This document shows, one piece after another, positions 1-64,000 of a stretch of 64,000 nucleotides of DNA. Origin of the DNA: an uncultured Dorea sp. (lineage in GTDB: Bacteria; Bacillota; Clostridia; Lachnospirales; Lachnospiraceae). The position numbers and the translations under genes were made by a program. The DNA is taken from assembly GCA_947063855.1 (NCBI GenBank), contig CAMSTW010000001.1, positions 59,466 to 123,465 of the forward strand, in the 5' to 3' direction. Position 1 is the stretch's first letter. Every line of letters starts with the position of its first letter. The notes under the pieces were generated by a model. That model had not been told where the DNA came from and did not search any database. It saw nothing but the letters and a program-made list of their open reading frames with translations.

Positions 1-1
1 G

Positions 2-673
2 GACAGATCTATACAAGGGGAATTTATACAGGCGTGTTACCGCAGCAGCGCGGCGATTCTTGGAATTGCCTTCATCCAGAATATCTATGGGAATGCGGGA
101 ATGGCGCCGCTTATGATTATCGGGAGTGTTCCGCTATACAACGTAATGGCGGTGCTGGTTCTTTCCGCCACGAACCCGGAAGCGAAACAGAGCGGTCAGG
201 GGATGATTGCAAAGACCGCAAAAGGCGTCGTAACGAACCCGATTATCCTTGGAATCGCGGCGGGGCTTCTGTGGTCGGCGCTTAAGTTTCCCATGCCCCA
301 GATGTTAGAGAGGATTACCTCCAATGTGGCGGCGGTGGCGACTCCGATGGGGCTGATGGCGATGGGGGCTGCCTTCGATATCCGAAAGGCTTCTGCCAAG
401 GCCGGTCCGGCAGTCACGGCGGCGCTGATCAAGCTGGTCGGATTCTGTGCGCTCTTCCTTCCGGCGGCCGTGTGGCTGGGATTTAGGAGGGAGGAGTTGA
501 TTGCGATTCTGATCATGCTCGGTTCGTCGACTACGGTTACCTGCTTTGTGATGGCAAAGAATATGGGGCATGAAGGCGTACTCTCTTCGAGCGTCGTCAT
601 GCTGACGACTCTGTTCAGTGCATTTACACTGACAGGGTGGCTGTATGTGCTTCGAAGTCTGGGATTGGTATAG
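2..673 (+). CDS. AEC-family (auxin efflux carrier) transporter, 5' partial
   Basis: This is the C-terminal 223 residues of a gene that begins before the window. The ORF track starts at an internal Met (101), but the same frame is open back to base 2 and reads GEFIQACYRSS, as in AEC permeases. Several hydrophobic helices follow, including VVTNPIILGIAAGLLW and the C-terminal MLTTLFSAFTLTGWLYVL segment. The AEC family moves organic acids, malate-like substrates or, in plants, auxin across the cytoplasmic membrane. The substrate here cannot be read from sequence. No obvious terminator follows, and the next gene begins 170 bp downstream with its own RBS. Confidence 0.85.
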   Translation, partial: DRSIQGEFIQACYRSSAAILGIAFIQNIYGNAGMAPLMIIGSVPLYNVMAVLVLSATNPEAKQSGQGMIAKTAKGVVTNPIILGIAAGLLWSALKFPMPQMLERITSNVAAVATPMGLMAMGAAFDIRKASAKAGPAVTAALIKLVGFCALFLPAAVWLGFRREELIAILIMLGSSTTVTCFVMAKNMGHEGVLSSSVVMLTTLFSAFTLTGWLYVLRSLGLV

Positions 674-844
674 CCTTTTGCTGCTGCGGAGTATATTTTT
701 CATTTGGCCTTACAGGTAGAAAAAACCAATAAAATGTGATAAAATAATTTATCGAAGACGATGTAAGACAGATTGCTTGCAGATTTTTGAGAATACGCAG
801 CAGAGAAAGGCCTTTGAGGCACTGCAAAACAGGGGAGAGGACAT

Positions 845-3238
845 ATGAGGCAGTGGATTGAATATGCCGTAGAGAATTACCGCGGCAAGAATTCATTTGG
901 ATTTCAGCTGGCAAAGGATCTGAAGGAGAGGCAGATCATACAGGCGGTGGAGAGATACGCAAGAGGGGTGAAGCCGGAGGAAGTGGTTGCGCTTATGGAT
1001 ACGTCTGTGTTCCGGTCAGGCAAGACGGGATTCTTACTTACCGAACGGTATCTGTACAGTGACAAATATAGGGAAGAAGGACCGGTCAGTCTGATGTTTC
1101 TGAAATCCGTTTCCGTCAGACCGGAGAATAACAGTTGTTGTGTACTGACTTTCAAGGATGACAGTACGCGGGACGTGGATATATCTGTTTTTCTGGATGT
1201 TGTGGATGTACTGAAGCTGATCATCGAACAGAGAGACGAGCATGAATCAGACGAGGAAGAATTCGAGGATTCTGCAAAAGGCGGGCATGCAGGGGAAGAC
1301 AGAGACGGGCAGAGGGATCAGGAGAAAGAGCACACTGGAACCGTGGCAGAGATGAGAGCATTGGGATACCAGAAAGGGACGGCAGAGGACAGGACAGTAT
1401 TCGAGGATTCGGCAGAGGATTTCTTAAGAACCGTGCGGTCGGATGAAGCCGCAAGGGACGAAGGCGTGCCTGATGTATCGGGAAGGTCCTCACAAGGTGC
1501 ATCTGCCGGGGATGAGAGGTTTTTGCAAGGTACGCCTGCCGGGGATGAGCGTTTTGCGGGAGTTGTCGATGGCAGGAAGCATATAGAAGGCCGGGATGCG
1601 CATACGGTATCGGATAGCTTTGTGAAAGAGGCTCTGGAGGCGTCAAAGATGGCTGTGCCGGGGATTTCTGTGGAGGAAGGCGGTATCCGCGCGTCTGAGA
1701 ACCATGGGGAAGGTATCACAGCAACAGAGGGTTGGGCATCTGGTCTGGATGGCGCCGGGAAGACGTCAGGAGAAGATATCCATCCTGCAAAAGAGGCAAA
1801 AGAGCCGGAAGATAGCAGAGAAGCAGGGAAGTATGAGGTTTCCGGTCTGTCGATAGAGATCATCCCGGTCGATGAATTTGAAGAACCGGGAGAATCCGAA
1901 GAGTCAAGAGAACAACGCTGGCTGTCGGAGTTCTCCAAATCCGGCGAACCCGGAGATCTGATTCTGGAAGATGAGCCGGATCTTGTCCAGGGCCAGGAAG
2001 AGCCGGCAATCCCCGGACAAGAAGAAAACAGCGGGAAGGAAGAAAATGAAGAGACTTTGGAGACTGGCGCACAGACCGGGGAGTCAGATCAGATAGAAGA
2101 ATCTTTTGAAGAGCTTCTTAAGAAAGCGGAAGCAGGCGACAGCGCCGCCATGTATCAGGCGGCGGAGGTATATTATACCGGAGAGCAGACGGCGAGGGAT
2201 GCGAAGCAGGCAGGGGACGCCAGGCAGGCACAGAATGAGAAGCATGAAGATGAAGCACGGCAGAAACAGAGCATAAAGCGGGCAGAGGATGCGCGGCAGG
2301 TGCAGAATGAAGAGCAGATAAAGAATGCGAAGCCGGCACAGGATATAAAGCAGGCGATGAGATGGTTCCGGGAATCGGCGAGACTGGAATATGTACCTGC
2401 AATGCTTAAGATGATGTACTTCTACCGTGAAGGAGAACAGGTGAAGAAGAACTTTACCCTCAGCTTAAGCTGGGCGAAGAAGGCGGCCGCGACAGGGGAT
2501 CCGAAGGGGCAGTATGCCCTGGTCAATTCTTATCTCTATGGTCTGGACGGAAAGCAGGATACGAGAGCGGGTCTTGCGCTTCTTTCGAAGATGGCAGAGC
2601 AGGGCGATGAGTCGGCGAAGGAGACAGCGGATGACGTGCTGAATAAGATCAAGGAAGCGAAGGAGCGGTTTGATGCAGGAATCAAGAATCCAAGCACGGC
2701 GTCCGGATATTATGAGATGGGAATGTACTGCCTGAACGGGGACGGATTCTATAATTATCCCAAGGAAGCCGTCCGGTATCTCAGGAAAGCGGCAGAGAAG
2801 GAGCACGTCCACGCTGAGTACCAGCTTGCCCTTGCCTATCACACTGGCGAAGGCGTCAAGAAGGATGAGGACGAGTGCATCAGATGGCTTGAGAAGGCGG
2901 CGGCGAAGAGCCATAAGGAGGCCGGCGAATTGTTGGCAGACCTTCAGGAGAAGCGGCGGATCAAGCAGGAGAAGACAGAGTTCAAGAACCATCTCAGGCA
3001 GGCAGAGAAAGGAGACGCTTACGCCCAGTCCAAGACCGCAGAGCTGTATCTGCAGGGGATTGGCGTGAAGCAGGATATACAGAAGGGTATCGAGTGGTAT
3101 GAGAAGGCGAGCGAGACGGATGAAGGATATGCCGCCCGCCAGCTTGCGAAGCTCTACTCCGACGGAGAATTTGTCCCGGTAGATCCCGAGAAAGCGGCAT
3201 ACTGGCGGATGGTTGGCGGGGTGTTGGATGAGTTGTAA
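845..3238 (+). CDS. SEL1-like repeat (TPR-like) protein with long acidic linker
   Basis: This is a 797-aa protein with three parts. Residues ~1-130 form a compact N-terminal domain (MRQWIEYAVENYRGKNSFGF). A long low-complexity Glu/Asp/Gly-rich linker follows to about residue 415. The C-terminal half contains SEL1-like repeats, with motifs such as ALAYHTGEGVKKDEDECIRWL and ELYLQGIGVKQDIQKGIEWY. SEL1 repeats are alpha-alpha solenoids used for protein-protein contacts. No signal peptide or membrane helix is evident, so it is probably cytosolic. The linker carries a 33-bp tandem duplication (A-GDERF twice). RBS GGGGAGAGG precedes the ATG. The partner and exact role are unknown. Confidence 0.8.
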   Translation: MRQWIEYAVENYRGKNSFGFQLAKDLKERQIIQAVERYARGVKPEEVVALMDTSVFRSGKTGFLLTERYLYSDKYREEGPVSLMFLKSVSVRPENNSCCVLTFKDDSTRDVDISVFLDVVDVLKLIIEQRDEHESDEEEFEDSAKGGHAGEDRDGQRDQEKEHTGTVAEMRALGYQKGTAEDRTVFEDSAEDFLRTVRSDEAARDEGVPDVSGRSSQGASAGDERFLQGTPAGDERFAGVVDGRKHIEGRDAHTVSDSFVKEALEASKMAVPGISVEEGGIRASENHGEGITATEGWASGLDGAGKTSGEDIHPAKEAKEPEDSREAGKYEVSGLSIEIIPVDEFEEPGESEESREQRWLSEFSKSGEPGDLILEDEPDLVQGQEEPAIPGQEENSGKEENEETLETGAQTGESDQIEESFEELLKKAEAGDSAAMYQAAEVYYTGEQTARDAKQAGDARQAQNEKHEDEARQKQSIKRAEDARQVQNEEQIKNAKPAQDIKQAMRWFRESARLEYVPAMLKMMYFYREGEQVKKNFTLSLSWAKKAAATGDPKGQYALVNSYLYGLDGKQDTRAGLALLSKMAEQGDESAKETADDVLNKIKEAKERFDAGIKNPSTASGYYEMGMYCLNGDGFYNYPKEAVRYLRKAAEKEHVHAEYQLALAYHTGEGVKKDEDECIRWLEKAAAKSHKEAGELLADLQEKRRIKQEKTEFKNHLRQAEKGDAYAQSKTAELYLQGIGVKQDIQKGIEWYEKASETDEGYAARQLAKLYSDGEFVPVDPEKAAYWRMVGGVLDEL

Positions 3239-3262
3239 TCTGATGTAGGTATAAAAATTTTG

Positions 3263-3331
3263 TTGCATAAACGATGATAAAACCATACAATATAAGAGGG
3301 GAAGTATGTATGCTGTAAAATGAGCCATACT
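3263..3331 (+). promoter_or_regulatory. Promoter and possible autoregulatory operator of the small antitoxin-like gene
   Basis: TTGCAT (3263-3268), a 17-bp spacer and TACAAT (3286-3291) form a good sigma-A promoter. Just downstream, AGTATG (3303-3308) and CATACT (3326-3331) form a short inverted repeat placed where a repressor would block transcription. Antitoxins of type II modules commonly autorepress, so this is a plausible operator. That part is inference. Confidence 0.5.
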
Positions 3332-3350
3332 GAAAAAGGAGGTGTTTCTT

Positions 3351-3545
3351 ATGGCAACTTCAAGCATTACAAAGAATTTTGTTATATCAGGCCAGAAGCA
3401 GGTGGAGATGTTTGCTGATGCGATTGAAGCATCGGCCAACGACAAAACACCTCGTGTTCCGATTAATGTGACTTACCTGCAGGGAGCAGATGAAATAGTA
3501 AAATTCATGGAGAAAAGGAAAAAAGCGGATGCAGCAGGCGAATGA
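3351..3545 (+). CDS. Small antitoxin-like protein (orphaned, GNAT-toxin partner type)
   Basis: 64 aa, beginning MATSSITKNFVISG, from ATG 3351 with the perfect RBS AAAGGAGGTG. The ORF track extends upstream to a GTG inside that RBS, which is unlikely. From memory of the family, proteins of this form (S-I-x-x-N-x-x-I, then Q/K-x-E-x-FADAIEAS and a C-terminal I-x-x-FMxKRK) occur in Clostridia directly upstream of GNAT-family acetyltransferases in antitoxin/toxin order. Here the 3' neighbour is only a GNAT C-terminal fragment in the same frame. The gene is therefore probably an orphan left after loss of the toxin. The toxin-antitoxin assignment is inferred from architecture, not demonstrated. Confidence 0.6.
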   Translation: MATSSITKNFVISGQKQVEMFADAIEASANDKTPRVPINVTYLQGADEIVKFMEKRKKADAAGE

Positions 3546-3692
3546 TTTTATTGTGTGGTATTCGTAGAAGCGGAAAATAAAGCAAAACTGCTTTCCTTTT
3601 ATGAAAGTTATGGTTTTAAGCAGTTTGACACAAGACAGACCGTAAAAGAATCTGAACCGTATGAACTGGTGCAGTTGTTAAGGCTGGTTTAG
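3546..3692 (+). pseudogene. C-terminal remnant of a GNAT-family N-acetyltransferase
   Basis: Immediately after the antitoxin-like TGA, the same frame reads VFVEAENKAKLLSFYESYGF and ends in YELVQLLRLV followed by TAG. The N-K-x-x-x-x-F-Y-x-x-x-G-F signature is the conserved beta4-alpha4 region of GNAT acetyltransferases. The N-terminal two thirds of such a gene, including the acetyl-CoA loop, are missing, and no start codon or RBS is present. It is a deletion remnant that now abuts the antitoxin gene. It could make a readthrough tail only if the TGA were suppressed. Confidence 0.65.
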
Positions 3693-3845
3693 ATGTTAAA
3701 ATCTCATAGTATCAATAATTTTAGGTGATTAGCAACGAAAACCTAAACCAAATACGGAAAGACGTTTTTGGAAAATGGAGCGCAGGCTCCGGGTTAACGA
3801 TGAGGCGGGAACACCTTAAGACTTTCTGAAAATTCCTTAAACTCC

Positions 3846-3874
3846 TTGACAAACCTTGCCGGGATGTCTATAAT
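3846..3874 (+). promoter_or_regulatory. Consensus sigma-A promoter of valS T-box transcript
   Basis: TTGACA (3846-3851), exactly 17 bp, then TATAAT (3869-3874): both hexamers match consensus perfectly. Transcription should start near 3881, at the 5' edge of the T-box leader. A perfect promoter makes sense where control is by attenuation downstream. Confidence 0.85.
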
Positions 3875-3880
3875 CCTGTT

Positions 3881-4290
3881 TAAAGTTCAAAGAACAAGTT
3901 TATAGCACAAAGGCGTTGAGGAAGAGGAGTACGCATAAGTTCATCCTGACAGAGAGAGCGTCCTGCCAAGACACAGATGCAGCAGACAGTATATCGGTAT
4001 CGGCTGCTATACCTCGGCAGGCTGAGAGGCGCTTGAGGATTGAGATGCGGAAGGTAGCTTCGGAGCCGGATGACTGAATCTTCTTTCATATTATGGTTTG
4101 CTTATTTATGGTTTACCATTAATACAGAGGCCGGATTGTAAGCGGCAGAAAGAAGCATAGGCCATCCCGGAGTCGTTCCCGTTACAGAATATGATGAGAT
4201 ATGGAAGAACGGATTCTCTTCTATATAAAATAAAGGTGGTACCGCGATTAATTTGATCGCCCTTTACAGAGTAAAGGGCGGTTTTTTATA
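3881..4290 (+). promoter_or_regulatory. T-box riboswitch leader of valS
   Basis: The leader upstream of valS contains the canonical T-box sequence AGGTGGTACCGCG (4235-4246 region), which forms the antiterminator bulge that pairs with the uncharged tRNA acceptor end. A stem I region with GGAGTA- and AGAGAGCG-like blocks lies near the 5' end. An intrinsic terminator sits immediately downstream. Uncharged tRNA-Val should bind and permit readthrough into valS. A GTA triplet at about 4054-4056 (GGAAGGTAGCTTC) is my candidate specifier codon, consistent with valine. Its exact placement in the specifier loop needs a covariance-model fold. Confidence 0.88.
4258..4287 (+). terminator. T-box attenuator terminator before valS
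   Basis: CGCCCTTTAC and GTAAAGGGCG form a perfect 10-bp stem with an AGA loop, followed by GTTTTTT. It overlaps the 3' half of the T-box antiterminator region, as expected for mutually exclusive folds. Confidence 0.9.
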
Positions 4291-4489
4291 CCTTGAAGAG
4301 ACGTAACTGTGCGCTATTTGCAAGTTATTTCCGGACAGTTCCTAAGCAGGAGATATAACTTCCGGCAAGGTACATACGCCCTTGAATGTATCTTGAGGTT
4401 TTGAATAAATGTAACGGGTCTTAAGAAACAGATTCCTTACATGGGAAAACAGCAGATACATGCATCAACAGGAAAGAGAGGAAATGTAC

Positions 4490-7144
4490 ATGAGCCAGAA
4501 TCTTGAGACAACCTACAATCCAAGAGAGATTGAACCAAAGCTGTATGAAAAGTGGTGCAGGAACAAGTATTTTCATGCAGAAGCAGACCGGAGCAGGAAG
4601 CCTTTCACGACGGTGATGCCGCCGCCGAATATCACGGGTAAGCTGCACATGGGCCACGCCCTTGATAATACCATGCAGGACATCATCATCCGTTACAAGC
4701 GGATGCAGGGATATAACGCCTTGTGGGTGCCCGGCACGGACCACGCCGCCATCTCCACGGAGGTAAAGGTAACGAACCAGTTAAAGGAAGAGGGCATAGA
4801 CAAGAAGGAATTAGGACGCGAGAAGTTCCTTGAGAGGACCTGGCAGTGGAAGGAAGAGTACGCCGGGACCATCGAAGGACAGCTCAAGAAGCTGGGCGTA
4901 TCCTGCGACTGGGACAGAGAGCGGTTCACCATGGACGAGGGCTGTTCGAAGGCGGTGGAAGAGGTATTCATAAGTCTGTACGAGAAGGGATATATTTACA
5001 AGGGATCCAGGATTATCAACTGGTGTCCGGTATGTAAGACGGCCCTGTCCGACGCGGAGGTTGAGCACGAGGAGCAGGACGGCTTCTTCTGGCATATCAA
5101 GTACCCGATCGCAGGGACGGAGGATTTCCTTGAGATTGCCACCACCCGTCCGGAGACTATGCTTGGCGATACGGCGATCGCGGTACATCCGGATGATGAG
5201 AGATACAAGGACATCGTTGGGAAGAAGGCGCTGCTTCCGCTGGTGAACAGAGAGATCCCGATTGTGGCAGACTATTATGTGGATAAGGAATTCGGGACCG
5301 GCGCGGTGAAGATTACGCCGGCCCATGATCCTAACGACTTCGAAGTGGGCAAGAGGCATAACCTTCCGGAGATCAATATCATGAACGACGACGCCACCAT
5401 CAACGAACAGGGCGGCAAATATGCCGGTATGGAGCGTTATGAGGCGAGAGGGGCGATTGTAGAGGACCTTAAGGAGCAGGGATATCTTGTGAAGATCGTT
5501 CCCCACTCCCATAACGTAGGGACCCACGAGAGATGTAAGACGACGGTGGAGCCGCTTATTAAGCAGCAGTGGTTTGTGCGGATGGAGGAACTGGCGAAGC
5601 CTGCCATAGAGGCGATCAAAAACGGCGAGCTTAAGTTCGTGCCGGAGCGGTTTGACAAGGTATATCTGCGCTGGCTTGAGAATATCCGCGACTGGTGTAT
5701 CTCACGCCAGATCTGGTGGGGACACAGGATTCCGGCGTACTACTGTGACGAGTGCGGCGAGATTGTAGTGTCACGAGGGATGCCGGACACATGCCCGAAG
5801 TGCGGATGCCGGCATTTTACCCAGGATGAGGATACCCTGGATACCTGGTTTTCTTCCGCGCTGTGGCCCTTCTCCACCCTGGGGTGGCCAGAGCATACGG
5901 AAGATCTTGACTATTTCTACCCGACGGACGTACTGGTAACCGGGTATGATATCATCTTCTTCTGGGTAGTGCGGATGGTATTCTCCGGGTATGCGCATAC
6001 AGGGAAGTCACCCTTCCATACGGTCTTCATCCACGGCCTGATCCGGGACTCCCAGGGACGCAAGATGAGCAAGTCTCTTGGAAATGGTATCGATCCGCTG
6101 GATATTATCAGCCAGTACGGCGCCGATGCCCTGCGTATGACGATCATGACGGGAAATGCGCCCGGCAACGATATGCGTTTCTATAACGAGAAGGTGGAAG
6201 CGAGCCGTAATTTCGCCAACAAGGTATGGAACGCTTCCAGATTTATCCTGATGAATCTGGGGGATAAGGAACTGAAAGAACCGTCGGACTACAGCCTGCG
6301 CCCGGGGGACCGCTGGATCATGTCGAAGTGCAACAGCCTGATTAAGGAAGTGACGGAGAACATGGATAAGTTCGAGCTTGGCATCGCATTATCCAAGATC
6401 TACGATTTCCTGTGGGATGAATTCTGCGACTGGTATATCGAGATTGCGAAGTACCGCATCTACCATGCCGATGAGGACGCACAGAGTGCGAATGATGCGC
6501 TGTGGACGCTGCGCGAGGTGCTTAAGAATTCACTGAAGCTTCTGCATCCATATATGCCGTTTGTAACGGAGGAGATCTACAGCAAGCTGATCCCCGAGGA
6601 GGAATCCCTGATGATGTCCCGATGGCCGGTCTATGATGAGAAGAAGAATTTCCCGATGGCAGAGAGTGTTGTGGAGCATTTCAAGGAGATTATCCGCGGC
6701 GTGCGTAACGTGCGTGCCGAGATGAATGTTCCGAATTCACGGAAGGCTACCATCTATGTGGTATGTGAGGATCAGCAGCTGTGTACGGGGCTTGCGTTCT
6801 TAAGTAATTCGGCGGTTATGATGGCGGCGGCAAATGAATTCATCATACAGAAGGATAAGACGGGGATCGCGGAGGATGCGGTATCCATTGTGGTGCCGGA
6901 TGCGACGGTATATGTTCCGCTTGAGGAGCTGATAGATTTTGCGCAGGAGATCGAGCGTCTGACGAAGGAAGAGACGAGACTGACTAAGGAGATCGCCCGC
7001 GGGGAAGGTATGTTAAGTAATGAGAAATTCATAAGCAAAGCGCCGCAGGCGAAGGTGCAGGAAGAGCGGGAGAAGCTTGAGAAGTATAAGCAGATGAAGG
7101 CACAGGTAAGCGAGCGCCTTGCCAGCCTTAAGGCGAAGGTATAA
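4490..7144 (+). CDS. valS: Valyl-tRNA synthetase
   Basis: 884-aa class I aminoacyl-tRNA synthetase that charges tRNA-Val. The HIGH signature is HMGH at residues ~53-56 (PPPNITGKLHMGHALD). The CP1 editing domain follows with TTRPETMLGDTA. A Cys-rich CDECGE...CPKCGC element lies near residue 425. KMSKS (525-529) is followed by an anticodon-binding domain and the ValRS-specific C-terminal coiled coil (LTKEETRLTKEIARGEGML). I chose ATG 4490 (MSQNLETTYN). It has an AGAGAGGA RBS at good spacing and matches family N-termini, whereas the ORF-track start adds 10 residues. It is regulated by the upstream T-box. Confidence 0.97.
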   Translation: MSQNLETTYNPREIEPKLYEKWCRNKYFHAEADRSRKPFTTVMPPPNITGKLHMGHALDNTMQDIIIRYKRMQGYNALWVPGTDHAAISTEVKVTNQLKEEGIDKKELGREKFLERTWQWKEEYAGTIEGQLKKLGVSCDWDRERFTMDEGCSKAVEEVFISLYEKGYIYKGSRIINWCPVCKTALSDAEVEHEEQDGFFWHIKYPIAGTEDFLEIATTRPETMLGDTAIAVHPDDERYKDIVGKKALLPLVNREIPIVADYYVDKEFGTGAVKITPAHDPNDFEVGKRHNLPEINIMNDDATINEQGGKYAGMERYEARGAIVEDLKEQGYLVKIVPHSHNVGTHERCKTTVEPLIKQQWFVRMEELAKPAIEAIKNGELKFVPERFDKVYLRWLENIRDWCISRQIWWGHRIPAYYCDECGEIVVSRGMPDTCPKCGCRHFTQDEDTLDTWFSSALWPFSTLGWPEHTEDLDYFYPTDVLVTGYDIIFFWVVRMVFSGYAHTGKSPFHTVFIHGLIRDSQGRKMSKSLGNGIDPLDIISQYGADALRMTIMTGNAPGNDMRFYNEKVEASRNFANKVWNASRFILMNLGDKELKEPSDYSLRPGDRWIMSKCNSLIKEVTENMDKFELGIALSKIYDFLWDEFCDWYIEIAKYRIYHADEDAQSANDALWTLREVLKNSLKLLHPYMPFVTEEIYSKLIPEEESLMMSRWPVYDEKKNFPMAESVVEHFKEIIRGVRNVRAEMNVPNSRKATIYVVCEDQQLCTGLAFLSNSAVMMAAANEFIIQKDKTGIAEDAVSIVVPDATVYVPLEELIDFAQEIERLTKEETRLTKEIARGEGMLSNEKFISKAPQAKVQEEREKLEKYKQMKAQVSERLASLKAKV

Positions 7145-7205
7145 TATGTAATAGAATGCCGGGACTTTTCGGATGAGAGGGACCGGCAGTTCTGAAGGGG
7201 AGACT

Positions 7206-9413
7206 ATGAAGAAGTTTCATGTTAAGAAGCCAGATATGAAAGGAACATTTCACAAACTGAAGAATATCAAGAGAGAAGACGTGAAAGCGTACTGGAAGGC
7301 CAGGAAGGAACGGCGCGAGCGGATTATCGAAGAGAGAAGGAACAGTGCGTTTGCCCGGAAGATGAAGCCGGTATACCGGTTTATGAACCGGATATCGCTG
7401 GTATTTCACGCGCTTCTGGCGTGCGGCATCAATTTTGTGATCGAAGCGGTTTCCAGGCATTCGGCAGTGGAGGCATGGAATTATATGACAGGGACGCCGG
7501 TGGTGTTCCTGTATAATGCGTTTATGATATTTATCACATTTTCCGTGGTGTATCTGGTCAAGCGGAGGATGTTCGTGCGTATCATCATCAGTGTCCTGTG
7601 GCTGGCCCTTGGCGTGGCGAACGGCTATATGCTTATGAAGCGTGTGACGCCCTTTAACGCGCAGGACTTCAAGGTTGCAAAAGACGGAATCACGCTGATC
7701 AACAATTATTTCAACGGAGCGGAGCTTGTGGGTCTCGCGGTGGGAATCACCGCGGTGGTGATCTGGGTAATCTCCATGTGGAGGCGCGGCGGACAGTATG
7801 ACGGGAAGATGCACCGCCTGTGGGCGCTGGCAGGCGTTATCGTCTGGTTTGTGATATACGGGATGGTCTCGGACCTGGCTGTCGAGAAGCGGGTGGTGTC
7901 CACTTACTTTGGAAATATTGCGTTTGCCTATGAGGACTACGGGCTTCCCTATTGCTTTATGGCGAGTGTGTTCAATACCGGTATCACAGAGCCGAACGAT
8001 TATAATGAGGATACGATCGTGAAGATCAGTGACCAGCGGAACATGACCAGGAATGAGACGGGACGCGCAGAAGAGGAGCTTCCCAATATCATCTTCATCC
8101 AGCTGGAATCGTATTTTGACGTGGCGGAGGCAGAGTTCTTCACTACATCAGAGGATGCATGCCCCAACCTTCATGCCATGTATGAGAAGTATTCGTCGGG
8201 ATATTTCAAGGTGCCCTCCATTGGCGCAGGAACGGCGAATACGGAATTTGAGGTGCTGACAGGCATGAATCTTCGGTATTTTGGTCCGGGAGAATACCCA
8301 TATAAGACGGTGCTTAAGAACCAGGTGAGTGAGAGCGCCGCGACGGCGCTTGGCGCTTTGGGATACGGGACGCATGCGCTTCATAATAATGGCGGGAACT
8401 TCTACAGCAGGGCGAAGGTTTTTAACAACACCGGTTTTGACAGCTATACCAGTAAGGAATTCATGAACATCCTTCAGACGACGGAGAACGGATGGGCGAA
8501 GGATGATATCCTTATCCAGCATATCATGGAGGCCATGGATACGACGGAGGGGCAGGATTTTGTGTTTGGCATCAGCGTCCAGGGACACGGGGACTATCCG
8601 GAGGAGAGGATTATCGAGAACCCGAAGATCCTGGTAGAAGGGATTGCAGATGAGGCTGTAAAGAATAAGTGGGAATACTATGTCAATCAGGTCTATGAGA
8701 TGGATCAGTTTGCCGGGAATCTGGTCAGGGCGGTGGAAGGACGGAATGAACCGTCGGTGATCGTGTTTTACGGCGACCATCTGCCGACCATGGGGCTTAA
8801 GGCAGAGGACCTGAAAGGGCGCTATCTGTATAATACGAATTATGTGATCTGGGATAACATCGGACTTCCGAAAGAAGACCGCAATATTCCCTCCTATCAG
8901 ATCATGGCGGATGTGCTGGACCGTCTGGATATCCATTCCGGTACGGTGTTCAATTATCATCAGGAGCGGAGGAAGACGAAGAATTATCTGGCGGATCTGG
9001 AGCTTCTGCAGTATGATATCCTCTATGGGGAGCAGTATGTCTATGACGGGAAGCTGCCGATTACTAAGGGCCACATGGTCATGGGAGTCCGGGATGTGAC
9101 GCTTAAGAATCTCATTCCCCATCTGGAAGCGGGATACAGCCTTTATGGCGAGAATTTTACGAAGTCCAGCAGGGTATATGTGAACGGGGAGCGGCAGAAG
9201 ACGACTTTTCTGAATAATACGAGGATCGATCTTCCGGAGACGGAGCTTGAGGATGAAGATGTGATCGTGGTCTGCCAGTACGGATCCAGCGACACCCTTT
9301 TTCGGAAAGCGGATGAATATGTCTATCAGGACGGCGAACTGATCGTGCAGGAAGGCACTGCGACGGATAAGACGAGATCATGGGTGGAACAGACGGAGAC
9401 AGAAAAAGAATAG
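7206..9413 (+). CDS. LtaS-like sulfatase-family membrane phosphoglycerol transferase
   Basis: 735 aa from ATG 7206 (RBS AAGGGGAG). The ORF-track start lies 33 bp upstream without a fitting RBS. A basic N-terminus is followed by about five membrane helices (residues ~60-250) and then an extracellular alkaline-phosphatase/sulfatase domain. That domain shows NIIFIQLESYFDV (metal ligand Glu), GAGTANTEFEVLTG (catalytic Thr) and VFYGDHLPT (metal ligands). This architecture is that of lipoteichoic-acid synthases and related polyglycerol-phosphate transferases. A further ~150-residue region follows the catalytic domain and is not part of the minimal LtaS fold. It probably modifies the cell envelope; the exact polymer is not determined. 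Confidence 0.85.
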   Translation: MKKFHVKKPDMKGTFHKLKNIKREDVKAYWKARKERRERIIEERRNSAFARKMKPVYRFMNRISLVFHALLACGINFVIEAVSRHSAVEAWNYMTGTPVVFLYNAFMIFITFSVVYLVKRRMFVRIIISVLWLALGVANGYMLMKRVTPFNAQDFKVAKDGITLINNYFNGAELVGLAVGITAVVIWVISMWRRGGQYDGKMHRLWALAGVIVWFVIYGMVSDLAVEKRVVSTYFGNIAFAYEDYGLPYCFMASVFNTGITEPNDYNEDTIVKISDQRNMTRNETGRAEEELPNIIFIQLESYFDVAEAEFFTTSEDACPNLHAMYEKYSSGYFKVPSIGAGTANTEFEVLTGMNLRYFGPGEYPYKTVLKNQVSESAATALGALGYGTHALHNNGGNFYSRAKVFNNTGFDSYTSKEFMNILQTTENGWAKDDILIQHIMEAMDTTEGQDFVFGISVQGHGDYPEERIIENPKILVEGIADEAVKNKWEYYVNQVYEMDQFAGNLVRAVEGRNEPSVIVFYGDHLPTMGLKAEDLKGRYLYNTNYVIWDNIGLPKEDRNIPSYQIMADVLDRLDIHSGTVFNYHQERRKTKNYLADLELLQYDILYGEQYVYDGKLPITKGHMVMGVRDVTLKNLIPHLEAGYSLYGENFTKSSRVYVNGERQKTTFLNNTRIDLPETELEDEDVIVVCQYGSSDTLFRKADEYVYQDGELIVQEGTATDKTRSWVEQTETEKE

Positions 9414-9436
9414 TTTCTTAGACGAGGGTAAGTGGG

Positions 9437-10852
9437 ATGAGTATATCGGAGAGATATCCGGATGGAACGAGGAAAGGGATTCCGGGGAATTACGAGGAGG
9501 CGGCGGCTTATATTGAGGAGCTTCCGAGATTCACGAAGAAGCATTCGCTTGAGCATACGAAGGAATTCTTAAGGCGGCTTGGGAATCCCGCGGCGGACCG
9601 GAAGATTATACACGTGGCAGGCACCAATGGAAAAGGCTCGGTCTGTGCCTTTCTGCAGGCGCTTCTGATGGCGGAAGGGAAGCAGACCGGATTCTTCACA
9701 TCGCCGCATCTGGTTTCGGTCAATGAGCGGATACGAAGGAATAATGTTCCGGTTGATAACGGGATGTTTTTTGCAGTGTTCTGCGAAGTCTTGGAGGCGG
9801 CGCGGCAGATGGAGGAAGAAGGAGCGGGACATCCGTCTTATTTCGAGTTCCTGTTCGGAATGGGAATGAAAGCATTTTCCCGGATGGATGTGGAATATAT
9901 CATATTGGAGACAGGACTTGGGGGAAGGCTGGATGCTACGAATTCCATTGAGCATCCGGCGCTTTCTGTTATTACGTCCATAAGTCTCGACCATACGGAT
10001 ATCCTGGGGGATACGATCACGCAGATTGCCGGGGAGAAGGCCGGGATTATCAAGAGCGGGGTGCCTGTGATCTTCGACGGGAGCAATCAGGAGGCCGCAG
10101 AGGTAATCCGCAGGAAGGCGCGTGAAAAAGGCGCACCCTGTAAAGAAATATCGAATCATGCGTTCGAAATCCGGGAAGTTACCCGAAAACATATTGCATT
10201 TTCCCGGGTGAATGCGTATGATAAATATGTTATCTGCAAAGTATCCATCTGCGGCTGCTATCAGGCGATGAATGCAGAGCTTGCGCTTGAGGCGGCGGAG
10301 TACCTGATGGGAGACAGAAGGATTCCAGACGGCAGGGATTTGCGCGGCGGGCAGGACGTCGGCTGTACGGCGGACGAGATCCGGGACCAGAGACGGCGGG
10401 AAGCCATCGCGTCCGTCCGGTGGGAAGGCCGGATGGAACAGGCGGCGCCGCATCTGATCATAGACGGGGCGCATAACCCGGGGGCGGTCGAGGCGTTTGT
10501 GGAGAGTGTGAAGGCGCTGGGCGCTGAGGGGAAGGGCGGGATGGTCCTTATCTTCTCGGCGGTCAGTGATAAGAAATATGAACAGATGATCGCGTATCTG
10601 TGCGGACATCTGGATGTGAAGGCTTATGTGGTGACAGAAGTAGAAGATGCAAGGAGAGTACCAGCAGGGGAGCTTATGTGGGTCTTTCGGAGATATACGG
10701 ACAGGCTGGTGGTCTGTGAGACGGATATAGGGGAAGCTCTTCGCAGGGCGGAAGCCTTAAGAGAAGGAGAGGGCGATATCTATTGTCTGGGCTCACTGTA
10801 CCTTGCCGGGATGGTCAGGAAGCGACTGAAAGGAGGCGTGGATTATGCTTAA
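9437..10852 (+). CDS. folC: Folylpolyglutamate / dihydrofolate synthase
   Basis: 471-aa Mur-ligase-family enzyme adding glutamate to folates. The P-loop is IHVAGTNGKGSVCAF (residues ~54-68), with GFFTSPHLVSVNERIR (folate site), ILETGLGGRLDATN, and C-terminal IDGAHNPGAVEAFV typical of FolC. It begins 23 bp after the LtaS-like gene. Its 3' end overlaps the following 44-aa ORF by 8 bp. A 30-residue insertion before RWEGRMEQ (around 10315-10400) is rich in Arg/Asp/Gly and looks like a lineage-specific loop. Confidence 0.93.
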   Translation: MSISERYPDGTRKGIPGNYEEAAAYIEELPRFTKKHSLEHTKEFLRRLGNPAADRKIIHVAGTNGKGSVCAFLQALLMAEGKQTGFFTSPHLVSVNERIRRNNVPVDNGMFFAVFCEVLEAARQMEEEGAGHPSYFEFLFGMGMKAFSRMDVEYIILETGLGGRLDATNSIEHPALSVITSISLDHTDILGDTITQIAGEKAGIIKSGVPVIFDGSNQEAAEVIRRKAREKGAPCKEISNHAFEIREVTRKHIAFSRVNAYDKYVICKVSICGCYQAMNAELALEAAEYLMGDRRIPDGRDLRGGQDVGCTADEIRDQRRREAIASVRWEGRMEQAAPHLIIDGAHNPGAVEAFVESVKALGAEGKGGMVLIFSAVSDKKYEQMIAYLCGHLDVKAYVVTEVEDARRVPAGELMWVFRRYTDRLVVCETDIGEALRRAEALREGEGDIYCLGSLYLAGMVRKRLKGGVDYA

Positions 10853-10979
10853 TTTTGAAGAGGAGCTGAAGAAGTTTCAGCCAAGCCTGGAAGTGGAGGA
10901 TATAGAGGACGCGGTCTATCAGGAGGACCTGACGGATATGACGGATATCCTCCGGGAGATGATGGAGCAGACCAAGTAA
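10845..10979 (+). CDS. 44-aa acidic small protein overlapping folC
   Basis: This ORF is too short for the supplied track. It begins at ATG 10845 inside the last codons of folC with a strong RBS (AAAGGAGGCG, about 8 bp upstream) and encodes MLNFEEELKKFQPSLEVE, ending MMEQTK. The overlap and strong RBS suggest translational coupling with folC. The product is acidic and likely helical, with no signal or membrane segment. Function unknown. It is followed 15 bp later by the TPR membrane protein gene, so the three form one transcription unit. Confidence 0.65.
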   Translation: MLNFEEELKKFQPSLEVEDIEDAVYQEDLTDMTDILREMMEQTK

Positions 10980-10994
10980 AGAAGAGGATTGTAT

Positions 10995-12449
10995 ATGGAT
11001 TATTCAACAAAGCTATCATACCAGTCCATGTACTGGTATAATGACGGATTGAAGAAAGCGAAGATCCGCGATCTGACCGGCGCGGTGGCGTCTCTGAGGA
11101 AGAGCCTGCAGTATAACAGAGACAATATTGCCGCAAGGAATCTGCTTGGGCTGGTCTACTATGGCAGAGGAGATGTGGTGGAGGCTCTGGTGGAGTGGAT
11201 CCTCAGCAAGAATATTCAGTCCCATGATAATATTGCGAATTATTATATTCTGAAGGTCAGGGAGACCCCCGGGGAGCTGGAAGCGATCAACCAGGCGGTG
11301 AAGAAGTATAACCAGTCTCTGGAATACTGCCGTCAGAACGGCGAGGATCTGGCGATCATCCAGCTTAAGAAGGCGGTGACGGTGCATCCGTCCTATGTCA
11401 AGGCGCATCAGCTTTTGGCGCTGATCTATATGCATACGGAGCAGTATGCGTATGCGCGGCAGTCGATCCGGGCCGCCCATAAGCTGGATACGACCAATGA
11501 ATTTACCTTACGCTGTATGCATGAACTGAACCAGATCCGCAGGTCGAGGAATGTCAAGCTAAAGGAGAAGGAGAAGAAGGACAAGCATACAGTCACCTAT
11601 AATCTGGGAAATGAGACCATCATCCAGCCGGTATCCAGCAATCTGAAGGACAACGCCGGACTGCATACGGTGGTGAACATCGCGATCGGAGTGGTGGTAG
11701 GCGTCGCGGTCATGCGGTTTCTGATCATGCCGGCTATGAACGCGTCGCAGCAGCAGGAGGTAAACCAGCAGACGATAGAGTTCAGCGACCAGATCGCCAC
11801 GCAGGAGGCGCAGGTCAGCGCCCTTAAGAAGGAGCTGGAGGAGTTCCGGTCTACCAGCGAGGCGACGCAGAATGTCCAGGCGACGGCGGAGTCGACGAAG
11901 GAGAGTTATGAGATTGTGATCAATGTCGCGTCCCACTACCGGGCGAAGGATATGGGAGACGCCGCGATGGTGGAGGAGCTTCTGCGGGTGAACCCGGATT
12001 CCCTGGGGACCGTGGGAAGAGAGAACTACGACGAGATCGCGGAAGATTTGTTCCCTAAGGTGTGCAATTCGTTATACAGCACCTCAAGGGAGAATTTCGA
12101 GGCGGTCAATTATCCTGCGGCCATAGAGAATCTGGAGAAGGTTATGCAGATGGACGAGGGCTTCAAGGATGGAGAGGCGCTGCTCCTGCTTGCGCAGACA
12201 TATGAGAAGAGCGGAGACCAGGATCAGGCCAATCTGAAGTATCAGAAGCTTGTAGAGAGTTATCCGGATACAGAGGCCGCGGCGGCGGCGAAGGAAGCGC
12301 TGGAGGCCCAGAACAAGAAAGCCGGCAAAGCCGGAGATGACGACGGGGCCGGGGACGGCGGTGATGACGGAGCCGGGGACGGCAGTGCCGACGGAGCCGG
12401 AGATGATGGAGCCGGAGACGCCGGAGATGATAATGCGGCTGCAGAGTAG
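10995..12449 (+). CDS. Membrane-anchored TPR protein with acidic Gly/Asp tail
   Basis: 484 aa from ATG 10995 (RBS GAAGAGGA). The N-terminal ~180 residues hold TPR-like helices (AVASLRKSLQYNRDNIAARNLLGLVYY). One transmembrane helix follows (VVNIAIGVVVGVAVMRFLIMPA, about residues 222-243), then a coiled coil rich in Gln/Glu. A second, extracytoplasmic TPR-like segment comes next (NYPAAIENLEKVMQMDEGFKDGEALLLLAQTYEK). The C-terminus is a low-complexity GDDGAGDG-type tail. The layout suggests an envelope scaffold. It is conserved in form among Lachnospiraceae, but I know of no assigned function. Confidence 0.75.
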   Translation: MDYSTKLSYQSMYWYNDGLKKAKIRDLTGAVASLRKSLQYNRDNIAARNLLGLVYYGRGDVVEALVEWILSKNIQSHDNIANYYILKVRETPGELEAINQAVKKYNQSLEYCRQNGEDLAIIQLKKAVTVHPSYVKAHQLLALIYMHTEQYAYARQSIRAAHKLDTTNEFTLRCMHELNQIRRSRNVKLKEKEKKDKHTVTYNLGNETIIQPVSSNLKDNAGLHTVVNIAIGVVVGVAVMRFLIMPAMNASQQQEVNQQTIEFSDQIATQEAQVSALKKELEEFRSTSEATQNVQATAESTKESYEIVINVASHYRAKDMGDAAMVEELLRVNPDSLGTVGRENYDEIAEDLFPKVCNSLYSTSRENFEAVNYPAAIENLEKVMQMDEGFKDGEALLLLAQTYEKSGDQDQANLKYQKLVESYPDTEAAAAAKEALEAQNKKAGKAGDDDGAGDGGDDGAGDGSADGAGDDGAGDAGDDNAAAE

Positions 12450-12484
12450 AACGATTAGAATATAGAGTATACATACGAAGGATG

Positions 12485-12513
12485 AGGATATGCGAAGATG
12501 CATATCCTTTTTT
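12485..12513 (+). terminator. Intrinsic terminator after the TPR gene
   Basis: AGGATATGC and GCATATCCT form a 9-bp stem with a short loop, followed by a T run. It separates the valS/folC-side genes from the sporulation operon. Confidence 0.85.
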
Positions 12514-12581
12514 GTACCCGTAATGTGGTCATATATACAACAGCAGGAACGCGGACGATAGAATCATAAAGGAGGACGAAT

Positions 12582-12893
12582 ATGAAGTATCAGGTACAGG
12601 AGAACTGTCTGACGGTATTTCTGCCGAATGAACTGGATCACCACAATGCAGAAGAGATCCGTAAGGAATCAGACCATCTGATCGAACACAACCACATCCG
12701 GTATGTCATCTTTGATTTTCAGGATACGAATTTTATGGACAGCTCGGGAATCGGAGTGATCATGGGACGCTATAAGCGGATCTACATGCTGGGAGGAGAG
12801 GTGTGTGCGGTGCACACGAATGAGAGAATGAGGAAGATATTAACCATGTCAGGAGTGACAAAAATCATGCAGATATATGAGGAGGAAGGATAG
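12582..12893 (+). CDS. spoIIAA: Anti-sigma F factor antagonist SpoIIAA
   Basis: 103-aa STAS-domain protein. The phospho-acceptor serine is in NFMDSSGIGVIMGRYK, as in SpoIIAA. Dephosphorylated SpoIIAA binds SpoIIAB and frees sigma F in the forespore. A strong RBS (AAAGGAGGACG) precedes ATG 12582. It is the first gene of the spoIIA operon and its stop abuts the spoIIAB ATG directly. I looked for a sigma-H promoter in the 65 bp upstream and found no convincing one. Confidence 0.96.
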   Translation: MKYQVQENCLTVFLPNELDHHNAEEIRKESDHLIEHNHIRYVIFDFQDTNFMDSSGIGVIMGRYKRIYMLGGEVCAVHTNERMRKILTMSGVTKIMQIYEEEG

Positions 12894-13349
12894 ATGGAAC
12901 ATACCAATGAGATGCAGTTAATCTTTGACAGCCGCTCATCCAACGAGTCATTTGCCAGGGTGACCGTGGCGGCATTCATGACAAGTCTGAACCCGACGGT
13001 GGAGGAGGTCTCCGATGTCAAGACGGCAGTGTCGGAGGCGGTGACCAACGCCATCATCCACGGATATGAGAATGAGGTACATAGCATCTGTATCCGCTGC
13101 CGGACCGAAGGAAGGACCCTTTATCTGGAGATCGAGGATACGGGAAAAGGGATCGAGGATGTAGGACAGGCTATGGAGCCTCTCTTTACCACGAAACCGG
13201 AGCTTGACCGTTCGGGGATGGGGTTCTCATTCATGGAGGCGTTCATGGACCATCTGGAAGTCTGTTCTGTTCCGGGTAAGGGGACGACCGTGAAGATGGA
13301 CAAAACAATTGGAAGAGGACGGAGATTATGGACCACACAATCGCTTTGA
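12894..13349 (+). CDS. spoIIAB: Anti-sigma F factor / serine kinase SpoIIAB
   Basis: 151-aa GHKL-fold kinase. The N box is VSEAVTNAIIHGYEN. The G1 box is IEDTGKGIED and the glycine-rich lid is ELDRSGMGFSFM. It phosphorylates SpoIIAA and holds sigma F inactive in the predivisional cell. Its coding region overlaps sigF by 22 bp, implying translational coupling that would keep anti-sigma and sigma in stoichiometric balance. Confidence 0.96.
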   Translation: MEHTNEMQLIFDSRSSNESFARVTVAAFMTSLNPTVEEVSDVKTAVSEAVTNAIIHGYENEVHSICIRCRTEGRTLYLEIEDTGKGIEDVGQAMEPLFTTKPELDRSGMGFSFMEAFMDHLEVCSVPGKGTTVKMDKTIGRGRRLWTTQSL

Positions 13350-14041
13350 TTCAGAAGTCTCACGAAGGGGATGAAGAAGCAAAGGCACGGTTGGTGGAGG
13401 AGAATACGGGGCTTGTCTGGTGTATCGTGAAGCGTTTCTATAACAGGGGCGTAGAAGCAGAGGATCTGTTTCAGGTGGGGAATATCGGACTTTTGAAGGC
13501 GATTGACAAGTTCGATCTGTCTTATGATGTGAAGTTTTCCACCTATGCGGTTCCGATGATCTCCGGCGAGATCAAGAGGTTCTTAAGAGACGACGGGATG
13601 ATCAAGGTGAGCCGGTCGCTTAAGGAACTGGCGTATAAGGCATATCTCTGTCAGGAGAAGCTCCAGGAGAAGTGGGGGCGGGATCCGACGGTGTCCGAGA
13701 TTGCACAGCATCTGGGCGTGGAGCGTGAAGAGCTTACGCAGGCGCTGGATGCAAGCGGCGATATCGAATCGCTCTACAAGCCCATCTACCAGAAGGAAGG
13801 GCAGGAGGTCCGGCTGATGGATAAGCTCAAGGAGGAGGAAGGCGGTGAGGAGAAGATCCTGAACCAGATGCTCTTAAAGCAGCTGCTTGCTTATCTCAAC
13901 AAGGAGGAGAGAAGGCTGATCTATCTTCGGTATTTTGCAAACCAGACGCAGACACAGGTAGGCGATGCTCTGGGAATCTCCCAGGTCCAGGTATCACGGA
14001 TGGAGAAAAAAATATTAAAAAATCTGCGGGAGAGGATATAA
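13328..14041 (+). CDS. sigF: RNA polymerase sigma-F factor (forespore)
   Basis: 237 aa. Region 2 contains DLFQVGNIGLLKAIDKFD and VKFSTYAVPMISGEIKRFLRD. Region 3 is RDPTVSEIAQHLGVE. Region 4 ends in GISQVQVSRMEKKIL (helix-turn-helix for the -35). This is the SigF/SigG/SigB class, and position after spoIIAA-spoIIAB identifies it as SigF. It directs early forespore transcription, including sigG. Confidence 0.96.
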   Translation: MDHTIALIQKSHEGDEEAKARLVEENTGLVWCIVKRFYNRGVEAEDLFQVGNIGLLKAIDKFDLSYDVKFSTYAVPMISGEIKRFLRDDGMIKVSRSLKELAYKAYLCQEKLQEKWGRDPTVSEIAQHLGVEREELTQALDASGDIESLYKPIYQKEGQEVRLMDKLKEEEGGEEKILNQMLLKQLLAYLNKEERRLIYLRYFANQTQTQVGDALGISQVQVSRMEKKILKNLRERI

Positions 14042-14120
14042 AGGATTATTTTCCGAATGCAAAGGTGTCCGAGGTTGTTTTTTTGCGTTGATTTATAGTG
14101 TCCGGAGTTTTGGAATCAAA

Positions 14121-14150
14121 TGTATATTTTTACGGAAAACATCCATACTA
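14121..14150 (+). promoter_or_regulatory. Candidate sigma-G promoter of the spoVA operon
   Basis: TGTATA (14121-14126), a 17-bp spacer, then CATACTA (14144-14150) matches the sigma-G-type pattern gnATA-N17-CATnnTA known from Bacillus. It lies 39 bp before the start of the small membrane gene that precedes spoVAA. Late forespore expression is what spoVA requires. Confidence 0.6.
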
Positions 14151-14188
14151 ACTGGCAGAAGGAATAAAAGGTAAAGAAGGTGGACAGT

Positions 14189-14380
14189 ATGGAACGGGCA
14201 AGAAGGAGGATCAGAGTATGTCTGATCTGTGTGGTAATGGCGGCAGTGATTGTCGGTTTTATCTATTATTTTAATGACGTAAGAGATCATGGCGATATGA
14301 GTGAGGGAACTCTGGTGCAAAGGGAGGTATCGCCCGGAGCATATTCGGAAGTGGCGCTGTATACGCCTGCGAACCGATGA
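14189..14380 (+). CDS. 63-aa single-pass membrane protein heading the spoVA operon
   Basis: ATG 14189 with RBS AAGAAGGTG. The track starts 9 bp earlier at a GTG within the RBS. A basic N-terminus (MERARRRIR) is followed by one membrane helix (VCLICVVMAAVIVGFIYYF) and a ~30-residue tail, presumably exposed on the far side of the membrane. It is the first gene downstream of the sigma-G-like promoter and 34 bp before spoVAA. It is therefore probably a forespore membrane protein. No family recognised. Confidence 0.65.
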   Translation: MERARRRIRVCLICVVMAAVIVGFIYYFNDVRDHGDMSEGTLVQREVSPGAYSEVALYTPANR

Positions 14381-14414
14381 TTAAGATTATCAAACAAAAA
14401 GGCAGGAGGAAAAT

Positions 14415-15086
14415 ATGGCGGCAGGCGGTGAGACAGTATATATCAAGGCAGACAGGAATGTGGAGGTCACGGAACCGGAGGTTACTCTGGGGGATGTGGT
14501 TCAGATGGAATGCTCCAACCCTTCCCTGGTGCCAAGGCTTAAGGTAATCAAATTATTGAAATTCCATCATACGGATAACAAACACCAGAATCGTACGGCG
14601 GTATCCATCCTTAAGGTTATTGAGTGCATTCACAAGGAATGTCCCAGTGTGGACGTGCAGAACATGGGGGAGACGGATTTTATCGTTACTTATGAAGAGC
14701 AGCAGACGGCGGGCGGCGCGGTTCATTATGCGAAAGCCGCCGTGGTAGTTGCAATCAGCTTCATCGGGGCCGCATTCTCTATTATGGCCTTTAACAACGA
14801 CGTTGATACCACGAAGATGTTTTCGCAGATCTATGAACTGCTGACAGGGCAGAAGTCCGACGGCTTCACGATTCTGGAGCTGACCTATTGTATCGGGCTG
14901 GTGATTGGAATCCTGACTTTCTTCAATCATTTCGGAAAGAAGAAGTTCACGGTGGATCCTACGCCTATGGAAGTCGAGATGCGTCTGTATGAGAACGATA
15001 TCCAGACGACCCTGATCGAGACGTATTCCAGAAAGGAGAAAGAGTTGGATGTGGGTTCAAATTCTAATGGCAGTCATCGGACTTAG
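14415..15086 (+). CDS. spoVAA: Stage V sporulation protein AA
   Basis: 223 aa. The soluble N-terminal domain (VYIKADRNVEVTEPEVTLGDV) is typical of SpoVAA. Two membrane helices follow (AAVVVAISFIGAAFSIMAF; TYCIGLVIGILTFFNHFG). SpoVA proteins form the inner-membrane channel for dipicolinate uptake in the forespore and its release in germination. RBS AGGAGGAAAAT. The 3' end overlaps spoVAB by 38 bp. Confidence 0.92.
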   Translation: MAAGGETVYIKADRNVEVTEPEVTLGDVVQMECSNPSLVPRLKVIKLLKFHHTDNKHQNRTAVSILKVIECIHKECPSVDVQNMGETDFIVTYEEQQTAGGAVHYAKAAVVVAISFIGAAFSIMAFNNDVDTTKMFSQIYELLTGQKSDGFTILELTYCIGLVIGILTFFNHFGKKKFTVDPTPMEVEMRLYENDIQTTLIETYSRKEKELDVGSNSNGSHRT

Positions 15087-15462
15087 CGCAGGCATGGTGG
15101 TGGCCGGGGGCTTGTTCTCCTTTATCAGCGGGCTGGGCGTCATATCGGATTTTGCAGACCGGACCCATACGGGGGAGCATATCATGCTGTACGAGGACAG
15201 CGTGGCGCTTGGAGGGATTCTGGGAAATATATTCTTTATCTATCAGATTGAGATTCCCTTTGGTGCGTGGATCGTCCCGGTGTTCGGCCTGCTTGGAGGA
15301 ATCTTCGTGGGCTGCTGGTCTATGGCGCTGGCGGAGATCCTTGACGTCTTTCCGATCTTTATCCGCCGGGTGAAGCTGCTGCGGGGGATACAGTTTTTGA
15401 TACTTGGAATTGCCCTAGGGAAAGGAATCGGGGCCTTTATATTCTTTTTCAACAGGTTTTAG
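15049..15462 (+). CDS. spoVAB: Stage V sporulation protein AB
   Basis: 137 aa, almost entirely hydrophobic with about four helices (VIGLSAGMVVAGGLFSFISG, WIVPVFGLLGGIFVGCW, FLILGIALGKGIGAFIFFF). Length and position between spoVAA and spoVAC fit SpoVAB. It starts inside spoVAA, with an AAGGAGAAAGAG RBS within that coding sequence, so translation is probably coupled. Confidence 0.9.
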   Translation: MWVQILMAVIGLSAGMVVAGGLFSFISGLGVISDFADRTHTGEHIMLYEDSVALGGILGNIFFIYQIEIPFGAWIVPVFGLLGGIFVGCWSMALAEILDVFPIFIRRVKLLRGIQFLILGIALGKGIGAFIFFFNRF

Positions 15463-15481
15463 GTATAGAAAGGAGATATAT

Positions 15482-15943
15482 ATGGATAAAGAGAGACAGC
15501 AGCAGGCGTATGAGAATTATGTGAAGAAGAAGACGCCGGTGCATAATCTTCCGGCGAATATGGCGAAGGCGTTTGTGGCGGGAGGGGTGATCTGTACCGT
15601 CGGGCAGGTTATCTTGAACCTTTGTGAGAGGATGGGGCTTAATAAGGATATCAGCGGAGGATGGACTTCGATGATCCTGGTGGTGTGCAGTGTCCTGCTG
15701 ACGGGGTTTGGTATCTATCCAAGGATTGCGAAATGGGGCGGCGCGGGGACGCTGGTCCCGATCACGGGATTCGCGAATTCTGTTGCGGCGCCGGCGATTG
15801 AGTATAAGAAGGAAGGCCAGGTCATGGGAATCGGTTGTAAGATCTTTACCATTGCGGGGCCGGTGATCCTGTATGGGATATTTACCAGCTGGGTTCTGGG
15901 ATTTGTATACTGGATGCTGAAGGTCAGTGGGATTGTGGCTTAG
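15482..15943 (+). CDS. spoVAC: Stage V sporulation protein AC
   Basis: 153 aa. It contains the conserved VPITGFANSVAAPAIEYKKEG segment shared by SpoVAC and SpoVAE family members, plus several membrane helices. In Bacillus, SpoVAC is reported to act as a mechanosensitive channel component for dipicolinate movement. RBS AAAGGAGATAT. Confidence 0.93.
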   Translation: MDKERQQQAYENYVKKKTPVHNLPANMAKAFVAGGVICTVGQVILNLCERMGLNKDISGGWTSMILVVCSVLLTGFGIYPRIAKWGGAGTLVPITGFANSVAAPAIEYKKEGQVMGIGCKIFTIAGPVILYGIFTSWVLGFVYWMLKVSGIVA

Positions 15944-16031
15944 AAGCGTGATGGTTATGAAGACTGACGATCATATCCAAGAAGGATATAATTTTAGAAG
16001 AGAGCATCAAGAAGAAAGCAGGTAAGGATGA

Positions 16032-17036
16032 ATGACAAAAGGATTGCAGAGTATAGAATTTGAGAAGTCCCCGTATCTGGTCAGCAGTGCGTCCGTGGCG
16101 GGGAAGAAGGAGGGCGAAGGTCCCCTGGGGAAGATGTTTGATATGGTAGAGAAGGAAGATCTGTTCGGGGAAAATACATGGGAAGAGGCAGAGAGTACCA
16201 TGCAGAAGGAGGCGTGCCTCCTTGCGATGGGGAAGGCCCATGTGCAGGCGGGGGACGTCAGATATCTGTTCGGAGGCGACCTGCTGCGGCAGGGAGTGGC
16301 TACCTCCATGGGAGTGGCAGAGCTTGGGATCCCCCTGTTCGGGCTGTTTGGCGCCTGTTCCACATCCGGAGAAGCCCTTGCCCTGGCGTCTATGAGTGTG
16401 GCGGCGGGATATGGAGACTATATGCTCGCCGTGACCTCAAGCCATTTCGGGAGCGCCGAGAAGGAATTTCGTTTCCCGCTTGGATATGCGAACCAGAGAC
16501 CGTTGTCCGCCCAGTGGACCGTGACCGGAAGCGGTGCATTTCTGGTAGGGAACAGACGAAGCCACGTGCGGATCACAGGAGTGACCGTGGGGAAGATCGT
16601 AGATTTCGGACTTAAAGATTCCCAGAACATGGGAGCCTGTATGGCGCCCGCCGCCTGTGATACGATCATACGGAATCTGGTGGATCTTGAAAGGACAGCG
16701 GAGGATTATGACCGCATTGTGACGGGAGACCTGGGGTATGTGGGACAGAGTATCCTGTTCGACCTGATGCGCGGGAAGGGGTACGATATCAAGAAGAATC
16801 ATATGGACTGCGGAATGACGATATTTGACCAGATGTCCCAGGATACCCATGCGGGAGGAAGCGGGTGCGGATGCGCGGCGACAACGCTGTCGGCCTATAT
16901 CCTGCCGAAGCTTATCAGAGGAGAATGGAAGCGGGTGCTGTTCGTACCGACCGGGGCGCTGATGTCTACCGTGAGCTACAACGAAGGATCGAGCGTGCCG
17001 GGGATTGCGCATGGGATTGTGCTTGAGCATTGCTAG
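16032..17036 (+). CDS. spoVAD: Stage V sporulation protein AD
   Basis: 334 aa with a thiolase/ketosynthase-like fold. Signature stretches are GGDLLRQGVATSMGVAELGIPLFG, FGACSTSGEALALASM and GSGCGCAATTLSAYILP. SpoVAD binds dipicolinic acid. RBS GCAGGTAAGG. The gene ends in a TAG that is part of a perfect 24-bp palindrome before spoVAE. Confidence 0.95.
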   Translation: MTKGLQSIEFEKSPYLVSSASVAGKKEGEGPLGKMFDMVEKEDLFGENTWEEAESTMQKEACLLAMGKAHVQAGDVRYLFGGDLLRQGVATSMGVAELGIPLFGLFGACSTSGEALALASMSVAAGYGDYMLAVTSSHFGSAEKEFRFPLGYANQRPLSAQWTVTGSGAFLVGNRRSHVRITGVTVGKIVDFGLKDSQNMGACMAPAACDTIIRNLVDLERTAEDYDRIVTGDLGYVGQSILFDLMRGKGYDIKKNHMDCGMTIFDQMSQDTHAGGSGCGCAATTLSAYILPKLIRGEWKRVLFVPTGALMSTVSYNEGSSVPGIAHGIVLEHC

Positions 17037-17059
17037 TGTGCTGTCTGCAGACAGCACAC
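17036..17059. repeat. Perfect 24-bp palindrome between spoVAD and spoVAE
   Basis: GTGTGCTGTCTG and its exact reverse complement are directly joined with no spacer, starting at the last base of the spoVAD stop. No T run follows on either strand, so it is not a standard terminator. It may be an mRNA processing or stability hairpin, or a protein-binding dyad. Confidence 0.8.
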
Positions 17060-17087
17060 CAGGCAGATGAAGAGGAGGAGATAGGAG

Positions 17088-17444
17088 ATGGATTATATAA
17101 ATGCATTCTGGATCGGAGGCCTGGTCTGTGCGCTGGTGCAGATTCTGCTCGACCGGACGAAACTGATGCCGGGGCGTGTCATGGTTCTGCTGGTGTGTTC
17201 GGGAGCCGTGTTAGGCGCACTGCATATCTACCAGCCGTTCCAGGATTTTGCCGGGGCAGGAGCGAGCGTTCCGCTTACAGGATTCGGGAATCTCTTGTGG
17301 AAAGGCGTGAAGGAGGCCGTCGATCAGGAAGGCTTCATCGGTATATTTATGGGCGGCTTTAAGGCCAGCGCGGTGGGTATCTCTGCGGCTCTGATATTCA
17401 GTTATCTGGCGTCCCTGGTATTCGAACCCAAGATGAAGAAATAG
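17088..17444 (+). CDS. spoVAE: Stage V sporulation protein AE
   Basis: 118 aa, with membrane helices and the SpoVAC/AE signature VPLTGFGNLLWKGVKEAVDQEG. RBS GAGGAGGAGATAGGAG. It completes a spoVAA-AB-AC-AD-AE operon; no spoVAF or 2Duf-type gene follows. The 140 bp after it hold a repeated ATTTGCTAAG pair and the leader of the next gene. Confidence 0.92.
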   Translation: MDYINAFWIGGLVCALVQILLDRTKLMPGRVMVLLVCSGAVLGALHIYQPFQDFAGAGASVPLTGFGNLLWKGVKEAVDQEGFIGIFMGGFKASAVGISAALIFSYLASLVFEPKMKK

Positions 17445-17528
17445 TGATTTGCTAAGATTTGCTAAGAAAAGAAAGAAAATGATTGTGTTTTATCTGTATA
17501 GATGATATTTTAAGGAGGTAGGAAATTA

Positions 17529-17564
17529 ATGAAAGAGCGTTTGGGATCAAAGTGAAAAACGCTC
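17529..17564 (+). promoter_or_regulatory. Mini-ORF and hairpin in the Na/Pi cotransporter leader
   Basis: A strong RBS (AAGGAGGT) precedes an 8-codon ORF, MKERLGSK (17529-17555). Its sequence lies within a hairpin whose 8-bp arms are GAGCGTTT (17535-17542) and AAACGCTC (17557-17564). The stop overlaps a GTG (GTGA) that is in frame with the transporter. The arrangement resembles a leader-peptide attenuator or translational coupler; this is inference. Confidence 0.4.
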
Positions 17565-17584
17565 CATACATCAGGAGGAATGTA

Positions 17585-19222
17585 ATGAATTATCTCGATA
17601 TCATCATACCGTTTGTCGGCGGACTTGGAATGTTCATATACGGTATGCAGATCATGGCCCAGGGTCTGGAGAATGCGGCCGGCAACAAGATGAAGTCTCT
17701 GCTTGAGGTACTGACCAAGAATAAGCTTATGGGCGTGCTCTTAGGAGCGGCGATCACTGCCGTCATACAGAGTTCGTCGGCGACGACGGTCATGGTCGTC
17801 GGATTCGTCAACGCAGGGATCATGAACCTGACACAGGCGATGGGAGTCATCATGGGCGCGAATGTAGGTACGACTGTGACCGGATGGCTGGTATCCGCCG
17901 TAGAGTGGGCGGAATTCCTAAGTCCGTCGAAGCTTGCGCCGGTTGCGGTTATGCTGGGCGTGATCATTATGCTGACGGGGAAGAGGCGTTCGTCCAAGGA
18001 GATTGCAAGTATCATCGTTGGATTCGGCCTGCTCTTCATTGGCATTACGACGATGTCGTCGGCCGTCTCCCCGCTGAAGGAATCGGAGAGCTTCTGCAGT
18101 CTCTTTGTCACGCTGGGGGACAACCCGGTGCTTGGTATCCTGGCCGGTACGCTTGTAACGGCGGTGATCCAGAGTTCGTCCGCGTCGGTAGGTATCCTGC
18201 AGAGCCTGGCGGCGGCAGGACTGGTGCCTTTCAGCGCGGCGGTCTATATCATCATGGGACAGAATATCGGTACTTGCGTGACAGCGATCCTGTCAAGTCT
18301 TGGCGCGAAGAAGAACGCCAAGACAGCGGCGCTGATGCATCTGCTGTTTAACATTATCGGAACGGTGCTGTTCAGCGTGCTGGCCATCATTTACTATGAG
18401 TTCGTGAATCCCGAGATCGGATTCGGCCTGATCACCCAGACGGAGATCAGTATGGTGCACACCGCCTTCAATATCGGTACGACCGTGGTTCTCTTCCCGT
18501 TGTCTAACTGGATCATCAAGCTTGCGAAGAAGATCGGACGGGTAGACGAGAATGAGCAGGACAAGAGCGTGGTGCTCCTGGACGAACGTATCCTGGAGAC
18601 GCCGGGTATCGCCCTGCAGTCCACGGTGAGAGAAGTAGCCCGTATGGGAGAGATCGTAGAGAAGTCTCTGGAGGTGGCCAGGGGAGTCTTATTCTCACTT
18701 AAGGAAGAGGAGATCCGTTTCCTTAAGGAGGAGGAAGACACGGTAGACAAGCTCAGTGCAGGAATCTCGAATTATGCCATCAAGCTTGGAGGCCTTCGGA
18801 TCAGTGAGAAGGAGCATCAGGAGGTGGCGCATCTGTTGCAGATGGTTTCGGATATTGAACGTATCAGTGATTATTGTGAGAATATCTCGGAATTCGCGGA
18901 GACGCTGTATGAGAAGAAGGTGACATTTTCCGAGGTGGGACGCGCACAGCTTAAGGAGATGTTCGAGGTATGCGCGGACAGCTACCGGTATGCATATGAG
19001 GCGTTCGTGGAGCAGAGCAGGGAGAAGGCACTCAAGGTGATTGAGAAGGAGACCCAGGCGGACGACCTTGAGATCACCCTCCGGAGCAGGCATATCAAGC
19101 GGCTGGCGAATAATCAGTGTAACGCAGAGGCCGGGATCGTCTTCTTAGATACACTGGTGTGCCTGGAACGTATCTCCGACCATGCGCGCAATATTGCAGA
19201 AGAAGTGCTGGAGCGGGCGTAA
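17585..19222 (+). CDS. Na/Pi cotransporter family protein with C-terminal PhoU domain
   Basis: 545 aa from ATG 17585 (RBS AGGAGG at 17573). A GTG 33 bp upstream is possible but lacks its own RBS. The N-terminal half contains two copies of the Na/Pi-cotransporter QSSSA motif (VIQSSSATTVMVVGFVNAGI and VIQSSSASVGILQSLAAAGL). The C-terminal half is a helical PhoU-like domain (HLLQMVSDIERISDYCENI; CLERISDHARNIAEEVL). This is the YjbB/NptA-like class, which exports or exchanges phosphate with sodium at the cytoplasmic membrane. It is convergent with the next small gene. Confidence 0.92.
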   Translation: MNYLDIIIPFVGGLGMFIYGMQIMAQGLENAAGNKMKSLLEVLTKNKLMGVLLGAAITAVIQSSSATTVMVVGFVNAGIMNLTQAMGVIMGANVGTTVTGWLVSAVEWAEFLSPSKLAPVAVMLGVIIMLTGKRRSSKEIASIIVGFGLLFIGITTMSSAVSPLKESESFCSLFVTLGDNPVLGILAGTLVTAVIQSSSASVGILQSLAAAGLVPFSAAVYIIMGQNIGTCVTAILSSLGAKKNAKTAALMHLLFNIIGTVLFSVLAIIYYEFVNPEIGFGLITQTEISMVHTAFNIGTTVVLFPLSNWIIKLAKKIGRVDENEQDKSVVLLDERILETPGIALQSTVREVARMGEIVEKSLEVARGVLFSLKEEEIRFLKEEEDTVDKLSAGISNYAIKLGGLRISEKEHQEVAHLLQMVSDIERISDYCENISEFAETLYEKKVTFSEVGRAQLKEMFEVCADSYRYAYEAFVEQSREKALKVIEKETQADDLEITLRSRHIKRLANNQCNAEAGIVFLDTLVCLERISDHARNIAEEVLERA

Positions 19223-19241
19223 GTCTGGTCGGTTAAGTGTA

Positions 19242-19541
19242 CTAGGAGGTTTCCAGGAATATGCGCATCTTGTCTTTGTCGATGTGCTCCCAGTGCAGGC
19301 GGTCAGCCTCATGGCGTTCATTCAGCCAGGCAATCGCCGCATCGAGCCCTTCCTGGGTGAAGGGGAAGTCCTTCTTCTCCTTCTGTTCGTCCGGTGTGGC
19401 TTCGAAGCACCAGGGTTCCGGGTAGAGGAAGGCCGTCAGCGTGTCGCCGGATGCAGCCAGATAATAGCGCATGCCGCAATGAGAGCCGGAAAACGGCTCT
19501 TTTTTTAATGCTTTTAGAGAAAGTCCAAGGGTTGGGATCAT
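19242..19541 (-). CDS. Conserved hypothetical protein, 99 aa
   Basis: The minus-strand ATG at 19541 (MIPTLGLSLKALKKEPF) has a GTGAGG RBS 8 bp upstream. The ORF-track start lies 9 bp earlier at a GTG inside that RBS. The protein is Trp/Tyr-rich with a central MRYYLAASGDTLTAFLYPEPWCFE segment and a helical C-terminus. I recall similar short proteins in Lachnospiraceae with the same LKKEPF-G-MRYYL-YPEPWCFE pattern, but no function. It stands alone, convergent with the Na/Pi gene. Confidence 0.7.
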   Translation of the reverse strand: MIPTLGLSLKALKKEPFSGSHCGMRYYLAASGDTLTAFLYPEPWCFEATPDEQKEKKDFPFTQEGLDAAIAWLNERHEADRLHWEHIDKDKMRIFLETS

Positions 19542-19677
19542 GGCAGTCACCTCACGAATGAAATAATCATAATTCAGAATCTAATCGTGATTCAGTAAAT
19601 CGTGATTTGATATTATTATGCATCCGGTTGTGGGGAAATGCAAGAAGTAGTTTACCAAAACTTCGGCAAACAAGTAT

Positions 19678-19706
19678 TAGACATTACATCAGTTACCAAG
19701 TATAAT
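19678..19706 (+). promoter_or_regulatory. Promoter of the aldo/keto reductase gene
   Basis: TAGACA (19678-19683), 17 bp, TATAAT (19701-19706). About 100 bp upstream is a near-direct repeat of AATCGTGATT (19580-19610), itself partly palindromic, which could serve as an operator for either divergent gene. Confidence 0.6.
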
Positions 19707-19768
19707 GAAGATTAACAGTGGTCACAGAGTGATGCATCTATGGATCAGGAAATCAGGAGGAAGAGAAT

Positions 19769-20917
19769 ATGCGATACAGAGAATTGGGAAATACCGGGCT
19801 TAAGGTCAGCGAGATTGGAATGGGATGCGAAGGTTTTGTGGATCATGAGGGAGCTTATACACAGGATCTGATGGATACGGCAGACAGATGCGGCGTGAAT
19901 TACATCGACCTCTACATGCCCAATCCCGGGGTGCGCCGCCTGATTGGCGAAGCGCTGAAAGGGAGAAGGGAGAAGTTCATCCTGCAGGGGCATATCTGTA
20001 CCGTGTGGAAGGACGGTCAGTATAAGAGAACCCGTGTGATGGAAGAGGTGAAGGAAGGCTTCGAGGATCTTCTTGTGAATCTTGGAACGGACTACATAGA
20101 GGTGGGAATGATCCATTATGTGGATTCCATGGAGGACTGGAAGAGGATTGTGAACGGGCCGGTCATGGAATATGCGAAAGAACTGAAAGCGGCGGGGCGG
20201 ATTGGTCATATAGGTCTGAGCAGCCACAATCCGGAGGTGGCTATGGCCGCCGTAGAAAGCGGTCTGATCGAGGTACTGATGTTCAGTGTGAATCCCTGCT
20301 ATGACATGCAGCCTGCCGGAGAGAACTGTGAAGATCTGTGGGATGAGAAGAATTATGAAGGTCAGCTTCTCAACATGGATCCGGCCAGGGAAGCCTTATA
20401 TGAGCTGTGCAGCCAGAGGGGCGTGGCGATTACAGTTATGAAGGCCTATGGAGGCGGAGATCTGCTGGACGCCAAGGCTTCGCCGGCGGGGATGGCTCTG
20501 AGCGCGTACCAGTGCCTGCACTATGCCCTGACACGTCCGGCGGTGGCAACGGTGCTTGCGGGAGCACATACAGTGGAGGAACTGGAATTAAGCGCCGGTT
20601 ACGCGGACGCGCCGGAGGAGGAGAAGGATTATGCGGCCGCATTTGCGTCCTTCCCCAAGATCAGCTGGAAGGGGCACTGTATGTACTGCGGACATTGCGC
20701 GCCCTGTCCGAAGGGGATCGATGTGGCGTCAGTGACCAAGTTTTTGAATCTGGCGAAGGCACAGGGAGAAGTCCCGGAGACGGTGCGGGAGCATTACGGG
20801 GCGCTTGCGCATACGGCTTCTGAGTGCGTGGGATGTAGGGCGTGTGAGAAGAGATGCCCGTTCGAGGTGCCGGTCGCAGAGAATATGCAGGAGGCAGTCC
20901 GGGTATTTGGAAGATAA
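19769..20917 (+). CDS. Aldo/keto reductase with C-terminal ferredoxin domain
   Basis: 382 aa. The N-terminal AKR TIM barrel begins RELGNTGLKVSEIGMGCEGF, has catalytic-type IHYVDS and GHIGLSSHNPEV segments, and ends with VAVITV...AGAHTVEEL-like strands. The C-terminal ~90 residues carry CMYCGHCAPCPKGID and CVGCRACEKRCPF, two 4Fe-4S sites. These Fe-S AKRs are common in anaerobic Firmicutes and probably exchange electrons with ferredoxin. The substrate is unknown. It lies 47 bp before larC and may be co-transcribed with it. Confidence 0.9.
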   Translation: MRYRELGNTGLKVSEIGMGCEGFVDHEGAYTQDLMDTADRCGVNYIDLYMPNPGVRRLIGEALKGRREKFILQGHICTVWKDGQYKRTRVMEEVKEGFEDLLVNLGTDYIEVGMIHYVDSMEDWKRIVNGPVMEYAKELKAAGRIGHIGLSSHNPEVAMAAVESGLIEVLMFSVNPCYDMQPAGENCEDLWDEKNYEGQLLNMDPAREALYELCSQRGVAITVMKAYGGGDLLDAKASPAGMALSAYQCLHYALTRPAVATVLAGAHTVEELELSAGYADAPEEEKDYAAAFASFPKISWKGHCMYCGHCAPCPKGIDVASVTKFLNLAKAQGEVPETVREHYGALAHTASECVGCRACEKRCPFEVPVAENMQEAVRVFGR

Positions 20918-20964
20918 ATTGAACCGGAAAAGATGTACCGGGAATTTAGGCAAAGGAGAATAGG

Positions 20965-22488
20965 ATGAATAAAGAATGTGGAAAGACATTGTATCTTGAG
21001 TGTTACAGCGGAATCAGCGGGGATATGACGGTAGGGGCCCTGCTGGATCTGGGAGCAGACCAAAAGCTGCTTAAGGAGTATCTTAAGAGCCTTCCGGTGA
21101 AAGGATTTGAGATAGAGATCGGCAGGGTGAAGAAATCCGGCCTGGACGCCTGTGATTTCAGGGTGATTCTGGATGAAGAGCATGAGAATCACGACCATGA
21201 CAATGAATATCTGTATGGGCATCTGCATGGTGAAGAAGAGCATCGCGGATATGCTTTTTACGAGCATGTGCATGGAGAACATGTGCACGGCGGGGATCAT
21301 ATGCACAGGCATATCCATCATGCAGGTGAGTGTGGACACGTTCATGCGCATACGCATGAACACCGTGGATTACCTGAGATACTGGATATCATCCAGGGCT
21401 CCCGGATCCCTGCACGCGCCAGGGAGATTGCGGCGGATATCTTTACGATACTGGCTAAGGCCGAGGCGAAGGCACACGGAACAACTATGGAAGAAGTCCA
21501 TTTCCACGAAGTCGGGGCAGTGGATTCTATCGTCGATATCGTGGCTGTGGCAGTCTGCCTGGACAACCTTAATATTACAGAGGTTATCGTGCCGGAACTC
21601 TATGAAGGAAGAGGAACGGTCCGGTGTCAGCATGGAATCATCCCTGTCCCGGTGCCTGCGGTGACTGCCATCGTAAGCCGGCATGGCATCACCCTGCATA
21701 TGACGGAGACAGAGGCTGAGCTTGTGACGCCGACAGGCGCGGCAATCGTGGCCGCGGTACGGACCTCTGACAGGCTTCCGGACAGATATAAGCTGTGTAA
21801 GGTGGGTATAGGAGCCGGGAAAAGGGATTACGGGAGAGCCAGTATCCTTAGAGGAATGTTGATTGAACCGGAGTCCGGGAAGGCAGAAGAGACGAAAGCG
21901 GCTGGTCTGGATGCCGGAACAGACAGGGAAGATGCGGCTGCAGGGATTGCCGGAACGGACAGGGAAGATGCGGCTGCAGAGATTGCCGGAAACGCAGGAG
22001 ATGATGTGATTTATAAATTAGAAAGCAACATAGACGATTGTACAGGCGAATCGCTGGGATATGTTATGGAGCGGCTGTTTGAGGCCGGCGCAAGGGATGT
22101 ACATTACACTCCGGTATATATGAAGAAGAACCGTCCGGCATACCAGTTGAATGTCATCTGTAGTAAAGACAAGGTCTCTGAGTTGGAGGAGATCATATTC
22201 TGTGAGACGACTACGATTGGAATCCGCAGGATGAAGATGGATCGTACGGTGCTTAAGCGCAAGTGCTGTAAGTTTTTTACATCTCTGGGCGAGGCAGAAG
22301 TCAAGATCTGCGGGGCGGAAGGGGAGGTCAGAGTCTATCCCGAATATGAGAGCGCGGCGGCAATCAGCAGAAAGACAGGGCTGTCTTACCAGGAGGTATG
22401 GAAGCGGATACAGTTCGAGGCGCTGGAAGGCTGTTCCAATGGCAGAGAGGGAAGAACTGCCGAAGAAGTCAGAAAAGCTGCCGATTAA
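20965..22488 (+). CDS. larC: Nickel-pincer cofactor biosynthesis protein LarC (single-frame)
   Basis: 507 aa. LarC inserts nickel into the pincer cofactor (pyridinium-3-thioamide-5-thiocarboxylic acid mononucleotide) used by lactate racemase-family enzymes. N-terminal YLECYSGISGDMTVGALLDLG and HFHEVGAVDSIVDIV are LarC signatures. A long His-rich insertion (residues ~70-133) is a likely nickel-binding segment. The C-terminal LarC2 part (LESNIDDCTGESLGYVMERLF) is in the same frame. In Lactiplantibacillus the two parts are joined by programmed frameshift, so this gene is a natural fusion. A 36-bp tandem duplication lies in the linker between them (21913-21984). RBS AAAGGAG. Confidence 0.93.
   Translation: MNKECGKTLYLECYSGISGDMTVGALLDLGADQKLLKEYLKSLPVKGFEIEIGRVKKSGLDACDFRVILDEEHENHDHDNEYLYGHLHGEEEHRGYAFYEHVHGEHVHGGDHMHRHIHHAGECGHVHAHTHEHRGLPEILDIIQGSRIPARAREIAADIFTILAKAEAKAHGTTMEEVHFHEVGAVDSIVDIVAVAVCLDNLNITEVIVPELYEGRGTVRCQHGIIPVPVPAVTAIVSRHGITLHMTETEAELVTPTGAAIVAAVRTSDRLPDRYKLCKVGIGAGKRDYGRASILRGMLIEPESGKAEETKAAGLDAGTDREDAAAGIAGTDREDAAAEIAGNAGDDVIYKLESNIDDCTGESLGYVMERLFEAGARDVHYTPVYMKKNRPAYQLNVICSKDKVSELEEIIFCETTTIGIRRMKMDRTVLKRKCCKFFTSLGEAEVKICGAEGEVRVYPEYESAAAISRKTGLSYQEVWKRIQFEALEGCSNGREGRTAEEVRKAAD
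21913..21999 (+). repeat. 36-bp in-frame tandem duplication in larC linker
   Basis: Two full 12-codon units (AGTDREDAAAGI / AGTDREDAAAEI) start at 21913 and 21949, and a third partial copy starts at 21985. The copies differ at only a few bases. Confidence 0.85.
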
Positions 22489-22505
22489 CAGCTGAAGGGG
22501 GAGTC

Positions 22506-22610
22506 ATGGTAAGACAGAAGAAGTTTAATATTACAGGAATCTGTATTCCAATTATTCTGAATGGAAGATTGAATATGGATATGGTGATGCAAAAACAATA
22601 TTGGAAGTAG
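22506..22610 (+). pseudogene. Possible remnant of an AAA ATPase-like gene (N-terminal piece)
   Basis: A 34-codon ORF with its own RBS (GAAGGGGGA) begins MVRQKKFNITGICIP. That start resembles the N-terminus of a family of Lachnospiraceae AAA ATPases (KKFNITGxCxP...HYMV). The remainder (ILNGRLNMDMVMQKQYWK) does not match. An alternative frame reads SEWKIEYGYGDAKTILEVVV, so an internal deletion and frameshift are possible. It could equally be a short unrelated peptide. Confidence 0.3.
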
Positions 22611-22618
22611 TGGTGTAA

Positions 22619-23428
22619 GTGAGTAATTTTGAAAAAAAGAAAGAAATAATCAGACAGAAAATGAAGGAATATGCGTCGGAGGACCTGATTGTCGCGTTCT
22701 CCGGCGGCGTGGACAGCAGTCTGCTGCTGAAGCTTGCGTGTGACGCCGCAAAGGAGACAGGGAGGAAGGTCTATGGGATCTTTCTTCACACCATGCTGCA
22801 TCCGGTCAAAGAGGCAGAAGCGGCGCGGCGTGTGGCGGAGGAGACGGGGGCTTTTTTTAGTGTATTTGAGATTGACGAGCTTGAAGGAGCCGGTATTGCG
22901 GACAATCCCGCAGATCGCTGCTATCGCTGTAAACGTTATCTCTTTCAGGAGATTCTGAAGGAGGCAGAGAAACTTGGAGTGCCCAGGATACTTGAGGGAA
23001 CGAATGAAGACGACCTGCATGTATACCGCCCGGGGATACGTGCGGTCCGGGAACTTGGGATTATAAGTCCGCTGGCAGATGCAGGATTCACCAAGGAAGA
23101 GGTCCGCAGGATGGCGGACGAGTGCGAAATCTCCGTATCACGCAGGCCTTCCACTCCGTGTCTTGCCACCCGTTTTCCCTATGGTACACACATTTCCTAT
23201 GATGAGATGCGTAAGGTAGAAGAAGGAGAAGCATACTTGAGAGAGTTGAACCTTTATAATGTGCGGCTGAGAGTCCATGGAAGTGTCGCAAGGATTGAGA
23301 CAGACTTGAAGGATCTGGGTATCGTCCTGGCGCGAAGAGAGGAAGTGGCGGAATCTCTGAAAAAGCTTGGATATACGTATGTGACGCTTGACCTGGAAGG
23401 ATTCCGTTCGGGAAGTATGGATGTGTAG
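22619..23428 (+). CDS. larE: ATP-dependent sacrificial sulfur transferase LarE
   Basis: 269 aa from GTG 22619; no better ATG precedes the PP-loop. The PP-loop is SGGVDSS (residues ~28-34). Cys181 in TPCLATRFPYG corresponds to the sulfur-donating cysteine of LarE. Cys101 and Cys104 (RCYRC) are additional cysteines. LarE sulfurates the nicotinate-derived precursor of the nickel-pincer cofactor. No larB or larA is in the window, so the client enzyme and first biosynthetic step must be encoded elsewhere. Confidence 0.9.
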   Translation: MSNFEKKKEIIRQKMKEYASEDLIVAFSGGVDSSLLLKLACDAAKETGRKVYGIFLHTMLHPVKEAEAARRVAEETGAFFSVFEIDELEGAGIADNPADRCYRCKRYLFQEILKEAEKLGVPRILEGTNEDDLHVYRPGIRAVRELGIISPLADAGFTKEEVRRMADECEISVSRRPSTPCLATRFPYGTHISYDEMRKVEEGEAYLRELNLYNVRLRVHGSVARIETDLKDLGIVLARREEVAESLKKLGYTYVTLDLEGFRSGSMDV

Positions 23429-23497
23429 ATGCTTGACTCTTCTTTGGAAAAACGATAGCATACATTACATTCTTTATTTATCATACTTGGGTTAATC

Positions 23498-23518
23498 CCC
23501 CGCAGCTTTGCTGCGGGG
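23498..23518. terminator. Hairpin between convergent larE and histidine kinase genes
   Basis: CCCCGCAG and CTGCGGGG form an 8-bp GC-rich stem with a CTTTG loop, just past the end of both convergent genes. T tracts are poor on both sides, so termination efficiency is uncertain. Confidence 0.5.
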
Positions 23519-23522
23519 CGAT

Positions 23523-24908
23523 TCATTTTGCCACTGGAAATAAAACCCGGAAGGTACATCCTCCGCCTTCCGTATCCAGCACCTCAATCTTCACGCCCAT
23601 CTGTTCTGCCAGTGATTGTGCGATCGAAAGCCCCAGCCCGAAATGTTCCTTGTCTTTCCTTGAGACATCACTCCGGTAGAACCGGTCGAAGATCAGGGAT
23701 TTCTGCTCGTGCGGTATCCCCGGCCCGTGATCGCAGACGCAGACGGCAAGCTTTCTGTCGACGGTACTGACCCGGATCTCAATCACAGGCTTCTTGTCAG
23801 GGATGTATTCTTTATCGTTCCGGATCTCAATCACAGGCTTCTTGTCAGGGATGCGTTCTTTACCGTCTGGGGACGCAGCAGACGTCCCGCACCCGTAAGC
23901 AATGGCATTGTCAAGAAATATGGACAGCATCTGCTGAATTCCCTGCGCGTTTCCGTCCACATTCGGAAGAAGCTCATCCGGCAGCGTAAGCTTAAGACGG
24001 ATACTTTTGGCGTTGCAGAGCGGTTCATAGGTCTCGAACAGCTTAAGCAGCAGAAGGTCGATCTCGACGTTTTCTCCGGGCAGCTTCATTTCCTTCGGAT
24101 TGGAGGAGGTCAGCCGCAAGAGATTCCGGATCAGCTTCCCGGAGCGGACGCATTCGTCCAGGATCAGCCGGTTCATCTTCTCCGCCTGTTCCGGCATGGA
24201 CAGACCTGTGGCGGCGCAATTCTGGATCACTGCCAGCGGGGAGCGCAGCTCATGAGAGGCGGCAGCTATGAAGTCCGTCTGCTTCTGGTGGTACTCCGCC
24301 ACCGGAGCCACGGCCTTTGCAGATACGAAACGGCTGACCAGAAAGAGCGCCAGTACGCCCAAGGTTTCCATCAGAAGAAACAGCATGAGACGCCAGGGCT
24401 CCTGGCGTTCCAGCTCTGTAATGTCAGAAAGCAGCGTAAGAGAACGGAATCCGCTCTCCGTCGCCATGACGACCACGGCGCCCTGGTAGGTATCGTGATT
24501 CTCTCCTTCCAGAGTGAAGATGGATGATTTCTGCAGTGTGGACGAGAAAGGCCGCATGGAAGTATCAATATGTTCCGCAAGCGCCGTCTCCTTCGCCAGA
24601 TTCACCAGAGTCTCCCGCTTCGTACGCGGTTCCCAGGAGCCGGAGAAGAACAGAGGGATATTGTTCTCTTCGATGTGGATAATCAGGCGGTGGTCGTGCT
24701 CCAGACTTGCAAGCCAGTCGTCGGAGAAGAAATAAGTCCCCTCAAGCTGATAGGTCAGATTCAGGATCTGGTTCTGCAGGGATACGGTCTGCTCATTTCT
24801 TGACTGGGAGGACTGCCAGAAAAAGAGCACGCAGAGGATCAGAGACAGGATCAGGCTGGTAGGTACGGCGAAGAGAAGCATCAGACGCCGCCGGAGTCTG
24901 TGGATCAT
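23523..24908 (-). CDS. Sensor histidine kinase (two-component)
   Basis: 461 aa. Two N-terminal membrane helices (LMLLFAVPTSLILSLILCVLFFW; LMLFLLMETLGVLALFLVS) flank an extracellular sensor domain of ~130 residues. HisKA follows with AASHELRSPLAVIQN (phospho-His), then HATPase_c with an N box (LDNAIAYG), CDHGPGIP and HFGLGLSIAQSLAEQ. A 48-bp in-frame duplication inserts a second IPDKKPVIEIR within the ATPase domain. It overlaps the response regulator stop by ATGA, so the pair is co-translated. Confidence 0.93.
   Translation of the reverse strand: MIHRLRRRLMLLFAVPTSLILSLILCVLFFWQSSQSRNEQTVSLQNQILNLTYQLEGTYFFSDDWLASLEHDHRLIIHIEENNIPLFFSGSWEPRTKRETLVNLAKETALAEHIDTSMRPFSSTLQKSSIFTLEGENHDTYQGAVVVMATESGFRSLTLLSDITELERQEPWRLMLFLLMETLGVLALFLVSRFVSAKAVAPVAEYHQKQTDFIAAASHELRSPLAVIQNCAATGLSMPEQAEKMNRLILDECVRSGKLIRNLLRLTSSNPKEMKLPGENVEIDLLLLKLFETYEPLCNAKSIRLKLTLPDELLPNVDGNAQGIQQMLSIFLDNAIAYGCGTSAASPDGKERIPDKKPVIEIRNDKEYIPDKKPVIEIRVSTVDRKLAVCVCDHGPGIPHEQKSLIFDRFYRSDVSRKDKEHFGLGLSIAQSLAEQMGVKIEVLDTEGGGCTFRVLFPVAK
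23773..23864 (-). repeat. 48-bp tandem duplication inside the kinase ATPase domain
   Basis: The segment starting CGGATCTCAATCACAGGCTT at 23773 recurs at 23821 with near identity over about 40 bp. It encodes IPDKKPVIEIR twice and keeps frame. Confidence 0.88.
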
Positions 24909-25600
24909 GCCTCCGCCTCCATCTTATAGCCAATCCCGTGTACCGTCAGGATATGGACACGGCTCTTTAAGGTACGCAGATGCTTGCGCAGATAATAGAT
25001 GTAGGTGTCCAGATTCCCGTCCTCCACCTCTGCGTCCGGTCCCCATACCCGGGTGTAGATGAGCTGCCGGGGCAGCGTCTGGTTCGGACGCTGAAGGAAA
25101 TATTCCATCAGGACGGCTTCCCGCCTGGAAAGATGTATGGCCGCATCCAAAGCGCCTGTCTGTCCCTTGATCCGAAGGTCAAGGCTTGAGGGCGAGAACT
25201 CCAGATCCTCGAAGCTTAGCGAATCAGAGACTTCCAGTGTGCCGGGACGCCGGCACAGCGCGCGGATCCTGGCAAGCAGCTCCCCGATATCATAGGGCTT
25301 CACCAGATAATCATCCGCTCCGTTATCCAGCCCCGCGATCCGCTCCTCTACAGAATCCACAGCCGTCGCAAGGATGACCGGCGTAACGACATTACTCTCC
25401 CGTATGATCCTAAGCAGGGCAATCCCATCCATCCCCGGCAGCATCCGGTCCAGAATAATAAGGTCATAGACCGACTGCATCACATAATACAGCGCGTCAA
25501 TCCCATTATGCACAAAGTCCGATTCAAACCCATGATGCGCAAACTGCAGCCGCAACGTCTCACACAACTGTTCATCATCCTCAATCACCAAGATACGCAT
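24905..25600 (-). CDS. OmpR-family response regulator
   Basis: 231 aa from ATG 25600 (RBS AGAAGGGGG); the track adds 9 residues upstream. The REC domain begins MRILVIEDDEQL with phospho-acceptor Asp in LIILDRMLPGMDGI and conserved Lys in DYLVKPYDIGELL. The C-terminal winged helix has SRREAVLMEYFLQRPNQTLPR and VEDGNLDTYIYYLRKHL. It is divergent from the solute-binding lipoprotein operon across a ~440-bp region, which makes that operon a likely target. Confidence 0.93.
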   Translation of the reverse strand: MRILVIEDDEQLCETLRLQFAHHGFESDFVHNGIDALYYVMQSVYDLIILDRMLPGMDGIALLRIIRESNVVTPVILATAVDSVEERIAGLDNGADDYLVKPYDIGELLARIRALCRRPGTLEVSDSLSFEDLEFSPSSLDLRIKGQTGALDAAIHLSRREAVLMEYFLQRPNQTLPRQLIYTRVWGPDAEVEDGNLDTYIYYLRKHLRTLKSRVHILTVHGIGYKMEAEA

Positions 25601-25650
25601 AACAATCCCCCTTCTAAAATCTATCATTCCACATGCCCCTAATTAACTAT

Positions 25651-25906
25651 ATTTCTACCTGTACGGTTGTAAATCCATTTCCAGTGCACAGGAAGTTTTC
25701 AGATGCCCTTCCTATAAGCAGACATTCGAGGGCGTTTTTAACGGAGGTGAGATCCACGACTTATGGAGACTTAGACTCGAAGGCATTCCTGAGAGTCTTA
25801 GTCGTAGTTAGTCGTTAGCTCACCGGAGTGTTGCCCAGTCTGCGTTAGGAAGGGCATCTGAAAACTTCCGTCCCTAGAACAACACCTCAACCGTACAGGT
25901 AGAAAT
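25651..25906. repeat. 256-bp MITE-like long inverted repeat
   Basis: The outer arms are 19 bp and perfect (25651-25669 against 25888-25906, starting ATTTCTACCTGTACGG). Inner arms of 23 bp are also perfect (25691-25713 against 25847-25869, GGAAGTTTTCAGATGCCC). The centre continues to pair imperfectly and closes on a small hairpin (GACTTAGACTC / GAGTCTTAGTC). No credible protein is encoded. The whole can fold into one long hairpin, as a MITE would, but a structured RNA is an alternative. The flanks are AT-rich, and no clear target duplication was found by eye. Confidence 0.7.
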
Positions 25907-25927
25907 TTTTCTACTATTATAGCATGC

Positions 25928-25984
25928 AAATCTCAAAAAAATCTTTAAGATTTTTATAAGGTTCTCGAAGATTTTCTGAGATTT
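25928..25984. promoter_or_regulatory. AT-rich inverted repeat upstream of the solute-binding protein gene
   Basis: AAATCTCAAAAAAATCTT (25928-25945) and AAGATTTTCTGAGATTT (25968-25984) are inverted with one gap, 22 bp apart. It ends 57 bp before the lipoprotein start. It could be an operator for the neighbouring OmpR-type regulator or an mRNA 5' hairpin. Confidence 0.45.
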
Positions 25985-26040
25985 GTCTGTTAAGATACGG
26001 TTTACAGGAACTTAATCAGCAAACCAGAGGAGTGATGTAT

Positions 26041-28266
26041 ATGAAGATGCGAAGAGTCATCAGCCTTATCCTGGCAGTCATACTCACGGCAGGAATCACA
26101 GCCGGATGTAAGCCGCAGGATGAAAAGAAGGAAGAAGATACGAAAGACGGTAAAGTTACCGCAAAGGGCCGTTATGTCGAGCAGGAGATTCCCCTGCCGG
26201 AAGGGGCCGGGGAGGCGTTTGGGATTCAGAATAAGGATGGAGACCTGGTGTTATATACCAGAAACGGCAGCGCCTGCCATAGTTATACCAGAAGCGGGGA
26301 AGAATGGGCAGATTCCGGCGATGTTACCTGGATGACGGATGCGGCGGACCGGCTGGGACTTCAGATCAATCATATCTATACAGGAAGAGACGGCAACATC
26401 TACGGGATGGCGCTCCCATGCAGAGAGGGAATCCCCTATGGACAGCACATTTTAAGGGACGCCGGGGACGGCAGCGCACAGGACTGCACGCCGGCTGTGT
26501 GCCTGGAGGTGCAGGAGGACGGCAACACCACCCTGCTGGTGGATATGGCCGTGCTGGAAAATGGCGTCGTAGGCGTCGGGCAGATGGATGGAATGATCCG
26601 GTTCTATCAGGACGGCAGGGTGGCGGCAGAGACAGAGAGCATTCCTATTGGAATGGACCATCAGCCGGTGATGGCAGCGTCAAAAGGAGCCATTGCCATA
26701 TATGGAAAGGACGGGCAGAGCATTGATTTCTACAGTGCAGATAGTTACGAAAAGAAGAATTCAGTGTCTGTAAAGAAGAACTTGACAGAAGCGCTGATCA
26801 CGCCGGGGGAAGAGGGAATCTGGTATCTCGCGGATTCAGAAGGCATACAGCGGGTAATGGAAGAGGGCAGCATCGTAGAACTGATGATGGAAGGAACCGG
26901 GACCCTCATGAGCACAGATTCCGCATGGCTGATTAATTTCCTCACAGGAGCAGACGGGGAATTCTACGGTCTCTATAAGATTCAGGGAGGCGGCCACAGG
27001 CTCATGTGCTACCAGTTTGACGAGACGGCTGCGGCAGTCCGGAACGAGACTTTAAGTATCTACGGACTCAGGGAGAACCAGACGGTATCTCAGGCCGTGT
27101 ATGTGTTCCAGAGCAGGCATCCGGAGGTGAAGGTAGATTATCAGGCGGCCGTCACAGATACCATGGAAGTGCCCACAGCCGATACGATCCGCGCGCTGAA
27201 CGCCGAACTTCTGAACGGGAGCGGGGCAGATGTGCTGATGCTGGATGGACTGCCTGTGGAATCTTATATGGAGAAAGGGATTCTTGCAGACCTGTCAGAC
27301 CTGTCAAAGCAGTTGTCCGATCAGGGAGTCCTTACGGATGTCATTGGAAATACGGCTGTTGTGGATCAGAAGGTCTACGGGATTCCGGCAAGAGTCAGCG
27401 TCCCGGTGATCTTTGGCGAGGAAGGGAAGGTGGATGCGTGTCAGAACCCGGATGCCCTCCATGCCTATCTGAATCAGAACCCGGGCGGGCGACTCTTTGG
27501 CGCGACGACTCATGAACGGGCAGGAATGACCTTGTTCAATGCATTTTATGAAGACCTTAAGACAGAAAAGGGCAGCCTTGACGAGGAGAAGCTGACGCAG
27601 TTTCTTGAGGACTGGATGCTGTTGTGCGAGGTACAGGCAACGAAGACGATAGAGGAGAAGACAGGGCTTGAGTCAGGCGGCTGGAAGCAGATGGGAAGCC
27701 GGTTCAATTCTGCGTTCGGGCTGGCAGATAATCCGGTTCTGATCGAAGAGATCAACGGTCTGATGTCTTCCATGGTTCCATACGCAATGGCAAGAGAGAG
27801 CGGGAAGGCGGTCGCAGGGTTTAAGCAGTATTATATACCCCAGGTGATCGCAGGGATCAATGCGTCCTCGAAACAGCAGGAGCTGGCGGAGGAATTTATC
27901 GAATGCCTCTTTGAGGAATCGGTACAGAAGGGGGATAATGTAGACGGATTCCCTGTCCTTAGGAGCGCTCTTGACTATATGGCGGAATACGTGGAGACTC
28001 CGGAAGCAGTAGAAATGTCTGTCGGCATGGGCAGCGAAGATCCGGAGACGGGGGAAGAAGTCCACATTGACGCCCAGTTTCCGTCAAAGGATGAGGTAAA
28101 CCAGCTGATCGGGATTATAGAAGGACTTAAGACGCCGTTCATGGTTGACAGCATAGTCGCAGATACCGTTCTCGCCGAGATGGAGAATTGCTATACCGGC
28201 AAACAGACGCTCCGGGAGACGGCAAAAGCGATCTGCCAGAAAGTGGATACGTATCTTGCCGAGTGA
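26041..28266 (+). CDS. Extracellular solute-binding lipoprotein with N-terminal propeller-like domain
   Basis: 741 aa from ATG 26041 (RBS AGAGGAG). Signal peptide and lipobox: MKMRRVISLILAVILTAGITAGC, so it is anchored outside the membrane. Residues ~350-735 match carbohydrate (type 1) binding proteins: QAVYVFQSRHPEVKVDY, ADVLMLDGLPVESYMEKGIL and PVIFGEEGKVDAC. The preceding ~300 residues are extra and beta-rich, with repeated short blades (DGNIYGMALP, DGEFYGLYKI), like a beta-propeller. Usual binding proteins are 400-550 aa. It heads an operon with two permeases; the ligand is unknown. Confidence 0.85.
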   Translation: MKMRRVISLILAVILTAGITAGCKPQDEKKEEDTKDGKVTAKGRYVEQEIPLPEGAGEAFGIQNKDGDLVLYTRNGSACHSYTRSGEEWADSGDVTWMTDAADRLGLQINHIYTGRDGNIYGMALPCREGIPYGQHILRDAGDGSAQDCTPAVCLEVQEDGNTTLLVDMAVLENGVVGVGQMDGMIRFYQDGRVAAETESIPIGMDHQPVMAASKGAIAIYGKDGQSIDFYSADSYEKKNSVSVKKNLTEALITPGEEGIWYLADSEGIQRVMEEGSIVELMMEGTGTLMSTDSAWLINFLTGADGEFYGLYKIQGGGHRLMCYQFDETAAAVRNETLSIYGLRENQTVSQAVYVFQSRHPEVKVDYQAAVTDTMEVPTADTIRALNAELLNGSGADVLMLDGLPVESYMEKGILADLSDLSKQLSDQGVLTDVIGNTAVVDQKVYGIPARVSVPVIFGEEGKVDACQNPDALHAYLNQNPGGRLFGATTHERAGMTLFNAFYEDLKTEKGSLDEEKLTQFLEDWMLLCEVQATKTIEEKTGLESGGWKQMGSRFNSAFGLADNPVLIEEINGLMSSMVPYAMARESGKAVAGFKQYYIPQVIAGINASSKQQELAEEFIECLFEESVQKGDNVDGFPVLRSALDYMAEYVETPEAVEMSVGMGSEDPETGEEVHIDAQFPSKDEVNQLIGIIEGLKTPFMVDSIVADTVLAEMENCYTGKQTLRETAKAICQKVDTYLAE

Positions 28267-28389
28267 GAGTGTCTGTTCTGGAATCCGACTTGTGTGTGAA
28301 GGGGTTCGTGAAGGCATGGCAGACTGGCTCAGAACTCCTTCCGGCAGTCTGGCAGAAGGCTGGTCAAGGAATGGAAGGAGACTGGATCT

Positions 28390-29253
28390 ATGAAGAGAAA
28401 GACACAGAAAACGGCATACCTGTTTTTATTTCCAAGCCTTATGGGAACCGCCGTGTTCGTATTGATCCCATTTGTGGATGTAATACGCCGTTCATTCCTG
28501 AAGGCGGTGGGAAATACATTCGTGGGCCTGGCGAATTATAAGGATGTGCTCGCGAATCAGGCGTTTCAGGAGGCCGTCCGCAATACGGCGCGGTTTCTGG
28601 GCGTCTGCCTGCCGCTGCTTCTGGCGGTTTCCTTTGGTACGGCCCTGATGCTTTACCGTCTCCCGGCGGCGAAGGCATTTTTCCAGACTGTATTCCTTCT
28701 GCCCATGGCGGTCCCGGTGGCCTCTCTGGTGGTATTCTGGAAGATTATTTTCCACGGAAATGGTTTTCTGAACGAGATACTTGCCATCTTTTGGATCCAG
28801 GGGAAGGAATGGATGAGTACGGATGCGGCCTTTGGAATCCTGGTATTCTCCTATATATGGAAGAATCTGGGATATGATATCGTGCTCTGGATCGCGGCGT
28901 TATCGGGCATAGGGGAAGAGCAGTATGAGGCGGCGCGGGTAAGCGGAGCGGGTCCGTGGGAATGCTTCCGTTATATCACGCTGCCGCAGATGAAGCCGGG
29001 GCTGGTCATGATCGGCGTCCTGTCCTTCGTGAATGCATTCCGCGTGTTCCGGGAAGCCTATCTGATCGCGGGCGATTATCCCCATGAGAGCATCTATATG
29101 CTGCAGCATCTGTTCAATAACTGGTTCACGAAGCTGGATATCCAGAAGATGAGCGCGGGGGCGGTGATGATGGCGGCGGCGGTCAGCCTGTTTCTCTGTC
29201 TGCTGGAGAGATGGAATGAGAAGCAGCCGGCAGATGAAGATAACAGGACGTAA
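28390..29253 (+). CDS. Sugar-type ABC transporter permease (MalF/UgpA-like)
   Basis: 287 aa with about six membrane helices. The binding-protein-dependent transport signature (EAA loop) is GIGEEQYEAARVSGAGPWECFRYITLPQMKPG, which docks the ATPase. The N-terminal KTAYLFLFPSLMGTAVFVLIPFVDVI is typical. It pairs with the next permease. No ATPase gene is in the operon, so a shared MsmK-type ATPase is probably used. Confidence 0.92.
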   Translation: MKRKTQKTAYLFLFPSLMGTAVFVLIPFVDVIRRSFLKAVGNTFVGLANYKDVLANQAFQEAVRNTARFLGVCLPLLLAVSFGTALMLYRLPAAKAFFQTVFLLPMAVPVASLVVFWKIIFHGNGFLNEILAIFWIQGKEWMSTDAAFGILVFSYIWKNLGYDIVLWIAALSGIGEEQYEAARVSGAGPWECFRYITLPQMKPGLVMIGVLSFVNAFRVFREAYLIAGDYPHESIYMLQHLFNNWFTKLDIQKMSAGAVMMAAAVSLFLCLLERWNEKQPADEDNRT

Positions 29254-29277
29254 GGAAAGGGGGGGAAATGGTGCGAT

Positions 29278-30126
29278 ATGAGGCAAAGGAAATATATACC
29301 TGTATATATAGCCCTTGGTATGGCGGGACTGCTCATGGCGCTTCCGGTACTCATGATGGTGTGTAACTCCGTCATGGGAGGGCAGGAGCTTAAGGAGGCA
29401 TACGGGGCTGTGCTGGGGGACGGCGCAGGCAGACTGTCGGCAAGGCTTCTCCCCGTGTATCCCACGCTTCAGCCTTACGTGGAACTGCTTCTGGATTCTC
29501 CGGATTTCTTCGTGATGTTCTGGAATTCCGTAAAGCAGGTATTCGCAATCCTCCTGGGGCAGATGGCCGTGGGAACCCTGGCCGCATGGGCGTTTGCAAG
29601 ATACGAGTTTCGCGGACGGAAAATATTGTTTCTTACGTACATGATATTGATGGTCATGCCCTTTCAGGTCACTATGGTTTCCAGTTATCTGGTGCTGTCC
29701 AGATTATCCTTGCTTGACAGTCATCTGTCGCTGATCCTGCCGGGGATCTTCTCGACCTTCCCGGTTTTTATCATGGAGAAATTCTTCCGCGGGATACCGG
29801 GAGAGGTATTCGAGGCGGCGAAGGTGGACGGGGCGGGAGAGCTTACAAGCTTCTTAAGGATCGGGATTCCTCTTGGCAGTCCGGGGATCATCTCCGCGAT
29901 GCTTCTTAGTTTCCTCGAATACTGGAATGCCATGGAGGCGCCGATGACATTTCTCAAGACGAAGGCGAAGATGCCCCTCTCGCTGTATCTGCCGGAGATT
30001 ACGGCAGATCAGATGAGCGCGTCCTTTACGGCGTCGGTGATCATGATGCTTCCGGCGGTGCTGGGGTTCCTGTGGGGACGGGAGTATCTCCAGAAAGGGA
30101 TAGAAGCGTCGGGGCTTAAGGAGTGA
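29278..30126 (+). CDS. Sugar-type ABC transporter permease (MalG/UgpE-like)
   Basis: 282 aa. Helices include YIPVYIALGMAGLLMALPVLMMV. The EAA loop is GIPGEVFEAAKVDGAGELTSFLRIGIPLGSPG. RBS GGGGGGAAAT. It forms the heterodimeric channel with the preceding permease. It is followed 80 bp later by a HlyD-like gene, an unusual partner for an import system. Confidence 0.92.
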   Translation: MRQRKYIPVYIALGMAGLLMALPVLMMVCNSVMGGQELKEAYGAVLGDGAGRLSARLLPVYPTLQPYVELLLDSPDFFVMFWNSVKQVFAILLGQMAVGTLAAWAFARYEFRGRKILFLTYMILMVMPFQVTMVSSYLVLSRLSLLDSHLSLILPGIFSTFPVFIMEKFFRGIPGEVFEAAKVDGAGELTSFLRIGIPLGSPGIISAMLLSFLEYWNAMEAPMTFLKTKAKMPLSLYLPEITADQMSASFTASVIMMLPAVLGFLWGREYLQKGIEASGLKE

Positions 30127-30206
30127 CCGGAAAAGAGGCAGACTGTCCCCAAACTGCTTTCTGCAAGATGTGAAAGGAAATATTTGGAGAGGTATAGGAG
30201 AGTCAG

Positions 30207-31643
30207 ATGAACAGAAAGATATTAAGAATCATCCTGTCGTTTTTTGCCGTGATGCTGTGCTGTACACTTATCGCACGGGGCGCGTCTTCCATGACGGTGG
30301 CGAAGGTGAAGACAGAGCCGCCCGGACGGGGAAGCCTTGCGGACGAGTTCGAGGGAACGGGCAGTATCAGGGCGAAGGATAAGGTATACCAGTCGCTTCC
30401 GGAGGATCAGAAGGTCATAGATATCCTGGTGAACCCCGGCGGCGAGGTACATGCAGGCGAAGGGATTGTGCAGCTGGATCCGGTTTATCTGGAAGAAAGA
30501 TATAAGGAACAGGCACAGGAGATAGAGAGGCTTAAGCTTCGCATGGAACAGCAGAGGATATCGGGAGCCGTGAAGGCGCGGACTCCGGCGACCGCCCAGG
30601 CACAGCTTACCCTTGACGAGGCCGCCGATGCACTGGCGGCGGCGCAGACTGCGTACCAGGAAGCGCAGAGCCGGTATGATCAGGCGTGCCGGGAGGCACA
30701 GAGCCAGAATGATACAGCTGCGGGGCAGAATGTGCGCCAGGGGACGCAGAGCCAGAATGACACGGTGGCGGGGCAGAATGCACGCCAGGAGGCACAGAAC
30801 CAATATCGTGGGGCAGAGGCCGCGGCGTTGGAGGAGGAGAGAGCGCGCCTTGAGTCGGAGCTTGCCGCGGCAAAGGAGAATTTGCAGGCGGCAGAGCGGG
30901 CATACCGGTCGGCCCAGGGATCTTACGGCGTCGCCAGACAGGACGAGGCCAACAATCAGGCCAATGAAGCCAGCGAAGCCAGAGCTTCCCAGGCGGCGCT
31001 TGGTGAGATGCAGGTGGAGCTTGACGCCTTGCAAAGCAAGCTGGATCAGCTGAACCAGCTTAGGGAGACCGGAGGCGTCATTACAGCCCGAACGGACGGG
31101 GTGCTGGAATCGGCCGGCGCCGGGGAAGGAACCATAACGGCGGGAACAGAGCAGATTACACTGATTGTAGGAAGCATGGAGGCATGCGGTACGATTCCGG
31201 ATGAGAAGATCGCGACTGTTGCGGCCGGGGATGAGATAGAAGTGTCCCTGCAGGGCGAGGCAAAGAAGAAGACCCTCGAGATCGGGCGGGTCGGCCAGGA
31301 TGAGGAAGGGAATTATGTCTGGTATGCGGATCTGCCGGATGGCAATTACCGCGCCGGGACGGGGCTGACCTGCTATTACAGCAAGAAGTCGCAGAGCAGT
31401 TATGACATGCTGATTCCCTTAACGGCGCTTCGGGAATCCGGCGGCAGCAGCTATGTACTGATTGCCGAGATCCGTTCCGGGATATTGGGAGAGTCTTACA
31501 CGGCGGTGAAAGTGGGAGTGACCGTTCTTAAGAAGGACGACTGCTTGGCCGCTGTGGAGACGAATCTGCCGGGAGAGGCCAGGATCATAACGGAATCCAG
31601 CAAATACGTGAAAGAAGGTGACCGCGTACGACTGACCGAGTAA
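30207..31643 (+). CDS. HlyD/RND-type membrane-fusion (adaptor) protein
   Basis: 478 aa. An N-terminal membrane anchor (IILSFFAVMLCCTLIARGA) is followed by the first half of a lipoyl/barrel-sandwich domain (VIDILVNPGGEVHAGEGIVQLD). A long Ala/Gln/Glu-rich coiled coil comes next (residues ~90-290), then the second half (GVITARTDGVLESAG) and a beta-barrel C-terminus. This is the layout of adaptors for MacAB-type exporters. The coiled coil contains a 48-bp tandem repeat (QSQNDTAAGQN / QSQNDTVAGQN). It overlaps the next reading frame at its stop codon. Confidence 0.85.
   Translation: MNRKILRIILSFFAVMLCCTLIARGASSMTVAKVKTEPPGRGSLADEFEGTGSIRAKDKVYQSLPEDQKVIDILVNPGGEVHAGEGIVQLDPVYLEERYKEQAQEIERLKLRMEQQRISGAVKARTPATAQAQLTLDEAADALAAAQTAYQEAQSRYDQACREAQSQNDTAAGQNVRQGTQSQNDTVAGQNARQEAQNQYRGAEAAALEEERARLESELAAAKENLQAAERAYRSAQGSYGVARQDEANNQANEASEARASQAALGEMQVELDALQSKLDQLNQLRETGGVITARTDGVLESAGAGEGTITAGTEQITLIVGSMEACGTIPDEKIATVAAGDEIEVSLQGEAKKKTLEIGRVGQDEEGNYVWYADLPDGNYRAGTGLTCYYSKKSQSSYDMLIPLTALRESGGSSYVLIAEIRSGILGESYTAVKVGVTVLKKDDCLAAVETNLPGEARIITESSKYVKEGDRVRLTE
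30693..30800 (+). repeat. 48-bp tandem repeat in the HlyD-like coiled coil
   Basis: Units begin at 30693, 30741 and (partial) 30789, each encoding a 16-residue E/G-A/T-Q-(S/N)-Q... block. The period is a multiple of three, so frame is kept. Confidence 0.85.
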
Positions 31644-32737
31644 AAAGGAAACTGTCTGTAAGTCTGCTTGTCCTGCTGTTCGCCGGTACGCTGGCCGCAG
31701 AGACGCATTTCTATGCGGGGCTAAAACAGACGGAGGGACAGAGCGGCTTCTATTATAGAGAAAATATACTGACAAGAGAGCAGATAGAAAAATTCTGGGA
31801 AAATGCTTCTGACGATGCGAAGAGGGAGATTGCAGATATCACTCTGTTCAGGGAGAAGCAGGGAAAGCTTCTTAAGAACGAGGACCTGGGCCGTGACGAC
31901 AAGGTGAAACTCATAGAGACGGCCGGAAATATGAACCTGGTCACGCCGGGCCGTCTGATGGCCGGAGCCTATGTGACGGACAGTGACAGGAAGGGGTGCG
32001 TGCTGAGCAAGAAGACGGCAGACACACTCTTTGGCGCCTGTGAGGTAACCGGGGAAAGCGTCCGCCTGGGGGATGATACCTATATCGTGAGGGGAATTGT
32101 AGACCTTGAGAGTCCGCTGTGTATGATCCAGGGAAAGGAGAAGGAGCAGTATTCCTGTATCCGCGCAGAGGCGCCGGGGATCCCGGTCTCTGTCGTGCGA
32201 CGGCGTCTGTCGGGTATCCTTGTGGATGGAAAAGGATGGTTCTCGGAATGCGACCTGTATCTGGGTCTTGGAAGGATACTTCTATATCTGCCGCTGTGGG
32301 CGCTTCTGATTCTCTCATATGCTTATTCCAGACGGAGACTTCCGGAGACATTCCGCTTCCTTGCGGTCATTGCAGGCTTCGCCGGCATATGCGCAATCTT
32401 GCTTCTGAGTCTGCATTTTTCCGACGATTACGTGCCGTCTGCCTGGTCTGACTTCGCATTCTGGACGCAGCTGTTCTCGGATAAGACGGAAGACCTTGGA
32501 AAGCTTCTGAATCATCCTCTGTACGGCGCAGATTCCCGGATGCTTCTGAGTCTGGCAGGAATGCTGGCGGCAGCAGCCGTTCAGTGCGGACTGTTCCTGA
32601 TCTGCCGGCGTGCGGCAGCCGAACTGCCGTCCATGAGAGGCAGATCCAAGTCCGGGGACGAAACTGCTTCACAATCAGACATCATAAATATGGACGGATT
32701 GTGCAGCGTTATACCAGAGAATTATATGCGGAAATAA
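31640..32737 (+). CDS. MacB/FtsX-like membrane protein with apparent non-canonical (GTA) start
   Basis: The ORF track begins at GTG 31904, but the frame is open back to 31622. The upstream sequence is clearly coding: a membrane anchor (KRKLSVSLLVLLFAGTLAA) and then an extracellular MacB-core-like region (YRENILTREQIEKFWENA). No ATG, GTG or TTG occurs between the in-frame stop at 31619 and 31904. The natural start position holds GTA overlapping the previous gene's TAA. A GTG/TGA overlap would become GTA/TAA by one G-to-A change. The C-terminus has about three membrane helices. It may be poorly translated or start at a rare codon. I give the full-length extent (365 aa). Confidence 0.6.
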   Translation, partial: VKRKLSVSLLVLLFAGTLAAETHFYAGLKQTEGQSGFYYRENILTREQIEKFWENASDDAKREIADITLFREKQGKLLKNEDLGRDDKVKLIETAGNMNLVTPGRLMAGAYVTDSDRKGCVLSKKTADTLFGACEVTGESVRLGDDTYIVRGIVDLESPLCMIQGKEKEQYSCIRAEAPGIPVSVVRRRLSGILVDGKGWFSECDLYLGLGRILLYLPLWALLILSYAYSRRRLPETFRFLAVIAGFAGICAILLLSLHFSDDYVPSAWSDFAFWTQLFSDKTEDLGKLLNHPLYGADSRMLLSLAGMLAAAAVQCGLFLICRRAAAELPSMRGRSKSGDETASQSDIINMDGLCSVIPENYMRK

Positions 32738-32741
32738 AAAA

Positions 32742-32827
32742 CGCAGCGGGAGGGATTTGAACCCCCGGAGCCTTGCGGCTCTTCTGCTTTCGAGGCAGAT
32801 GCCATCAGCCAACTCGACCACCGCTGC
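32742..32827 (-). tRNA. tRNA-Ser (anticodon CGA)
   Basis: Reading the minus strand from 32827, GCAGCGG forms the 5' acceptor strand and pairs with CCGCTGC near 32743-32749, followed by discriminator G. The D arm contains GGTCGAGTTGGCTGATGGC. The anticodon stem TCTGC/GCAGA encloses CTCGAAA with anticodon CGA. A long variable arm (AGAGCCGCAAGGCTC) marks a class II serine tRNA. The T loop is GGTTCAAATCC. CCA is not encoded. It decodes UCG. Confidence 0.96.
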
Positions 32828-33179
32828 ATGCCCTATATTATAGCACAACTACCCATGCTAAGGGAATACCCAATTTAAAAAAGTTTCCTAATCCTTTGAT
32901 GGTTGTTTTTGGTGCAAAGTTGTTGCAAATCTGCGGCATATTTACAAGAAGATATCACAGAGACCTGTGTTACAATATAGCTTGCAGGCAGGCATGCCTT
33001 GTATAGGACAGCCGGATGCGGTTGTATATTATAGGTATGCCTTTCACAAGATAGCCGGATGCGGTTGCATATTGTAGAAATGAGTTTACAGGCTAGTCAG
33101 GCCGGAGGGTGAAGAAACTGTGCGGTCAGATGAAGGTTTACAGCATGGCTTACATAGAGACACGAGGTTTTGTTACGAC
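32828..33179 (+). promoter_or_regulatory. Intergenic region before murT: extended -10 promoter and a 43-bp tandem repeat
   Basis: It holds a TGTTACAAT extended -10 element (32968-32976) with no good -35. Two imperfect 43-44-bp direct repeats span 32991-33034 and 33034-33077 and share GCCGGATGCGGTTG. A possible alternative GTG start for murT is at 33120. No other gene is visible. Confidence 0.5.
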
Positions 33180-34517
33180 ATGAGATGGAGTTTACGCAGG
33201 ATATCAGCCGTCTGGGCTGCAAAAATCACAGAAAAGATCAGCATCCATATCTTCCGCAGACAGGGAGCGGCGTGGGCGGGGAAGATTGCGCTTAAGATCT
33301 GCCCGTCGATCCTCCATGAACTTGCAGGACAGGTGGGAAGGGGAATATTCGCGGTATGCGGAACCAACGGCAAGACGACCGTGAACAACCTGCTCTGTGC
33401 GGCCATCGAAGCAGAGGGGTATCGGGTTGTCTGCAATCATACGGGGTCAAATATGTTAAATGGTATCGCGTCGGCCTTTGCAGTATGCGCAGGACTGGAC
33501 GGCAATCTTAAGGCAGACTATGCCTGTATCGAGATAGACGAAGCGTCGGCGGGAAGAGTGATCCGGCATTTCCGGCCGGATTATATGGTGCTGACCAACC
33601 TCTTCCGGGACCAGCTGGACCGGTATGGGGAGATTGATACGGCAATGAAGATACTGGGCAGAGTCATGCGCCAGGCGCCAGAGATGAAGGTGGTCGTGAA
33701 CGGAGATGAACCGTTGTCTGCTTTTCTTGCGATGGACAGCGGGAATCCCTGCATTACCTACGGGATCCATGATCCGGTACGCGCCTGTGATCCTTTCCGT
33801 GAGATCCGGGAAGGAAGGTTCTGCAGACGGTGCGGTACAGGCCTTGACTATCATTTCTATCATTATAGTCAGCTGGGGGATTATTATTGCCCAAAGTGCG
33901 GGTTCCAAAGGCCAGGGCTTCAGTTTAATGCGTGCAATATCGAATTCGGTAAGGAGCTCACATTTACCGTTGAAGACAAGAGGATTCATTCCGCCCATAA
34001 GGGCTTCTACAATATCTATAATATACTGGCGGCCTACGCGGCGCTTCGGACAGCCGGGCTTGGCGGAAAGCATTTTGCCCGGGTGGCAGGAAGCTATGAG
34101 CCGGAGAACGGACGGATGGAGGAGTTTTGGATCGGGGGCGTGCGGGTCATGCTGAACCTTGCGAAGAATCCGGCGGGATTCAACCAGAACATCGACGTGG
34201 TCATGCAGGATGAGAATATCAAAGACCTCCTCATTGTGATCAACGACAACGATCAGGACGGCAGAGATATCTCCTGGCTGTGGGACGTGGATTTTGAACG
34301 GCTTAAGAGGACGGCAACAGGTTCTGTCATGGTCAGCGGGCTCCGCTGCAGTGATATGATGCTCCGCATGAAGTATGCCGGGATCGCTTCAGAGATCGAA
34401 GCCGACGTCAGGAAGGCGGTAAAGCGGTCCGTCAGGGAAGGATGCGGGAATCTGTATGTGCTTGTGAATTATACGGCGCTTTATGATATACGCAATATAC
34501 TGAGGAACTGCAGATAA
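33180..34517 (+). CDS. murT: Lipid II isoglutaminyl synthase, MurT subunit
   Basis: 445-aa Mur-ligase-family subunit. With GatD it amidates the alpha-carboxyl of D-Glu in lipid II to D-isoglutamine. The ATP site is IFAVCGTNGKTTVNNL. IDEASAGRVIRHFRPDYMVLTNLFRDQLDRYGE and NLAKNPAGFNQN are family motifs. A zinc-ribbon insertion is CRRCGTGL ... CPKCG. I prefer ATG 33180 (MRWSLRRISAVWAAKI), which fits MurT N-termini. GTG 33120 adds 20 residues and has a GGAGGG RBS, so it remains possible. The C-terminal MurT domain follows. Confidence 0.93.
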   Translation: MRWSLRRISAVWAAKITEKISIHIFRRQGAAWAGKIALKICPSILHELAGQVGRGIFAVCGTNGKTTVNNLLCAAIEAEGYRVVCNHTGSNMLNGIASAFAVCAGLDGNLKADYACIEIDEASAGRVIRHFRPDYMVLTNLFRDQLDRYGEIDTAMKILGRVMRQAPEMKVVVNGDEPLSAFLAMDSGNPCITYGIHDPVRACDPFREIREGRFCRRCGTGLDYHFYHYSQLGDYYCPKCGFQRPGLQFNACNIEFGKELTFTVEDKRIHSAHKGFYNIYNILAAYAALRTAGLGGKHFARVAGSYEPENGRMEEFWIGGVRVMLNLAKNPAGFNQNIDVVMQDENIKDLLIVINDNDQDGRDISWLWDVDFERLKRTATGSVMVSGLRCSDMMLRMKYAGIASEIEADVRKAVKRSVREGCGNLYVLVNYTALYDIRNILRNCR

Positions 34518-34636
34518 ATAACCAGATGGAACTTTTACACACGCCGGACCGTCCTGGTGTGCTTTCCGCAAGAGGTGCGGCGGAACATAAGATTATTTTG
34601 TGTGGATGATATCAGGTTGCAGGAGGAAGGAACATC

Positions 34637-35389
34637 ATGGATACCGCAGATATGAAACTTACCATCGGACATCTCTATCCGGATCTGCTGAATCTGTATG
34701 GAGACAGAGGAAATATTGTATGTATGGTCAAGAGATGTCTCTGGCGCGGGATTCGTGCCGAGACGATAGAATTCAATATGGGAGACAGGGTTGATTTCTC
34801 GAAGCTGGATATCGTACTCCTTGGAGGCGGGTCAGACCGGGAGCAGAAGATTGTCTGCCGGGAGCTTCGCAGGATCCGCCGGGAGTTTCAGCGTTATATC
34901 GAGGATAACGGCGTCGTGATCGCGGTCTGCGGAGGCTACCAGCTTCTTGGAAGATACTATAGGACAAAGGATGATATAATCGAAGGGCTTGGGCTTTTAG
35001 ATATCTACACGGAGCAGGGGGACGGCCGCCTGATTGGAAATATCGTCCTTGACAGCGAATGGTCGGACGTGCCGGTGGTGGGATTCGAGAATCACGGAGG
35101 AAGGACGTATATCGGCGGACATAAGCCCTTTGGAAGAGTCCTGTATGGAGCGGGCAACGACGGAAAGAGCGGTTATGAAGGAGTCGTCTATAAAAATGTG
35201 ACAGGCACCTACCTCCACGGCCCGCTTCTCCCAAAAAACGCGCAGATCTGCGATCATCTGATCAAAAAGGCGCTGGAGAGGAAATATGGTCCGGTTCAGC
35301 TTAAGAAACTGGACGACGGGATGGAGATGGCGGCAAATGCGTATATCTGCAGCCGGTTCGCAGGCAGGAAGAGGGCAACGCTAGTATAA
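34637..35389 (+). CDS. gatD: Lipid II isoglutaminyl synthase, glutaminase subunit GatD
   Basis: 250-aa class I glutamine amidotransferase of the CobB/CobQ-like type. The nucleophile is Cys98 in VIAVCGGYQLLG and the catalytic His is His194 in GTYLHGPLLPKN. It supplies ammonia to MurT. RBS GCAGGAGGAAGG. It follows murT by ~120 bp, and a strong hairpin lies 15 bp after its stop. Confidence 0.93.
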   Translation: MDTADMKLTIGHLYPDLLNLYGDRGNIVCMVKRCLWRGIRAETIEFNMGDRVDFSKLDIVLLGGGSDREQKIVCRELRRIRREFQRYIEDNGVVIAVCGGYQLLGRYYRTKDDIIEGLGLLDIYTEQGDGRLIGNIVLDSEWSDVPVVGFENHGGRTYIGGHKPFGRVLYGAGNDGKSGYEGVVYKNVTGTYLHGPLLPKNAQICDHLIKKALERKYGPVQLKKLDDGMEMAANAYICSRFAGRKRATLV

Positions 35390-35404
35390 GACAGGCAGGA
35401 AAGA

Positions 35405-35428
35405 GGGCCGGTGCGTATGCACCGGCCC
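35405..35428 (+). terminator. Strong hairpin after gatD
   Basis: GGGCCGGTGC and GCACCGGCCC form a perfect 10-bp stem with a GTAT loop. Only two Ts follow directly on the plus strand, while the minus strand reads CTCTTTCC. It may terminate from either side. Confidence 0.65.
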
Positions 35429-35771
35429 TTGGAGGGGGATGAAAAAAATCTATCTGAATTTAGCTAATTGTTAGGCGAAGTCCGGTAATCATACTCTATA
35501 TTATATGTAGTTCCCAAGCACGACTACCGTCTTCTTTCATTTGATGAATTTATTATATAAAACAAATGTGACACAAGTATGTCAAAAACTGGAAATGTTT
35601 ATAAAATTTCTTAAGATAATCATAAGACGGCATGAATATTTATATATTTACAGCAATACATTCGCTTTTTTCGGGTTGACGGAAATGTAATAGATTGGTA
35701 AAGTTAATATAGTGTTAAGATTATCTGTATGTCAGATGTTATATGCCAAAGATTAAAGAGGATGAGACGCT
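35429..35771. promoter_or_regulatory. AT-rich intergenic region between gatD and the AraC gene
   Basis: The plus strand has a candidate promoter for the AraC gene: TTGACG (35676-35681), 17 bp, TAAAGT (35699-35704). The minus strand has TTGACA (35580-35585) followed 18 bp later by TTTATA, and downstream a foldable block (CGGTAGTC / GATTACCG). A short antisense RNA reading toward the gatD hairpin is conceivable. No protein-coding gene is supported. Confidence 0.4.
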
Positions 35772-36710
35772 ATGCCTAAGAGAAGAAAACCAAAGATAGA
35801 GTTCCGGTACTACAGGATGCCGGAGGGCAGTCCGATCCTGGCGCTGCTTGGCCAGAAGTGGGTACAGGCATACGGGCGGGACGTGGATTATCTGCATTTC
35901 CATAATTATCTTGAGATTGGGTACTGTTATGGAGGGGAAGGGACGCTGACTCTGGGGGAGCGGGATTACCGGTTTACCGGCGGGGAGATCTCCATCATTC
36001 CCAAGAACTATCCGCATACGACCAACAGTGATCCCGGAACGATCAGTAAGTGGGAATATCTGTTTGTTGATGTGGATGGGATTCTGGAAGAACTGTACCA
36101 GAAGGGCGGCAATGAGAAGCGGATGAAGCATCTGCTGCGCAGGATCAATTCCCGGGCGATTTTCCGGGCGATCGAGGATGCGCCGGGGATCGCGAAGACG
36201 GTGCGGAACATCCTGGACATTATGCGGGATACGAAGGAATTCTATATCGAAGAGGCGAAGGGGCTGATGGTAGCGCTTCTGGTGTGCATTGCACGGGAGA
36301 ATCCCATGGAAAAAGGGCCGGTAGAACTGAGCGGAAAGATGACGATACCTGTGTCAAGGGCCCTGGATTATATTACGCTTCATTATATGGAGCCTCTGAG
36401 GGTGGAGGAACTGGCCAGGTGGTGCCATATCTCCGAGACACATTTCCGAAGAGTCTTCTCTACATATATGAAGATGGGGCCGCTGGAATATATTAATCTG
36501 GTACGGGTGCAGACTGCGTGCAACTATCTGAAGAATACCGATGAATCCATGGCAGATATCGCCAGCAAATGCGGATTTACCACGCTTTCTACGTTTAACA
36601 GGAATTTCAAGCAGGTTACAGGTGTGTCGCCGAGCGAATGGCGGAAGCGGCCGGAGAACTTCGAGCAGCAGCTGTTAAAATACTGGATTCATTCGGAGGA
36701 AGGCTGGTAG
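35772..36710 (+). CDS. AraC-family transcriptional regulator
   Basis: 312 aa. The N-terminal cupin-like sensor (YLHFHNYLEIGYCYGGEGTLTLGERDYRFTGGEISIIPKNYPH) is followed by a linker and two helix-turn-helix motifs. These are LRVEELARWCHISETHFRRVF and SMADIASKCGFTTLSTFNRNFKQVTGVSPSEWR. RBS AGAGGATGAG. The adjacent, co-directional GH20 gene is the likely target, so the effector is probably an amino-sugar derivative; that is inference. Confidence 0.92.
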   Translation: MPKRRKPKIEFRYYRMPEGSPILALLGQKWVQAYGRDVDYLHFHNYLEIGYCYGGEGTLTLGERDYRFTGGEISIIPKNYPHTTNSDPGTISKWEYLFVDVDGILEELYQKGGNEKRMKHLLRRINSRAIFRAIEDAPGIAKTVRNILDIMRDTKEFYIEEAKGLMVALLVCIARENPMEKGPVELSGKMTIPVSRALDYITLHYMEPLRVEELARWCHISETHFRRVFSTYMKMGPLEYINLVRVQTACNYLKNTDESMADIASKCGFTTLSTFNRNFKQVTGVSPSEWRKRPENFEQQLLKYWIHSEEGW

Positions 36711-36730
36711 CAGATGTATGGATTTCATTT

Positions 36731-36748
36731 CCCGCGGCTTGCCGCGGG
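36731..36748 (+). terminator. Hairpin between the AraC gene and the hexosaminidase gene
   Basis: CCCGCGGC and GCCGCGGG form an 8-bp stem with a two-base gap, followed by GAGTTTCATT. It is a weak terminator or mRNA-stability hairpin. Confidence 0.5.
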
Positions 36749-36821
36749 GAGTTTCATTGGCTGGCATATCAGAGCAGGGAATCTGTAATCAAGAGGATAA
36801 GAAGATAAGGAGAGAGGGAAT

Positions 36822-38264
36822 ATGATACCAGAACCAAAAGAGTTCAGGCTTACAGGCGGGAAGATGGCGCAGAATGCTGTCATGGAGGAACAGGAATGTT
36901 CCGGTATAGGACGGGAGGAATACCGGATCAGTATTACTCCTGAGAAGATCAGGCTTGAAGGCGGCAGGGGGACAGGGCTTGTCTATGCCCGTACGACACT
37001 TGAGCAGCTGCGTCTTATATACGGGGAAGAGCTGCCCTGCATGGAGATCAGGGACTGGCCGGCTCATTCCTACCGTTCCTTCCATATAGATTGTTCGAGA
37101 CATTATTTTACGGTGGATGAACTAAAGAAGATGATCCGGATGTCTGCCTGGTTCAAACAGAATTATTTCCACTGGCACATATCCGACGACCAGGGATGGC
37201 GTATTGAGTGCAGGCGGTATCCGTTGCTTCATAAGATCAGCGCCGTGCGCCCGGGCGATCATTTTGGAAATTATGATTCCGACGAGGGGGAGGATCGGTA
37301 TTACTCCCGGGATGAGGTTCGTGAGATTGTAGAATACTGCGGCAGGTTTGGCATAGAGGTGGTGCCGGAGATTGACATGCCGGGACATGTGACGGCGATT
37401 CTGGCCGCATACCCTGAACTGTCCTGCACGGGGGAGCTGGTGGAGGTAGGCATGAAGGCAGGAATCTTCAAGGAGCTTTTCTGCGCAGGCAGGGAAGAGA
37501 CGTTTACATTCATCAGAAATCTTCTGGATGATATGATGGAGCTGTTCCCGGGGAGATATTTTCATATCGGAGGCGATGAAGCGCCAAAGGAGCGGTGGAA
37601 GGCGTGTCCGCTCTGCCAAAAGCGTATGGAGGAAGAGGGCCTTGGGAACGCGCAGGAGCTTCAGGGCTATATGTGTAACCGGATCGCGTCATATCTGCAG
37701 TCAAAGGGGAAGATACCGATCGTCTGGAACGAGGCGGTCTATGGGGGGAATATAGATAAGGACGTCGTGGTGCAGCTGTGGACGGAGGATAAGGATCATC
37801 AGATCAGGGCACATCTTGACAAGGGCGGGAAGGCGATCCTGTCTATGGTGGAGCACTGCTATTGCGACTATCCCTATGGGATGCATTCTCTGAAGGATAT
37901 GTATGAGCTGAACATGAATCCGGCCGAGCTTGGAGCGCGGGGAGGAGATTCTGTGCTGGGGGCGGAATGTCTGGTATGGACGGAGTTCATCCGCAGCGAC
38001 GCAAGGCTTGAAAAGCTGTGCTGGCCGAGATTCGCGGCTACGGCGGAAGCGGGCTGGTGCGGGGTCCGGCGGCCGGAATATGAAGATTTCCGCAGGAGAC
38101 TTACGGCGCTGTTCCCGATATTTGAGAAGTACAAGATCCAGGCGGCCGGGATGGAGGAATGGGATCCGGATGAGGAGACGGCGGCAAAGCAGACGGCCGG
38201 ATTCCAGATGAATTTCTCCTCCGAGGAGCGCGATGAAGTCAGGAAGGCGCAGGAAGACATCTGA
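36822..38264 (+). CDS. Glycoside hydrolase family 20 beta-N-acetylhexosaminidase
   Basis: 480 aa. Family 20 hydrolyses terminal GlcNAc/GalNAc by substrate-assisted catalysis. The catalytic Asp-Glu pair is D252-E253 in YFHIGGDEAPKERW. Other signatures are RSFHIDCSRHYF, NYFHWHISDDQGWRIE and VVPEIDMPGHV, plus the aromatic WNEAVYGG. There is no signal peptide, so it is probably cytosolic and acts on imported oligosaccharides. RBS AAGGAGAGAGGG. Confidence 0.95.
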   Translation: MIPEPKEFRLTGGKMAQNAVMEEQECSGIGREEYRISITPEKIRLEGGRGTGLVYARTTLEQLRLIYGEELPCMEIRDWPAHSYRSFHIDCSRHYFTVDELKKMIRMSAWFKQNYFHWHISDDQGWRIECRRYPLLHKISAVRPGDHFGNYDSDEGEDRYYSRDEVREIVEYCGRFGIEVVPEIDMPGHVTAILAAYPELSCTGELVEVGMKAGIFKELFCAGREETFTFIRNLLDDMMELFPGRYFHIGGDEAPKERWKACPLCQKRMEEEGLGNAQELQGYMCNRIASYLQSKGKIPIVWNEAVYGGNIDKDVVVQLWTEDKDHQIRAHLDKGGKAILSMVEHCYCDYPYGMHSLKDMYELNMNPAELGARGGDSVLGAECLVWTEFIRSDARLEKLCWPRFAATAEAGWCGVRRPEYEDFRRRLTALFPIFEKYKIQAAGMEEWDPDEETAAKQTAGFQMNFSSEERDEVRKAQEDI

Positions 38265-38335
38265 AGTAAGGGATCCTGTATGGATGCGAAGTGTAAGCAA
38301 TCGCATATTCGGGCTGGTTGAGGCGTCTTCTTGTA

Positions 38336-38364
38336 TTGACATGGTATCAGACAGTTGTTAGAAT
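38336..38364 (+). promoter_or_regulatory. Promoter of the hybrid histidine kinase gene
   Basis: TTGACA (38336-38341), 17 bp, TAGAAT (38359-38364). The ~100-nt leader has a repeated AGGTTGT / AGGTTGTTTCG pair. Confidence 0.75.
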
Positions 38365-38469
38365 ATTAAGGTAGAGAAATAGGTTGTCGAAACATAAGGT
38401 TGTTTCGTGTGAGATATACCAGGACTGCCGAAGAAGGTATCCGTAAGGGAATAGAGGAGAGAACGCACG

Positions 38470-41400
38470 ATGTATCATTGTCATATATATTTCTATTTAA
38501 CAGGATGTTCTTGTAATGCATTTGAAATGATTAAGGAGACGCGCCCGTATGATCGTTTTGTGCACGAGTTTCTGGAAAGCGATAAGCCGGAGGCCGGGAT
38601 GGCGGCCAGGGCGGATGTGATATTCTTCAACCTGCAGGGAACGGACGGCCGGGAGAGATTACAGGACTTGCTTGCGGCAAAGAAGCCGGAGGCAGAGCTT
38701 ATACTGCTCACGGAACAGGAGAAGATTATGTCCCTGGAAGAATATTTACCGTCGGTTGAGGATATCTGGGTCATGCCTATGACGGACACGGAGGCCGGTT
38801 TCCGTATCCAGAGGTGGATGGAAGGGTGCAAGAGGGAGAAGGATGCCTGGCAGACCAGCCATTTCCTGGATTCCATGATTAATAATACGCCGAACCTTAT
38901 CTGGTTTAAGGATAAGGACGGGGTACATGAGAAGGTGAACGACAGCTTCTGTGCGACGGTCAATAAGACCAAGAAGCAGGTGGAAGGGCAGAGGCACGCC
39001 TACATATGGGATGTTGAGGAGGATGATCCGGCCTGTATCGAATCCGAGCGGGAAGTGATGAGCAAGAAGAAGACCTGTATATCTGAGGAGACGATCAAGA
39101 CCGGAGGAGGCATGCGGCTTCTGACAACCTATAAGTCGCCGCTGTATGATCTGGACGGAAGCGTGATGGGTACGGTAGGAGTTGCGATTGATATCACACA
39201 GGAGCGGGCTTATGAGAGAGAGATCGTACAGAAGAACCAGACTCTTGAGACGATATTTACAACCATAGACTGTGGAGTCATGCGTCATTCGGTGGACGGG
39301 ACGCAGATTCTAAGTGTGAACCGGGCTGCGCTTAACATTCTGGGGTATGAGACGCAGGAGGAACTGATGGCCGGGTTCCAGATGGTAGCGGCTTCTGTCA
39401 TGGATGAGGACAAAGGCAAGCTCAGAGACTGTATCAAGAAGCTTGGAAAGCCGGGAGACAGTGTCAGTGTCGAGTATCGTGTACAGCACAAGAACGGTGA
39501 GATCCTGCACGTCATGGGGAATGTCAAGCTGCTCGAAGAGGACGGGAAGCCCTTCTATCAGCGGTTCCTTCTGGATTGTACGGCTCAGAAGCTTAAGGAG
39601 AAGAAGAATGAACACCGCCAGAAGGAATTGATCCAGGCATTGGGGATTGACTACAATCTGGTCTGCTTCTTTGACTTTAATACAGGCAGAGGGAATGCCC
39701 TGCGCAATGAGGACAGTCATGGGGGTGTGTTTGATCCGGCCTTTGAGGGGGAGATTGTACTGGAAGAATGCGTCATGTCTTACATAGATCAGTATGTGTA
39801 TGGGGATGACAGAGAGATGATGCGCCAGTTCTTTTCCATAGATCAGCTGAAGGAAGTAATGACGGAGAAGAAGGTGACCAGTGTGAATTACCGGACCTTC
39901 AGGGACGGTGAGATGAAGTACTGCCAGATCAAGATTGTCCGCACCGGCTCCTGGGAGGGCGGACACGGTATCGTCATGGGATTCCGCAGTGTGGATGATG
40001 AGATCCGCAAGGAGATGGAGAAGAAGAGCCTTCTTGAGGATGCGCTCTCTCAGGCGAACAGAGCGAGCAAGGTCAAGAGTGTCTTCCTGTCGAATATGTC
40101 CCATGACATCCGCACGCCTATGAACGCCATCGTCGGGTTCACGGCTCTGGCGATTACGCATATAGAACACAGAGAGCGTGTGGAGGAGTATCTTAAGAAG
40201 ATTATGTCGTCGGGTAATCATCTGCTCAGCCTGATCAACGACATCCTGGATATGAGCCGTATCGAGAGCGGCAAGATGCGTCTGGATGAGAATCCGTGTC
40301 GTCTGCCGGAGATTCTTCATGGGCTGCGCAACATCGTTCAGGCGGATGTACATGCCAAGCAGCTGGAGCTGTTTATTGATACGGTGGATGTACTGGATGA
40401 GGATATTTACTGTGATAAGCTGCGGCTGAACCAGGTGCTTCTGAATCTTTTAAGCAACGCTGTGAAGTATACGGGAGCGGGCGGAACAGTCAGTATCCGG
40501 ATTACGGAGAAGCCCGGAGCGGCGGCCGGTTATGCTAATTATGAATTCTGTATCAGGGATACGGGGATTGGGATGAGCGAAGAGTTCGTCTCACATATCT
40601 TCGAGCCCTTTGAGCGGGAGAAGAATACGACGACCAGCGGGATTCAGGGCACCGGCCTTGGTATGGCGATCACGAAGAATATCGTGGATATGATGAACGG
40701 CTCGATCGAGGTGAAGAGCAGGCAGGGCGAGGGTACAGAGGTGAGCGTATCCTTTACCTTCCGTCTGCATTCGGGCGAGAAGGAGCCGCAGGAGATACCG
40801 GAGCTGTGGAACTGCAGGGCGCTGGTTGTAGATGATGACTTTAATTCCTGTGACAGTGTGACATATATGCTGGGACAGGTGGGGATGCGCGCCGAATGGA
40901 CGCTGTCCGGTAAAGAGGCAGTCCTGCGTACCCGGCAGGCGGTTTCCAGAGGCGATAATTACAGTGTATATGTGATTGACTGGCTGTTGCCGGACATGAA
41001 CGGAGTCGAGGTTACCAGAAGGATCCGCAAAGAGGTCGGCGACGACGCGCCGGTCATCGTATTGACGGCATACGACTGGGCCGATATCGAAGAGGAAGCA
41101 AAAGAAGCAGGCGTTACGGCGTTCTGCAGCAAGCCTTTGTTCCTGTCAGAGCTAAGAAGCTGCCTCCATTCCATCATAGACGCCAAGAATCCGGGAGTGA
41201 AGAAGGACAGCGAGACAAAGGTGCGGTTTACGGCCGGCCGTATACTTCTGGCGGAGGATAACGAGCTGAATCAGGAGATTGCCGTGGAGATTCTGAGCGA
41301 CGCGGGATTCCGTGTAGATGTCGCAGGAGACGGGAAGATTGCGGTGGATATGCTTGAGAAGTCAGAGCCGGGATATTATCAGGTGATCCTGATGGATATC

Positions 41401-41610
41401 CAGATGCCGGAGATGAACGGCTATGATGCGACGCGGGAGATCCGGAGGCTTGAGAACCGGAAGCTGGCAGGGATACCGATTATCGCCATGACTGCCAATG
41501 CGTTCGAGGAAGACAAGCGGGAAGCATTGAAGTGCGGGATGAACAGCCATATATCGAAGCCGATCAATATGGATGTTCTGTTCAATACGCTGGATAAGAT
41601 ACTCGGGTAA
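38470..41610 (+). CDS. Hybrid sensor histidine kinase with PAS domains and two receiver domains
   Basis: 1046 aa with no membrane helix, so it is cytosolic. Residues ~1-125 form a degenerate receiver-like N-terminal domain. PAS domains follow (SMINNTPNLIWFKDKDGVHEKVND; TIFTTIDCGVMRHSVDGTQILSVN), then a further PAS-like segment. HisKA: FLSNMSHDIRTPMNAIVGFTAL. HATPase: NQVLLNLLSNAVKYTG, IRDTGIGM, GTGLGMAI. REC1 has VIDWLLPDMNGVE (DVD-like acceptor) and REC2 has ILMDIQMPEMNGYD. No output DNA-binding domain is present, so signalling passes to another protein. It is monocistronic. Confidence 0.92.
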   Translation: MYHCHIYFYLTGCSCNAFEMIKETRPYDRFVHEFLESDKPEAGMAARADVIFFNLQGTDGRERLQDLLAAKKPEAELILLTEQEKIMSLEEYLPSVEDIWVMPMTDTEAGFRIQRWMEGCKREKDAWQTSHFLDSMINNTPNLIWFKDKDGVHEKVNDSFCATVNKTKKQVEGQRHAYIWDVEEDDPACIESEREVMSKKKTCISEETIKTGGGMRLLTTYKSPLYDLDGSVMGTVGVAIDITQERAYEREIVQKNQTLETIFTTIDCGVMRHSVDGTQILSVNRAALNILGYETQEELMAGFQMVAASVMDEDKGKLRDCIKKLGKPGDSVSVEYRVQHKNGEILHVMGNVKLLEEDGKPFYQRFLLDCTAQKLKEKKNEHRQKELIQALGIDYNLVCFFDFNTGRGNALRNEDSHGGVFDPAFEGEIVLEECVMSYIDQYVYGDDREMMRQFFSIDQLKEVMTEKKVTSVNYRTFRDGEMKYCQIKIVRTGSWEGGHGIVMGFRSVDDEIRKEMEKKSLLEDALSQANRASKVKSVFLSNMSHDIRTPMNAIVGFTALAITHIEHRERVEEYLKKIMSSGNHLLSLINDILDMSRIESGKMRLDENPCRLPEILHGLRNIVQADVHAKQLELFIDTVDVLDEDIYCDKLRLNQVLLNLLSNAVKYTGAGGTVSIRITEKPGAAAGYANYEFCIRDTGIGMSEEFVSHIFEPFEREKNTTTSGIQGTGLGMAITKNIVDMMNGSIEVKSRQGEGTEVSVSFTFRLHSGEKEPQEIPELWNCRALVVDDDFNSCDSVTYMLGQVGMRAEWTLSGKEAVLRTRQAVSRGDNYSVYVIDWLLPDMNGVEVTRRIRKEVGDDAPVIVLTAYDWADIEEEAKEAGVTAFCSKPLFLSELRSCLHSIIDAKNPGVKKDSETKVRFTAGRILLAEDNELNQEIAVEILSDAGFRVDVAGDGKIAVDMLEKSEPGYYQVILMDIQMPEMNGYDATREIRRLENRKLAGIPIIAMTANAFEEDKREALKCGMNSHISKPINMDVLFNTLDKILG

Positions 41611-41664
41611 AATGAACCGCATTAGAAACAAAAGACGGAGCATGCAGTAAGACAGGGTGTGAAT

Positions 41665-42510
41665 ATGGTTGCAGAGATTATAGAGGGACAGCTCAGGGAG
41701 CGGGATACGCTCCTTGAGGCTTTGTCCCTCATTCATATTAGAGATATCAGAGAAGATGTGGAGCGGGACAGGCCAAACGGGAATCAGAAGCCGAGAATTG
41801 CGGCCGTAGGGGCGGGAGGAAAGACTACGATACTTAAGAGACTGGCAGAAGAGTACCTGGCGGCGGGAGAGCAGTCTGTTATCACAACAACGACACATAT
41901 GAAAAAGGAGGATACGAGACATTTTCTTGTGGATCCTTCTATAGAAGAGATTCTTAAGGTGCAGGGGAGAGAAGGATACGTGATTGCAGGAGCAGAGGTC
42001 GTACAGGCGTCAGGGAAGATCCGGAGCCTGTCGCAGCATATGCAGGCATCAGGGAAGATCCGGAGCCTGCCGCAGCATGTTCTGGATGCGGTTTTGAATC
42101 TTTCATGCCCGGTGCTGATCGAGGCGGACGGCGCCAGGATGCTTCCGGTGAAGATCCCGGCAGAGCATGAGCCGGTACTTCTTTCACAGGTGACCTGCGT
42201 CCTGGCGTTGTATGGGCTGGATGCACCGGGGAAGAAGATCCGGGATGTATGCTTTCGGGCAGAGCGGATGACAGAGTTCCTTCATAAAGGGATGGAAGAC
42301 AGGCTTGGAGCAGGAGATATCGCGGCGCTTGCACTTAGCAGTTGTGGAGGAAGAAAATGTGTTACGAAAGATATGCAGTACAGGGTTGTGCTGAATAAGG
42401 CGGATACAGAAGAGAGGCGTAAGACGGCTCTTGAGATATGGCGTAAGATGGAGCAGATGAAAGGAGAATATGGAGTGGAGGAAGTCAGGACGGTGATTGT
42501 GGGAAGGTAG
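41665..42510 (+). CDS. yqeC: Selenium-dependent hydroxylase accessory protein YqeC
   Basis: 281 aa from ATG 41665; GTG 41659 is an alternative. A P-loop-like IAAVGAGGKTTILKRLAEEYL is followed by SVITTTTHMKKED and CPVLIEADGARMLPVKIPAEHEPV, typical of YqeC. The family co-occurs with YqeB and Se-dependent molybdenum hydroxylases and is thought to help make or insert the labile-selenium cofactor. A 39-bp tandem duplication (QASGKIRSLSQHM / QASGKIRSLPQHV) lies in mid-protein. The cluster it belongs with starts 2 kb downstream, beyond an AT-rich insertion. Confidence 0.88.
   Translation: MVAEIIEGQLRERDTLLEALSLIHIRDIREDVERDRPNGNQKPRIAAVGAGGKTTILKRLAEEYLAAGEQSVITTTTHMKKEDTRHFLVDPSIEEILKVQGREGYVIAGAEVVQASGKIRSLSQHMQASGKIRSLPQHVLDAVLNLSCPVLIEADGARMLPVKIPAEHEPVLLSQVTCVLALYGLDAPGKKIRDVCFRAERMTEFLHKGMEDRLGAGDIAALALSSCGGRKCVTKDMQYRVVLNKADTEERRKTALEIWRKMEQMKGEYGVEEVRTVIVGR
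42004..42081 (+). repeat. 39-bp in-frame tandem duplication in yqeC
   Basis: Units start at 42004 and 42043 (CAGGCGTCAGGGAAGATCCG / CAGGCATCAGGGAAGATCCG) and differ at only a few positions. Confidence 0.88.
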
Positions 42511-42534
42511 GTTCCACAGAAAGTGTTCAAGACT

Positions 42535-42567
42535 GTAAATTTACCTGCGTCTTCTGGGTAAATTTAC
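42535..42567 (-). terminator. Inverted repeat overlapping the PIN gene stop codon
   Basis: GTAAATTTACC (42535-42545) and GGTAAATTTAC (42557-42567) are perfect inverse copies enclosing the last codons of the PIN gene. It is probably a 3'-end hairpin, although no T run is present. Confidence 0.45.
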
Positions 42568-43044
42568 CGGTTTTGGTTCGTATGCTTTTAATCCTTCATC
42601 ACCTGTTAAAATCTCGACTTGAAAACCTGCTTTCATATAATAATCAGCTACGTCTTTTATTGTTGTATCACCTATAGATAGTCCGGAGACTGCAAGGGAT
42701 GGCCAGTCAGTTGCAAGCTTTATTAAATTCTCTTCATTCCATAGCTTGCTTTGGAATGTAAATGCCGCCCAAGGTTCTTCAGCAGCAGCTGTTTTCTTTA
42801 TTATGTTTGAGAATTTCATGGCAGAAGCATAACGATCGCCATTTGCCTGGGCAATATGATTCCCTGTCTCAATTAAAGTTGCCAATGGCAGAACCAATAA
42901 ACTATTTTGGTTAATCTCACTATTTATTTTCTTAGATATTCTTTGGTAATTCCATTTATGATTATCTGAACCACAATCATCCATATAAGGTACTTTCAAG
43001 TATACACACAATATACTTGTATCAATAATTAAAACCTTCTTCAT
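42541..43044 (-). CDS. PIN-like domain nuclease, partner of the AAA ATPase
   Basis: 167 aa. The first strand VLIIDTSILC carries Asp8, the first acidic residue of PIN nucleases. Further candidate metal ligands are Glu59 (ATLIETGN), Asp126/Asp131 (SIGDTTIKDVADYY) and Asp149 (EILTGDEGLK), giving a D-E-D-D pattern. PIN domains cut RNA and are toxins in VapBC-type modules. Its ATG overlaps the stop of the upstream ATPase gene (ATGA), so the two are made together. Codon use is AT-rich (AAT, TTA, ATT) unlike the neighbours, suggesting transfer. Confidence 0.75.
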   Translation of the reverse strand: MKKVLIIDTSILCVYLKVPYMDDCGSDNHKWNYQRISKKINSEINQNSLLVLPLATLIETGNHIAQANGDRYASAMKFSNIIKKTAAAEEPWAAFTFQSKLWNEENLIKLATDWPSLAVSGLSIGDTTIKDVADYYMKAGFQVEILTGDEGLKAYEPKPVNLPRRRR

Positions 43045-44267
43045 TGTGTCTCCTCCCGTGCGAGGGCAGCTTCTATCTTTCCACTTGCAGTTAATTCCCC
43101 GATATTTCCTGTAGATATCATTTTGGGCAGATCATGTATATCTTCAAGTAAGGTCAACTGGCTTTGTCCGTTTTTATCTCTGTGTGCAACTGTAATAAAT
43201 GGAATCATTGTAGTTCCGGCCGCGTCTAATAAGGCGGGATTATGGGTCGTTATTAACACGTCTATATTTCGTTCACAGCCTAATTCCTTTAGCATATTTA
43301 TTAAGATATCTACTCTAGATGGATGCAAACCGTTATCTGCCTCCTCGATAACGATGAGTTTATCGGTTTCGTTTGTGAGCATTGCAGTTACAATCGCAAG
43401 GAATCTCAAAGTACCGTCAGACATTCCTCTGGCATCAACAGCATTTTCAGCTTTGTCTTGCCATGCCTCCTTACAATAAAGCATGGCGTCTGTGTTGAAT
43501 TTTCCTATTCGCTCAGCCCATACACTCTCAATATCCTTTTCTGGAATCTTTTTTAAATAAGCAGTCAATTTCTCCTGGATCTTTTCTCGTTTTTGATTAT
43601 CTAGGGCGGCTAAAACACCCGCAATATTTGAACCGTCTGTAGATAATTTTTCTGCTAACGGGGAATAGTCACGCATATGATTTGGGATTGGGTCCAATAC
43701 GAAAATTCCGCTTAATTGCTTTGAAAGGCCGGTAGTAATATCAATAATTTCTTTTCTTTTTAACTGCAGAGTTTTGCTTTGATACAGGATTGATACGTTA
43801 CGGCTTAATTCAAAAATTTGCCCTTTCCCTTGTCTGCCTGTTGAAAAATAGGTTGGAATATTTAACAATTGATTATCTTGAAGATTTGTATAGAATAATC
43901 TTCGGGTATTATCTCCACATTGAAGCAGCTTTTCCTCTGTAATCAATGCTTTAGCAGTTCCTGTTTCTACGGTGATTGAATATTCATAATCTGTATTTTC
44001 AAATTCCATGATGACATTCAGGGTAAAGGAATTCGTCCCTTTTTGGCAGACCCACTCCATCCCGCCTCTTAAAGAGCACATAGAAATATCTCCGTTGATT
44101 GCCTGAAAGATGCCCGCACCTCCCGCGATTCTGCTTAAGAAGACCAGTGCGTCTATAGCGTTCGATTTGCCGCTCGAATTAGTGCCGATTACAATTGTCA
44201 GTGGATCTATATAAAGAGTACTCTCTTCATAGCTTTTCCAGTTTTTTAATGTGACGCTTTTTATCAA
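43041..44267 (-). CDS. AAA family (SMC/ABC-like, AAA_21-type) ATPase
   Basis: 408 aa. The N-terminal strand IKSVTLKNWKSYEE is typical of RecF/OLD/SMC-like ATPases. Walker A is GTNSSGKS (28-35). The ABC-like signature is RGMSDGTLRFLAI, Walker B is DKLIVIEEADNGLHPSR, and the H-loop is DVLITTHNPALLDAAG. The hinge is short, with no long coiled coil. Such ATPases are the sensor or motor subunit in many phage-defence pairs (Septu, PARIS, AbiL-like), where a nuclease is the second gene. Here the second gene is PIN-like. The composition is AT-rich. Specific function is unproven. Confidence 0.82.
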   Translation of the reverse strand: MIKSVTLKNWKSYEESTLYIDPLTIVIGTNSSGKSNAIDALVFLSRIAGGAGIFQAINGDISMCSLRGGMEWVCQKGTNSFTLNVIMEFENTDYEYSITVETGTAKALITEEKLLQCGDNTRRLFYTNLQDNQLLNIPTYFSTGRQGKGQIFELSRNVSILYQSKTLQLKRKEIIDITTGLSKQLSGIFVLDPIPNHMRDYSPLAEKLSTDGSNIAGVLAALDNQKREKIQEKLTAYLKKIPEKDIESVWAERIGKFNTDAMLYCKEAWQDKAENAVDARGMSDGTLRFLAIVTAMLTNETDKLIVIEEADNGLHPSRVDILINMLKELGCERNIDVLITTHNPALLDAAGTTMIPFITVAHRDKNGQSQLTLLEDIHDLPKMISTGNIGELTASGKIEAALAREETQ

Positions 44268-44483
44268 GATATCATCTCCCTACAGTTATAGTATAATCCT
44301 GTTCTATGCTCATATATGAAAACCGAGTGTTTATTTGGTATTTTTAACACATCTTCTGTAGCTGATTTTTTTAACATTATAATACGTAATTTGTTATGTG
44401 TAAATATTGGTGATATATTTTTCTGAATTCATTTTCTATGGCATAGCTACAAGTTTGATGCTTCATCTCTTTTAATAAAGAAC
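44268..44483. other. AT-rich spacer upstream of the ATPase-PIN module
   Basis: About 215 bp of strongly AT-rich sequence lies between the ATPase start and the carbamate kinase terminator hairpin. It must contain the module's promoter (minus strand), but no consensus pair stood out. No gene is visible. The composition change marks the right side of the putative island. Confidence 0.45.
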
Positions 44484-44529
44484 ACTGTCTGGAAAGCATG
44501 ACTGCATGAATCTGACATTTCCAGACAGT
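44484..44529 (-). terminator. Hairpin after the carbamate kinase gene
   Basis: ACTGTCTGGAAA (44484-44495) and TTTCCAGACAGT (44518-44529) form a perfect 12-bp stem with a 22-nt loop just past the arcC stop. A short TTCTTT follows on the minus strand. It ends the regulator-ygeX-ygeY-ygeW-arcC operon. Confidence 0.7.
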
Positions 44530-44541
44530 CTGTCCTATCTC

Positions 44542-45486
44542 TTATGCATGAAACGTTGTCCCCGTCTCCCCCCGCACAGCGTCCCGGGACTTCTCAAGGA
44601 GCGTGATAAGGGCGGTGCGTCCCTCCTTGGAGGAAGCGAAGTCAACCGCCGCCTGCACCTTTGGAAGCATGGAGCCGGGAGCGAAATGTCCTTCGCTGAT
44701 ATACTGTTTGGCTTCTTCCACAGAAATATTACCCAGCCATTTTTCATCCGGCTTCCCGAAGTTGAGGGCAACTTTCTCTACAGCCGTAAGAATGATCAGA
44801 TAATCCGCATCCAATTCTTTGGCCAGCAGACAGCTTGCGAAATCCTTATCAATCACAGCGCTTGCGCCCTTCAGGTGATTCCCCTGCTTCACCACAGGGA
44901 TTCCGCCGCCGCCTCCGGCAATCACCAGATTCCCGGCGTTCACCATCGTGCGGATGGTCTCGATCTCAACAATCTCCACCGGTTTAGGGGAAGCTACCAC
45001 ACGGCGGTAGCCCCTTCCGGAATCTTCCTTCATGATGTAGTGGAAGTTTTCCTCCATCTTCTTCGCCTGCCCTGCGTCCACGAACTTCCCGATAGGCTTG
45101 GACGGATTCTCAAAGGCAGGGTCATTCTCATCCACACGCACCTGTGTAATCATGGTTGCAACCGGTACATTGGTGATATTGCGGTTCAGCAATTCCTCCC
45201 GCAGTGCATTCTGCAAGTCATATCCGATATACGCCTGGCTCATGGCGACGCATACGGAGAGAGGAGTATTGGGCTGGTCCTTGTCCTCGTGGGTCAGGGC
45301 GATCATGGCGTTATTCACCATGCCTACCTGCGGCCCGTTTCCATGGGAAACGACAACCTCACAGCCGTCTTCTATCAGATCTACAATCGCCCTGGCGGTA
45401 ATCTTGACAGCCTGCATCTGCTCCGGAAGCGTATTCCCAAGCGCATTTCCGCCAAGAGCAATCACTACTCGTTTCTTTTTATCCAT
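44542..45486 (-). CDS. arcC: Carbamate kinase
   Basis: 314 aa from ATG 45486 (RBS AAAGGATT); the track adds 13 residues. Signatures are RVVIALGGNALGNTLPEQ, VVSHGNGPQVGMVNNA, GGGGIPVVKQG and VIDKDFASCLLAKELDADYLIILTAVE. It makes ATP from carbamoyl phosphate and ADP. In this cluster it is the likely energy-conserving step, taking carbamoyl phosphate from the YgeW reaction. It corresponds in context to E. coli YqeA. Confidence 0.95.
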   Translation of the reverse strand: MDKKKRVVIALGGNALGNTLPEQMQAVKITARAIVDLIEDGCEVVVSHGNGPQVGMVNNAMIALTHEDKDQPNTPLSVCVAMSQAYIGYDLQNALREELLNRNITNVPVATMITQVRVDENDPAFENPSKPIGKFVDAGQAKKMEENFHYIMKEDSGRGYRRVVASPKPVEIVEIETIRTMVNAGNLVIAGGGGGIPVVKQGNHLKGASAVIDKDFASCLLAKELDADYLIILTAVEKVALNFGKPDEKWLGNISVEEAKQYISEGHFAPGSMLPKVQAAVDFASSKEGRTALITLLEKSRDAVRGETGTTFHA

Positions 45487-45527
45487 GCTATTGAATCCTT
45501 TCTTTTGAATTGAATTTTTCATCATTC

Positions 45528-46721
45528 TTATTTGAATACGCGCGGCTTACTGTTCTCTTCCAGCTTCTTAAGGACGTCGGCCGGATCCGCGAATTTTGCC
45601 AGGAAGATCATAGCCGCGATGATATAAGGCTTGAAGCTTGCTTCCTTATATAACGGAGTTCTGTAGCGGTCGAATACGGAGGCGTCCACCTCGCCGGTCT
45701 CACAGCTGACGCCGGTGATATCCGCCGGCAGACAGTGCAGGTAGAGCGCTTTGCCGTCCTTCGTAGTAGACATCAGTTCTTCCGTACAAGCCCAGTCCTT
45801 GTGCTCCGCGTTCTGGGCAAGCAACTCTTTTTCAAGGGCGTTGATTCCTTCTGTGTCTCCATTTCCATAGAGCTCTGTACGCTTCTCCATGGCGGCAAAC
45901 GGCGCCCAGCTCTTGGGGTATACGATATCCGCATCCTTGAAAGCCTCGGCCATGCTGTTTGTCTTGGTAAATGTACCACCGGATTTTTCCGCATTCCTGG
46001 CGGCAACCTCTTCCACCTCCGGGAAGATCTCGTATCCTTCCGGATGAGCCAGTACGACGTCCATACCGAAACGTGTCATCAGTCCGATGATTCCCTGCGG
46101 AACGGATAACGGCTTTCCATAGGAAGGAGAGTACGCCCATGTCATGGCGAGCTTCTTTCCCTTCAGATTCTCGACGCCGCCGAACTCATGAATGATGTGG
46201 AGCATATCCGCCATGGCCTGTGTCGGATGGTCGATATCACACTGCAGGTTCACCAATGTCGGCTTCTGCTCCAGGATGCCGTCCTTGTTGCCCTGTGTGA
46301 CTGCGTCCACAACCTCGTGCATGTAGGCATTTCCCTTACCGATGTACATGTCGTCGCGGATACCGATGACGTCGGCCATGAAGGAGATCATGTTTGCCGT
46401 CTCACGGACCGTCTCGCCGTGCGCCACCTGAGACTTGCCCTCATCCAGATCCTGAACCTCAAGGCCAAGCAGGTTGCAGGCAGAAGCGAAGGAGAAGCGT
46501 GTACGTGTGGAGTTGTCGCGGAATAAGGAGATTCCAAGGCCGCTTTCGAATACCTTTGTGGAAATGTTGTTCTCCCTCATGAAGCGGAGCGCGTCGGCAA
46601 GTGTGAAGACTGCCTCCAGCTCGTCGTCGGTCTTCTCCCATGTCAAGAAGAAATCTCCATTGTACATATCCTTGAAATTCAATGTGTTCAGCTTATCAAT
46701 ATAATCCTGTAATGTCTTCAT
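45528..46721 (-). CDS. ygeW: Knotted carbamoyltransferase YgeW
   Basis: 397 aa. The carbamoyl-phosphate loop is FRDNSTRTRFSFASACNLLG. DIDHPTQAMADMLHI and LYLHCLPADITG are transcarbamylase motifs with YgeW-type changes. Its true substrate is unsettled; it belongs to the ATCase/OTCase fold family. Within the purine cluster it probably phosphorolyses a ureido intermediate to give carbamoyl phosphate for ArcC. RBS AGGAGG. The spacing to arcC is 41 bp. Confidence 0.93.
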   Translation of the reverse strand: MKTLQDYIDKLNTLNFKDMYNGDFFLTWEKTDDELEAVFTLADALRFMRENNISTKVFESGLGISLFRDNSTRTRFSFASACNLLGLEVQDLDEGKSQVAHGETVRETANMISFMADVIGIRDDMYIGKGNAYMHEVVDAVTQGNKDGILEQKPTLVNLQCDIDHPTQAMADMLHIIHEFGGVENLKGKKLAMTWAYSPSYGKPLSVPQGIIGLMTRFGMDVVLAHPEGYEIFPEVEEVAARNAEKSGGTFTKTNSMAEAFKDADIVYPKSWAPFAAMEKRTELYGNGDTEGINALEKELLAQNAEHKDWACTEELMSTTKDGKALYLHCLPADITGVSCETGEVDASVFDRYRTPLYKEASFKPYIIAAMIFLAKFADPADVLKKLEENSKPRVFK

Positions 46722-46814
46722 AATTAAAATCCTCCTGAATTTGTAATAGTTATTGTTTATTTACCAAGTATTCTGTAACTGGATATAGGGGCGCTTCTGT
46801 AATAGAACCCGGTT

Positions 46815-48128
46815 TTACTTACAATACTCCGTCGGCAATACCGCATATACAGCGGCGCAGGTCACCAGATCCTGCTTCCAGGTCTTCTCGTTTGGTGCGT
46901 GGGCCTGCGCCTCTGCGCCGGGTCCGAATCCGATACACGGGATGCCGTTTCTTCCCATGATGGAGACGCCGTTGGTAGAGAAGGTCCATTTGTCAACCAG
47001 CGGACGGGCCTTTCTCATCTCAAGCGTCTCGTCGGCGCCGATACGGCCGTCGCCGTAGAGACTCTTATAGGATGCTTCCAGAGCCCTGGTTACCTTGTGG
47101 TCCTTTGGGATCGCCCAGGTCGGGAAATAACACTCAATCTCATAGACACATCCGGTATAAGACGGGCGGTCATAGTTGTACATAGAGACGGTCACGTCAT
47201 CGCCGTACTTCCGGACACTTGGCAGGGCGCGGATCTCATCCAGACAGCTTTCCCAGGTCTCGCCGAAGGTCATACGGCGGTCGAGGGAGATCGCACAGGA
47301 ATCTGCCACTGCACAGCGGCTTGGCGATGTATAGAAGATCTGGGAAACCGTTACCGTACCGCGTCCAAGGAAACGTGCCTCTTCCCAATCCGGATTATAT
47401 TTTGCATCCAGCATCTTCACAAGACCTTTGATCTCGGTTCCGTCCTCGGCGTCATTCTCATTGAGCGCACGGACGTCCTGAAGAATATCGGCCATCTTGT
47501 AGATCGCATTATCGCCGCGTTCCGGTGCGGAACCATGGCAGGAGACACCCTTCACATCCACACGGATCTCCATACGTCCCCTCTGTCCGCGGTAGATACC
47601 GCCGTCCGTCGGCTCTGTGGAAACCACGAATTCCGGGCGCACCTTGTCTTCATTGATGATGTACTGCCAGCACAGACCGTCGCAGTCTTCCTCCTGAACC
47701 GTACCTACGACCATGATCTTGCAGCCTTCCGGGATCAGGTCCAGATCCTTCATAATCTTTGCGCCGTATACAGAAGAAACGATACCGCCGCACTGGTCAG
47801 ATACGCCCCGTCCGCCGATCTCCGTCTCTGTCTCATAGCCCTCATAGGGATCGAATTTCCAGTTCTCGATATTACCGATCCCCACCGTATCAATATGTGC
47901 ATCGTATGCGATGATCTTTTCCCCGGTTCCCATGTAGCCGATCACATTTCCCTGCGGATCGATCTGCACCTCGTCAAAGCCGACCTTCCTCATCTCGTCC
48001 GCAATCGTCGTGATATGAGCCTTCTCGTCGCAGCTCTCCCCCGGATTCCTTACAATAGCGCGAAGAAATGCAGTCATATCCTTCTCATACCCCTGTGCAG
48101 CTTCCTTTACTCTGTTAAAATCCAACAT
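46815..48128 (-). CDS. ygeY: YgeY family selenium metabolism-linked hydrolase (M20 peptidase fold)
   Basis: 437 aa. M20-family metal-binding signatures are [34 protein letters not shown] and [16 protein letters not shown]. The family contains deacetylases and amidohydrolases acting on N-acyl/ureido amino acids. Co-occurrence with YgeW and YgeX suggests it hydrolyses an amide or ureido intermediate of purine breakdown; this is inference. RBS AAAAGGAGAAG. Confidence 0.92.
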
Positions 48129-48218
48129 CTTTCTCTTCTCCTTTTATTTTTATTCTGTATGATTGCTAAATTACCGTCACTTAGATGACACGTTCATCTA
48201 TCCGGATAAGAAATCCGC

Positions 48219-49454
48219 TTATAATCCTTCAAATGGCTCCTTATCGGATCCGCATAATCCTTCCCAGGTAATCTCATGATACCGCTCTGGATCCGTATCT
48301 CCCTCAGAAGACACCAGAAGCACTTGAGAATCTGCGTCAAGCTTCAAGGCGTCCTTAAGTTCCTGATATTCCGGCTTCGTCATCAGCGCATGAACCAGCC
48401 CCATGGTCACAGAGCCTGATTCTCCGGATATCACCTGCCGGTCCCCCCTGACCGGGGCCGCATAGATACGGGAACCATTCGCACTCACCCAGTCCGGACA
48501 GGAAACAAAAGCATCCGCATGATTCCTCAGGATATCCCAGGAGACCGTGTTCGCCTCGCCGCAGGCAAGCCCGGCCATGATCGTAAGCATATCTCCGGTC
48601 ACATCCACGCGGTTTCCGTCGCCCTGCATGGCCGAACGGTAGAGGCAGTCAGCCGCATTCGCTTCCACGACCACCATCACCGGCGGATTCTCTTTAAATC
48701 TGTTGGCAAAGTATCCGATCACCGCGCCTGCGAGAGAGCCGACGCCTGCCTGGATGAAGATATGCGTCGGCCGGCAGCCGTCTGCTTCCAACTGCTGATC
48801 CGCCTCCATGGCAAGTGTCCCGTATCCCTGCATGATCCAGGTAGGGATCTCTTCATATCCTTCCCATGCCGTATCCTGCACCATGATCCCATGCTCCGTA
48901 TTCTCAGCCTCCTTTGCGGCCATACGCACGCAGTCGTCATAATTCAGATCTTCGATCGTAACCTCGGCATTTTCTTTGGCGATATTCTGCAGCCTGGTCT
49001 GGGTCGTGCCCTTTGGCATCCTGACCACACATTTCTGTCCAAGCTTGTTAGCCGCCCATGCAATCCCGCGTCCGTGGTTGCCGTCCGTTGCCGTGAAGAA
49101 GGTCGCCTGCCCGAATTCTTCCTTAAGCTTCTGGGAAGTAAGCACGTGATAAGGAATCTCGCTGACATCCTTATGAAGCTGCTGCGCCATGTACCTGGCG
49201 ATGGCATAAGATCCGCCCAGGACCTTGAAGGCGTTCAGCCCGAAGCGGTAAGACTCATCCTTCACATACAGCCGCTTAAGTCCCAGATACTCAGCCAGCC
49301 CCGACAGCCGTGTCAGAGGCGTCACCTCATACTGCGGAAAGCTCTTATGGAAATCCCCCGCCTTCTTCATCTCCTCCACAGACATATTCTGAACCTGCTT
49401 ATCCTCACTCCTGGCAATATGATTCAGCGTCCATTTCAATTCTCTGTTACCCAT
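48219..49454 (-). CDS. ygeX: Diaminopropionate ammonia-lyase YgeX
   Basis: 411-aa fold-type II PLP enzyme. The Schiff-base lysine is in DESYRFGLNAFKVLGGSYA. The phosphate loop and substrate motifs include TATDGNHGRGIAWAANKLG and IQAGVGSLAGAVIGYF. It converts 2,3-diaminopropionate to pyruvate and two ammonia, linking purine-derived nitrogenous fragments to central carbon metabolism. RBS AGGAGG seven bases before ATG. Confidence 0.95.
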   Translation of the reverse strand: MGNRELKWTLNHIARSEDKQVQNMSVEEMKKAGDFHKSFPQYEVTPLTRLSGLAEYLGLKRLYVKDESYRFGLNAFKVLGGSYAIARYMAQQLHKDVSEIPYHVLTSQKLKEEFGQATFFTATDGNHGRGIAWAANKLGQKCVVRMPKGTTQTRLQNIAKENAEVTIEDLNYDDCVRMAAKEAENTEHGIMVQDTAWEGYEEIPTWIMQGYGTLAMEADQQLEADGCRPTHIFIQAGVGSLAGAVIGYFANRFKENPPVMVVVEANAADCLYRSAMQGDGNRVDVTGDMLTIMAGLACGEANTVSWDILRNHADAFVSCPDWVSANGSRIYAAPVRGDRQVISGESGSVTMGLVHALMTKPEYQELKDALKLDADSQVLLVSSEGDTDPERYHEITWEGLCGSDKEPFEGL

Positions 49455-49475
49455 GTTAAAATCCTCCTGTCGATT

Positions 49476-50126
49476 CTACTTGTTGATATCTACATAACTG
49501 TAGAGTGTATACTTGGAGATACCAAAATATTTTGCAACTTTATCTCCTGACTTTGTTATAAGGAAGGCGCCTGCGTCATTAAGGAAATTAATCGCCTTAA
49601 TCTTATCCTCCTTCGTCATAAGAGGCACAGGGACTCCCACCAGGGCAACGGACTGTTCGATCAGTTCGGACAACAGCTTGTTAACATCATGAGTGATCAT
49701 ACTGGGTGAACCGGTTTCCTGCTCTTTTTCACCGGGCTTCGTACAGCTGGTAAGAGCATGGATGCTGTTCTCTATCGCCAGAAGATTCGTGATATCGTAA
49801 TTGATGGAAAGTATGTAGTGCAGGTCTCCGTTGTCATCATTGATATAGATGGTGCTGGACTTGAAGATCCGTCCCCCCTCTGTCCGGGTCAGATAGGCAA
49901 GCCGGTCCTTTAACGGTCCCTTCTGATGCTTGAGGGCGCTAAGTACGGCGCCGGACGGACCGTCGCCGATCTTCCTGCCGGTAAGGTTCCCGTTCTCAAT
50001 GTGTACGATAGAACTGTTGGCGGAACCGGCAGTGAGATCGTGTACAACAATCTCGCAGTTCTCGCCGAATTGTGCTGCAAGTCCGGCCGCTATCTGCTTT
50101 AACATATCTAGTCTGGAAATAGCCAT
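49476..50126 (-). CDS. YheO-type PAS / DauR-like HTH transcriptional regulator
   Basis: 216 aa. The N-terminal YheO-like PAS domain (LAAQFGENCEIVVHDLTAGSANSSIVHIENG ... TIYINDDNGDLHYILSINYDIT) probably binds a small ligand. The C-terminal HTH_22 domain (KIKAINFLNDAGAFLITKSGDKVAKYFGISKYTLYSYV) binds DNA. As first gene of the minus arm, facing the permease promoter, it is the natural local regulator of both arms. Urate or a purine could be the effector. RBS AAAGGAGGT. Confidence 0.88.
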   Translation of the reverse strand: MAISRLDMLKQIAAGLAAQFGENCEIVVHDLTAGSANSSIVHIENGNLTGRKIGDGPSGAVLSALKHQKGPLKDRLAYLTRTEGGRIFKSSTIYINDDNGDLHYILSINYDITNLLAIENSIHALTSCTKPGEKEQETGSPSMITHDVNKLLSELIEQSVALVGVPVPLMTKEDKIKAINFLNDAGAFLITKSGDKVAKYFGISKYTLYSYVDINK

Positions 50127-50536
50127 GTGATACCTCCTTTTTGAATAGGTACGTTTTTACTGGTCTCTCTACCTCCATCATAACAGAAAAAAATAAAAAA
50201 GCAATAGAAAAATACAAAAATTTTTAGGTAAGAAAAAATATTTTTGCATCAGGATTTATACAAACCCAGTAAACATGAGGGATTGCGTTGCGTTGTGATA
50301 AAAAATTTTTGTATAACAAAAAAATATTTGAGAATTGGATTGAATTTTGAGCAATTTGATGCTATTATAGAATCAACAGGAACGGAAATTGTTAAAATTA
50401 ATGAAAGAATGTGAACGGCTGCAAGATTGGTCTCTCTGAAATTACTAATTTTACCAGACGTTGACATAGGTTGAAAGTGCAGGGCAAAGTAAGAAAAGAA
50501 TAAGAAGAGGTGTAAGAGAAGAAGGAGAGAATAAGA
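50127..50536. promoter_or_regulatory. Divergent control region of the purine-degradation cluster
   Basis: 410 bp between the regulator and permease genes. Two imperfect ~31-bp AT-rich direct repeats start at 50216 and 50301 with AAAAATTTTT, followed by a TAAnAAAAAA-TATTT block. They are exactly 85 bp apart, close to eight helical turns, and could be operators. A promoter for the plus arm is TTGAAT (50340-50345), 17 bp, TATTAT (50363-50368), leaving a ~165-nt leader. I saw no purine riboswitch-like core in it. Confidence 0.55.
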
Positions 50537-51904
50537 ATGAGTAAAGGAGCAATGAGCGGAACATCAGATGCATTGTTTAAGGTTGACGGGAAGCCTTCGC
50601 CTTCGCAGGCAATTCCCCTGGCGCTGCAGCACGTAGTGGCGATGATCGTAGGATGTGTGACCCCGGCGATCATCGTGGCGGGAGTGGCGCAGCTTACGCC
50701 GGCAGATTCGGTAATATTGATACAGGCGGCGCTTGTTATGTCCGCGCTGACGACATTCATCCAGTTGTTCCCGATTCGTAAGGGAGGATGGATGCTGGGA
50801 TCCGGGCTTCCGGTGATCATGGGGATCAGCTTCGCCTATGTGCCGACGATGCAGGCGATTGCGGGAGACTTTGATGTAGCGGCGATTCTGGGGGCGCAGA
50901 TTGTAGGCGGTGTGATAGCGATTGTTGTGGGGATATTTATCAAGCAGATCCGGAAGTTCTTCCCGCCGCTGATCACGGGTACGGTTGTATTTGCCATCGG
51001 CCTTTCGCTGTATCCTACCGCCATCAACTATATGGCGGGCGGCGTCGCAAGTGAGGACTATGGCTCCTGGCAGAACTGGCTGATCGCATTTATCACGCTG
51101 ATTGTCGTCACGGCGCTGAACCATTACGGGAAGGGGATATGGAAGTTATCTTCTATCTTAATAGGTATTGCGGCAGGATATGTGATTGCATTCTTCTTTG
51201 GGATGATAGATTTCTCATCCGTGGCGTCGGCGTCATTTTTCCAGCTCCCAGGGGTGGGGCATTTTGGGATCCGGTTCGAGCCTTCCTCGTGTGTGGCGAT
51301 CGGGGTACTCTTTGCCATCAATTCCATTCAGGCGATCGGCGATTTCTCGGCGACCACCACCGGCGGACTGGACCGGATGCCTACGGATGAAGAGCTGAAC
51401 GGCGGGATTGTGGCGTACGGGATCAGCAACATCCTGTGTGCATTCTTCGGAGGACTTCCGACTGCTACATACAGCCAGAATGTCGGGATTGTGGCGTCCA
51501 CCAAGGTGGTGGCCAGGAGAGTATTTGCGATGGCGGCAGGGATCCTTCTGGTGGCGGGGCTGATCCCGAAGTTTTCTTCCATATTGACAACCATTCCCTC
51601 ATGCGTGCTTGGCGGGGCGACCGTGTCGGTGTTCGCCTCCATCGCGATGACAGGAGTGAAACTTATCACGGCGTCGCCGATGAATTACCGCAACACGACA
51701 ATCGTGGGGCTTGCCATAGCCCTTGGAATGGGGATCACCGAGGCAAACGCGGCTCTGGCGGCGTTTCCGGAGTGGGTGACGACAATCTTCGGAAAGTCTC
51801 CGGTCGTACTGGCGACGATCACAGCGATTGTGCTGAACCTGCTGCTCCCCAAGAACATGCTGTTGGAAGAGGAAGAAGCGCTGCTTAGAGAGCAGGAGAA
51901 GTAG
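50537..51904 (+). CDS. Nucleobase:cation symporter-2 family permease (xanthine/urate type)
   Basis: 455 aa with about 12-14 membrane helices. NCS2 signatures are PLALQHVVAMIVGCVTPAII, GSGLPVIMGISFAYVPTMQAI, AIGDFSATTTGGLDRMPTDEELNGGI and FFGGLPTATYSQNVGIV. The first gene of the plus arm and its position next to purine-catabolic enzymes indicate uptake of xanthine, urate or a related oxopurine. RBS AGAAGGAGAG. Confidence 0.93.
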   Translation: MSKGAMSGTSDALFKVDGKPSPSQAIPLALQHVVAMIVGCVTPAIIVAGVAQLTPADSVILIQAALVMSALTTFIQLFPIRKGGWMLGSGLPVIMGISFAYVPTMQAIAGDFDVAAILGAQIVGGVIAIVVGIFIKQIRKFFPPLITGTVVFAIGLSLYPTAINYMAGGVASEDYGSWQNWLIAFITLIVVTALNHYGKGIWKLSSILIGIAAGYVIAFFFGMIDFSSVASASFFQLPGVGHFGIRFEPSSCVAIGVLFAINSIQAIGDFSATTTGGLDRMPTDEELNGGIVAYGISNILCAFFGGLPTATYSQNVGIVASTKVVARRVFAMAAGILLVAGLIPKFSSILTTIPSCVLGGATVSVFASIAMTGVKLITASPMNYRNTTIVGLAIALGMGITEANAALAAFPEWVTTIFGKSPVVLATITAIVLNLLLPKNMLLEEEEALLREQEK

Positions 51905-51943
51905 AACATTTGCAGCATTCAAGTGCAGAAGGAGGACATGAAT

Positions 51944-53275
51944 ATGTTATTGATAGGAAATGGAAAGACAATTACCAGAGACGATAGTCTCCCATTTATA
52001 GAGAACGGAGCCGTAGCGATAGACGGCACGAAGATCGTATCCGTCGGAGAGACCGGCACATTGAAGGAGAGATATAAGGACGCCGAATTCATTGACGCAA
52101 AAGGCGGGCTGATCATGCCGGCGTTCATCAACGCCCATGAGCATATCTACAGCGCCATGGCAAGGGGGCTCAGTATCAAAGGCTACAACCCGCAGGGGTT
52201 CCTGGATATCCTGGACGGACAATGGTGGACCATCGACCGGAAGCTGACCCTTGCACAGACCAGATACAGCGCGGTGGATACCATGATATCCTGTATCCGC
52301 AACGGCGTGACGACCATATTTGACCATCATGCAAGCTTCGGCCATATCAGGGACAGTCTGTTCACCATCGCCGACGTGGCAAAGGAATTGGGCGTGCGTT
52401 CCTGTCTCTGCTATGAGATCTCAGACAGGGACGGCATGGATAAGGCGAGAGAAGCCGTGATGGAGAATGCAGATTTTATCCGCTATGCCCTCAAGGATGA
52501 TTCCGGGCTGCTCGCCGGGATGATGGGGATGCACGCACAGTTCACCATATCCGACGAGACGATGGAGCTGGCGGCGGCGAATAAGCCGGAGGGCGTGGGC
52601 TATCACATTCATGTGGCAGAAGGGATCGAGGATCTCCATGACTGTCTGAAAAGATGCGGCAAACGGATCGTCGACAGGCTGATGGATTTTAACATTCTCG
52701 GTGAGAAGACGCTGCTTGGGCACTGTATCTACATCAACTCCCATGAGATGGATCTGATCAGGGATACGGATACCATGGTGGTACATAATCCGGAGTCCAA
52801 CATGGGCAATGCCTGCGGCTGTCCGCCCACCATGGAGCTTGTGCACAGGGGTATCCTTACCGGACTTGGAACCGACGGCTATACCCACGACATGACCGAA
52901 TCCTATAAGGTGGCGAATGTACTTCACAAGCATCACCTGTGCGACGCCAATGCGGCGTGGAGCGAGGTGCCGCAGATGCTCTTTCAGAATAACGCGGCGA
53001 TTGCAAACCGTTACTTTAAGACGCCCCTTGGCGTACTAAGGGAAGGCGCGGCAGGAGACGTAATCGTGGCAGACTACAACCCGCCGACACACCTGGACGC
53101 GGACAACATCAACGGTCACATCCTCTTTGGAATGACCGGACGCGACGTAGTGACCACGGTCGGCAATGGAAAAGTCCTGATGAAAGACCGTGAGGTACAG
53201 GTCATTGACGTAGAGGAAGCCATGGCAAAATGCAGGGAGGAATCAGGGAAATTATGGAAAGAAATAAACGGATAA
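51944..53275 (+). CDS. ssnA: SsnA putative aminohydrolase (amidohydrolase superfamily)
   Basis: 443 aa from ATG 51944 (MLLIGNGKTITRD), 8 bp after the AAGGAGG RBS; the track start is 7 residues upstream. Metal-binding motifs are FINAHEHIYSAMARG, MHAQFTIS, YHIHVAEG and GLGTDGYTHDM. The fold resembles guanine/cytosine-type deaminases. SsnA is a standard member of the Se-linked purine cluster, and its exact reaction is still inferred. Confidence 0.92.
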   Translation: MLLIGNGKTITRDDSLPFIENGAVAIDGTKIVSVGETGTLKERYKDAEFIDAKGGLIMPAFINAHEHIYSAMARGLSIKGYNPQGFLDILDGQWWTIDRKLTLAQTRYSAVDTMISCIRNGVTTIFDHHASFGHIRDSLFTIADVAKELGVRSCLCYEISDRDGMDKAREAVMENADFIRYALKDDSGLLAGMMGMHAQFTISDETMELAAANKPEGVGYHIHVAEGIEDLHDCLKRCGKRIVDRLMDFNILGEKTLLGHCIYINSHEMDLIRDTDTMVVHNPESNMGNACGCPPTMELVHRGILTGLGTDGYTHDMTESYKVANVLHKHHLCDANAAWSEVPQMLFQNNAAIANRYFKTPLGVLREGAAGDVIVADYNPPTHLDADNINGHILFGMTGRDVVTTVGNGKVLMKDREVQVIDVEEAMAKCREESGKLWKEING

Positions 53276-53300
53276 GAAGCCAGGGATGTAAAGAAAGATC

Positions 53301-53333
53301 AAAAGGAGAATAAAAGGAGAATAAAAGGAGAAC
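53301..53333 (+). repeat. Triple tandem Shine-Dalgarno repeat before ygfK
   Basis: AAAAGGAGAAT occurs three times in succession (53301, 53312, 53323; the last ends in C), with the third copy correctly spaced from ATG 53339. The 11-bp period means only the last copy is properly positioned, while the others may act as standby ribosome sites. Confidence 0.85.
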
Positions 53334-53338
53334 AAGAT

Positions 53339-56323
53339 ATGAGTGATAGTATGACATGTATGCCCTTCGAACAATTATTGAATTGGATCAGAACAGAGCA
53401 TGATGAGAAAGGAACTGTATTTGGAGTACACAGACCATACACAGCAGACCCCGAAAAGGCGCTTACCATCTTCGGCCGGAAGCTTGAGACGCCCATCGGC
53501 CCGGCGGCAGGCCCCAACAGCCAGCTCGCCCAGAACATTGCCGCATCCTACTATGCAGGGAGCCGCTTCTTCGAATTGAAGACCGTCCAGATCATGGACG
53601 GCGCCGAGCTTGCGGCATGTGTGAATAAGCCGTGTATCAAGGCGGAAGACGAATGCTACAACTGCGAGTGGTCCACGGAGCTCTATGTACCCCAGGCGCA
53701 GGAGGAGTATATCAAGGCATGGTTCCTGAATGCATTCATGGCGAAGGAGTACGGGCTTGGGAGCATGGACGGCTTCCAGTTCAACATCAGTGTCGGCTAC
53801 GATCTCGCCGGTATCAAGTCAGAGAAGATCGACACATTTATAGAATGTATGAAGGATGCAAAGAAGACGGATACATTCAGGGAGTGTAAGGAAGCGCTTC
53901 TTGCACACGCAGACGAGTATGAGAACGTGACAAGAGAGGATATCGAGAACATTTCCCCGTATATCTGTAACTCTGCCACCATCTCCACCCTGCACGGCTG
54001 CCCGCCCCAGGAGATTGAAAGCATCGCAGACTATCTGCTGACAGAGAAGAAGCTCCATACCTTCATCAAATGCAACCCGACCCTGCTTGGGTATGAATTT
54101 GCCCGCGGGACACTGGACCGGATGGGGTATGACTATATCGCCTTTGGGAGATTCCATTTTGACGACGATCTCCAGTACGCCGACGCGGTGCCCATGCTCA
54201 CAAGACTGATGAAGCTTTCCGGGGAGATGCATCTGGAATTCGGTGTGAAGATCACCAATACCTTCCCGGTGGATGTGAAGGCGGGCGAGCTTCCAAGCGA
54301 AGAGATGTATATGTCAGGGAAATCTCTGTTCCCGCTCTCCATATCTCTGGCGGCAAGATTATCCAGGGAATTCGGCGGAAAGCTTCGGATCGCGTATTCC
54401 GGCGGAGCGGATGCATTTAATATAGAAAGGATCGTAGGAAGCGGAGTATGGCCGGTGACGGTGGCGACCACGATCCTGAAGCCGGGCGGTTACCAGAGGC
54501 TTTCCCAGATGGCAGAGTCCTTAGACGCCATGGGCGTGAAGCCTTTTGCGGGAATCGACGTGCCGGCGCTTGACAGACTGGCAGAGGACGCCGTCACAGA
54601 TCCGCACCATGTGAAGCCTGCGAAGCTTCCGGTCTCCAGAAAATCAGGGGAGAGAGTGCCGCTGCTTGACTGCTATACGGCGCCTTGTGAAGATGCATGT
54701 CCCATTCATCAGGAGATTACGACTTACGTGAAGCTTGCAGGAGAAGGGAAATACAAAGAGGCTTTAGAGGTGATCCTGAATAAGAATGCGCTGCCCTTCA
54801 TCACGGGTACGATCTGTGCACATGGATGCCAGAGCCACTGTAACCGCAGCTTCTACGAGACGCCGGTACAGATTCGTGATACCAAGCTTATCTGTGCGCA
54901 GAAGGCGTATGATGCAGTCATAGACGCTGTGAAGCCTCTGGGCAGTTGTGACAGGAAGGTTGCGGTCGTGGGCGGCGGTCCGTCCGGTATGGCGGCTGCG
55001 TTCTATCTGGCACGGATGGGCGTGGACGTAACGATTTATGAGAAACGGAGCCGGCTGGGAGGAATCGTAAGCGCGGTCATTCCGGATTTCCGTATTGACG
55101 ACAGCGTGATTGATAAGGATGTATCGCTTCTTAAAAAGCTGGGCGTGAAGATTCTTACCGATACTTGTGCGCCGGATGTGGCAGAGCTTAAAGAAACGTA
55201 TGACGACGTGGTTCTTGCCGTGGGCGCCTATGAGCGCGGCGAATTAAGGCTGGAAGGCAAAGAGGCGGTCAACGCTCTGGCGTTCCTGGAAGAGTTCAAC
55301 CAGAAGAAAGGGAAAGCAGAGCCTGGGAAACAGGTAGTCGTGATTGGCGGCGGCAATACGGCGATGGATACGGCAAGGGCGGCGAAACGGTGTGAAGGCG
55401 TAGAGCATGTTTATCTGGTGTACAGAAGGACCAGGCGGTATATGCCTGCCGATGAGCATGAGCTTCTCCTTGCGCTTAAGGACGGCGTGGAATTTAAGGA
55501 ATTACTGGCGCCTGTCAGAGTGGAGGACGGGAATCTCATCTGTAAGGTGACGAAGCTTGGAGAGCCGGATGCATCCGGCCGTGCGGGCGTCGTTGAGACG
55601 GAGGAGACTATAGCGATCCCGGCAGATACCGTGATTGCCGCAGTCGGCGAACGGGTTCCCACCAGCTATTATACGGCCAATGGACTGCTGGTGGATGACC
55701 GCGGCCGTGCGAAGACCAGTGAGAATCTTGAGAGCAGTGTATCCGGCGTGTATGTCATCGGCGACGGCCTGTTGGGTCCGTCTCTGGTGGTTAAGGGGAT
55801 GGCGGACGCGATGAAGGCCGCCGAAGCCATTGTCGGCGCGCCGGTGACCAAAGACCGGAGCGAACCGGCAGATAAGACCGTTATTTACCAGAAGAAGGGC
55901 GTCCTTAGAGAGCCGGGAAATGGAGCCGAATCGAACCGCTGTCTGGGCTGTTCTACCGTATGTGAGAACTGTGTGGACGTATGCCCCAACAGAGCCAATA
56001 TCTCGGTAAAGGTTCCGGGGATGGAAAAAGAGCAGGTGATCCATGTAGACTATATGTGTAACGAATGCGGAAACTGTAAGATATTCTGTCCGTATGCAAG
56101 CGTGCCGTATCTGGATAAATTCACGCTGTTTGCGGACGAGGCAGGCATGGCGGACAGCAAGAACGACGGATTTGCGGTTCTTGACAGGGATGCGCTTATG
56201 TGTAAGGTCAGATATATAGGAAATGAGATGGTCTGGAAGAAAGGGGAAGAGACAGCGCTTCCGGAAGGATTGCAGAGGCTGATCGAGGCGGTTGTCAGGG
56301 ATTACGCGTATCTTCTTGGGTAG
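53339..56323 (+). CDS. ygfK: YgfK, putative selenate reductase-type flavin/Fe-S oxidoreductase
   Basis: 994 aa. Residues ~1-430 are a dihydroorotate-dehydrogenase-like barrel (TPIGPAAGPNSQLAQNIAASY). CYTAPCEDACPIHQEI (~445) begins a GltD-like module. The FAD site is VAVVGGGPSGMAAAFYLARMG and the NAD(P) site is VVVIGGGNTAMDTARAAKRC. C-terminal 4Fe-4S sites are CLGCSTVCENCVDVCPNRA and CNECGNCKIFCPYA. It probably couples NAD(P)H/ferredoxin to the Se-dependent hydroxylase, which lacks its own FAD domain. The selenate reductase name is historical. Confidence 0.92.
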   Translation: MSDSMTCMPFEQLLNWIRTEHDEKGTVFGVHRPYTADPEKALTIFGRKLETPIGPAAGPNSQLAQNIAASYYAGSRFFELKTVQIMDGAELAACVNKPCIKAEDECYNCEWSTELYVPQAQEEYIKAWFLNAFMAKEYGLGSMDGFQFNISVGYDLAGIKSEKIDTFIECMKDAKKTDTFRECKEALLAHADEYENVTREDIENISPYICNSATISTLHGCPPQEIESIADYLLTEKKLHTFIKCNPTLLGYEFARGTLDRMGYDYIAFGRFHFDDDLQYADAVPMLTRLMKLSGEMHLEFGVKITNTFPVDVKAGELPSEEMYMSGKSLFPLSISLAARLSREFGGKLRIAYSGGADAFNIERIVGSGVWPVTVATTILKPGGYQRLSQMAESLDAMGVKPFAGIDVPALDRLAEDAVTDPHHVKPAKLPVSRKSGERVPLLDCYTAPCEDACPIHQEITTYVKLAGEGKYKEALEVILNKNALPFITGTICAHGCQSHCNRSFYETPVQIRDTKLICAQKAYDAVIDAVKPLGSCDRKVAVVGGGPSGMAAAFYLARMGVDVTIYEKRSRLGGIVSAVIPDFRIDDSVIDKDVSLLKKLGVKILTDTCAPDVAELKETYDDVVLAVGAYERGELRLEGKEAVNALAFLEEFNQKKGKAEPGKQVVVIGGGNTAMDTARAAKRCEGVEHVYLVYRRTRRYMPADEHELLLALKDGVEFKELLAPVRVEDGNLICKVTKLGEPDASGRAGVVETEETIAIPADTVIAAVGERVPTSYYTANGLLVDDRGRAKTSENLESSVSGVYVIGDGLLGPSLVVKGMADAMKAAEAIVGAPVTKDRSEPADKTVIYQKKGVLREPGNGAESNRCLGCSTVCENCVDVCPNRANISVKVPGMEKEQVIHVDYMCNECGNCKIFCPYASVPYLDKFTLFADEAGMADSKNDGFAVLDRDALMCKVRYIGNEMVWKKGEETALPEGLQRLIEAVVRDYAYLLG

Positions 56324-56408
56324 CATAATCTGGCGCCGGCGGCGATTGTCCGGCAAGGTTCAAAACAGAGTGGAGAACGTCGGTGGACAGTCAGATGAGG
56401 AGGATCAT

Positions 56409-57806
56409 ATGAGAACGATTATAAAAAACGGACACATTTTCACAGAGGCGGAGGATTATCAGGGAGATATCCTGATCGAGAATGAGAAGATCGTATGTAT
56501 CGGCAGGAATCTCATGCAGGATATGGATATGAACAGGAACGGCGGGGTTGAGGTGATAGACGCCGAAGGCTGCTATGTCCTGCCCGGCGCCGTGGATGTG
56601 CACACGCATATGGATCTGGATGTGGGAACCGCGCGGGCGGTGGATGATTTCTATGACGGGACGGTTGCCGCTGTCTGCGGCGGCACCACCGCGATCGTAG
56701 ACCATATGGCGTTTGGCCCGGCGGGCGTCCCTCTGCATTACCAGTTTGAGGCGTATAAGAAGCTGGCGCAGGGGAAGGCTGTGATTGATTATGGCTTCCA
56801 CGGGACGGCGCAGCATGTGGATGATGAGATCTTAGCCGAACTTGAGACGATGGCTTCGGACGGGATTCCAAGCGTGAAGGTCTATCTGACTTACGGGTTT
56901 AAGCTGAATGACGCCGAGGTGTATAGGATTCTTAAGAAGATGAAGGAGATCGGAGGAGTTACGGCGTTTCACTGTGAGAACCATGACGTGATCGAGTATC
57001 TGAAGCAGAAGTACAGGGACGAAGGATGTACGGCGCCGATCTATCATGCGCTGAGCCGTCCTGCCCTGGCGGAAGCAGAGGCGGTGGGGCGGGTGCTGAA
57101 GCTTGCGCTGCTTGCGGGCGACGCGCCGGTCTATATCGTACATCTGTCCTGCAAGGAGAGCTTAGATGCGGTCCGGGAGGCAAGAAGACGGGGGCAGAAG
57201 AACATATTCGTCGAGACCTGCCCGCAGTATCTGGTGCTGACGGAAGAGTGCTATCGCAGGGAGGATGCCCTGAAATATATCATGTCTCCGCCTCTTAGGA
57301 CGCAGGAGGATTGTGAAGCCCTGTGGGAAGGGCTTGCCGACGGGAGTATCCAGGTGGTTGCGACGGATCATTGTCCGTTTCATTATGGCAGGGAGAAGCA
57401 GATGGGAAAGGATGATTTCACGGCGTGTCCCAACGGTGCGCCCGGAGTGGAAGAGAGGCTTAGTCTGCTGTATTCGGAAGGCGCCGCGAAGGGCCGGATA
57501 TCCATGCATCAGCTGGTGAAGGCGCTCTGTACGGAACCGGCAAGGATCTATGGAATGTATCCAGAGAAGGGAGCGATTCTGCCGGGAGCCGACGGGGATC
57601 TTGTGATCCTGGACCCGAAGGGAGCGTATGTGCTGACGCAGGAGAGGATGCATGGCGCGGTGGATTATACCTGTTATGAGGGATTCCGGATTCAGGGGGA
57701 GATCCGGAAGGTACTGCAGAGAGGCCGGGTGCTTGTGGACGGGCAGAGATTCCTGGGGGAGAGAGGAGGCGGACGGTTTATCCGGCGTGGAGCTTGCCTC
57801 CTCTAA
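56409..57806 (+). CDS. hydA: D-hydantoinase / dihydropyrimidinase-family amidohydrolase
   Basis: 465 aa from ATG 56409 (RBS GAGGAGGA); the track adds 39 residues. Metal-site motif is GAVDVHTHMDLDVG. The carbamylated lysine is in GIPSVKVYLTYGF, further His ligands are in CENHD and YIVHLSCKES, and the catalytic Asp is in VVATDHCPF. It opens cyclic imides/ureides and corresponds to YgeZ in the E. coli cluster. In this pathway it probably opens a ring intermediate of oxopurine breakdown. Confidence 0.94.
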   Translation: MRTIIKNGHIFTEAEDYQGDILIENEKIVCIGRNLMQDMDMNRNGGVEVIDAEGCYVLPGAVDVHTHMDLDVGTARAVDDFYDGTVAAVCGGTTAIVDHMAFGPAGVPLHYQFEAYKKLAQGKAVIDYGFHGTAQHVDDEILAELETMASDGIPSVKVYLTYGFKLNDAEVYRILKKMKEIGGVTAFHCENHDVIEYLKQKYRDEGCTAPIYHALSRPALAEAEAVGRVLKLALLAGDAPVYIVHLSCKESLDAVREARRRGQKNIFVETCPQYLVLTEECYRREDALKYIMSPPLRTQEDCEALWEGLADGSIQVVATDHCPFHYGREKQMGKDDFTACPNGAPGVEERLSLLYSEGAAKGRISMHQLVKALCTEPARIYGMYPEKGAILPGADGDLVILDPKGAYVLTQERMHGAVDYTCYEGFRIQGEIRKVLQRGRVLVDGQRFLGERGGGRFIRRGACLL

Positions 57807-57834
57807 GGGATTGTACAGGAAAGCAGGTGGAAGA

Positions 57835-58671
57835 ATGCGTATACTGATCCGGGGAGCCGGGGATCTGGCTTCGGGAATTGCATATGAGCTGTGGCTTGAG
57901 GGACATGAGATTCTCATGACGGATATCGCGGTTCCGCTTGCTGTCAGGAGAGCAGTTTCCCTCTCGCGTGCCGTTTATGAGGGAGAGGCTCAGGTAGAAG
58001 AGGCGAAAGGGGTGCTGGTGCATAACCTGGGGGAAGCCAGAAGGGCGATAGAGAAAGGGGATATTCCGGTGATCGTGGATGAGAGGGCGTTGATTCGAAA
58101 GGAATATCAGCCGGAGGTTCTTGTGGACGCGATTATGGCGAAGAGGAATACGGGGACGACGATAATGGATGCGCCGCTGGTAGTGGGCGTCGGGCCCGGG
58201 TTTACGGCGGGGGCGGACTGCCATTTTGTGATTGAGACGAAACGGGGACCGGCTCTTGGCAAAGTGATCCGGACAGGGAGCGCCAGGCCCAATACCGGGA
58301 TTCCGGGGGAGGTGGGAGGTTACACGGCAGAACGCCTGATCAGGGCGTCTGCGGATGGACGGATGGAGCCTGTGGCCGGAATCGGGGACCGGGTAGAGAA
58401 GGGGCAGATCGTAGCCTATACAGGCAAAGTTCCGGTGTTTGCGCGGATGTCCGGCGTCGTCCGGGGGATGCTTCAAAAGGACGCCGTGGTGACGAAGGGA
58501 CTCAAGATCGGCGATATTGACGCCAGAGAGATAGAAGCGTACTGCTATCAGATCTCAGATAAGGCGCGGTGTATCGGCCGGGGAGTCTGTCAGGCGGTTG
58601 CCATAGCCGCCTCAGAGAACGTCCGGACAGATGCGTGGAAATGTTTTGAAGATGATGGAAGAACTATGTAA
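57835..58671 (+). CDS. yqeB: Selenium-dependent molybdenum hydroxylase maturation protein YqeB
   Basis: 278 aa from ATG 57835 (RBS AGGTGGA); the long upstream extension in the track overlaps hydA in another frame. The Rossmann-like N-terminus ILIRGAGDLASGIAYELWLEGHEILMTDI is typical, with VGVGPGFTAGADCHFVIETKRG in the middle. The family occurs only with Se-dependent molybdenum hydroxylases and is thought to act in producing the selenido-Mo cofactor. It ends 13 bp before the dehydrogenase gene. Confidence 0.92.
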   Translation: MRILIRGAGDLASGIAYELWLEGHEILMTDIAVPLAVRRAVSLSRAVYEGEAQVEEAKGVLVHNLGEARRAIEKGDIPVIVDERALIRKEYQPEVLVDAIMAKRNTGTTIMDAPLVVGVGPGFTAGADCHFVIETKRGPALGKVIRTGSARPNTGIPGEVGGYTAERLIRASADGRMEPVAGIGDRVEKGQIVAYTGKVPVFARMSGVVRGMLQKDAVVTKGLKIGDIDAREIEAYCYQISDKARCIGRGVCQAVAIAASENVRTDAWKCFEDDGRTM

Positions 58672-58684
58672 AGAAGGTGAGAAT

Positions 58685-61267
58685 ATGTATACATTTACGG
58701 TGAACGGCCGGACGGTTACAACCCAAAAGAAGCAGTCTTTGCTTCGCTTCCTCAGGGATGAACTGCATCTGACTTCGGTAAAGGACGGATGCAGCCAGGG
58801 AGCGTGCGGGGCTTGTACGGTTATCATCGACGGTGCGGTCTGCAAGGCGTGTGTTCCGACGACGGACCGCCTCCAGGGCAGGAAGATCCTGACCGTCGAG
58901 GGACTAAGTGAATGGGAAGCGGAGGTATTTACCTATGCATATGGCGAGGCGGGGGCGGTACAGTGCGGGTTCTGCATTCCGGGCATGGTGATGTGCACGA
59001 AGGCGCTGCTGGATGTGAATCCGGATCCCACAGAGGATGAGATCCGCTATGCCCTCCGCAACAATTACTGCCGTTGTACCGGCTATGTGAAGATCATCGA
59101 GGCGGTGAAGCTGTCGGCAAGGATCCTGCGGGAAGGCGTGATTCCGGAGAAAAGCGGGGACGACTGGAAGGTCGGTTCGCGGGTACACCGGCTGGATGTG
59201 GAAGAGAAGGTCTTAGGATACGGGAAATATCCGGACGATTTCTATATGGAAGGGATGTGCTATGGCTCTGCCCTTCGGAGTAAATATCCAAGGGCAAGGG
59301 TGCTGTCCATCGACACTTCAAAGGCAGAGGCCCTGCCGGGCGTGATTGCCGTGCTGACCGCCGGAGATATTCCCGGGGAGAATAAGATCGGGCATCTGAA
59401 GCATGACCAGTATACCATGATCCCGGTGGGAGGACTTACGCACTATCTGGGAGATGCCGTTGCCCTGGTGGCGGCAGAAGACATGGAGACGGTGGAGAAG
59501 GCGAAGAAGCTGATCAGGGTAGAATACGAGGTTCTTCCGGCAATACATAATATAGAAGAAGCGGCGGCGCCTGACGCGCCTCTTGTGTTTGAGGAAGAAG
59601 AATCTAACGTACAGGCATATAAGCATGTCAGCCGCGGAAATGCAGGGAAAGCCATTGAAGAAGCCCGCCATGTGATCACACAGCATTTCGAGACGCCCTG
59701 GACGGAGCATGCATTCCTGGAGCCGGAATGTGCCGTGGCGTATATCGACGAGGATGAGGACGTGATGGTCATTTCCACGGATCAGTCGGCTTACTGTACG
59801 TATCATGAGTGCAGCCTGATGCTTGGAACGGATAAGGTAAAGGCAGAGAATGCGCTGGTGGGCGGCGGCTTTGGCGGCAAAGAGGATATGACGGTACAGC
59901 ACCATGCGGCGCTTCTTGCCTGGCATACGAAACGTCCGGTGAAGGTGAGGCTTACGAGAGCGGAATCTCTGCTGATCCACCCAAAGAGGCATCATTTTGT
60001 GATGGATTTTACCATGGGCTGTGATGCGGACGGGAAGATTCTGGGCGTGAAAGCGAAGGTTGCGTCGGATACGGGAGCGTTTGCCTCTCTTGGCGGCCCG
60101 GTGCTTGAGCGTGCCTGCACTCATGCGGCAGGTCCCTATGCCTACGAGAATTTTGAGATAGAGGGAACGGCTTATTATACCAATAATCCGCCGGCGGGAG
60201 CATTCCGCGGTTTCGGCGTGACACAGACCTGCTTCGCCGTCGAGACCCTGCTGAATATGATGGCGGATGAGATCGGGATCACGCCGTGGGAGATCCGTTA
60301 CCGCAACGCCATCCGGCCGGGAGGCGTGCTGCCCAACGGTCAGATCGTGGATGAATCCACCGGACTTGCGGAGACCCTGGAAGCCGTAAAGGAGGCGTAT
60401 GACGCGGCGTGTAAGGCGGGGAAACCGGCAGGGCTTGCCTGTGCCATGAAGAATGCGGGAGTCGGCGTGGGGATTCCGGACTGGGGCCGTGTGAAGCTGA
60501 TCATAGAGGAGGATGGGAAGCTGCATATCTATACGGGGGCGTCCTGCATCGGGCAGGGACTTGGAACCGTGCTGGTGCAGATGATTGTGAGCAATACGGA
60601 TCTCTGCCGTGAGGATATCGTGTATGAGCGCAGTAATACCTGGATTGCGCCGGATTCCGGGACGACTTCGGGTTCCAGACAGACCCTGGTCACGGGAGAA
60701 GCGTGCCTTCGCGCCTGCAGGAAACTGATGGAGGCAAAGGCGGACGGCAAGACGCTTTCCGATCTTACCGGGCGGGAGTTCTACGGAGAATATCTGGCGA
60801 AGACCGACCCTCTTGGGGCAGACGTGCCCAATCCGGTGTCCCATGTGGCGTATGGGTATGCGACACAGATGTGTATACTGGATCCAAAGACCGGGAGGAT
60901 CGAGCGGATTGTGGCGGCCCATGATGTGGGGAAGGCTGTGAATCCGTTGTCCTGTGAGGGACAGATCGAAGGAGGAGTGGTCATGTCCATGGGGTTCGCC
61001 CTCAGGGAACGCTACCCGATTGACGAGAACTGCAGGCCGACGGAGAGATTCGGGACGCTTGGATTATTCCGGGCGCATGAGATACCAAAGATTGAGCCTA
61101 TCGTTATCGACAAACCGGGACTGAAAGTAGCCCTTGGAGCCATTGGTATCGGGGAGATTACCTCTATCCCGACGGCGCCTGCCATCACGGATGCATACTA
61201 CAGGTTTGACGGGGAGAGAAGATTTTGTCTGCCGATCACCGGCACACCATATGAAAGGAAGGGATAG
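58685..61267 (+). CDS. xdh: Selenium-dependent xanthine dehydrogenase (2Fe-2S + molybdopterin, no FAD domain)
   Basis: 860 aa from ATG 58685 (RBS AAGGTGAG). The N-terminal plant-type 2Fe-2S is CSQGACGACTVIIDG...CKAC and the second 2Fe-2S is CGFC...CRCTGY. The large molybdopterin domain has GGGFGGKEDMTVQHHAAL, PPAGAFRGFGVTQTCFA and C-terminal GAIGIGEITS (catalytic Glu region). No FAD domain or xdhB-like gene is present. It hydroxylates purines (hypoxanthine/xanthine, or the reverse direction on urate) with labile Se and Mo. Electrons probably pass to YgfK and the adjacent ferredoxin. No in-frame Sec codon is implied. Confidence 0.93.
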   Translation: MYTFTVNGRTVTTQKKQSLLRFLRDELHLTSVKDGCSQGACGACTVIIDGAVCKACVPTTDRLQGRKILTVEGLSEWEAEVFTYAYGEAGAVQCGFCIPGMVMCTKALLDVNPDPTEDEIRYALRNNYCRCTGYVKIIEAVKLSARILREGVIPEKSGDDWKVGSRVHRLDVEEKVLGYGKYPDDFYMEGMCYGSALRSKYPRARVLSIDTSKAEALPGVIAVLTAGDIPGENKIGHLKHDQYTMIPVGGLTHYLGDAVALVAAEDMETVEKAKKLIRVEYEVLPAIHNIEEAAAPDAPLVFEEEESNVQAYKHVSRGNAGKAIEEARHVITQHFETPWTEHAFLEPECAVAYIDEDEDVMVISTDQSAYCTYHECSLMLGTDKVKAENALVGGGFGGKEDMTVQHHAALLAWHTKRPVKVRLTRAESLLIHPKRHHFVMDFTMGCDADGKILGVKAKVASDTGAFASLGGPVLERACTHAAGPYAYENFEIEGTAYYTNNPPAGAFRGFGVTQTCFAVETLLNMMADEIGITPWEIRYRNAIRPGGVLPNGQIVDESTGLAETLEAVKEAYDAACKAGKPAGLACAMKNAGVGVGIPDWGRVKLIIEEDGKLHIYTGASCIGQGLGTVLVQMIVSNTDLCREDIVYERSNTWIAPDSGTTSGSRQTLVTGEACLRACRKLMEAKADGKTLSDLTGREFYGEYLAKTDPLGADVPNPVSHVAYGYATQMCILDPKTGRIERIVAAHDVGKAVNPLSCEGQIEGGVVMSMGFALRERYPIDENCRPTERFGTLGLFRAHEIPKIEPIVIDKPGLKVALGAIGIGEITSIPTAPAITDAYYRFDGERRFCLPITGTPYERKG

Positions 61268-61269
61268 TT

Positions 61270-61767
61270 ATGGCGGTTAAGAAGAGATTCCCATATCGTG
61301 CGGCAGTTGTGGCGTGTAACGGAAGCTGTCCGGCAAGGGCCGCAAACGAGTGCAGATATGGCTGTGCCGGCTGCGGCAATTGCGTCTCTGTCTGCAGATT
61401 CGGCGCGGTCTTTATGAATGAAAATGGAACCGCACAGGTGGATGAAGAGAAGTGTATCGCCTGCGGTATGTGTGTCAGGGCGTGTCCGCAGGAGGTCATC
61501 CATCTCCATGAGTGTGCCAATTATATTGTGGTCAGGTGTTCGAACAGGGACGAGGGGAAGGCCGCGGGTAAGGTCTGTGAGGTCAGCTGTATCGGCTGCG
61601 GGATCTGTGAGAAGAACTGTACGGCAGAAGCCATAAAGGTAATCGGGCATTGCGCCGTGATTCAGGAAGAGGCGTGCTTAAGCTGCGGCATGTGCGCAGT
61701 CAGATGTCCCCGGGGCGCGATTGCGGATCTGCGGGGAATCCTGACCCGGCGGCAAGAACGGCGCTGA
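61270..61767 (+). CDS. Polyferredoxin (RnfB-like 4Fe-4S protein)
   Basis: 165 aa starting two bases after the xdh stop. It contains CRYGCAGCGNCVSVC, CIACGMCVRACP, CIGCGICEKNC and CLSCGMCAVRCP, four cysteine clusters resembling the ferredoxin part of RnfB. There is no membrane anchor. Position and the lack of a FAD subunit in xdh point to a role as electron carrier for the dehydrogenase or YgfK. It is the last gene of the plus arm. Confidence 0.88.
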   Translation: MAVKKRFPYRAAVVACNGSCPARAANECRYGCAGCGNCVSVCRFGAVFMNENGTAQVDEEKCIACGMCVRACPQEVIHLHECANYIVVRCSNRDEGKAAGKVCEVSCIGCGICEKNCTAEAIKVIGHCAVIQEEACLSCGMCAVRCPRGAIADLRGILTRRQERR

Positions 61768-61776
61768 TTTGCGCCG
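61757..61776 (+). terminator. Hairpin overlapping the polyferredoxin stop
   Basis: ACGGCGC and GCGCCGT form a stem spanning the TGA, and CTTTTGCTTTT follows within 20 bp. It probably ends the plus arm of the purine cluster. It also lies between convergent genes. Confidence 0.55.
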
Positions 61777-61803
61777 TCCCTGCCGTCTTTTGCTTTTAGA
61801 AGC

Positions 61804-62649
61804 TCACTGCGCGCCCTTTTTACGGCGTTTGTCAAGCTGGGCCGCAAAAATATTCTGTGTGATCTTATCCTGATCCTCTTCGTTCAGCTCTAAAAACCGG
61901 CAGCCATATTCATATTTCGAGTCTTCTTTCACCGTGATGCGCAGCACTTCACAGAACATCGCGGACATCGGCTGGTCCTCCAGCAGCTGTACCTTCAGCA
62001 GGAATTTATCCCCTTTGTGGTAGGACTGCTCTGAGCGGATGCAGGCGCCGCCGACACTGATATTCAGTACCCTGCAGGGCTGTTCCCCGGCCGAAAATCC
62101 GCCGAACAGGGTAACCTCCGCCTCAAGATCCGTCTCCAGACGGAAAAAGGCGCGGTCATTTCCTATCCGGACGACCGTTAATCCCTCAACGCTCCAGGTA
62201 TGTCCTTCTCCAGGCCGGATGAATCCCTCCATGTAAATTGCTTTTTTATCACGGTCGCTGTACCCGCGGATCCTGACATGGAGCGGTTCCTTCTGTGCTT
62301 CGGATTCCGGCGGCAGTCCCTTTGCGGCGCGCTCCTCTTCCAGCGCCTTCTGTGCCAGCATCCTGGCAAGCGCCTCTTCCAGAGACTGAGGCTCCGGCTC
62401 CCGGGAGTCTTTCTCTCCGGTATATTGCTTCAGTATCTCCCTGGAATTCTCCGTCTCCGCATACTGCTGCAGTTGTGCCTGATTCTTCTGCAGGTTCGCC
62501 AGCTTTGCGGCAAACAGCAGCTGGCCGTCAAAGGTCGTCACCTCGACTCGCATACCGGAATAAGTCGTAAGCTTTGCATAGCTGATTGCTTCTGGCTTGT
62601 CTTCGGTCTCCCTGGGCTGTTCCTTTTTGTTCTTTCCAAATAGCAGCAT
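61804..62649 (-). CDS. PilZ-domain c-di-GMP-binding protein
   Basis: 281 aa. The N-terminal region (KLTTYSGMRVEVTTFDGQLLFAAKLANLQ) includes an Ala/Glu/Gln-rich helix. A central YcgR-like beta domain and a C-terminal PilZ domain follow, the latter with QPCRVLNISVGGACIRSEQSYHKGD. PilZ normally uses an upstream RxxxR plus D/NxSxxG; NISVGG is present, and the basic motif is less clear. It lies directly downstream of a diguanylate cyclase gene (17-bp gap), so the pair forms a c-di-GMP module. Confidence 0.82.
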   Translation of the reverse strand: MLLFGKNKKEQPRETEDKPEAISYAKLTTYSGMRVEVTTFDGQLLFAAKLANLQKNQAQLQQYAETENSREILKQYTGEKDSREPEPQSLEEALARMLAQKALEEERAAKGLPPESEAQKEPLHVRIRGYSDRDKKAIYMEGFIRPGEGHTWSVEGLTVVRIGNDRAFFRLETDLEAEVTLFGGFSAGEQPCRVLNISVGGACIRSEQSYHKGDKFLLKVQLLEDQPMSAMFCEVLRITVKEDSKYEYGCRFLELNEEDQDKITQNIFAAQLDKRRKKGAQ

Positions 62650-62666
62650 CTTCCTACCTCCTGATT

Positions 62667-63632
62667 CTATGACGTCAATATACTCTTTGTGGTTTGCGCC
62701 CCGTTTGTGCGGCGTCGCTTTTCATACAGCTGATTCATCTTCTCGTCGGCCCAGATCACTCTGTTGCGGCCGCCCTTTTTCGCGTCATACAGCATCGTAT
62801 CCGCAATTTTTAAGTAAGAGGCATAGGAATTCTCCCTCTGCGGTATAACTGTCACGCCTCCGATACTGACCGTGACCCATTGGGAAACAGAGGGATCATG
62901 AGGAATGTGGAGATCCTCTATCTTCTTCCGGATCTTTATCAGCTGTGCAAATGCCTTCTGTGAGCTGTCTCCCATGAGGAGCGCTATAAATTCTTCCCCA
63001 CCGTAACGGGCCAGAAAATCCGTACTGCGCTTCAAATGAGCCGCCGCTGTTGCTGCTGTCGCAGCGATGACTTTATCCCCCGCGGGATGGCCGAAGGTAT
63101 CGTTGTATACTTTGAAACGGTCAATATCAAACATACAGATGGTGAACGGAACCCGCAGACGGATCGCTTCGTTCCATTTCGTGATGCTGTAGTCCTCATA
63201 CTTCCGTCTGTTTGCGATTCCCGTCAGCTGATCGGTCATGGATTGAAGTTCGATCTGCCTCCGGTATTTGTACAGCTTGATATGTGTGTTGACCCTCGCC
63301 TTTATAATCAGCGGGTGGAACGGTTTTGTAATATAGTCTACAGCCCCCAGGATCAGACCATGCTGTTCATTCTCGATATCTTTAAGGCTGGTGATCAGGA
63401 TAACCGGTATACTCTGGGTGATGATCTCCTCCTGCAGCTTTTTCAGCAGTGTAAAGCCGTCCATCCCCGGCATCACGACATCCAGAAGGACCAGGGAATA
63501 ATCTCCGGAGCTGGCGAGGCGTAGGCCTTCCTGCGCCGTATGCGCAGTGGTAATCTCATACTCGTCCTCTAAAATGGATTTTAATTGAGCAGCCTGCAAG
63601 ATACTGTCATCCACGATCAGAATTTTTTCCAT
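62667..63632 (-). CDS. Diguanylate cyclase response regulator (REC-GGDEF)
   Basis: 321 aa. The REC domain begins KILIVDDSILQAAQLKSIL, with acceptor Asp in LVLLDVVMPGMDGF and Lys in DYITKPFHP. The GGDEF domain has MTDQLTGIANRRKYED and active-site YGGEEFIALLMG, so cyclase activity is expected. It would make c-di-GMP when phosphorylated by an unlinked kinase. RBS GAAAGGAACG. A 16-bp palindrome lies 38 bp upstream. Confidence 0.92.
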   Translation of the reverse strand: MEKILIVDDSILQAAQLKSILEDEYEITTAHTAQEGLRLASSGDYSLVLLDVVMPGMDGFTLLKKLQEEIITQSIPVILITSLKDIENEQHGLILGAVDYITKPFHPLIIKARVNTHIKLYKYRRQIELQSMTDQLTGIANRRKYEDYSITKWNEAIRLRVPFTICMFDIDRFKVYNDTFGHPAGDKVIAATAATAAAHLKRSTDFLARYGGEEFIALLMGDSSQKAFAQLIKIRKKIEDLHIPHDPSVSQWVTVSIGGVTVIPQRENSYASYLKIADTMLYDAKKGGRNRVIWADEKMNQLYEKRRRTNGAQTTKSILTS

Positions 63633-63669
63633 AGCGGTCCGTTCCTTTCTTATAATCTTTATTTTGTAA

Positions 63670-63685
63670 GTAAATGTTTATTTAC
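63670..63685. promoter_or_regulatory. TetR-type palindrome upstream of the diguanylate cyclase
   Basis: GTAAATGTTTATTTAC has inverted GTAAAT/ATTTAC arms, the common form of TetR-family operators. It lies between the cyclase start and a regulator-like remnant. Confidence 0.45.
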
Positions 63686-63738
63686 AGCACGTACCCAAAA
63701 TATACCCATCCGTGAGCAGAAGGGCATATCTTCCTTTT

Positions 63739-63944
63739 TCAGTTCTTTTTCTTTCTTTTTGTGTTCTCCGGCTTCAGATAACCGCTCAGTCCGGTACACA
63801 GCAGCTGGAATACCGTGTCTTCGGTCTCCTGGGTATCCGGGAGCACTCCTTCCACTACATATTTGGCGTACAGCACAGTACAGGTCAGTATATGAAGCCA
63901 CAGCAGGTCCTGGTTGATTTTTTTGCAGGCGGGGAAACATCACC
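63739..63944 (-). pseudogene. Truncated C-terminal fragment, possibly of a TetR-family regulator
   Basis: In one minus-strand frame the sequence reads INQDLLWLHILTCTVLYAKY, then VLPDTQETEDTVFQLLCTGL and ends in a lysine-rich tail and TGA. It looks like the ligand-binding C-terminus of a TetR regulator. An in-frame TAA sits just upstream and there is no start codon or DNA-binding domain before the window ends. The ORF-track ORFs here are in other frames and look like shadows. Confidence 0.35.
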
Positions 63945-63966
63945 TTAAATGAGAAAGTTTTTTAAT

Positions 63967-63985
63967 CCCCCATCTGAGATGGGGG
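63967..63985. repeat. Palindrome at the window edge
   Basis: CCCCCATCT and AGATGGGGG flank a single base next to a T6 run on the 5' side. It sits beside the regulator remnant and could be the end of a mobile element or an orphan hairpin. The window ends before this can be decided. Confidence 0.5.
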
Positions 63986-64000
63986 AACAGGCAAAGCCGT

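What the first reader, a model, noticed from the sequence alone, without database searches (positions are those of the whole stretch)
25651..25906. 256-bp perfect-armed inverted repeat resembling a MITE
Two sets of perfect arms (19 and 23 bp) and a closing hairpin make one long foldback with no coding capacity, placed between a response regulator and the operon it may control. It may be a non-autonomous transposon or a long structured RNA, and could affect divergent transcription.
Basis: seen in the sequence. Interest (0 to 1): 0.55.

Follow-up and report, generated by a model that had tools for sequence, protein, structure and literature searches.

The report
Mobile hairpin DNA family, gut Lachnospiraceae
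The 256-base palindrome is one of about 35-40 copies in its genome of a mobile, non-coding DNA hairpin found patchily across the gut-bacterial family Lachnospiraceae; its pairing arms change sequence but stay complementary in a way that looks DNA-based rather than RNA-based, and no gene that moves it was found.

Summary
The palindrome is real: two sets of perfect arms (19 and 24 bp), with fold z-scores of -13 to -14. It is not a single-copy regulatory structure. The same genome holds about 35-40 intact, shortened or partial relatives, and 69 matches to the 18-base end sequence against 0 in the control. Orthologous intergenic regions of three relatives lack it. A covariance model of the inner 131 nt hits 33 of 397 Lachnospiraceae genomes (30 of 334 genera), often with 8 or more copies. 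In a wider order sample the 6 genomes hit were all Lachnospiraceae. The core covaries strongly (129 double-sided changes, 0 of 500 shuffles), but G.U intermediates are rare and no commoner than A.C. That points to pairing kept at DNA level. Copies are intergenic (96 of 97), show no orientation bias and have no recurring gene neighbour. Paralogous copies share a 98-100% identical inner hairpin while their outer ends differ by 10-28%; other genera carry the same core inside different terminal repeats. Best reading: a new family of non-autonomous foldback elements, MITE/REPIN-like in behaviour, with an unknown mobiliser. IS200-type (Y1) transposase is undetected in the host assembly; target duplications were not resolved. 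Here it sits just downstream of the inferred response-regulator promoter.

The parts
25651..25669 (+). left outer terminal inverted repeat ATTTCTACCTGTACGGTTG
   Evidence: perfect complement of 25888-25906; 69 genome matches to TTTCCACCTGTACGGTTG with up to 3 mismatches, control 0
25888..25906 (-). right outer terminal inverted repeat
25670..25690 (.). outer linker on the left side; asymmetric partner of the linker at 25870-25887 (AAGGGAC side, read on the - strand)
   Evidence: present in most copies; outer parts diverge between copies more than the inner unit
25691..25714 (.). inner stem P1, one arm (sequence varies between copies, partner arm varies with it)
   Evidence: 24-nt perfect arm; arm variation across copies
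25846..25869 (.). inner stem P1, other arm
25715..25845 (-). conserved hairpin core (131 nt; model R1)
   Evidence: covariance-model match at G000:C1:85180-85310, i.e. window 25715-25845; covariation
25768..25803 (-). terminal hairpin of the core (GACTAAG...CTAAGTC), interchangeable between copies
   Evidence: alignment; replaced by unrelated hairpins in L092, L163 and L267
25916..25921 (-). inferred -10 box (TATAAT) of the response-regulator promoter, just outside the element
   Evidence: same position relative to the conserved AAATCTC box in four species; inference, not tested
25928..25984 (.). conserved imperfect inverted repeat AAATCTC..GAGATTT, likely regulator box, not part of the element
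   Evidence: kept in L189-L191, which lack the element
24905..25600 (-). response regulator (Response_reg + Trans_reg_C), neighbour
26041..28266 (+). extracellular solute-binding protein, neighbour

Best explanation
It is one copy of a non-autonomous, non-coding mobile DNA hairpin family of Lachnospiraceae. A conserved 131-nt core hairpin sits on a variable perfect stem (P1), which sits inside lineage-specific outer terminal repeats. Most likely the folded DNA strand is recognised by a recombinase acting in trans that was not identified (inferred). Insertions land in intergenic DNA (shown). Afterwards copies decay by deletion inside the hairpin (one closely matched pair shown). The arms stay complementary while changing sequence (shown) because hairpin formation is selected, or because one arm is used as template to correct the other (inferred). 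At this locus the insertion lies in the inferred leader of the response-regulator operon, and any effect there is probably incidental.
For: Multicopy in own genome. Present in 10 of 12 genus genomes searched. Patchy and multicopy across the family: 33 of 397 genomes, 30 of 334 genera; in the order sample the 6 genomes hit were all of the same family. Orthologous intergenic regions of three relatives lack it. Recent spread: L010/L011/L012 share a 100% identical inner unit at unrelated loci; several near-identical copies in G678. Empty or decayed sites in G007. 96 of 97 intergenic, same-direction contexts 24 vs 24, GC skew 50 vs 46. DNA-level pairing: 129 double-sided changes vs 11 G.U cells; A.C not rarer than G.U (stem arms 49 vs 49; core 62 vs about 30 once one invariant non-pair column is removed). 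Arms locus-specific yet complementary in G361.
Against: No transposase with matching ends: no TIR pair 0.7-3 kb apart and no recurring neighbour protein. IS200-type Y1 transposase is not detected in the host assembly. Target-site duplications were not resolved. The 'empty' orthologues are only about 65% identical at protein level, so the junction is not base-exact. Gene conversion between old copies could produce the identical inner units without transposition. The assembly is 84% complete.
Confidence: 0.66

Rival explanations
1. A structured non-coding RNA (trans-acting RNA or RNA partner of a protein) whose gene is carried and spread by MITE-like ends; the core is conserved because the RNA works.
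For: 131-nt core with invariant loop nucleotides (CTAAC, CTAAG, GTGGAT) and strong covariation; same core inside different outer ends.
Against: G.U pairs are about 1% of cells and not commoner than A.C, against 10 of 96 G.U and 0 A.C in four tRNAs of the same loci (a small control biased by ARAGORN). No fitting Rfam match even at E up to 10. No orientation bias to genes. A shared promoter was not tested for.
Confidence: 0.17
2. Old dispersed repeats homogenised by gene conversion or hairpin-templated repair, no longer transposing.
For: Inner unit identical while outer ends differ 15-22% in L010/L011/L012, and 98-99% vs 72-89% for L049/L050/L059; the same-locus pair L049/L067 shows equal rates (97 vs 98%). 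Perfect mini-hairpin left at the G007 site with a matching C-to-A change.
Against: Patchy family distribution with bursts in single genomes and absence at orthologous sites still require movement at some time.
Confidence: 0.12
3. A local regulatory structure or terminator serving the response regulator/SBP locus.
For: Location in the divergent intergenic region. Some relatives carry terminator-like closing hairpins (L267).
Against: Multicopy, absent from three orthologous regions that keep the -10 and AAATCTC boxes. No U-run in this copy.
Confidence: 0.03
4. A REPIN/REP family mobilised by an IS200-like RAYT tyrosine transposase.
For: REPINs are inverted doublets forming ssDNA hairpins, with compensatory changes and tandem clusters (PMC3116915); the behaviour is similar.
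Against: Y1_Tnp is absent from G000 and G007 (many copies) and present in G008 (no copies). No GTAG/CGTC-tagged 20-40 bp unit of the described form was recognised (PMC3733652).
Confidence: 0.02

Closest known systems
REPINs / REP sequences with RAYT transposases (Pseudomonas, Enterobacteria)
   Same: Intergenic, multicopy, non-autonomous hairpins with compensatory changes, decayed remnants and tandem clusters (PMC3116915).
   Different: Here about 256 bp with a 131-nt conserved core and about 20-bp outer repeats; no GTAG-tagged REP doublet identified; no Y1 transposase detected in the host.
Bacterial MITEs (such as Correia/NEMIS, RUP, Nezha)
   Same: Short non-coding, terminal inverted repeats, dispersed, internal deletions.
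   Different: No autonomous partner with the same ends found; the same core occurs in elements with unrelated terminal repeats, and an element can hold two cores. Comparison with the named families is from general knowledge; no sequence comparison was made.
Rfam structured RNAs
   Same: Strong covarying secondary structure.
   Different: No Rfam family matches; no wobble preference.
Palindromic candidate structured RNAs in human microbiomes (PMC8040213)
   Same: Structures seen on both strands of one region; 250 such candidates reported.
   Different: The examples described in its main text are in Bacteroidetes; whether this family is in the supplementary set could not be checked.

Membership tests
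MITE | short, no coding capacity | tested here: met
MITE | terminal inverted repeats | tested here: met
   19 nt perfect; 69 genomic end matches, control 0
MITE | dispersed multicopy with insertion polymorphism | tested here: met
MITE | target-site duplication | tested here: inconclusive
   no constant duplication in L010-L012 or G678 copies; no base-exact empty site
MITE | autonomous parent/transposase with matching ends | tested here: inconclusive
   none found, but assembly only 84% complete
REPIN/REP | ssDNA-hairpin-forming, intergenic, multicopy | tested here: met
REPIN/REP | 20-40 bp GTAG- or CGTC-tagged units as an inverted doublet | tested here: inconclusive
   units described in PMC3733652 not recognised on reading the aligned copies, which have 19-bp ends and a 131-nt core; no dedicated tag scan was run
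REPIN/REP | RAYT (Y1_Tnp) transposase in the genome | tested here: not met
   0 matches in G000, 0 in G007; 5 in G008, which lacks the element; G000 assembly 84% complete
structured RNA | conserved covarying structure | tested here: met
structured RNA | wobble-tolerant pairing on the transcribed strand | tested here: not met
   with small tRNA control
structured RNA | transcription | not testable with these tools
   no expression data
Rfam families | match to a covariance model | tested here: not met

The most novel reading that the evidence does not exclude
The inner core-plus-stem is itself the mobile unit: a folded DNA strand that enters hairpin or palindromic sites and whose stem arms are rewritten (one arm copied from the other, or from the target) after insertion. 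This would explain identical inner units inside diverged outer ends, locus-specific but complementary arms, and one core shared by elements with unrelated terminal repeats. It would be a transposition mode based on hairpin copying rather than fixed ends.
Probability: 0.2. Interest if true: 0.85.

Novelty: new variant of a known kind. Interest (0 to 1): 0.6.

Why it matters
A large, apparently undescribed family of structured mobile DNA in common gut bacteria. It shows covariation normally taken as proof of an RNA, yet the pattern points to DNA. It therefore offers a test of how hairpin DNA is mobilised and how palindrome arms stay complementary, and it warns RNA-motif surveys that covariation alone does not prove RNA.

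Tried and rejected
Pattern with one extra base returned nothing; corrected. No copies in IMG/VR, plasmids or phages, so not a phage or plasmid part at that sensitivity. Recurrent neighbour genes: the largest cluster (12 loci) is translated element sequence; the rest are orthologous neighbourhoods or ordinary gene families. Flank searches of L010 and L002 gave no orthologous site; flank search in the genus of G361 gave only hits of 81% identity or less, too diverged for base-exact empty sites. Y1 transposase as mobiliser disfavoured. Paper searches found no description of this family in the library; preprints and most subscription journals are not held.

Full report
Observation. The inverted repeat is present as described, with 19-nt and 24-nt perfect arms. 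Its folding energy is far below shuffles as DNA and as RNA on both strands.

Copies. The window's genome (G000, 3.3 Mb, 136 contigs, 84% complete) holds 80 BLAST matches, which I reduce to roughly 35-40 places: full elements of about 256 bp, a 305-bp form with an extra 45-bp hairpin, internally deleted forms of about 150 bp, fragments and tandem 76-bp units. The outer end sequence occurs 69 times against 0 for the reversed control pattern; many of these are solo or deleted remnants. Ten of 12 genus genomes, and no other genus in that sample, gave BLAST matches.

Distribution. A pattern for the core found at least 112 stretches in GTDB genomes, those listed labelled Lachnospiraceae or genera usually placed there. 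A covariance model built from 33 diverse cores hit 33 of 397 family genomes in 30 of 334 genera, often reaching the scoring cap of eight per genome. A sample of 392 genomes of the order gave six genomes with hits, all of this family. It was not found in viral, plasmid or phage collections. This patchy, multicopy pattern is that of a mobile element.

This locus. Orthologues of the solute-binding protein in G004, G008 and G009 (64-65% identical) share the divergent response regulator, an AAATCTC..GAGATTT box and a TATAAT-like -10 facing the regulator, but have no element between -10 and start codon. In the window the -10 (25921-25916, - strand) lies next to the right end of the element, so the regulator transcript would carry the element in its leader. 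This is an inference; no start site was measured.

Pairing. In 33 sequences 96.8% of cells pair; 18 of 32 pairs have double-sided changes (129 cells, 0 of 500 shuffles; slides of 1-3 columns give at most 9 such cells), but only 11 cells are single-sided G.U changes. In a 60-sequence alignment A.C mismatches are as frequent as G.U in the stem and more frequent in the core (one column pair that is invariantly U.G supplies 60 of the 90 core G.U cells and is probably not a pair). Related sequences are not independent, so the counts are not probabilities. Four tRNAs from the same loci gave 10 of 96 G.U and 0 A.C, a small and biased control. I read this as pairing maintained in DNA.

Context and orientation. 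96 of 97 non-redundant copies are intergenic by a simple ORF call; neighbours +/+ 24, -/- 24, convergent 19, divergent 10; GC skew positive 50, negative 46. No neighbour protein family recurs in a way that suggests a mobiliser.

Modularity. L010, L011 and L012 (unrelated loci, same genome) have identical inner units but 78-85% identical outer segments. L049, L050 and L059 are 98-99% inner and 72-89% outer. The same-locus pair L049/L067 is 97% inner and 98% outer, so the outer parts are not simply faster evolving. In another genus (G678) the core lies inside elements with a different 22-bp terminal repeat, singly or as two inverted cores within about 1 kb; the ORFs inside are at most 133 codons and were not searched for families. 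In G361 four copies have unrelated arms that still pair within each copy. Either the inner unit moves, or gene conversion homogenises it; these data do not separate the two.

Decay. At the L059 site G007 (99% identical flanks) keeps only TTCCAACTGTGCGGTTGGAA, a perfect small hairpin that differs from the L059 end by a C-to-A change restoring complementarity. This is read as deletion plus correction, but a pre-insertion state is not excluded.

Mobiliser. No autonomous copy with matching ends was found in own genome. Y1_Tnp is absent from G000 and G007 and present in element-free G008, which argues against a REPIN/RAYT system. The assembly is incomplete, so absence is not proof.

Verdict. New variant of a known kind: foldback, MITE/REPIN-like non-autonomous DNA with an unusual conserved hairpin core.

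Noticed in passing
L006 right flank; L064 insert; L213: A second repeated foldback-like sequence (..CGCAGGTGCAGCGGACTACGTTGAGGCTTTT..) in the same genus, once inserted inside a core element.
   Followed up: no
L050, L215, L213 (next to the L050 site): Long conserved hairpin GGCAAGGCTGTGGGAGGTGTCGTC...GACACCTCCCACAACCTTGCC in three species; not compared with Rfam.
   Followed up: no
window 25928-25984: Imperfect inverted repeat AAATCTC..GAGATTT conserved in orthologous promoters, probably a regulator binding site.
   Followed up: partly
L267 (G324:C82:8500-12000): Two inverted copies with terminator-like closing hairpins flank a tandem array of roughly 64-bp units between convergent genes.
   Followed up: partly
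L007/L047 and L013/L048: Tandem repeats of about 76 bp built from left and right element ends next to full copies.
   Followed up: partly
window 3907-4267 and 32742-32827: T-box leader (+) and a tRNA (-) by Rfam.
   Followed up: no
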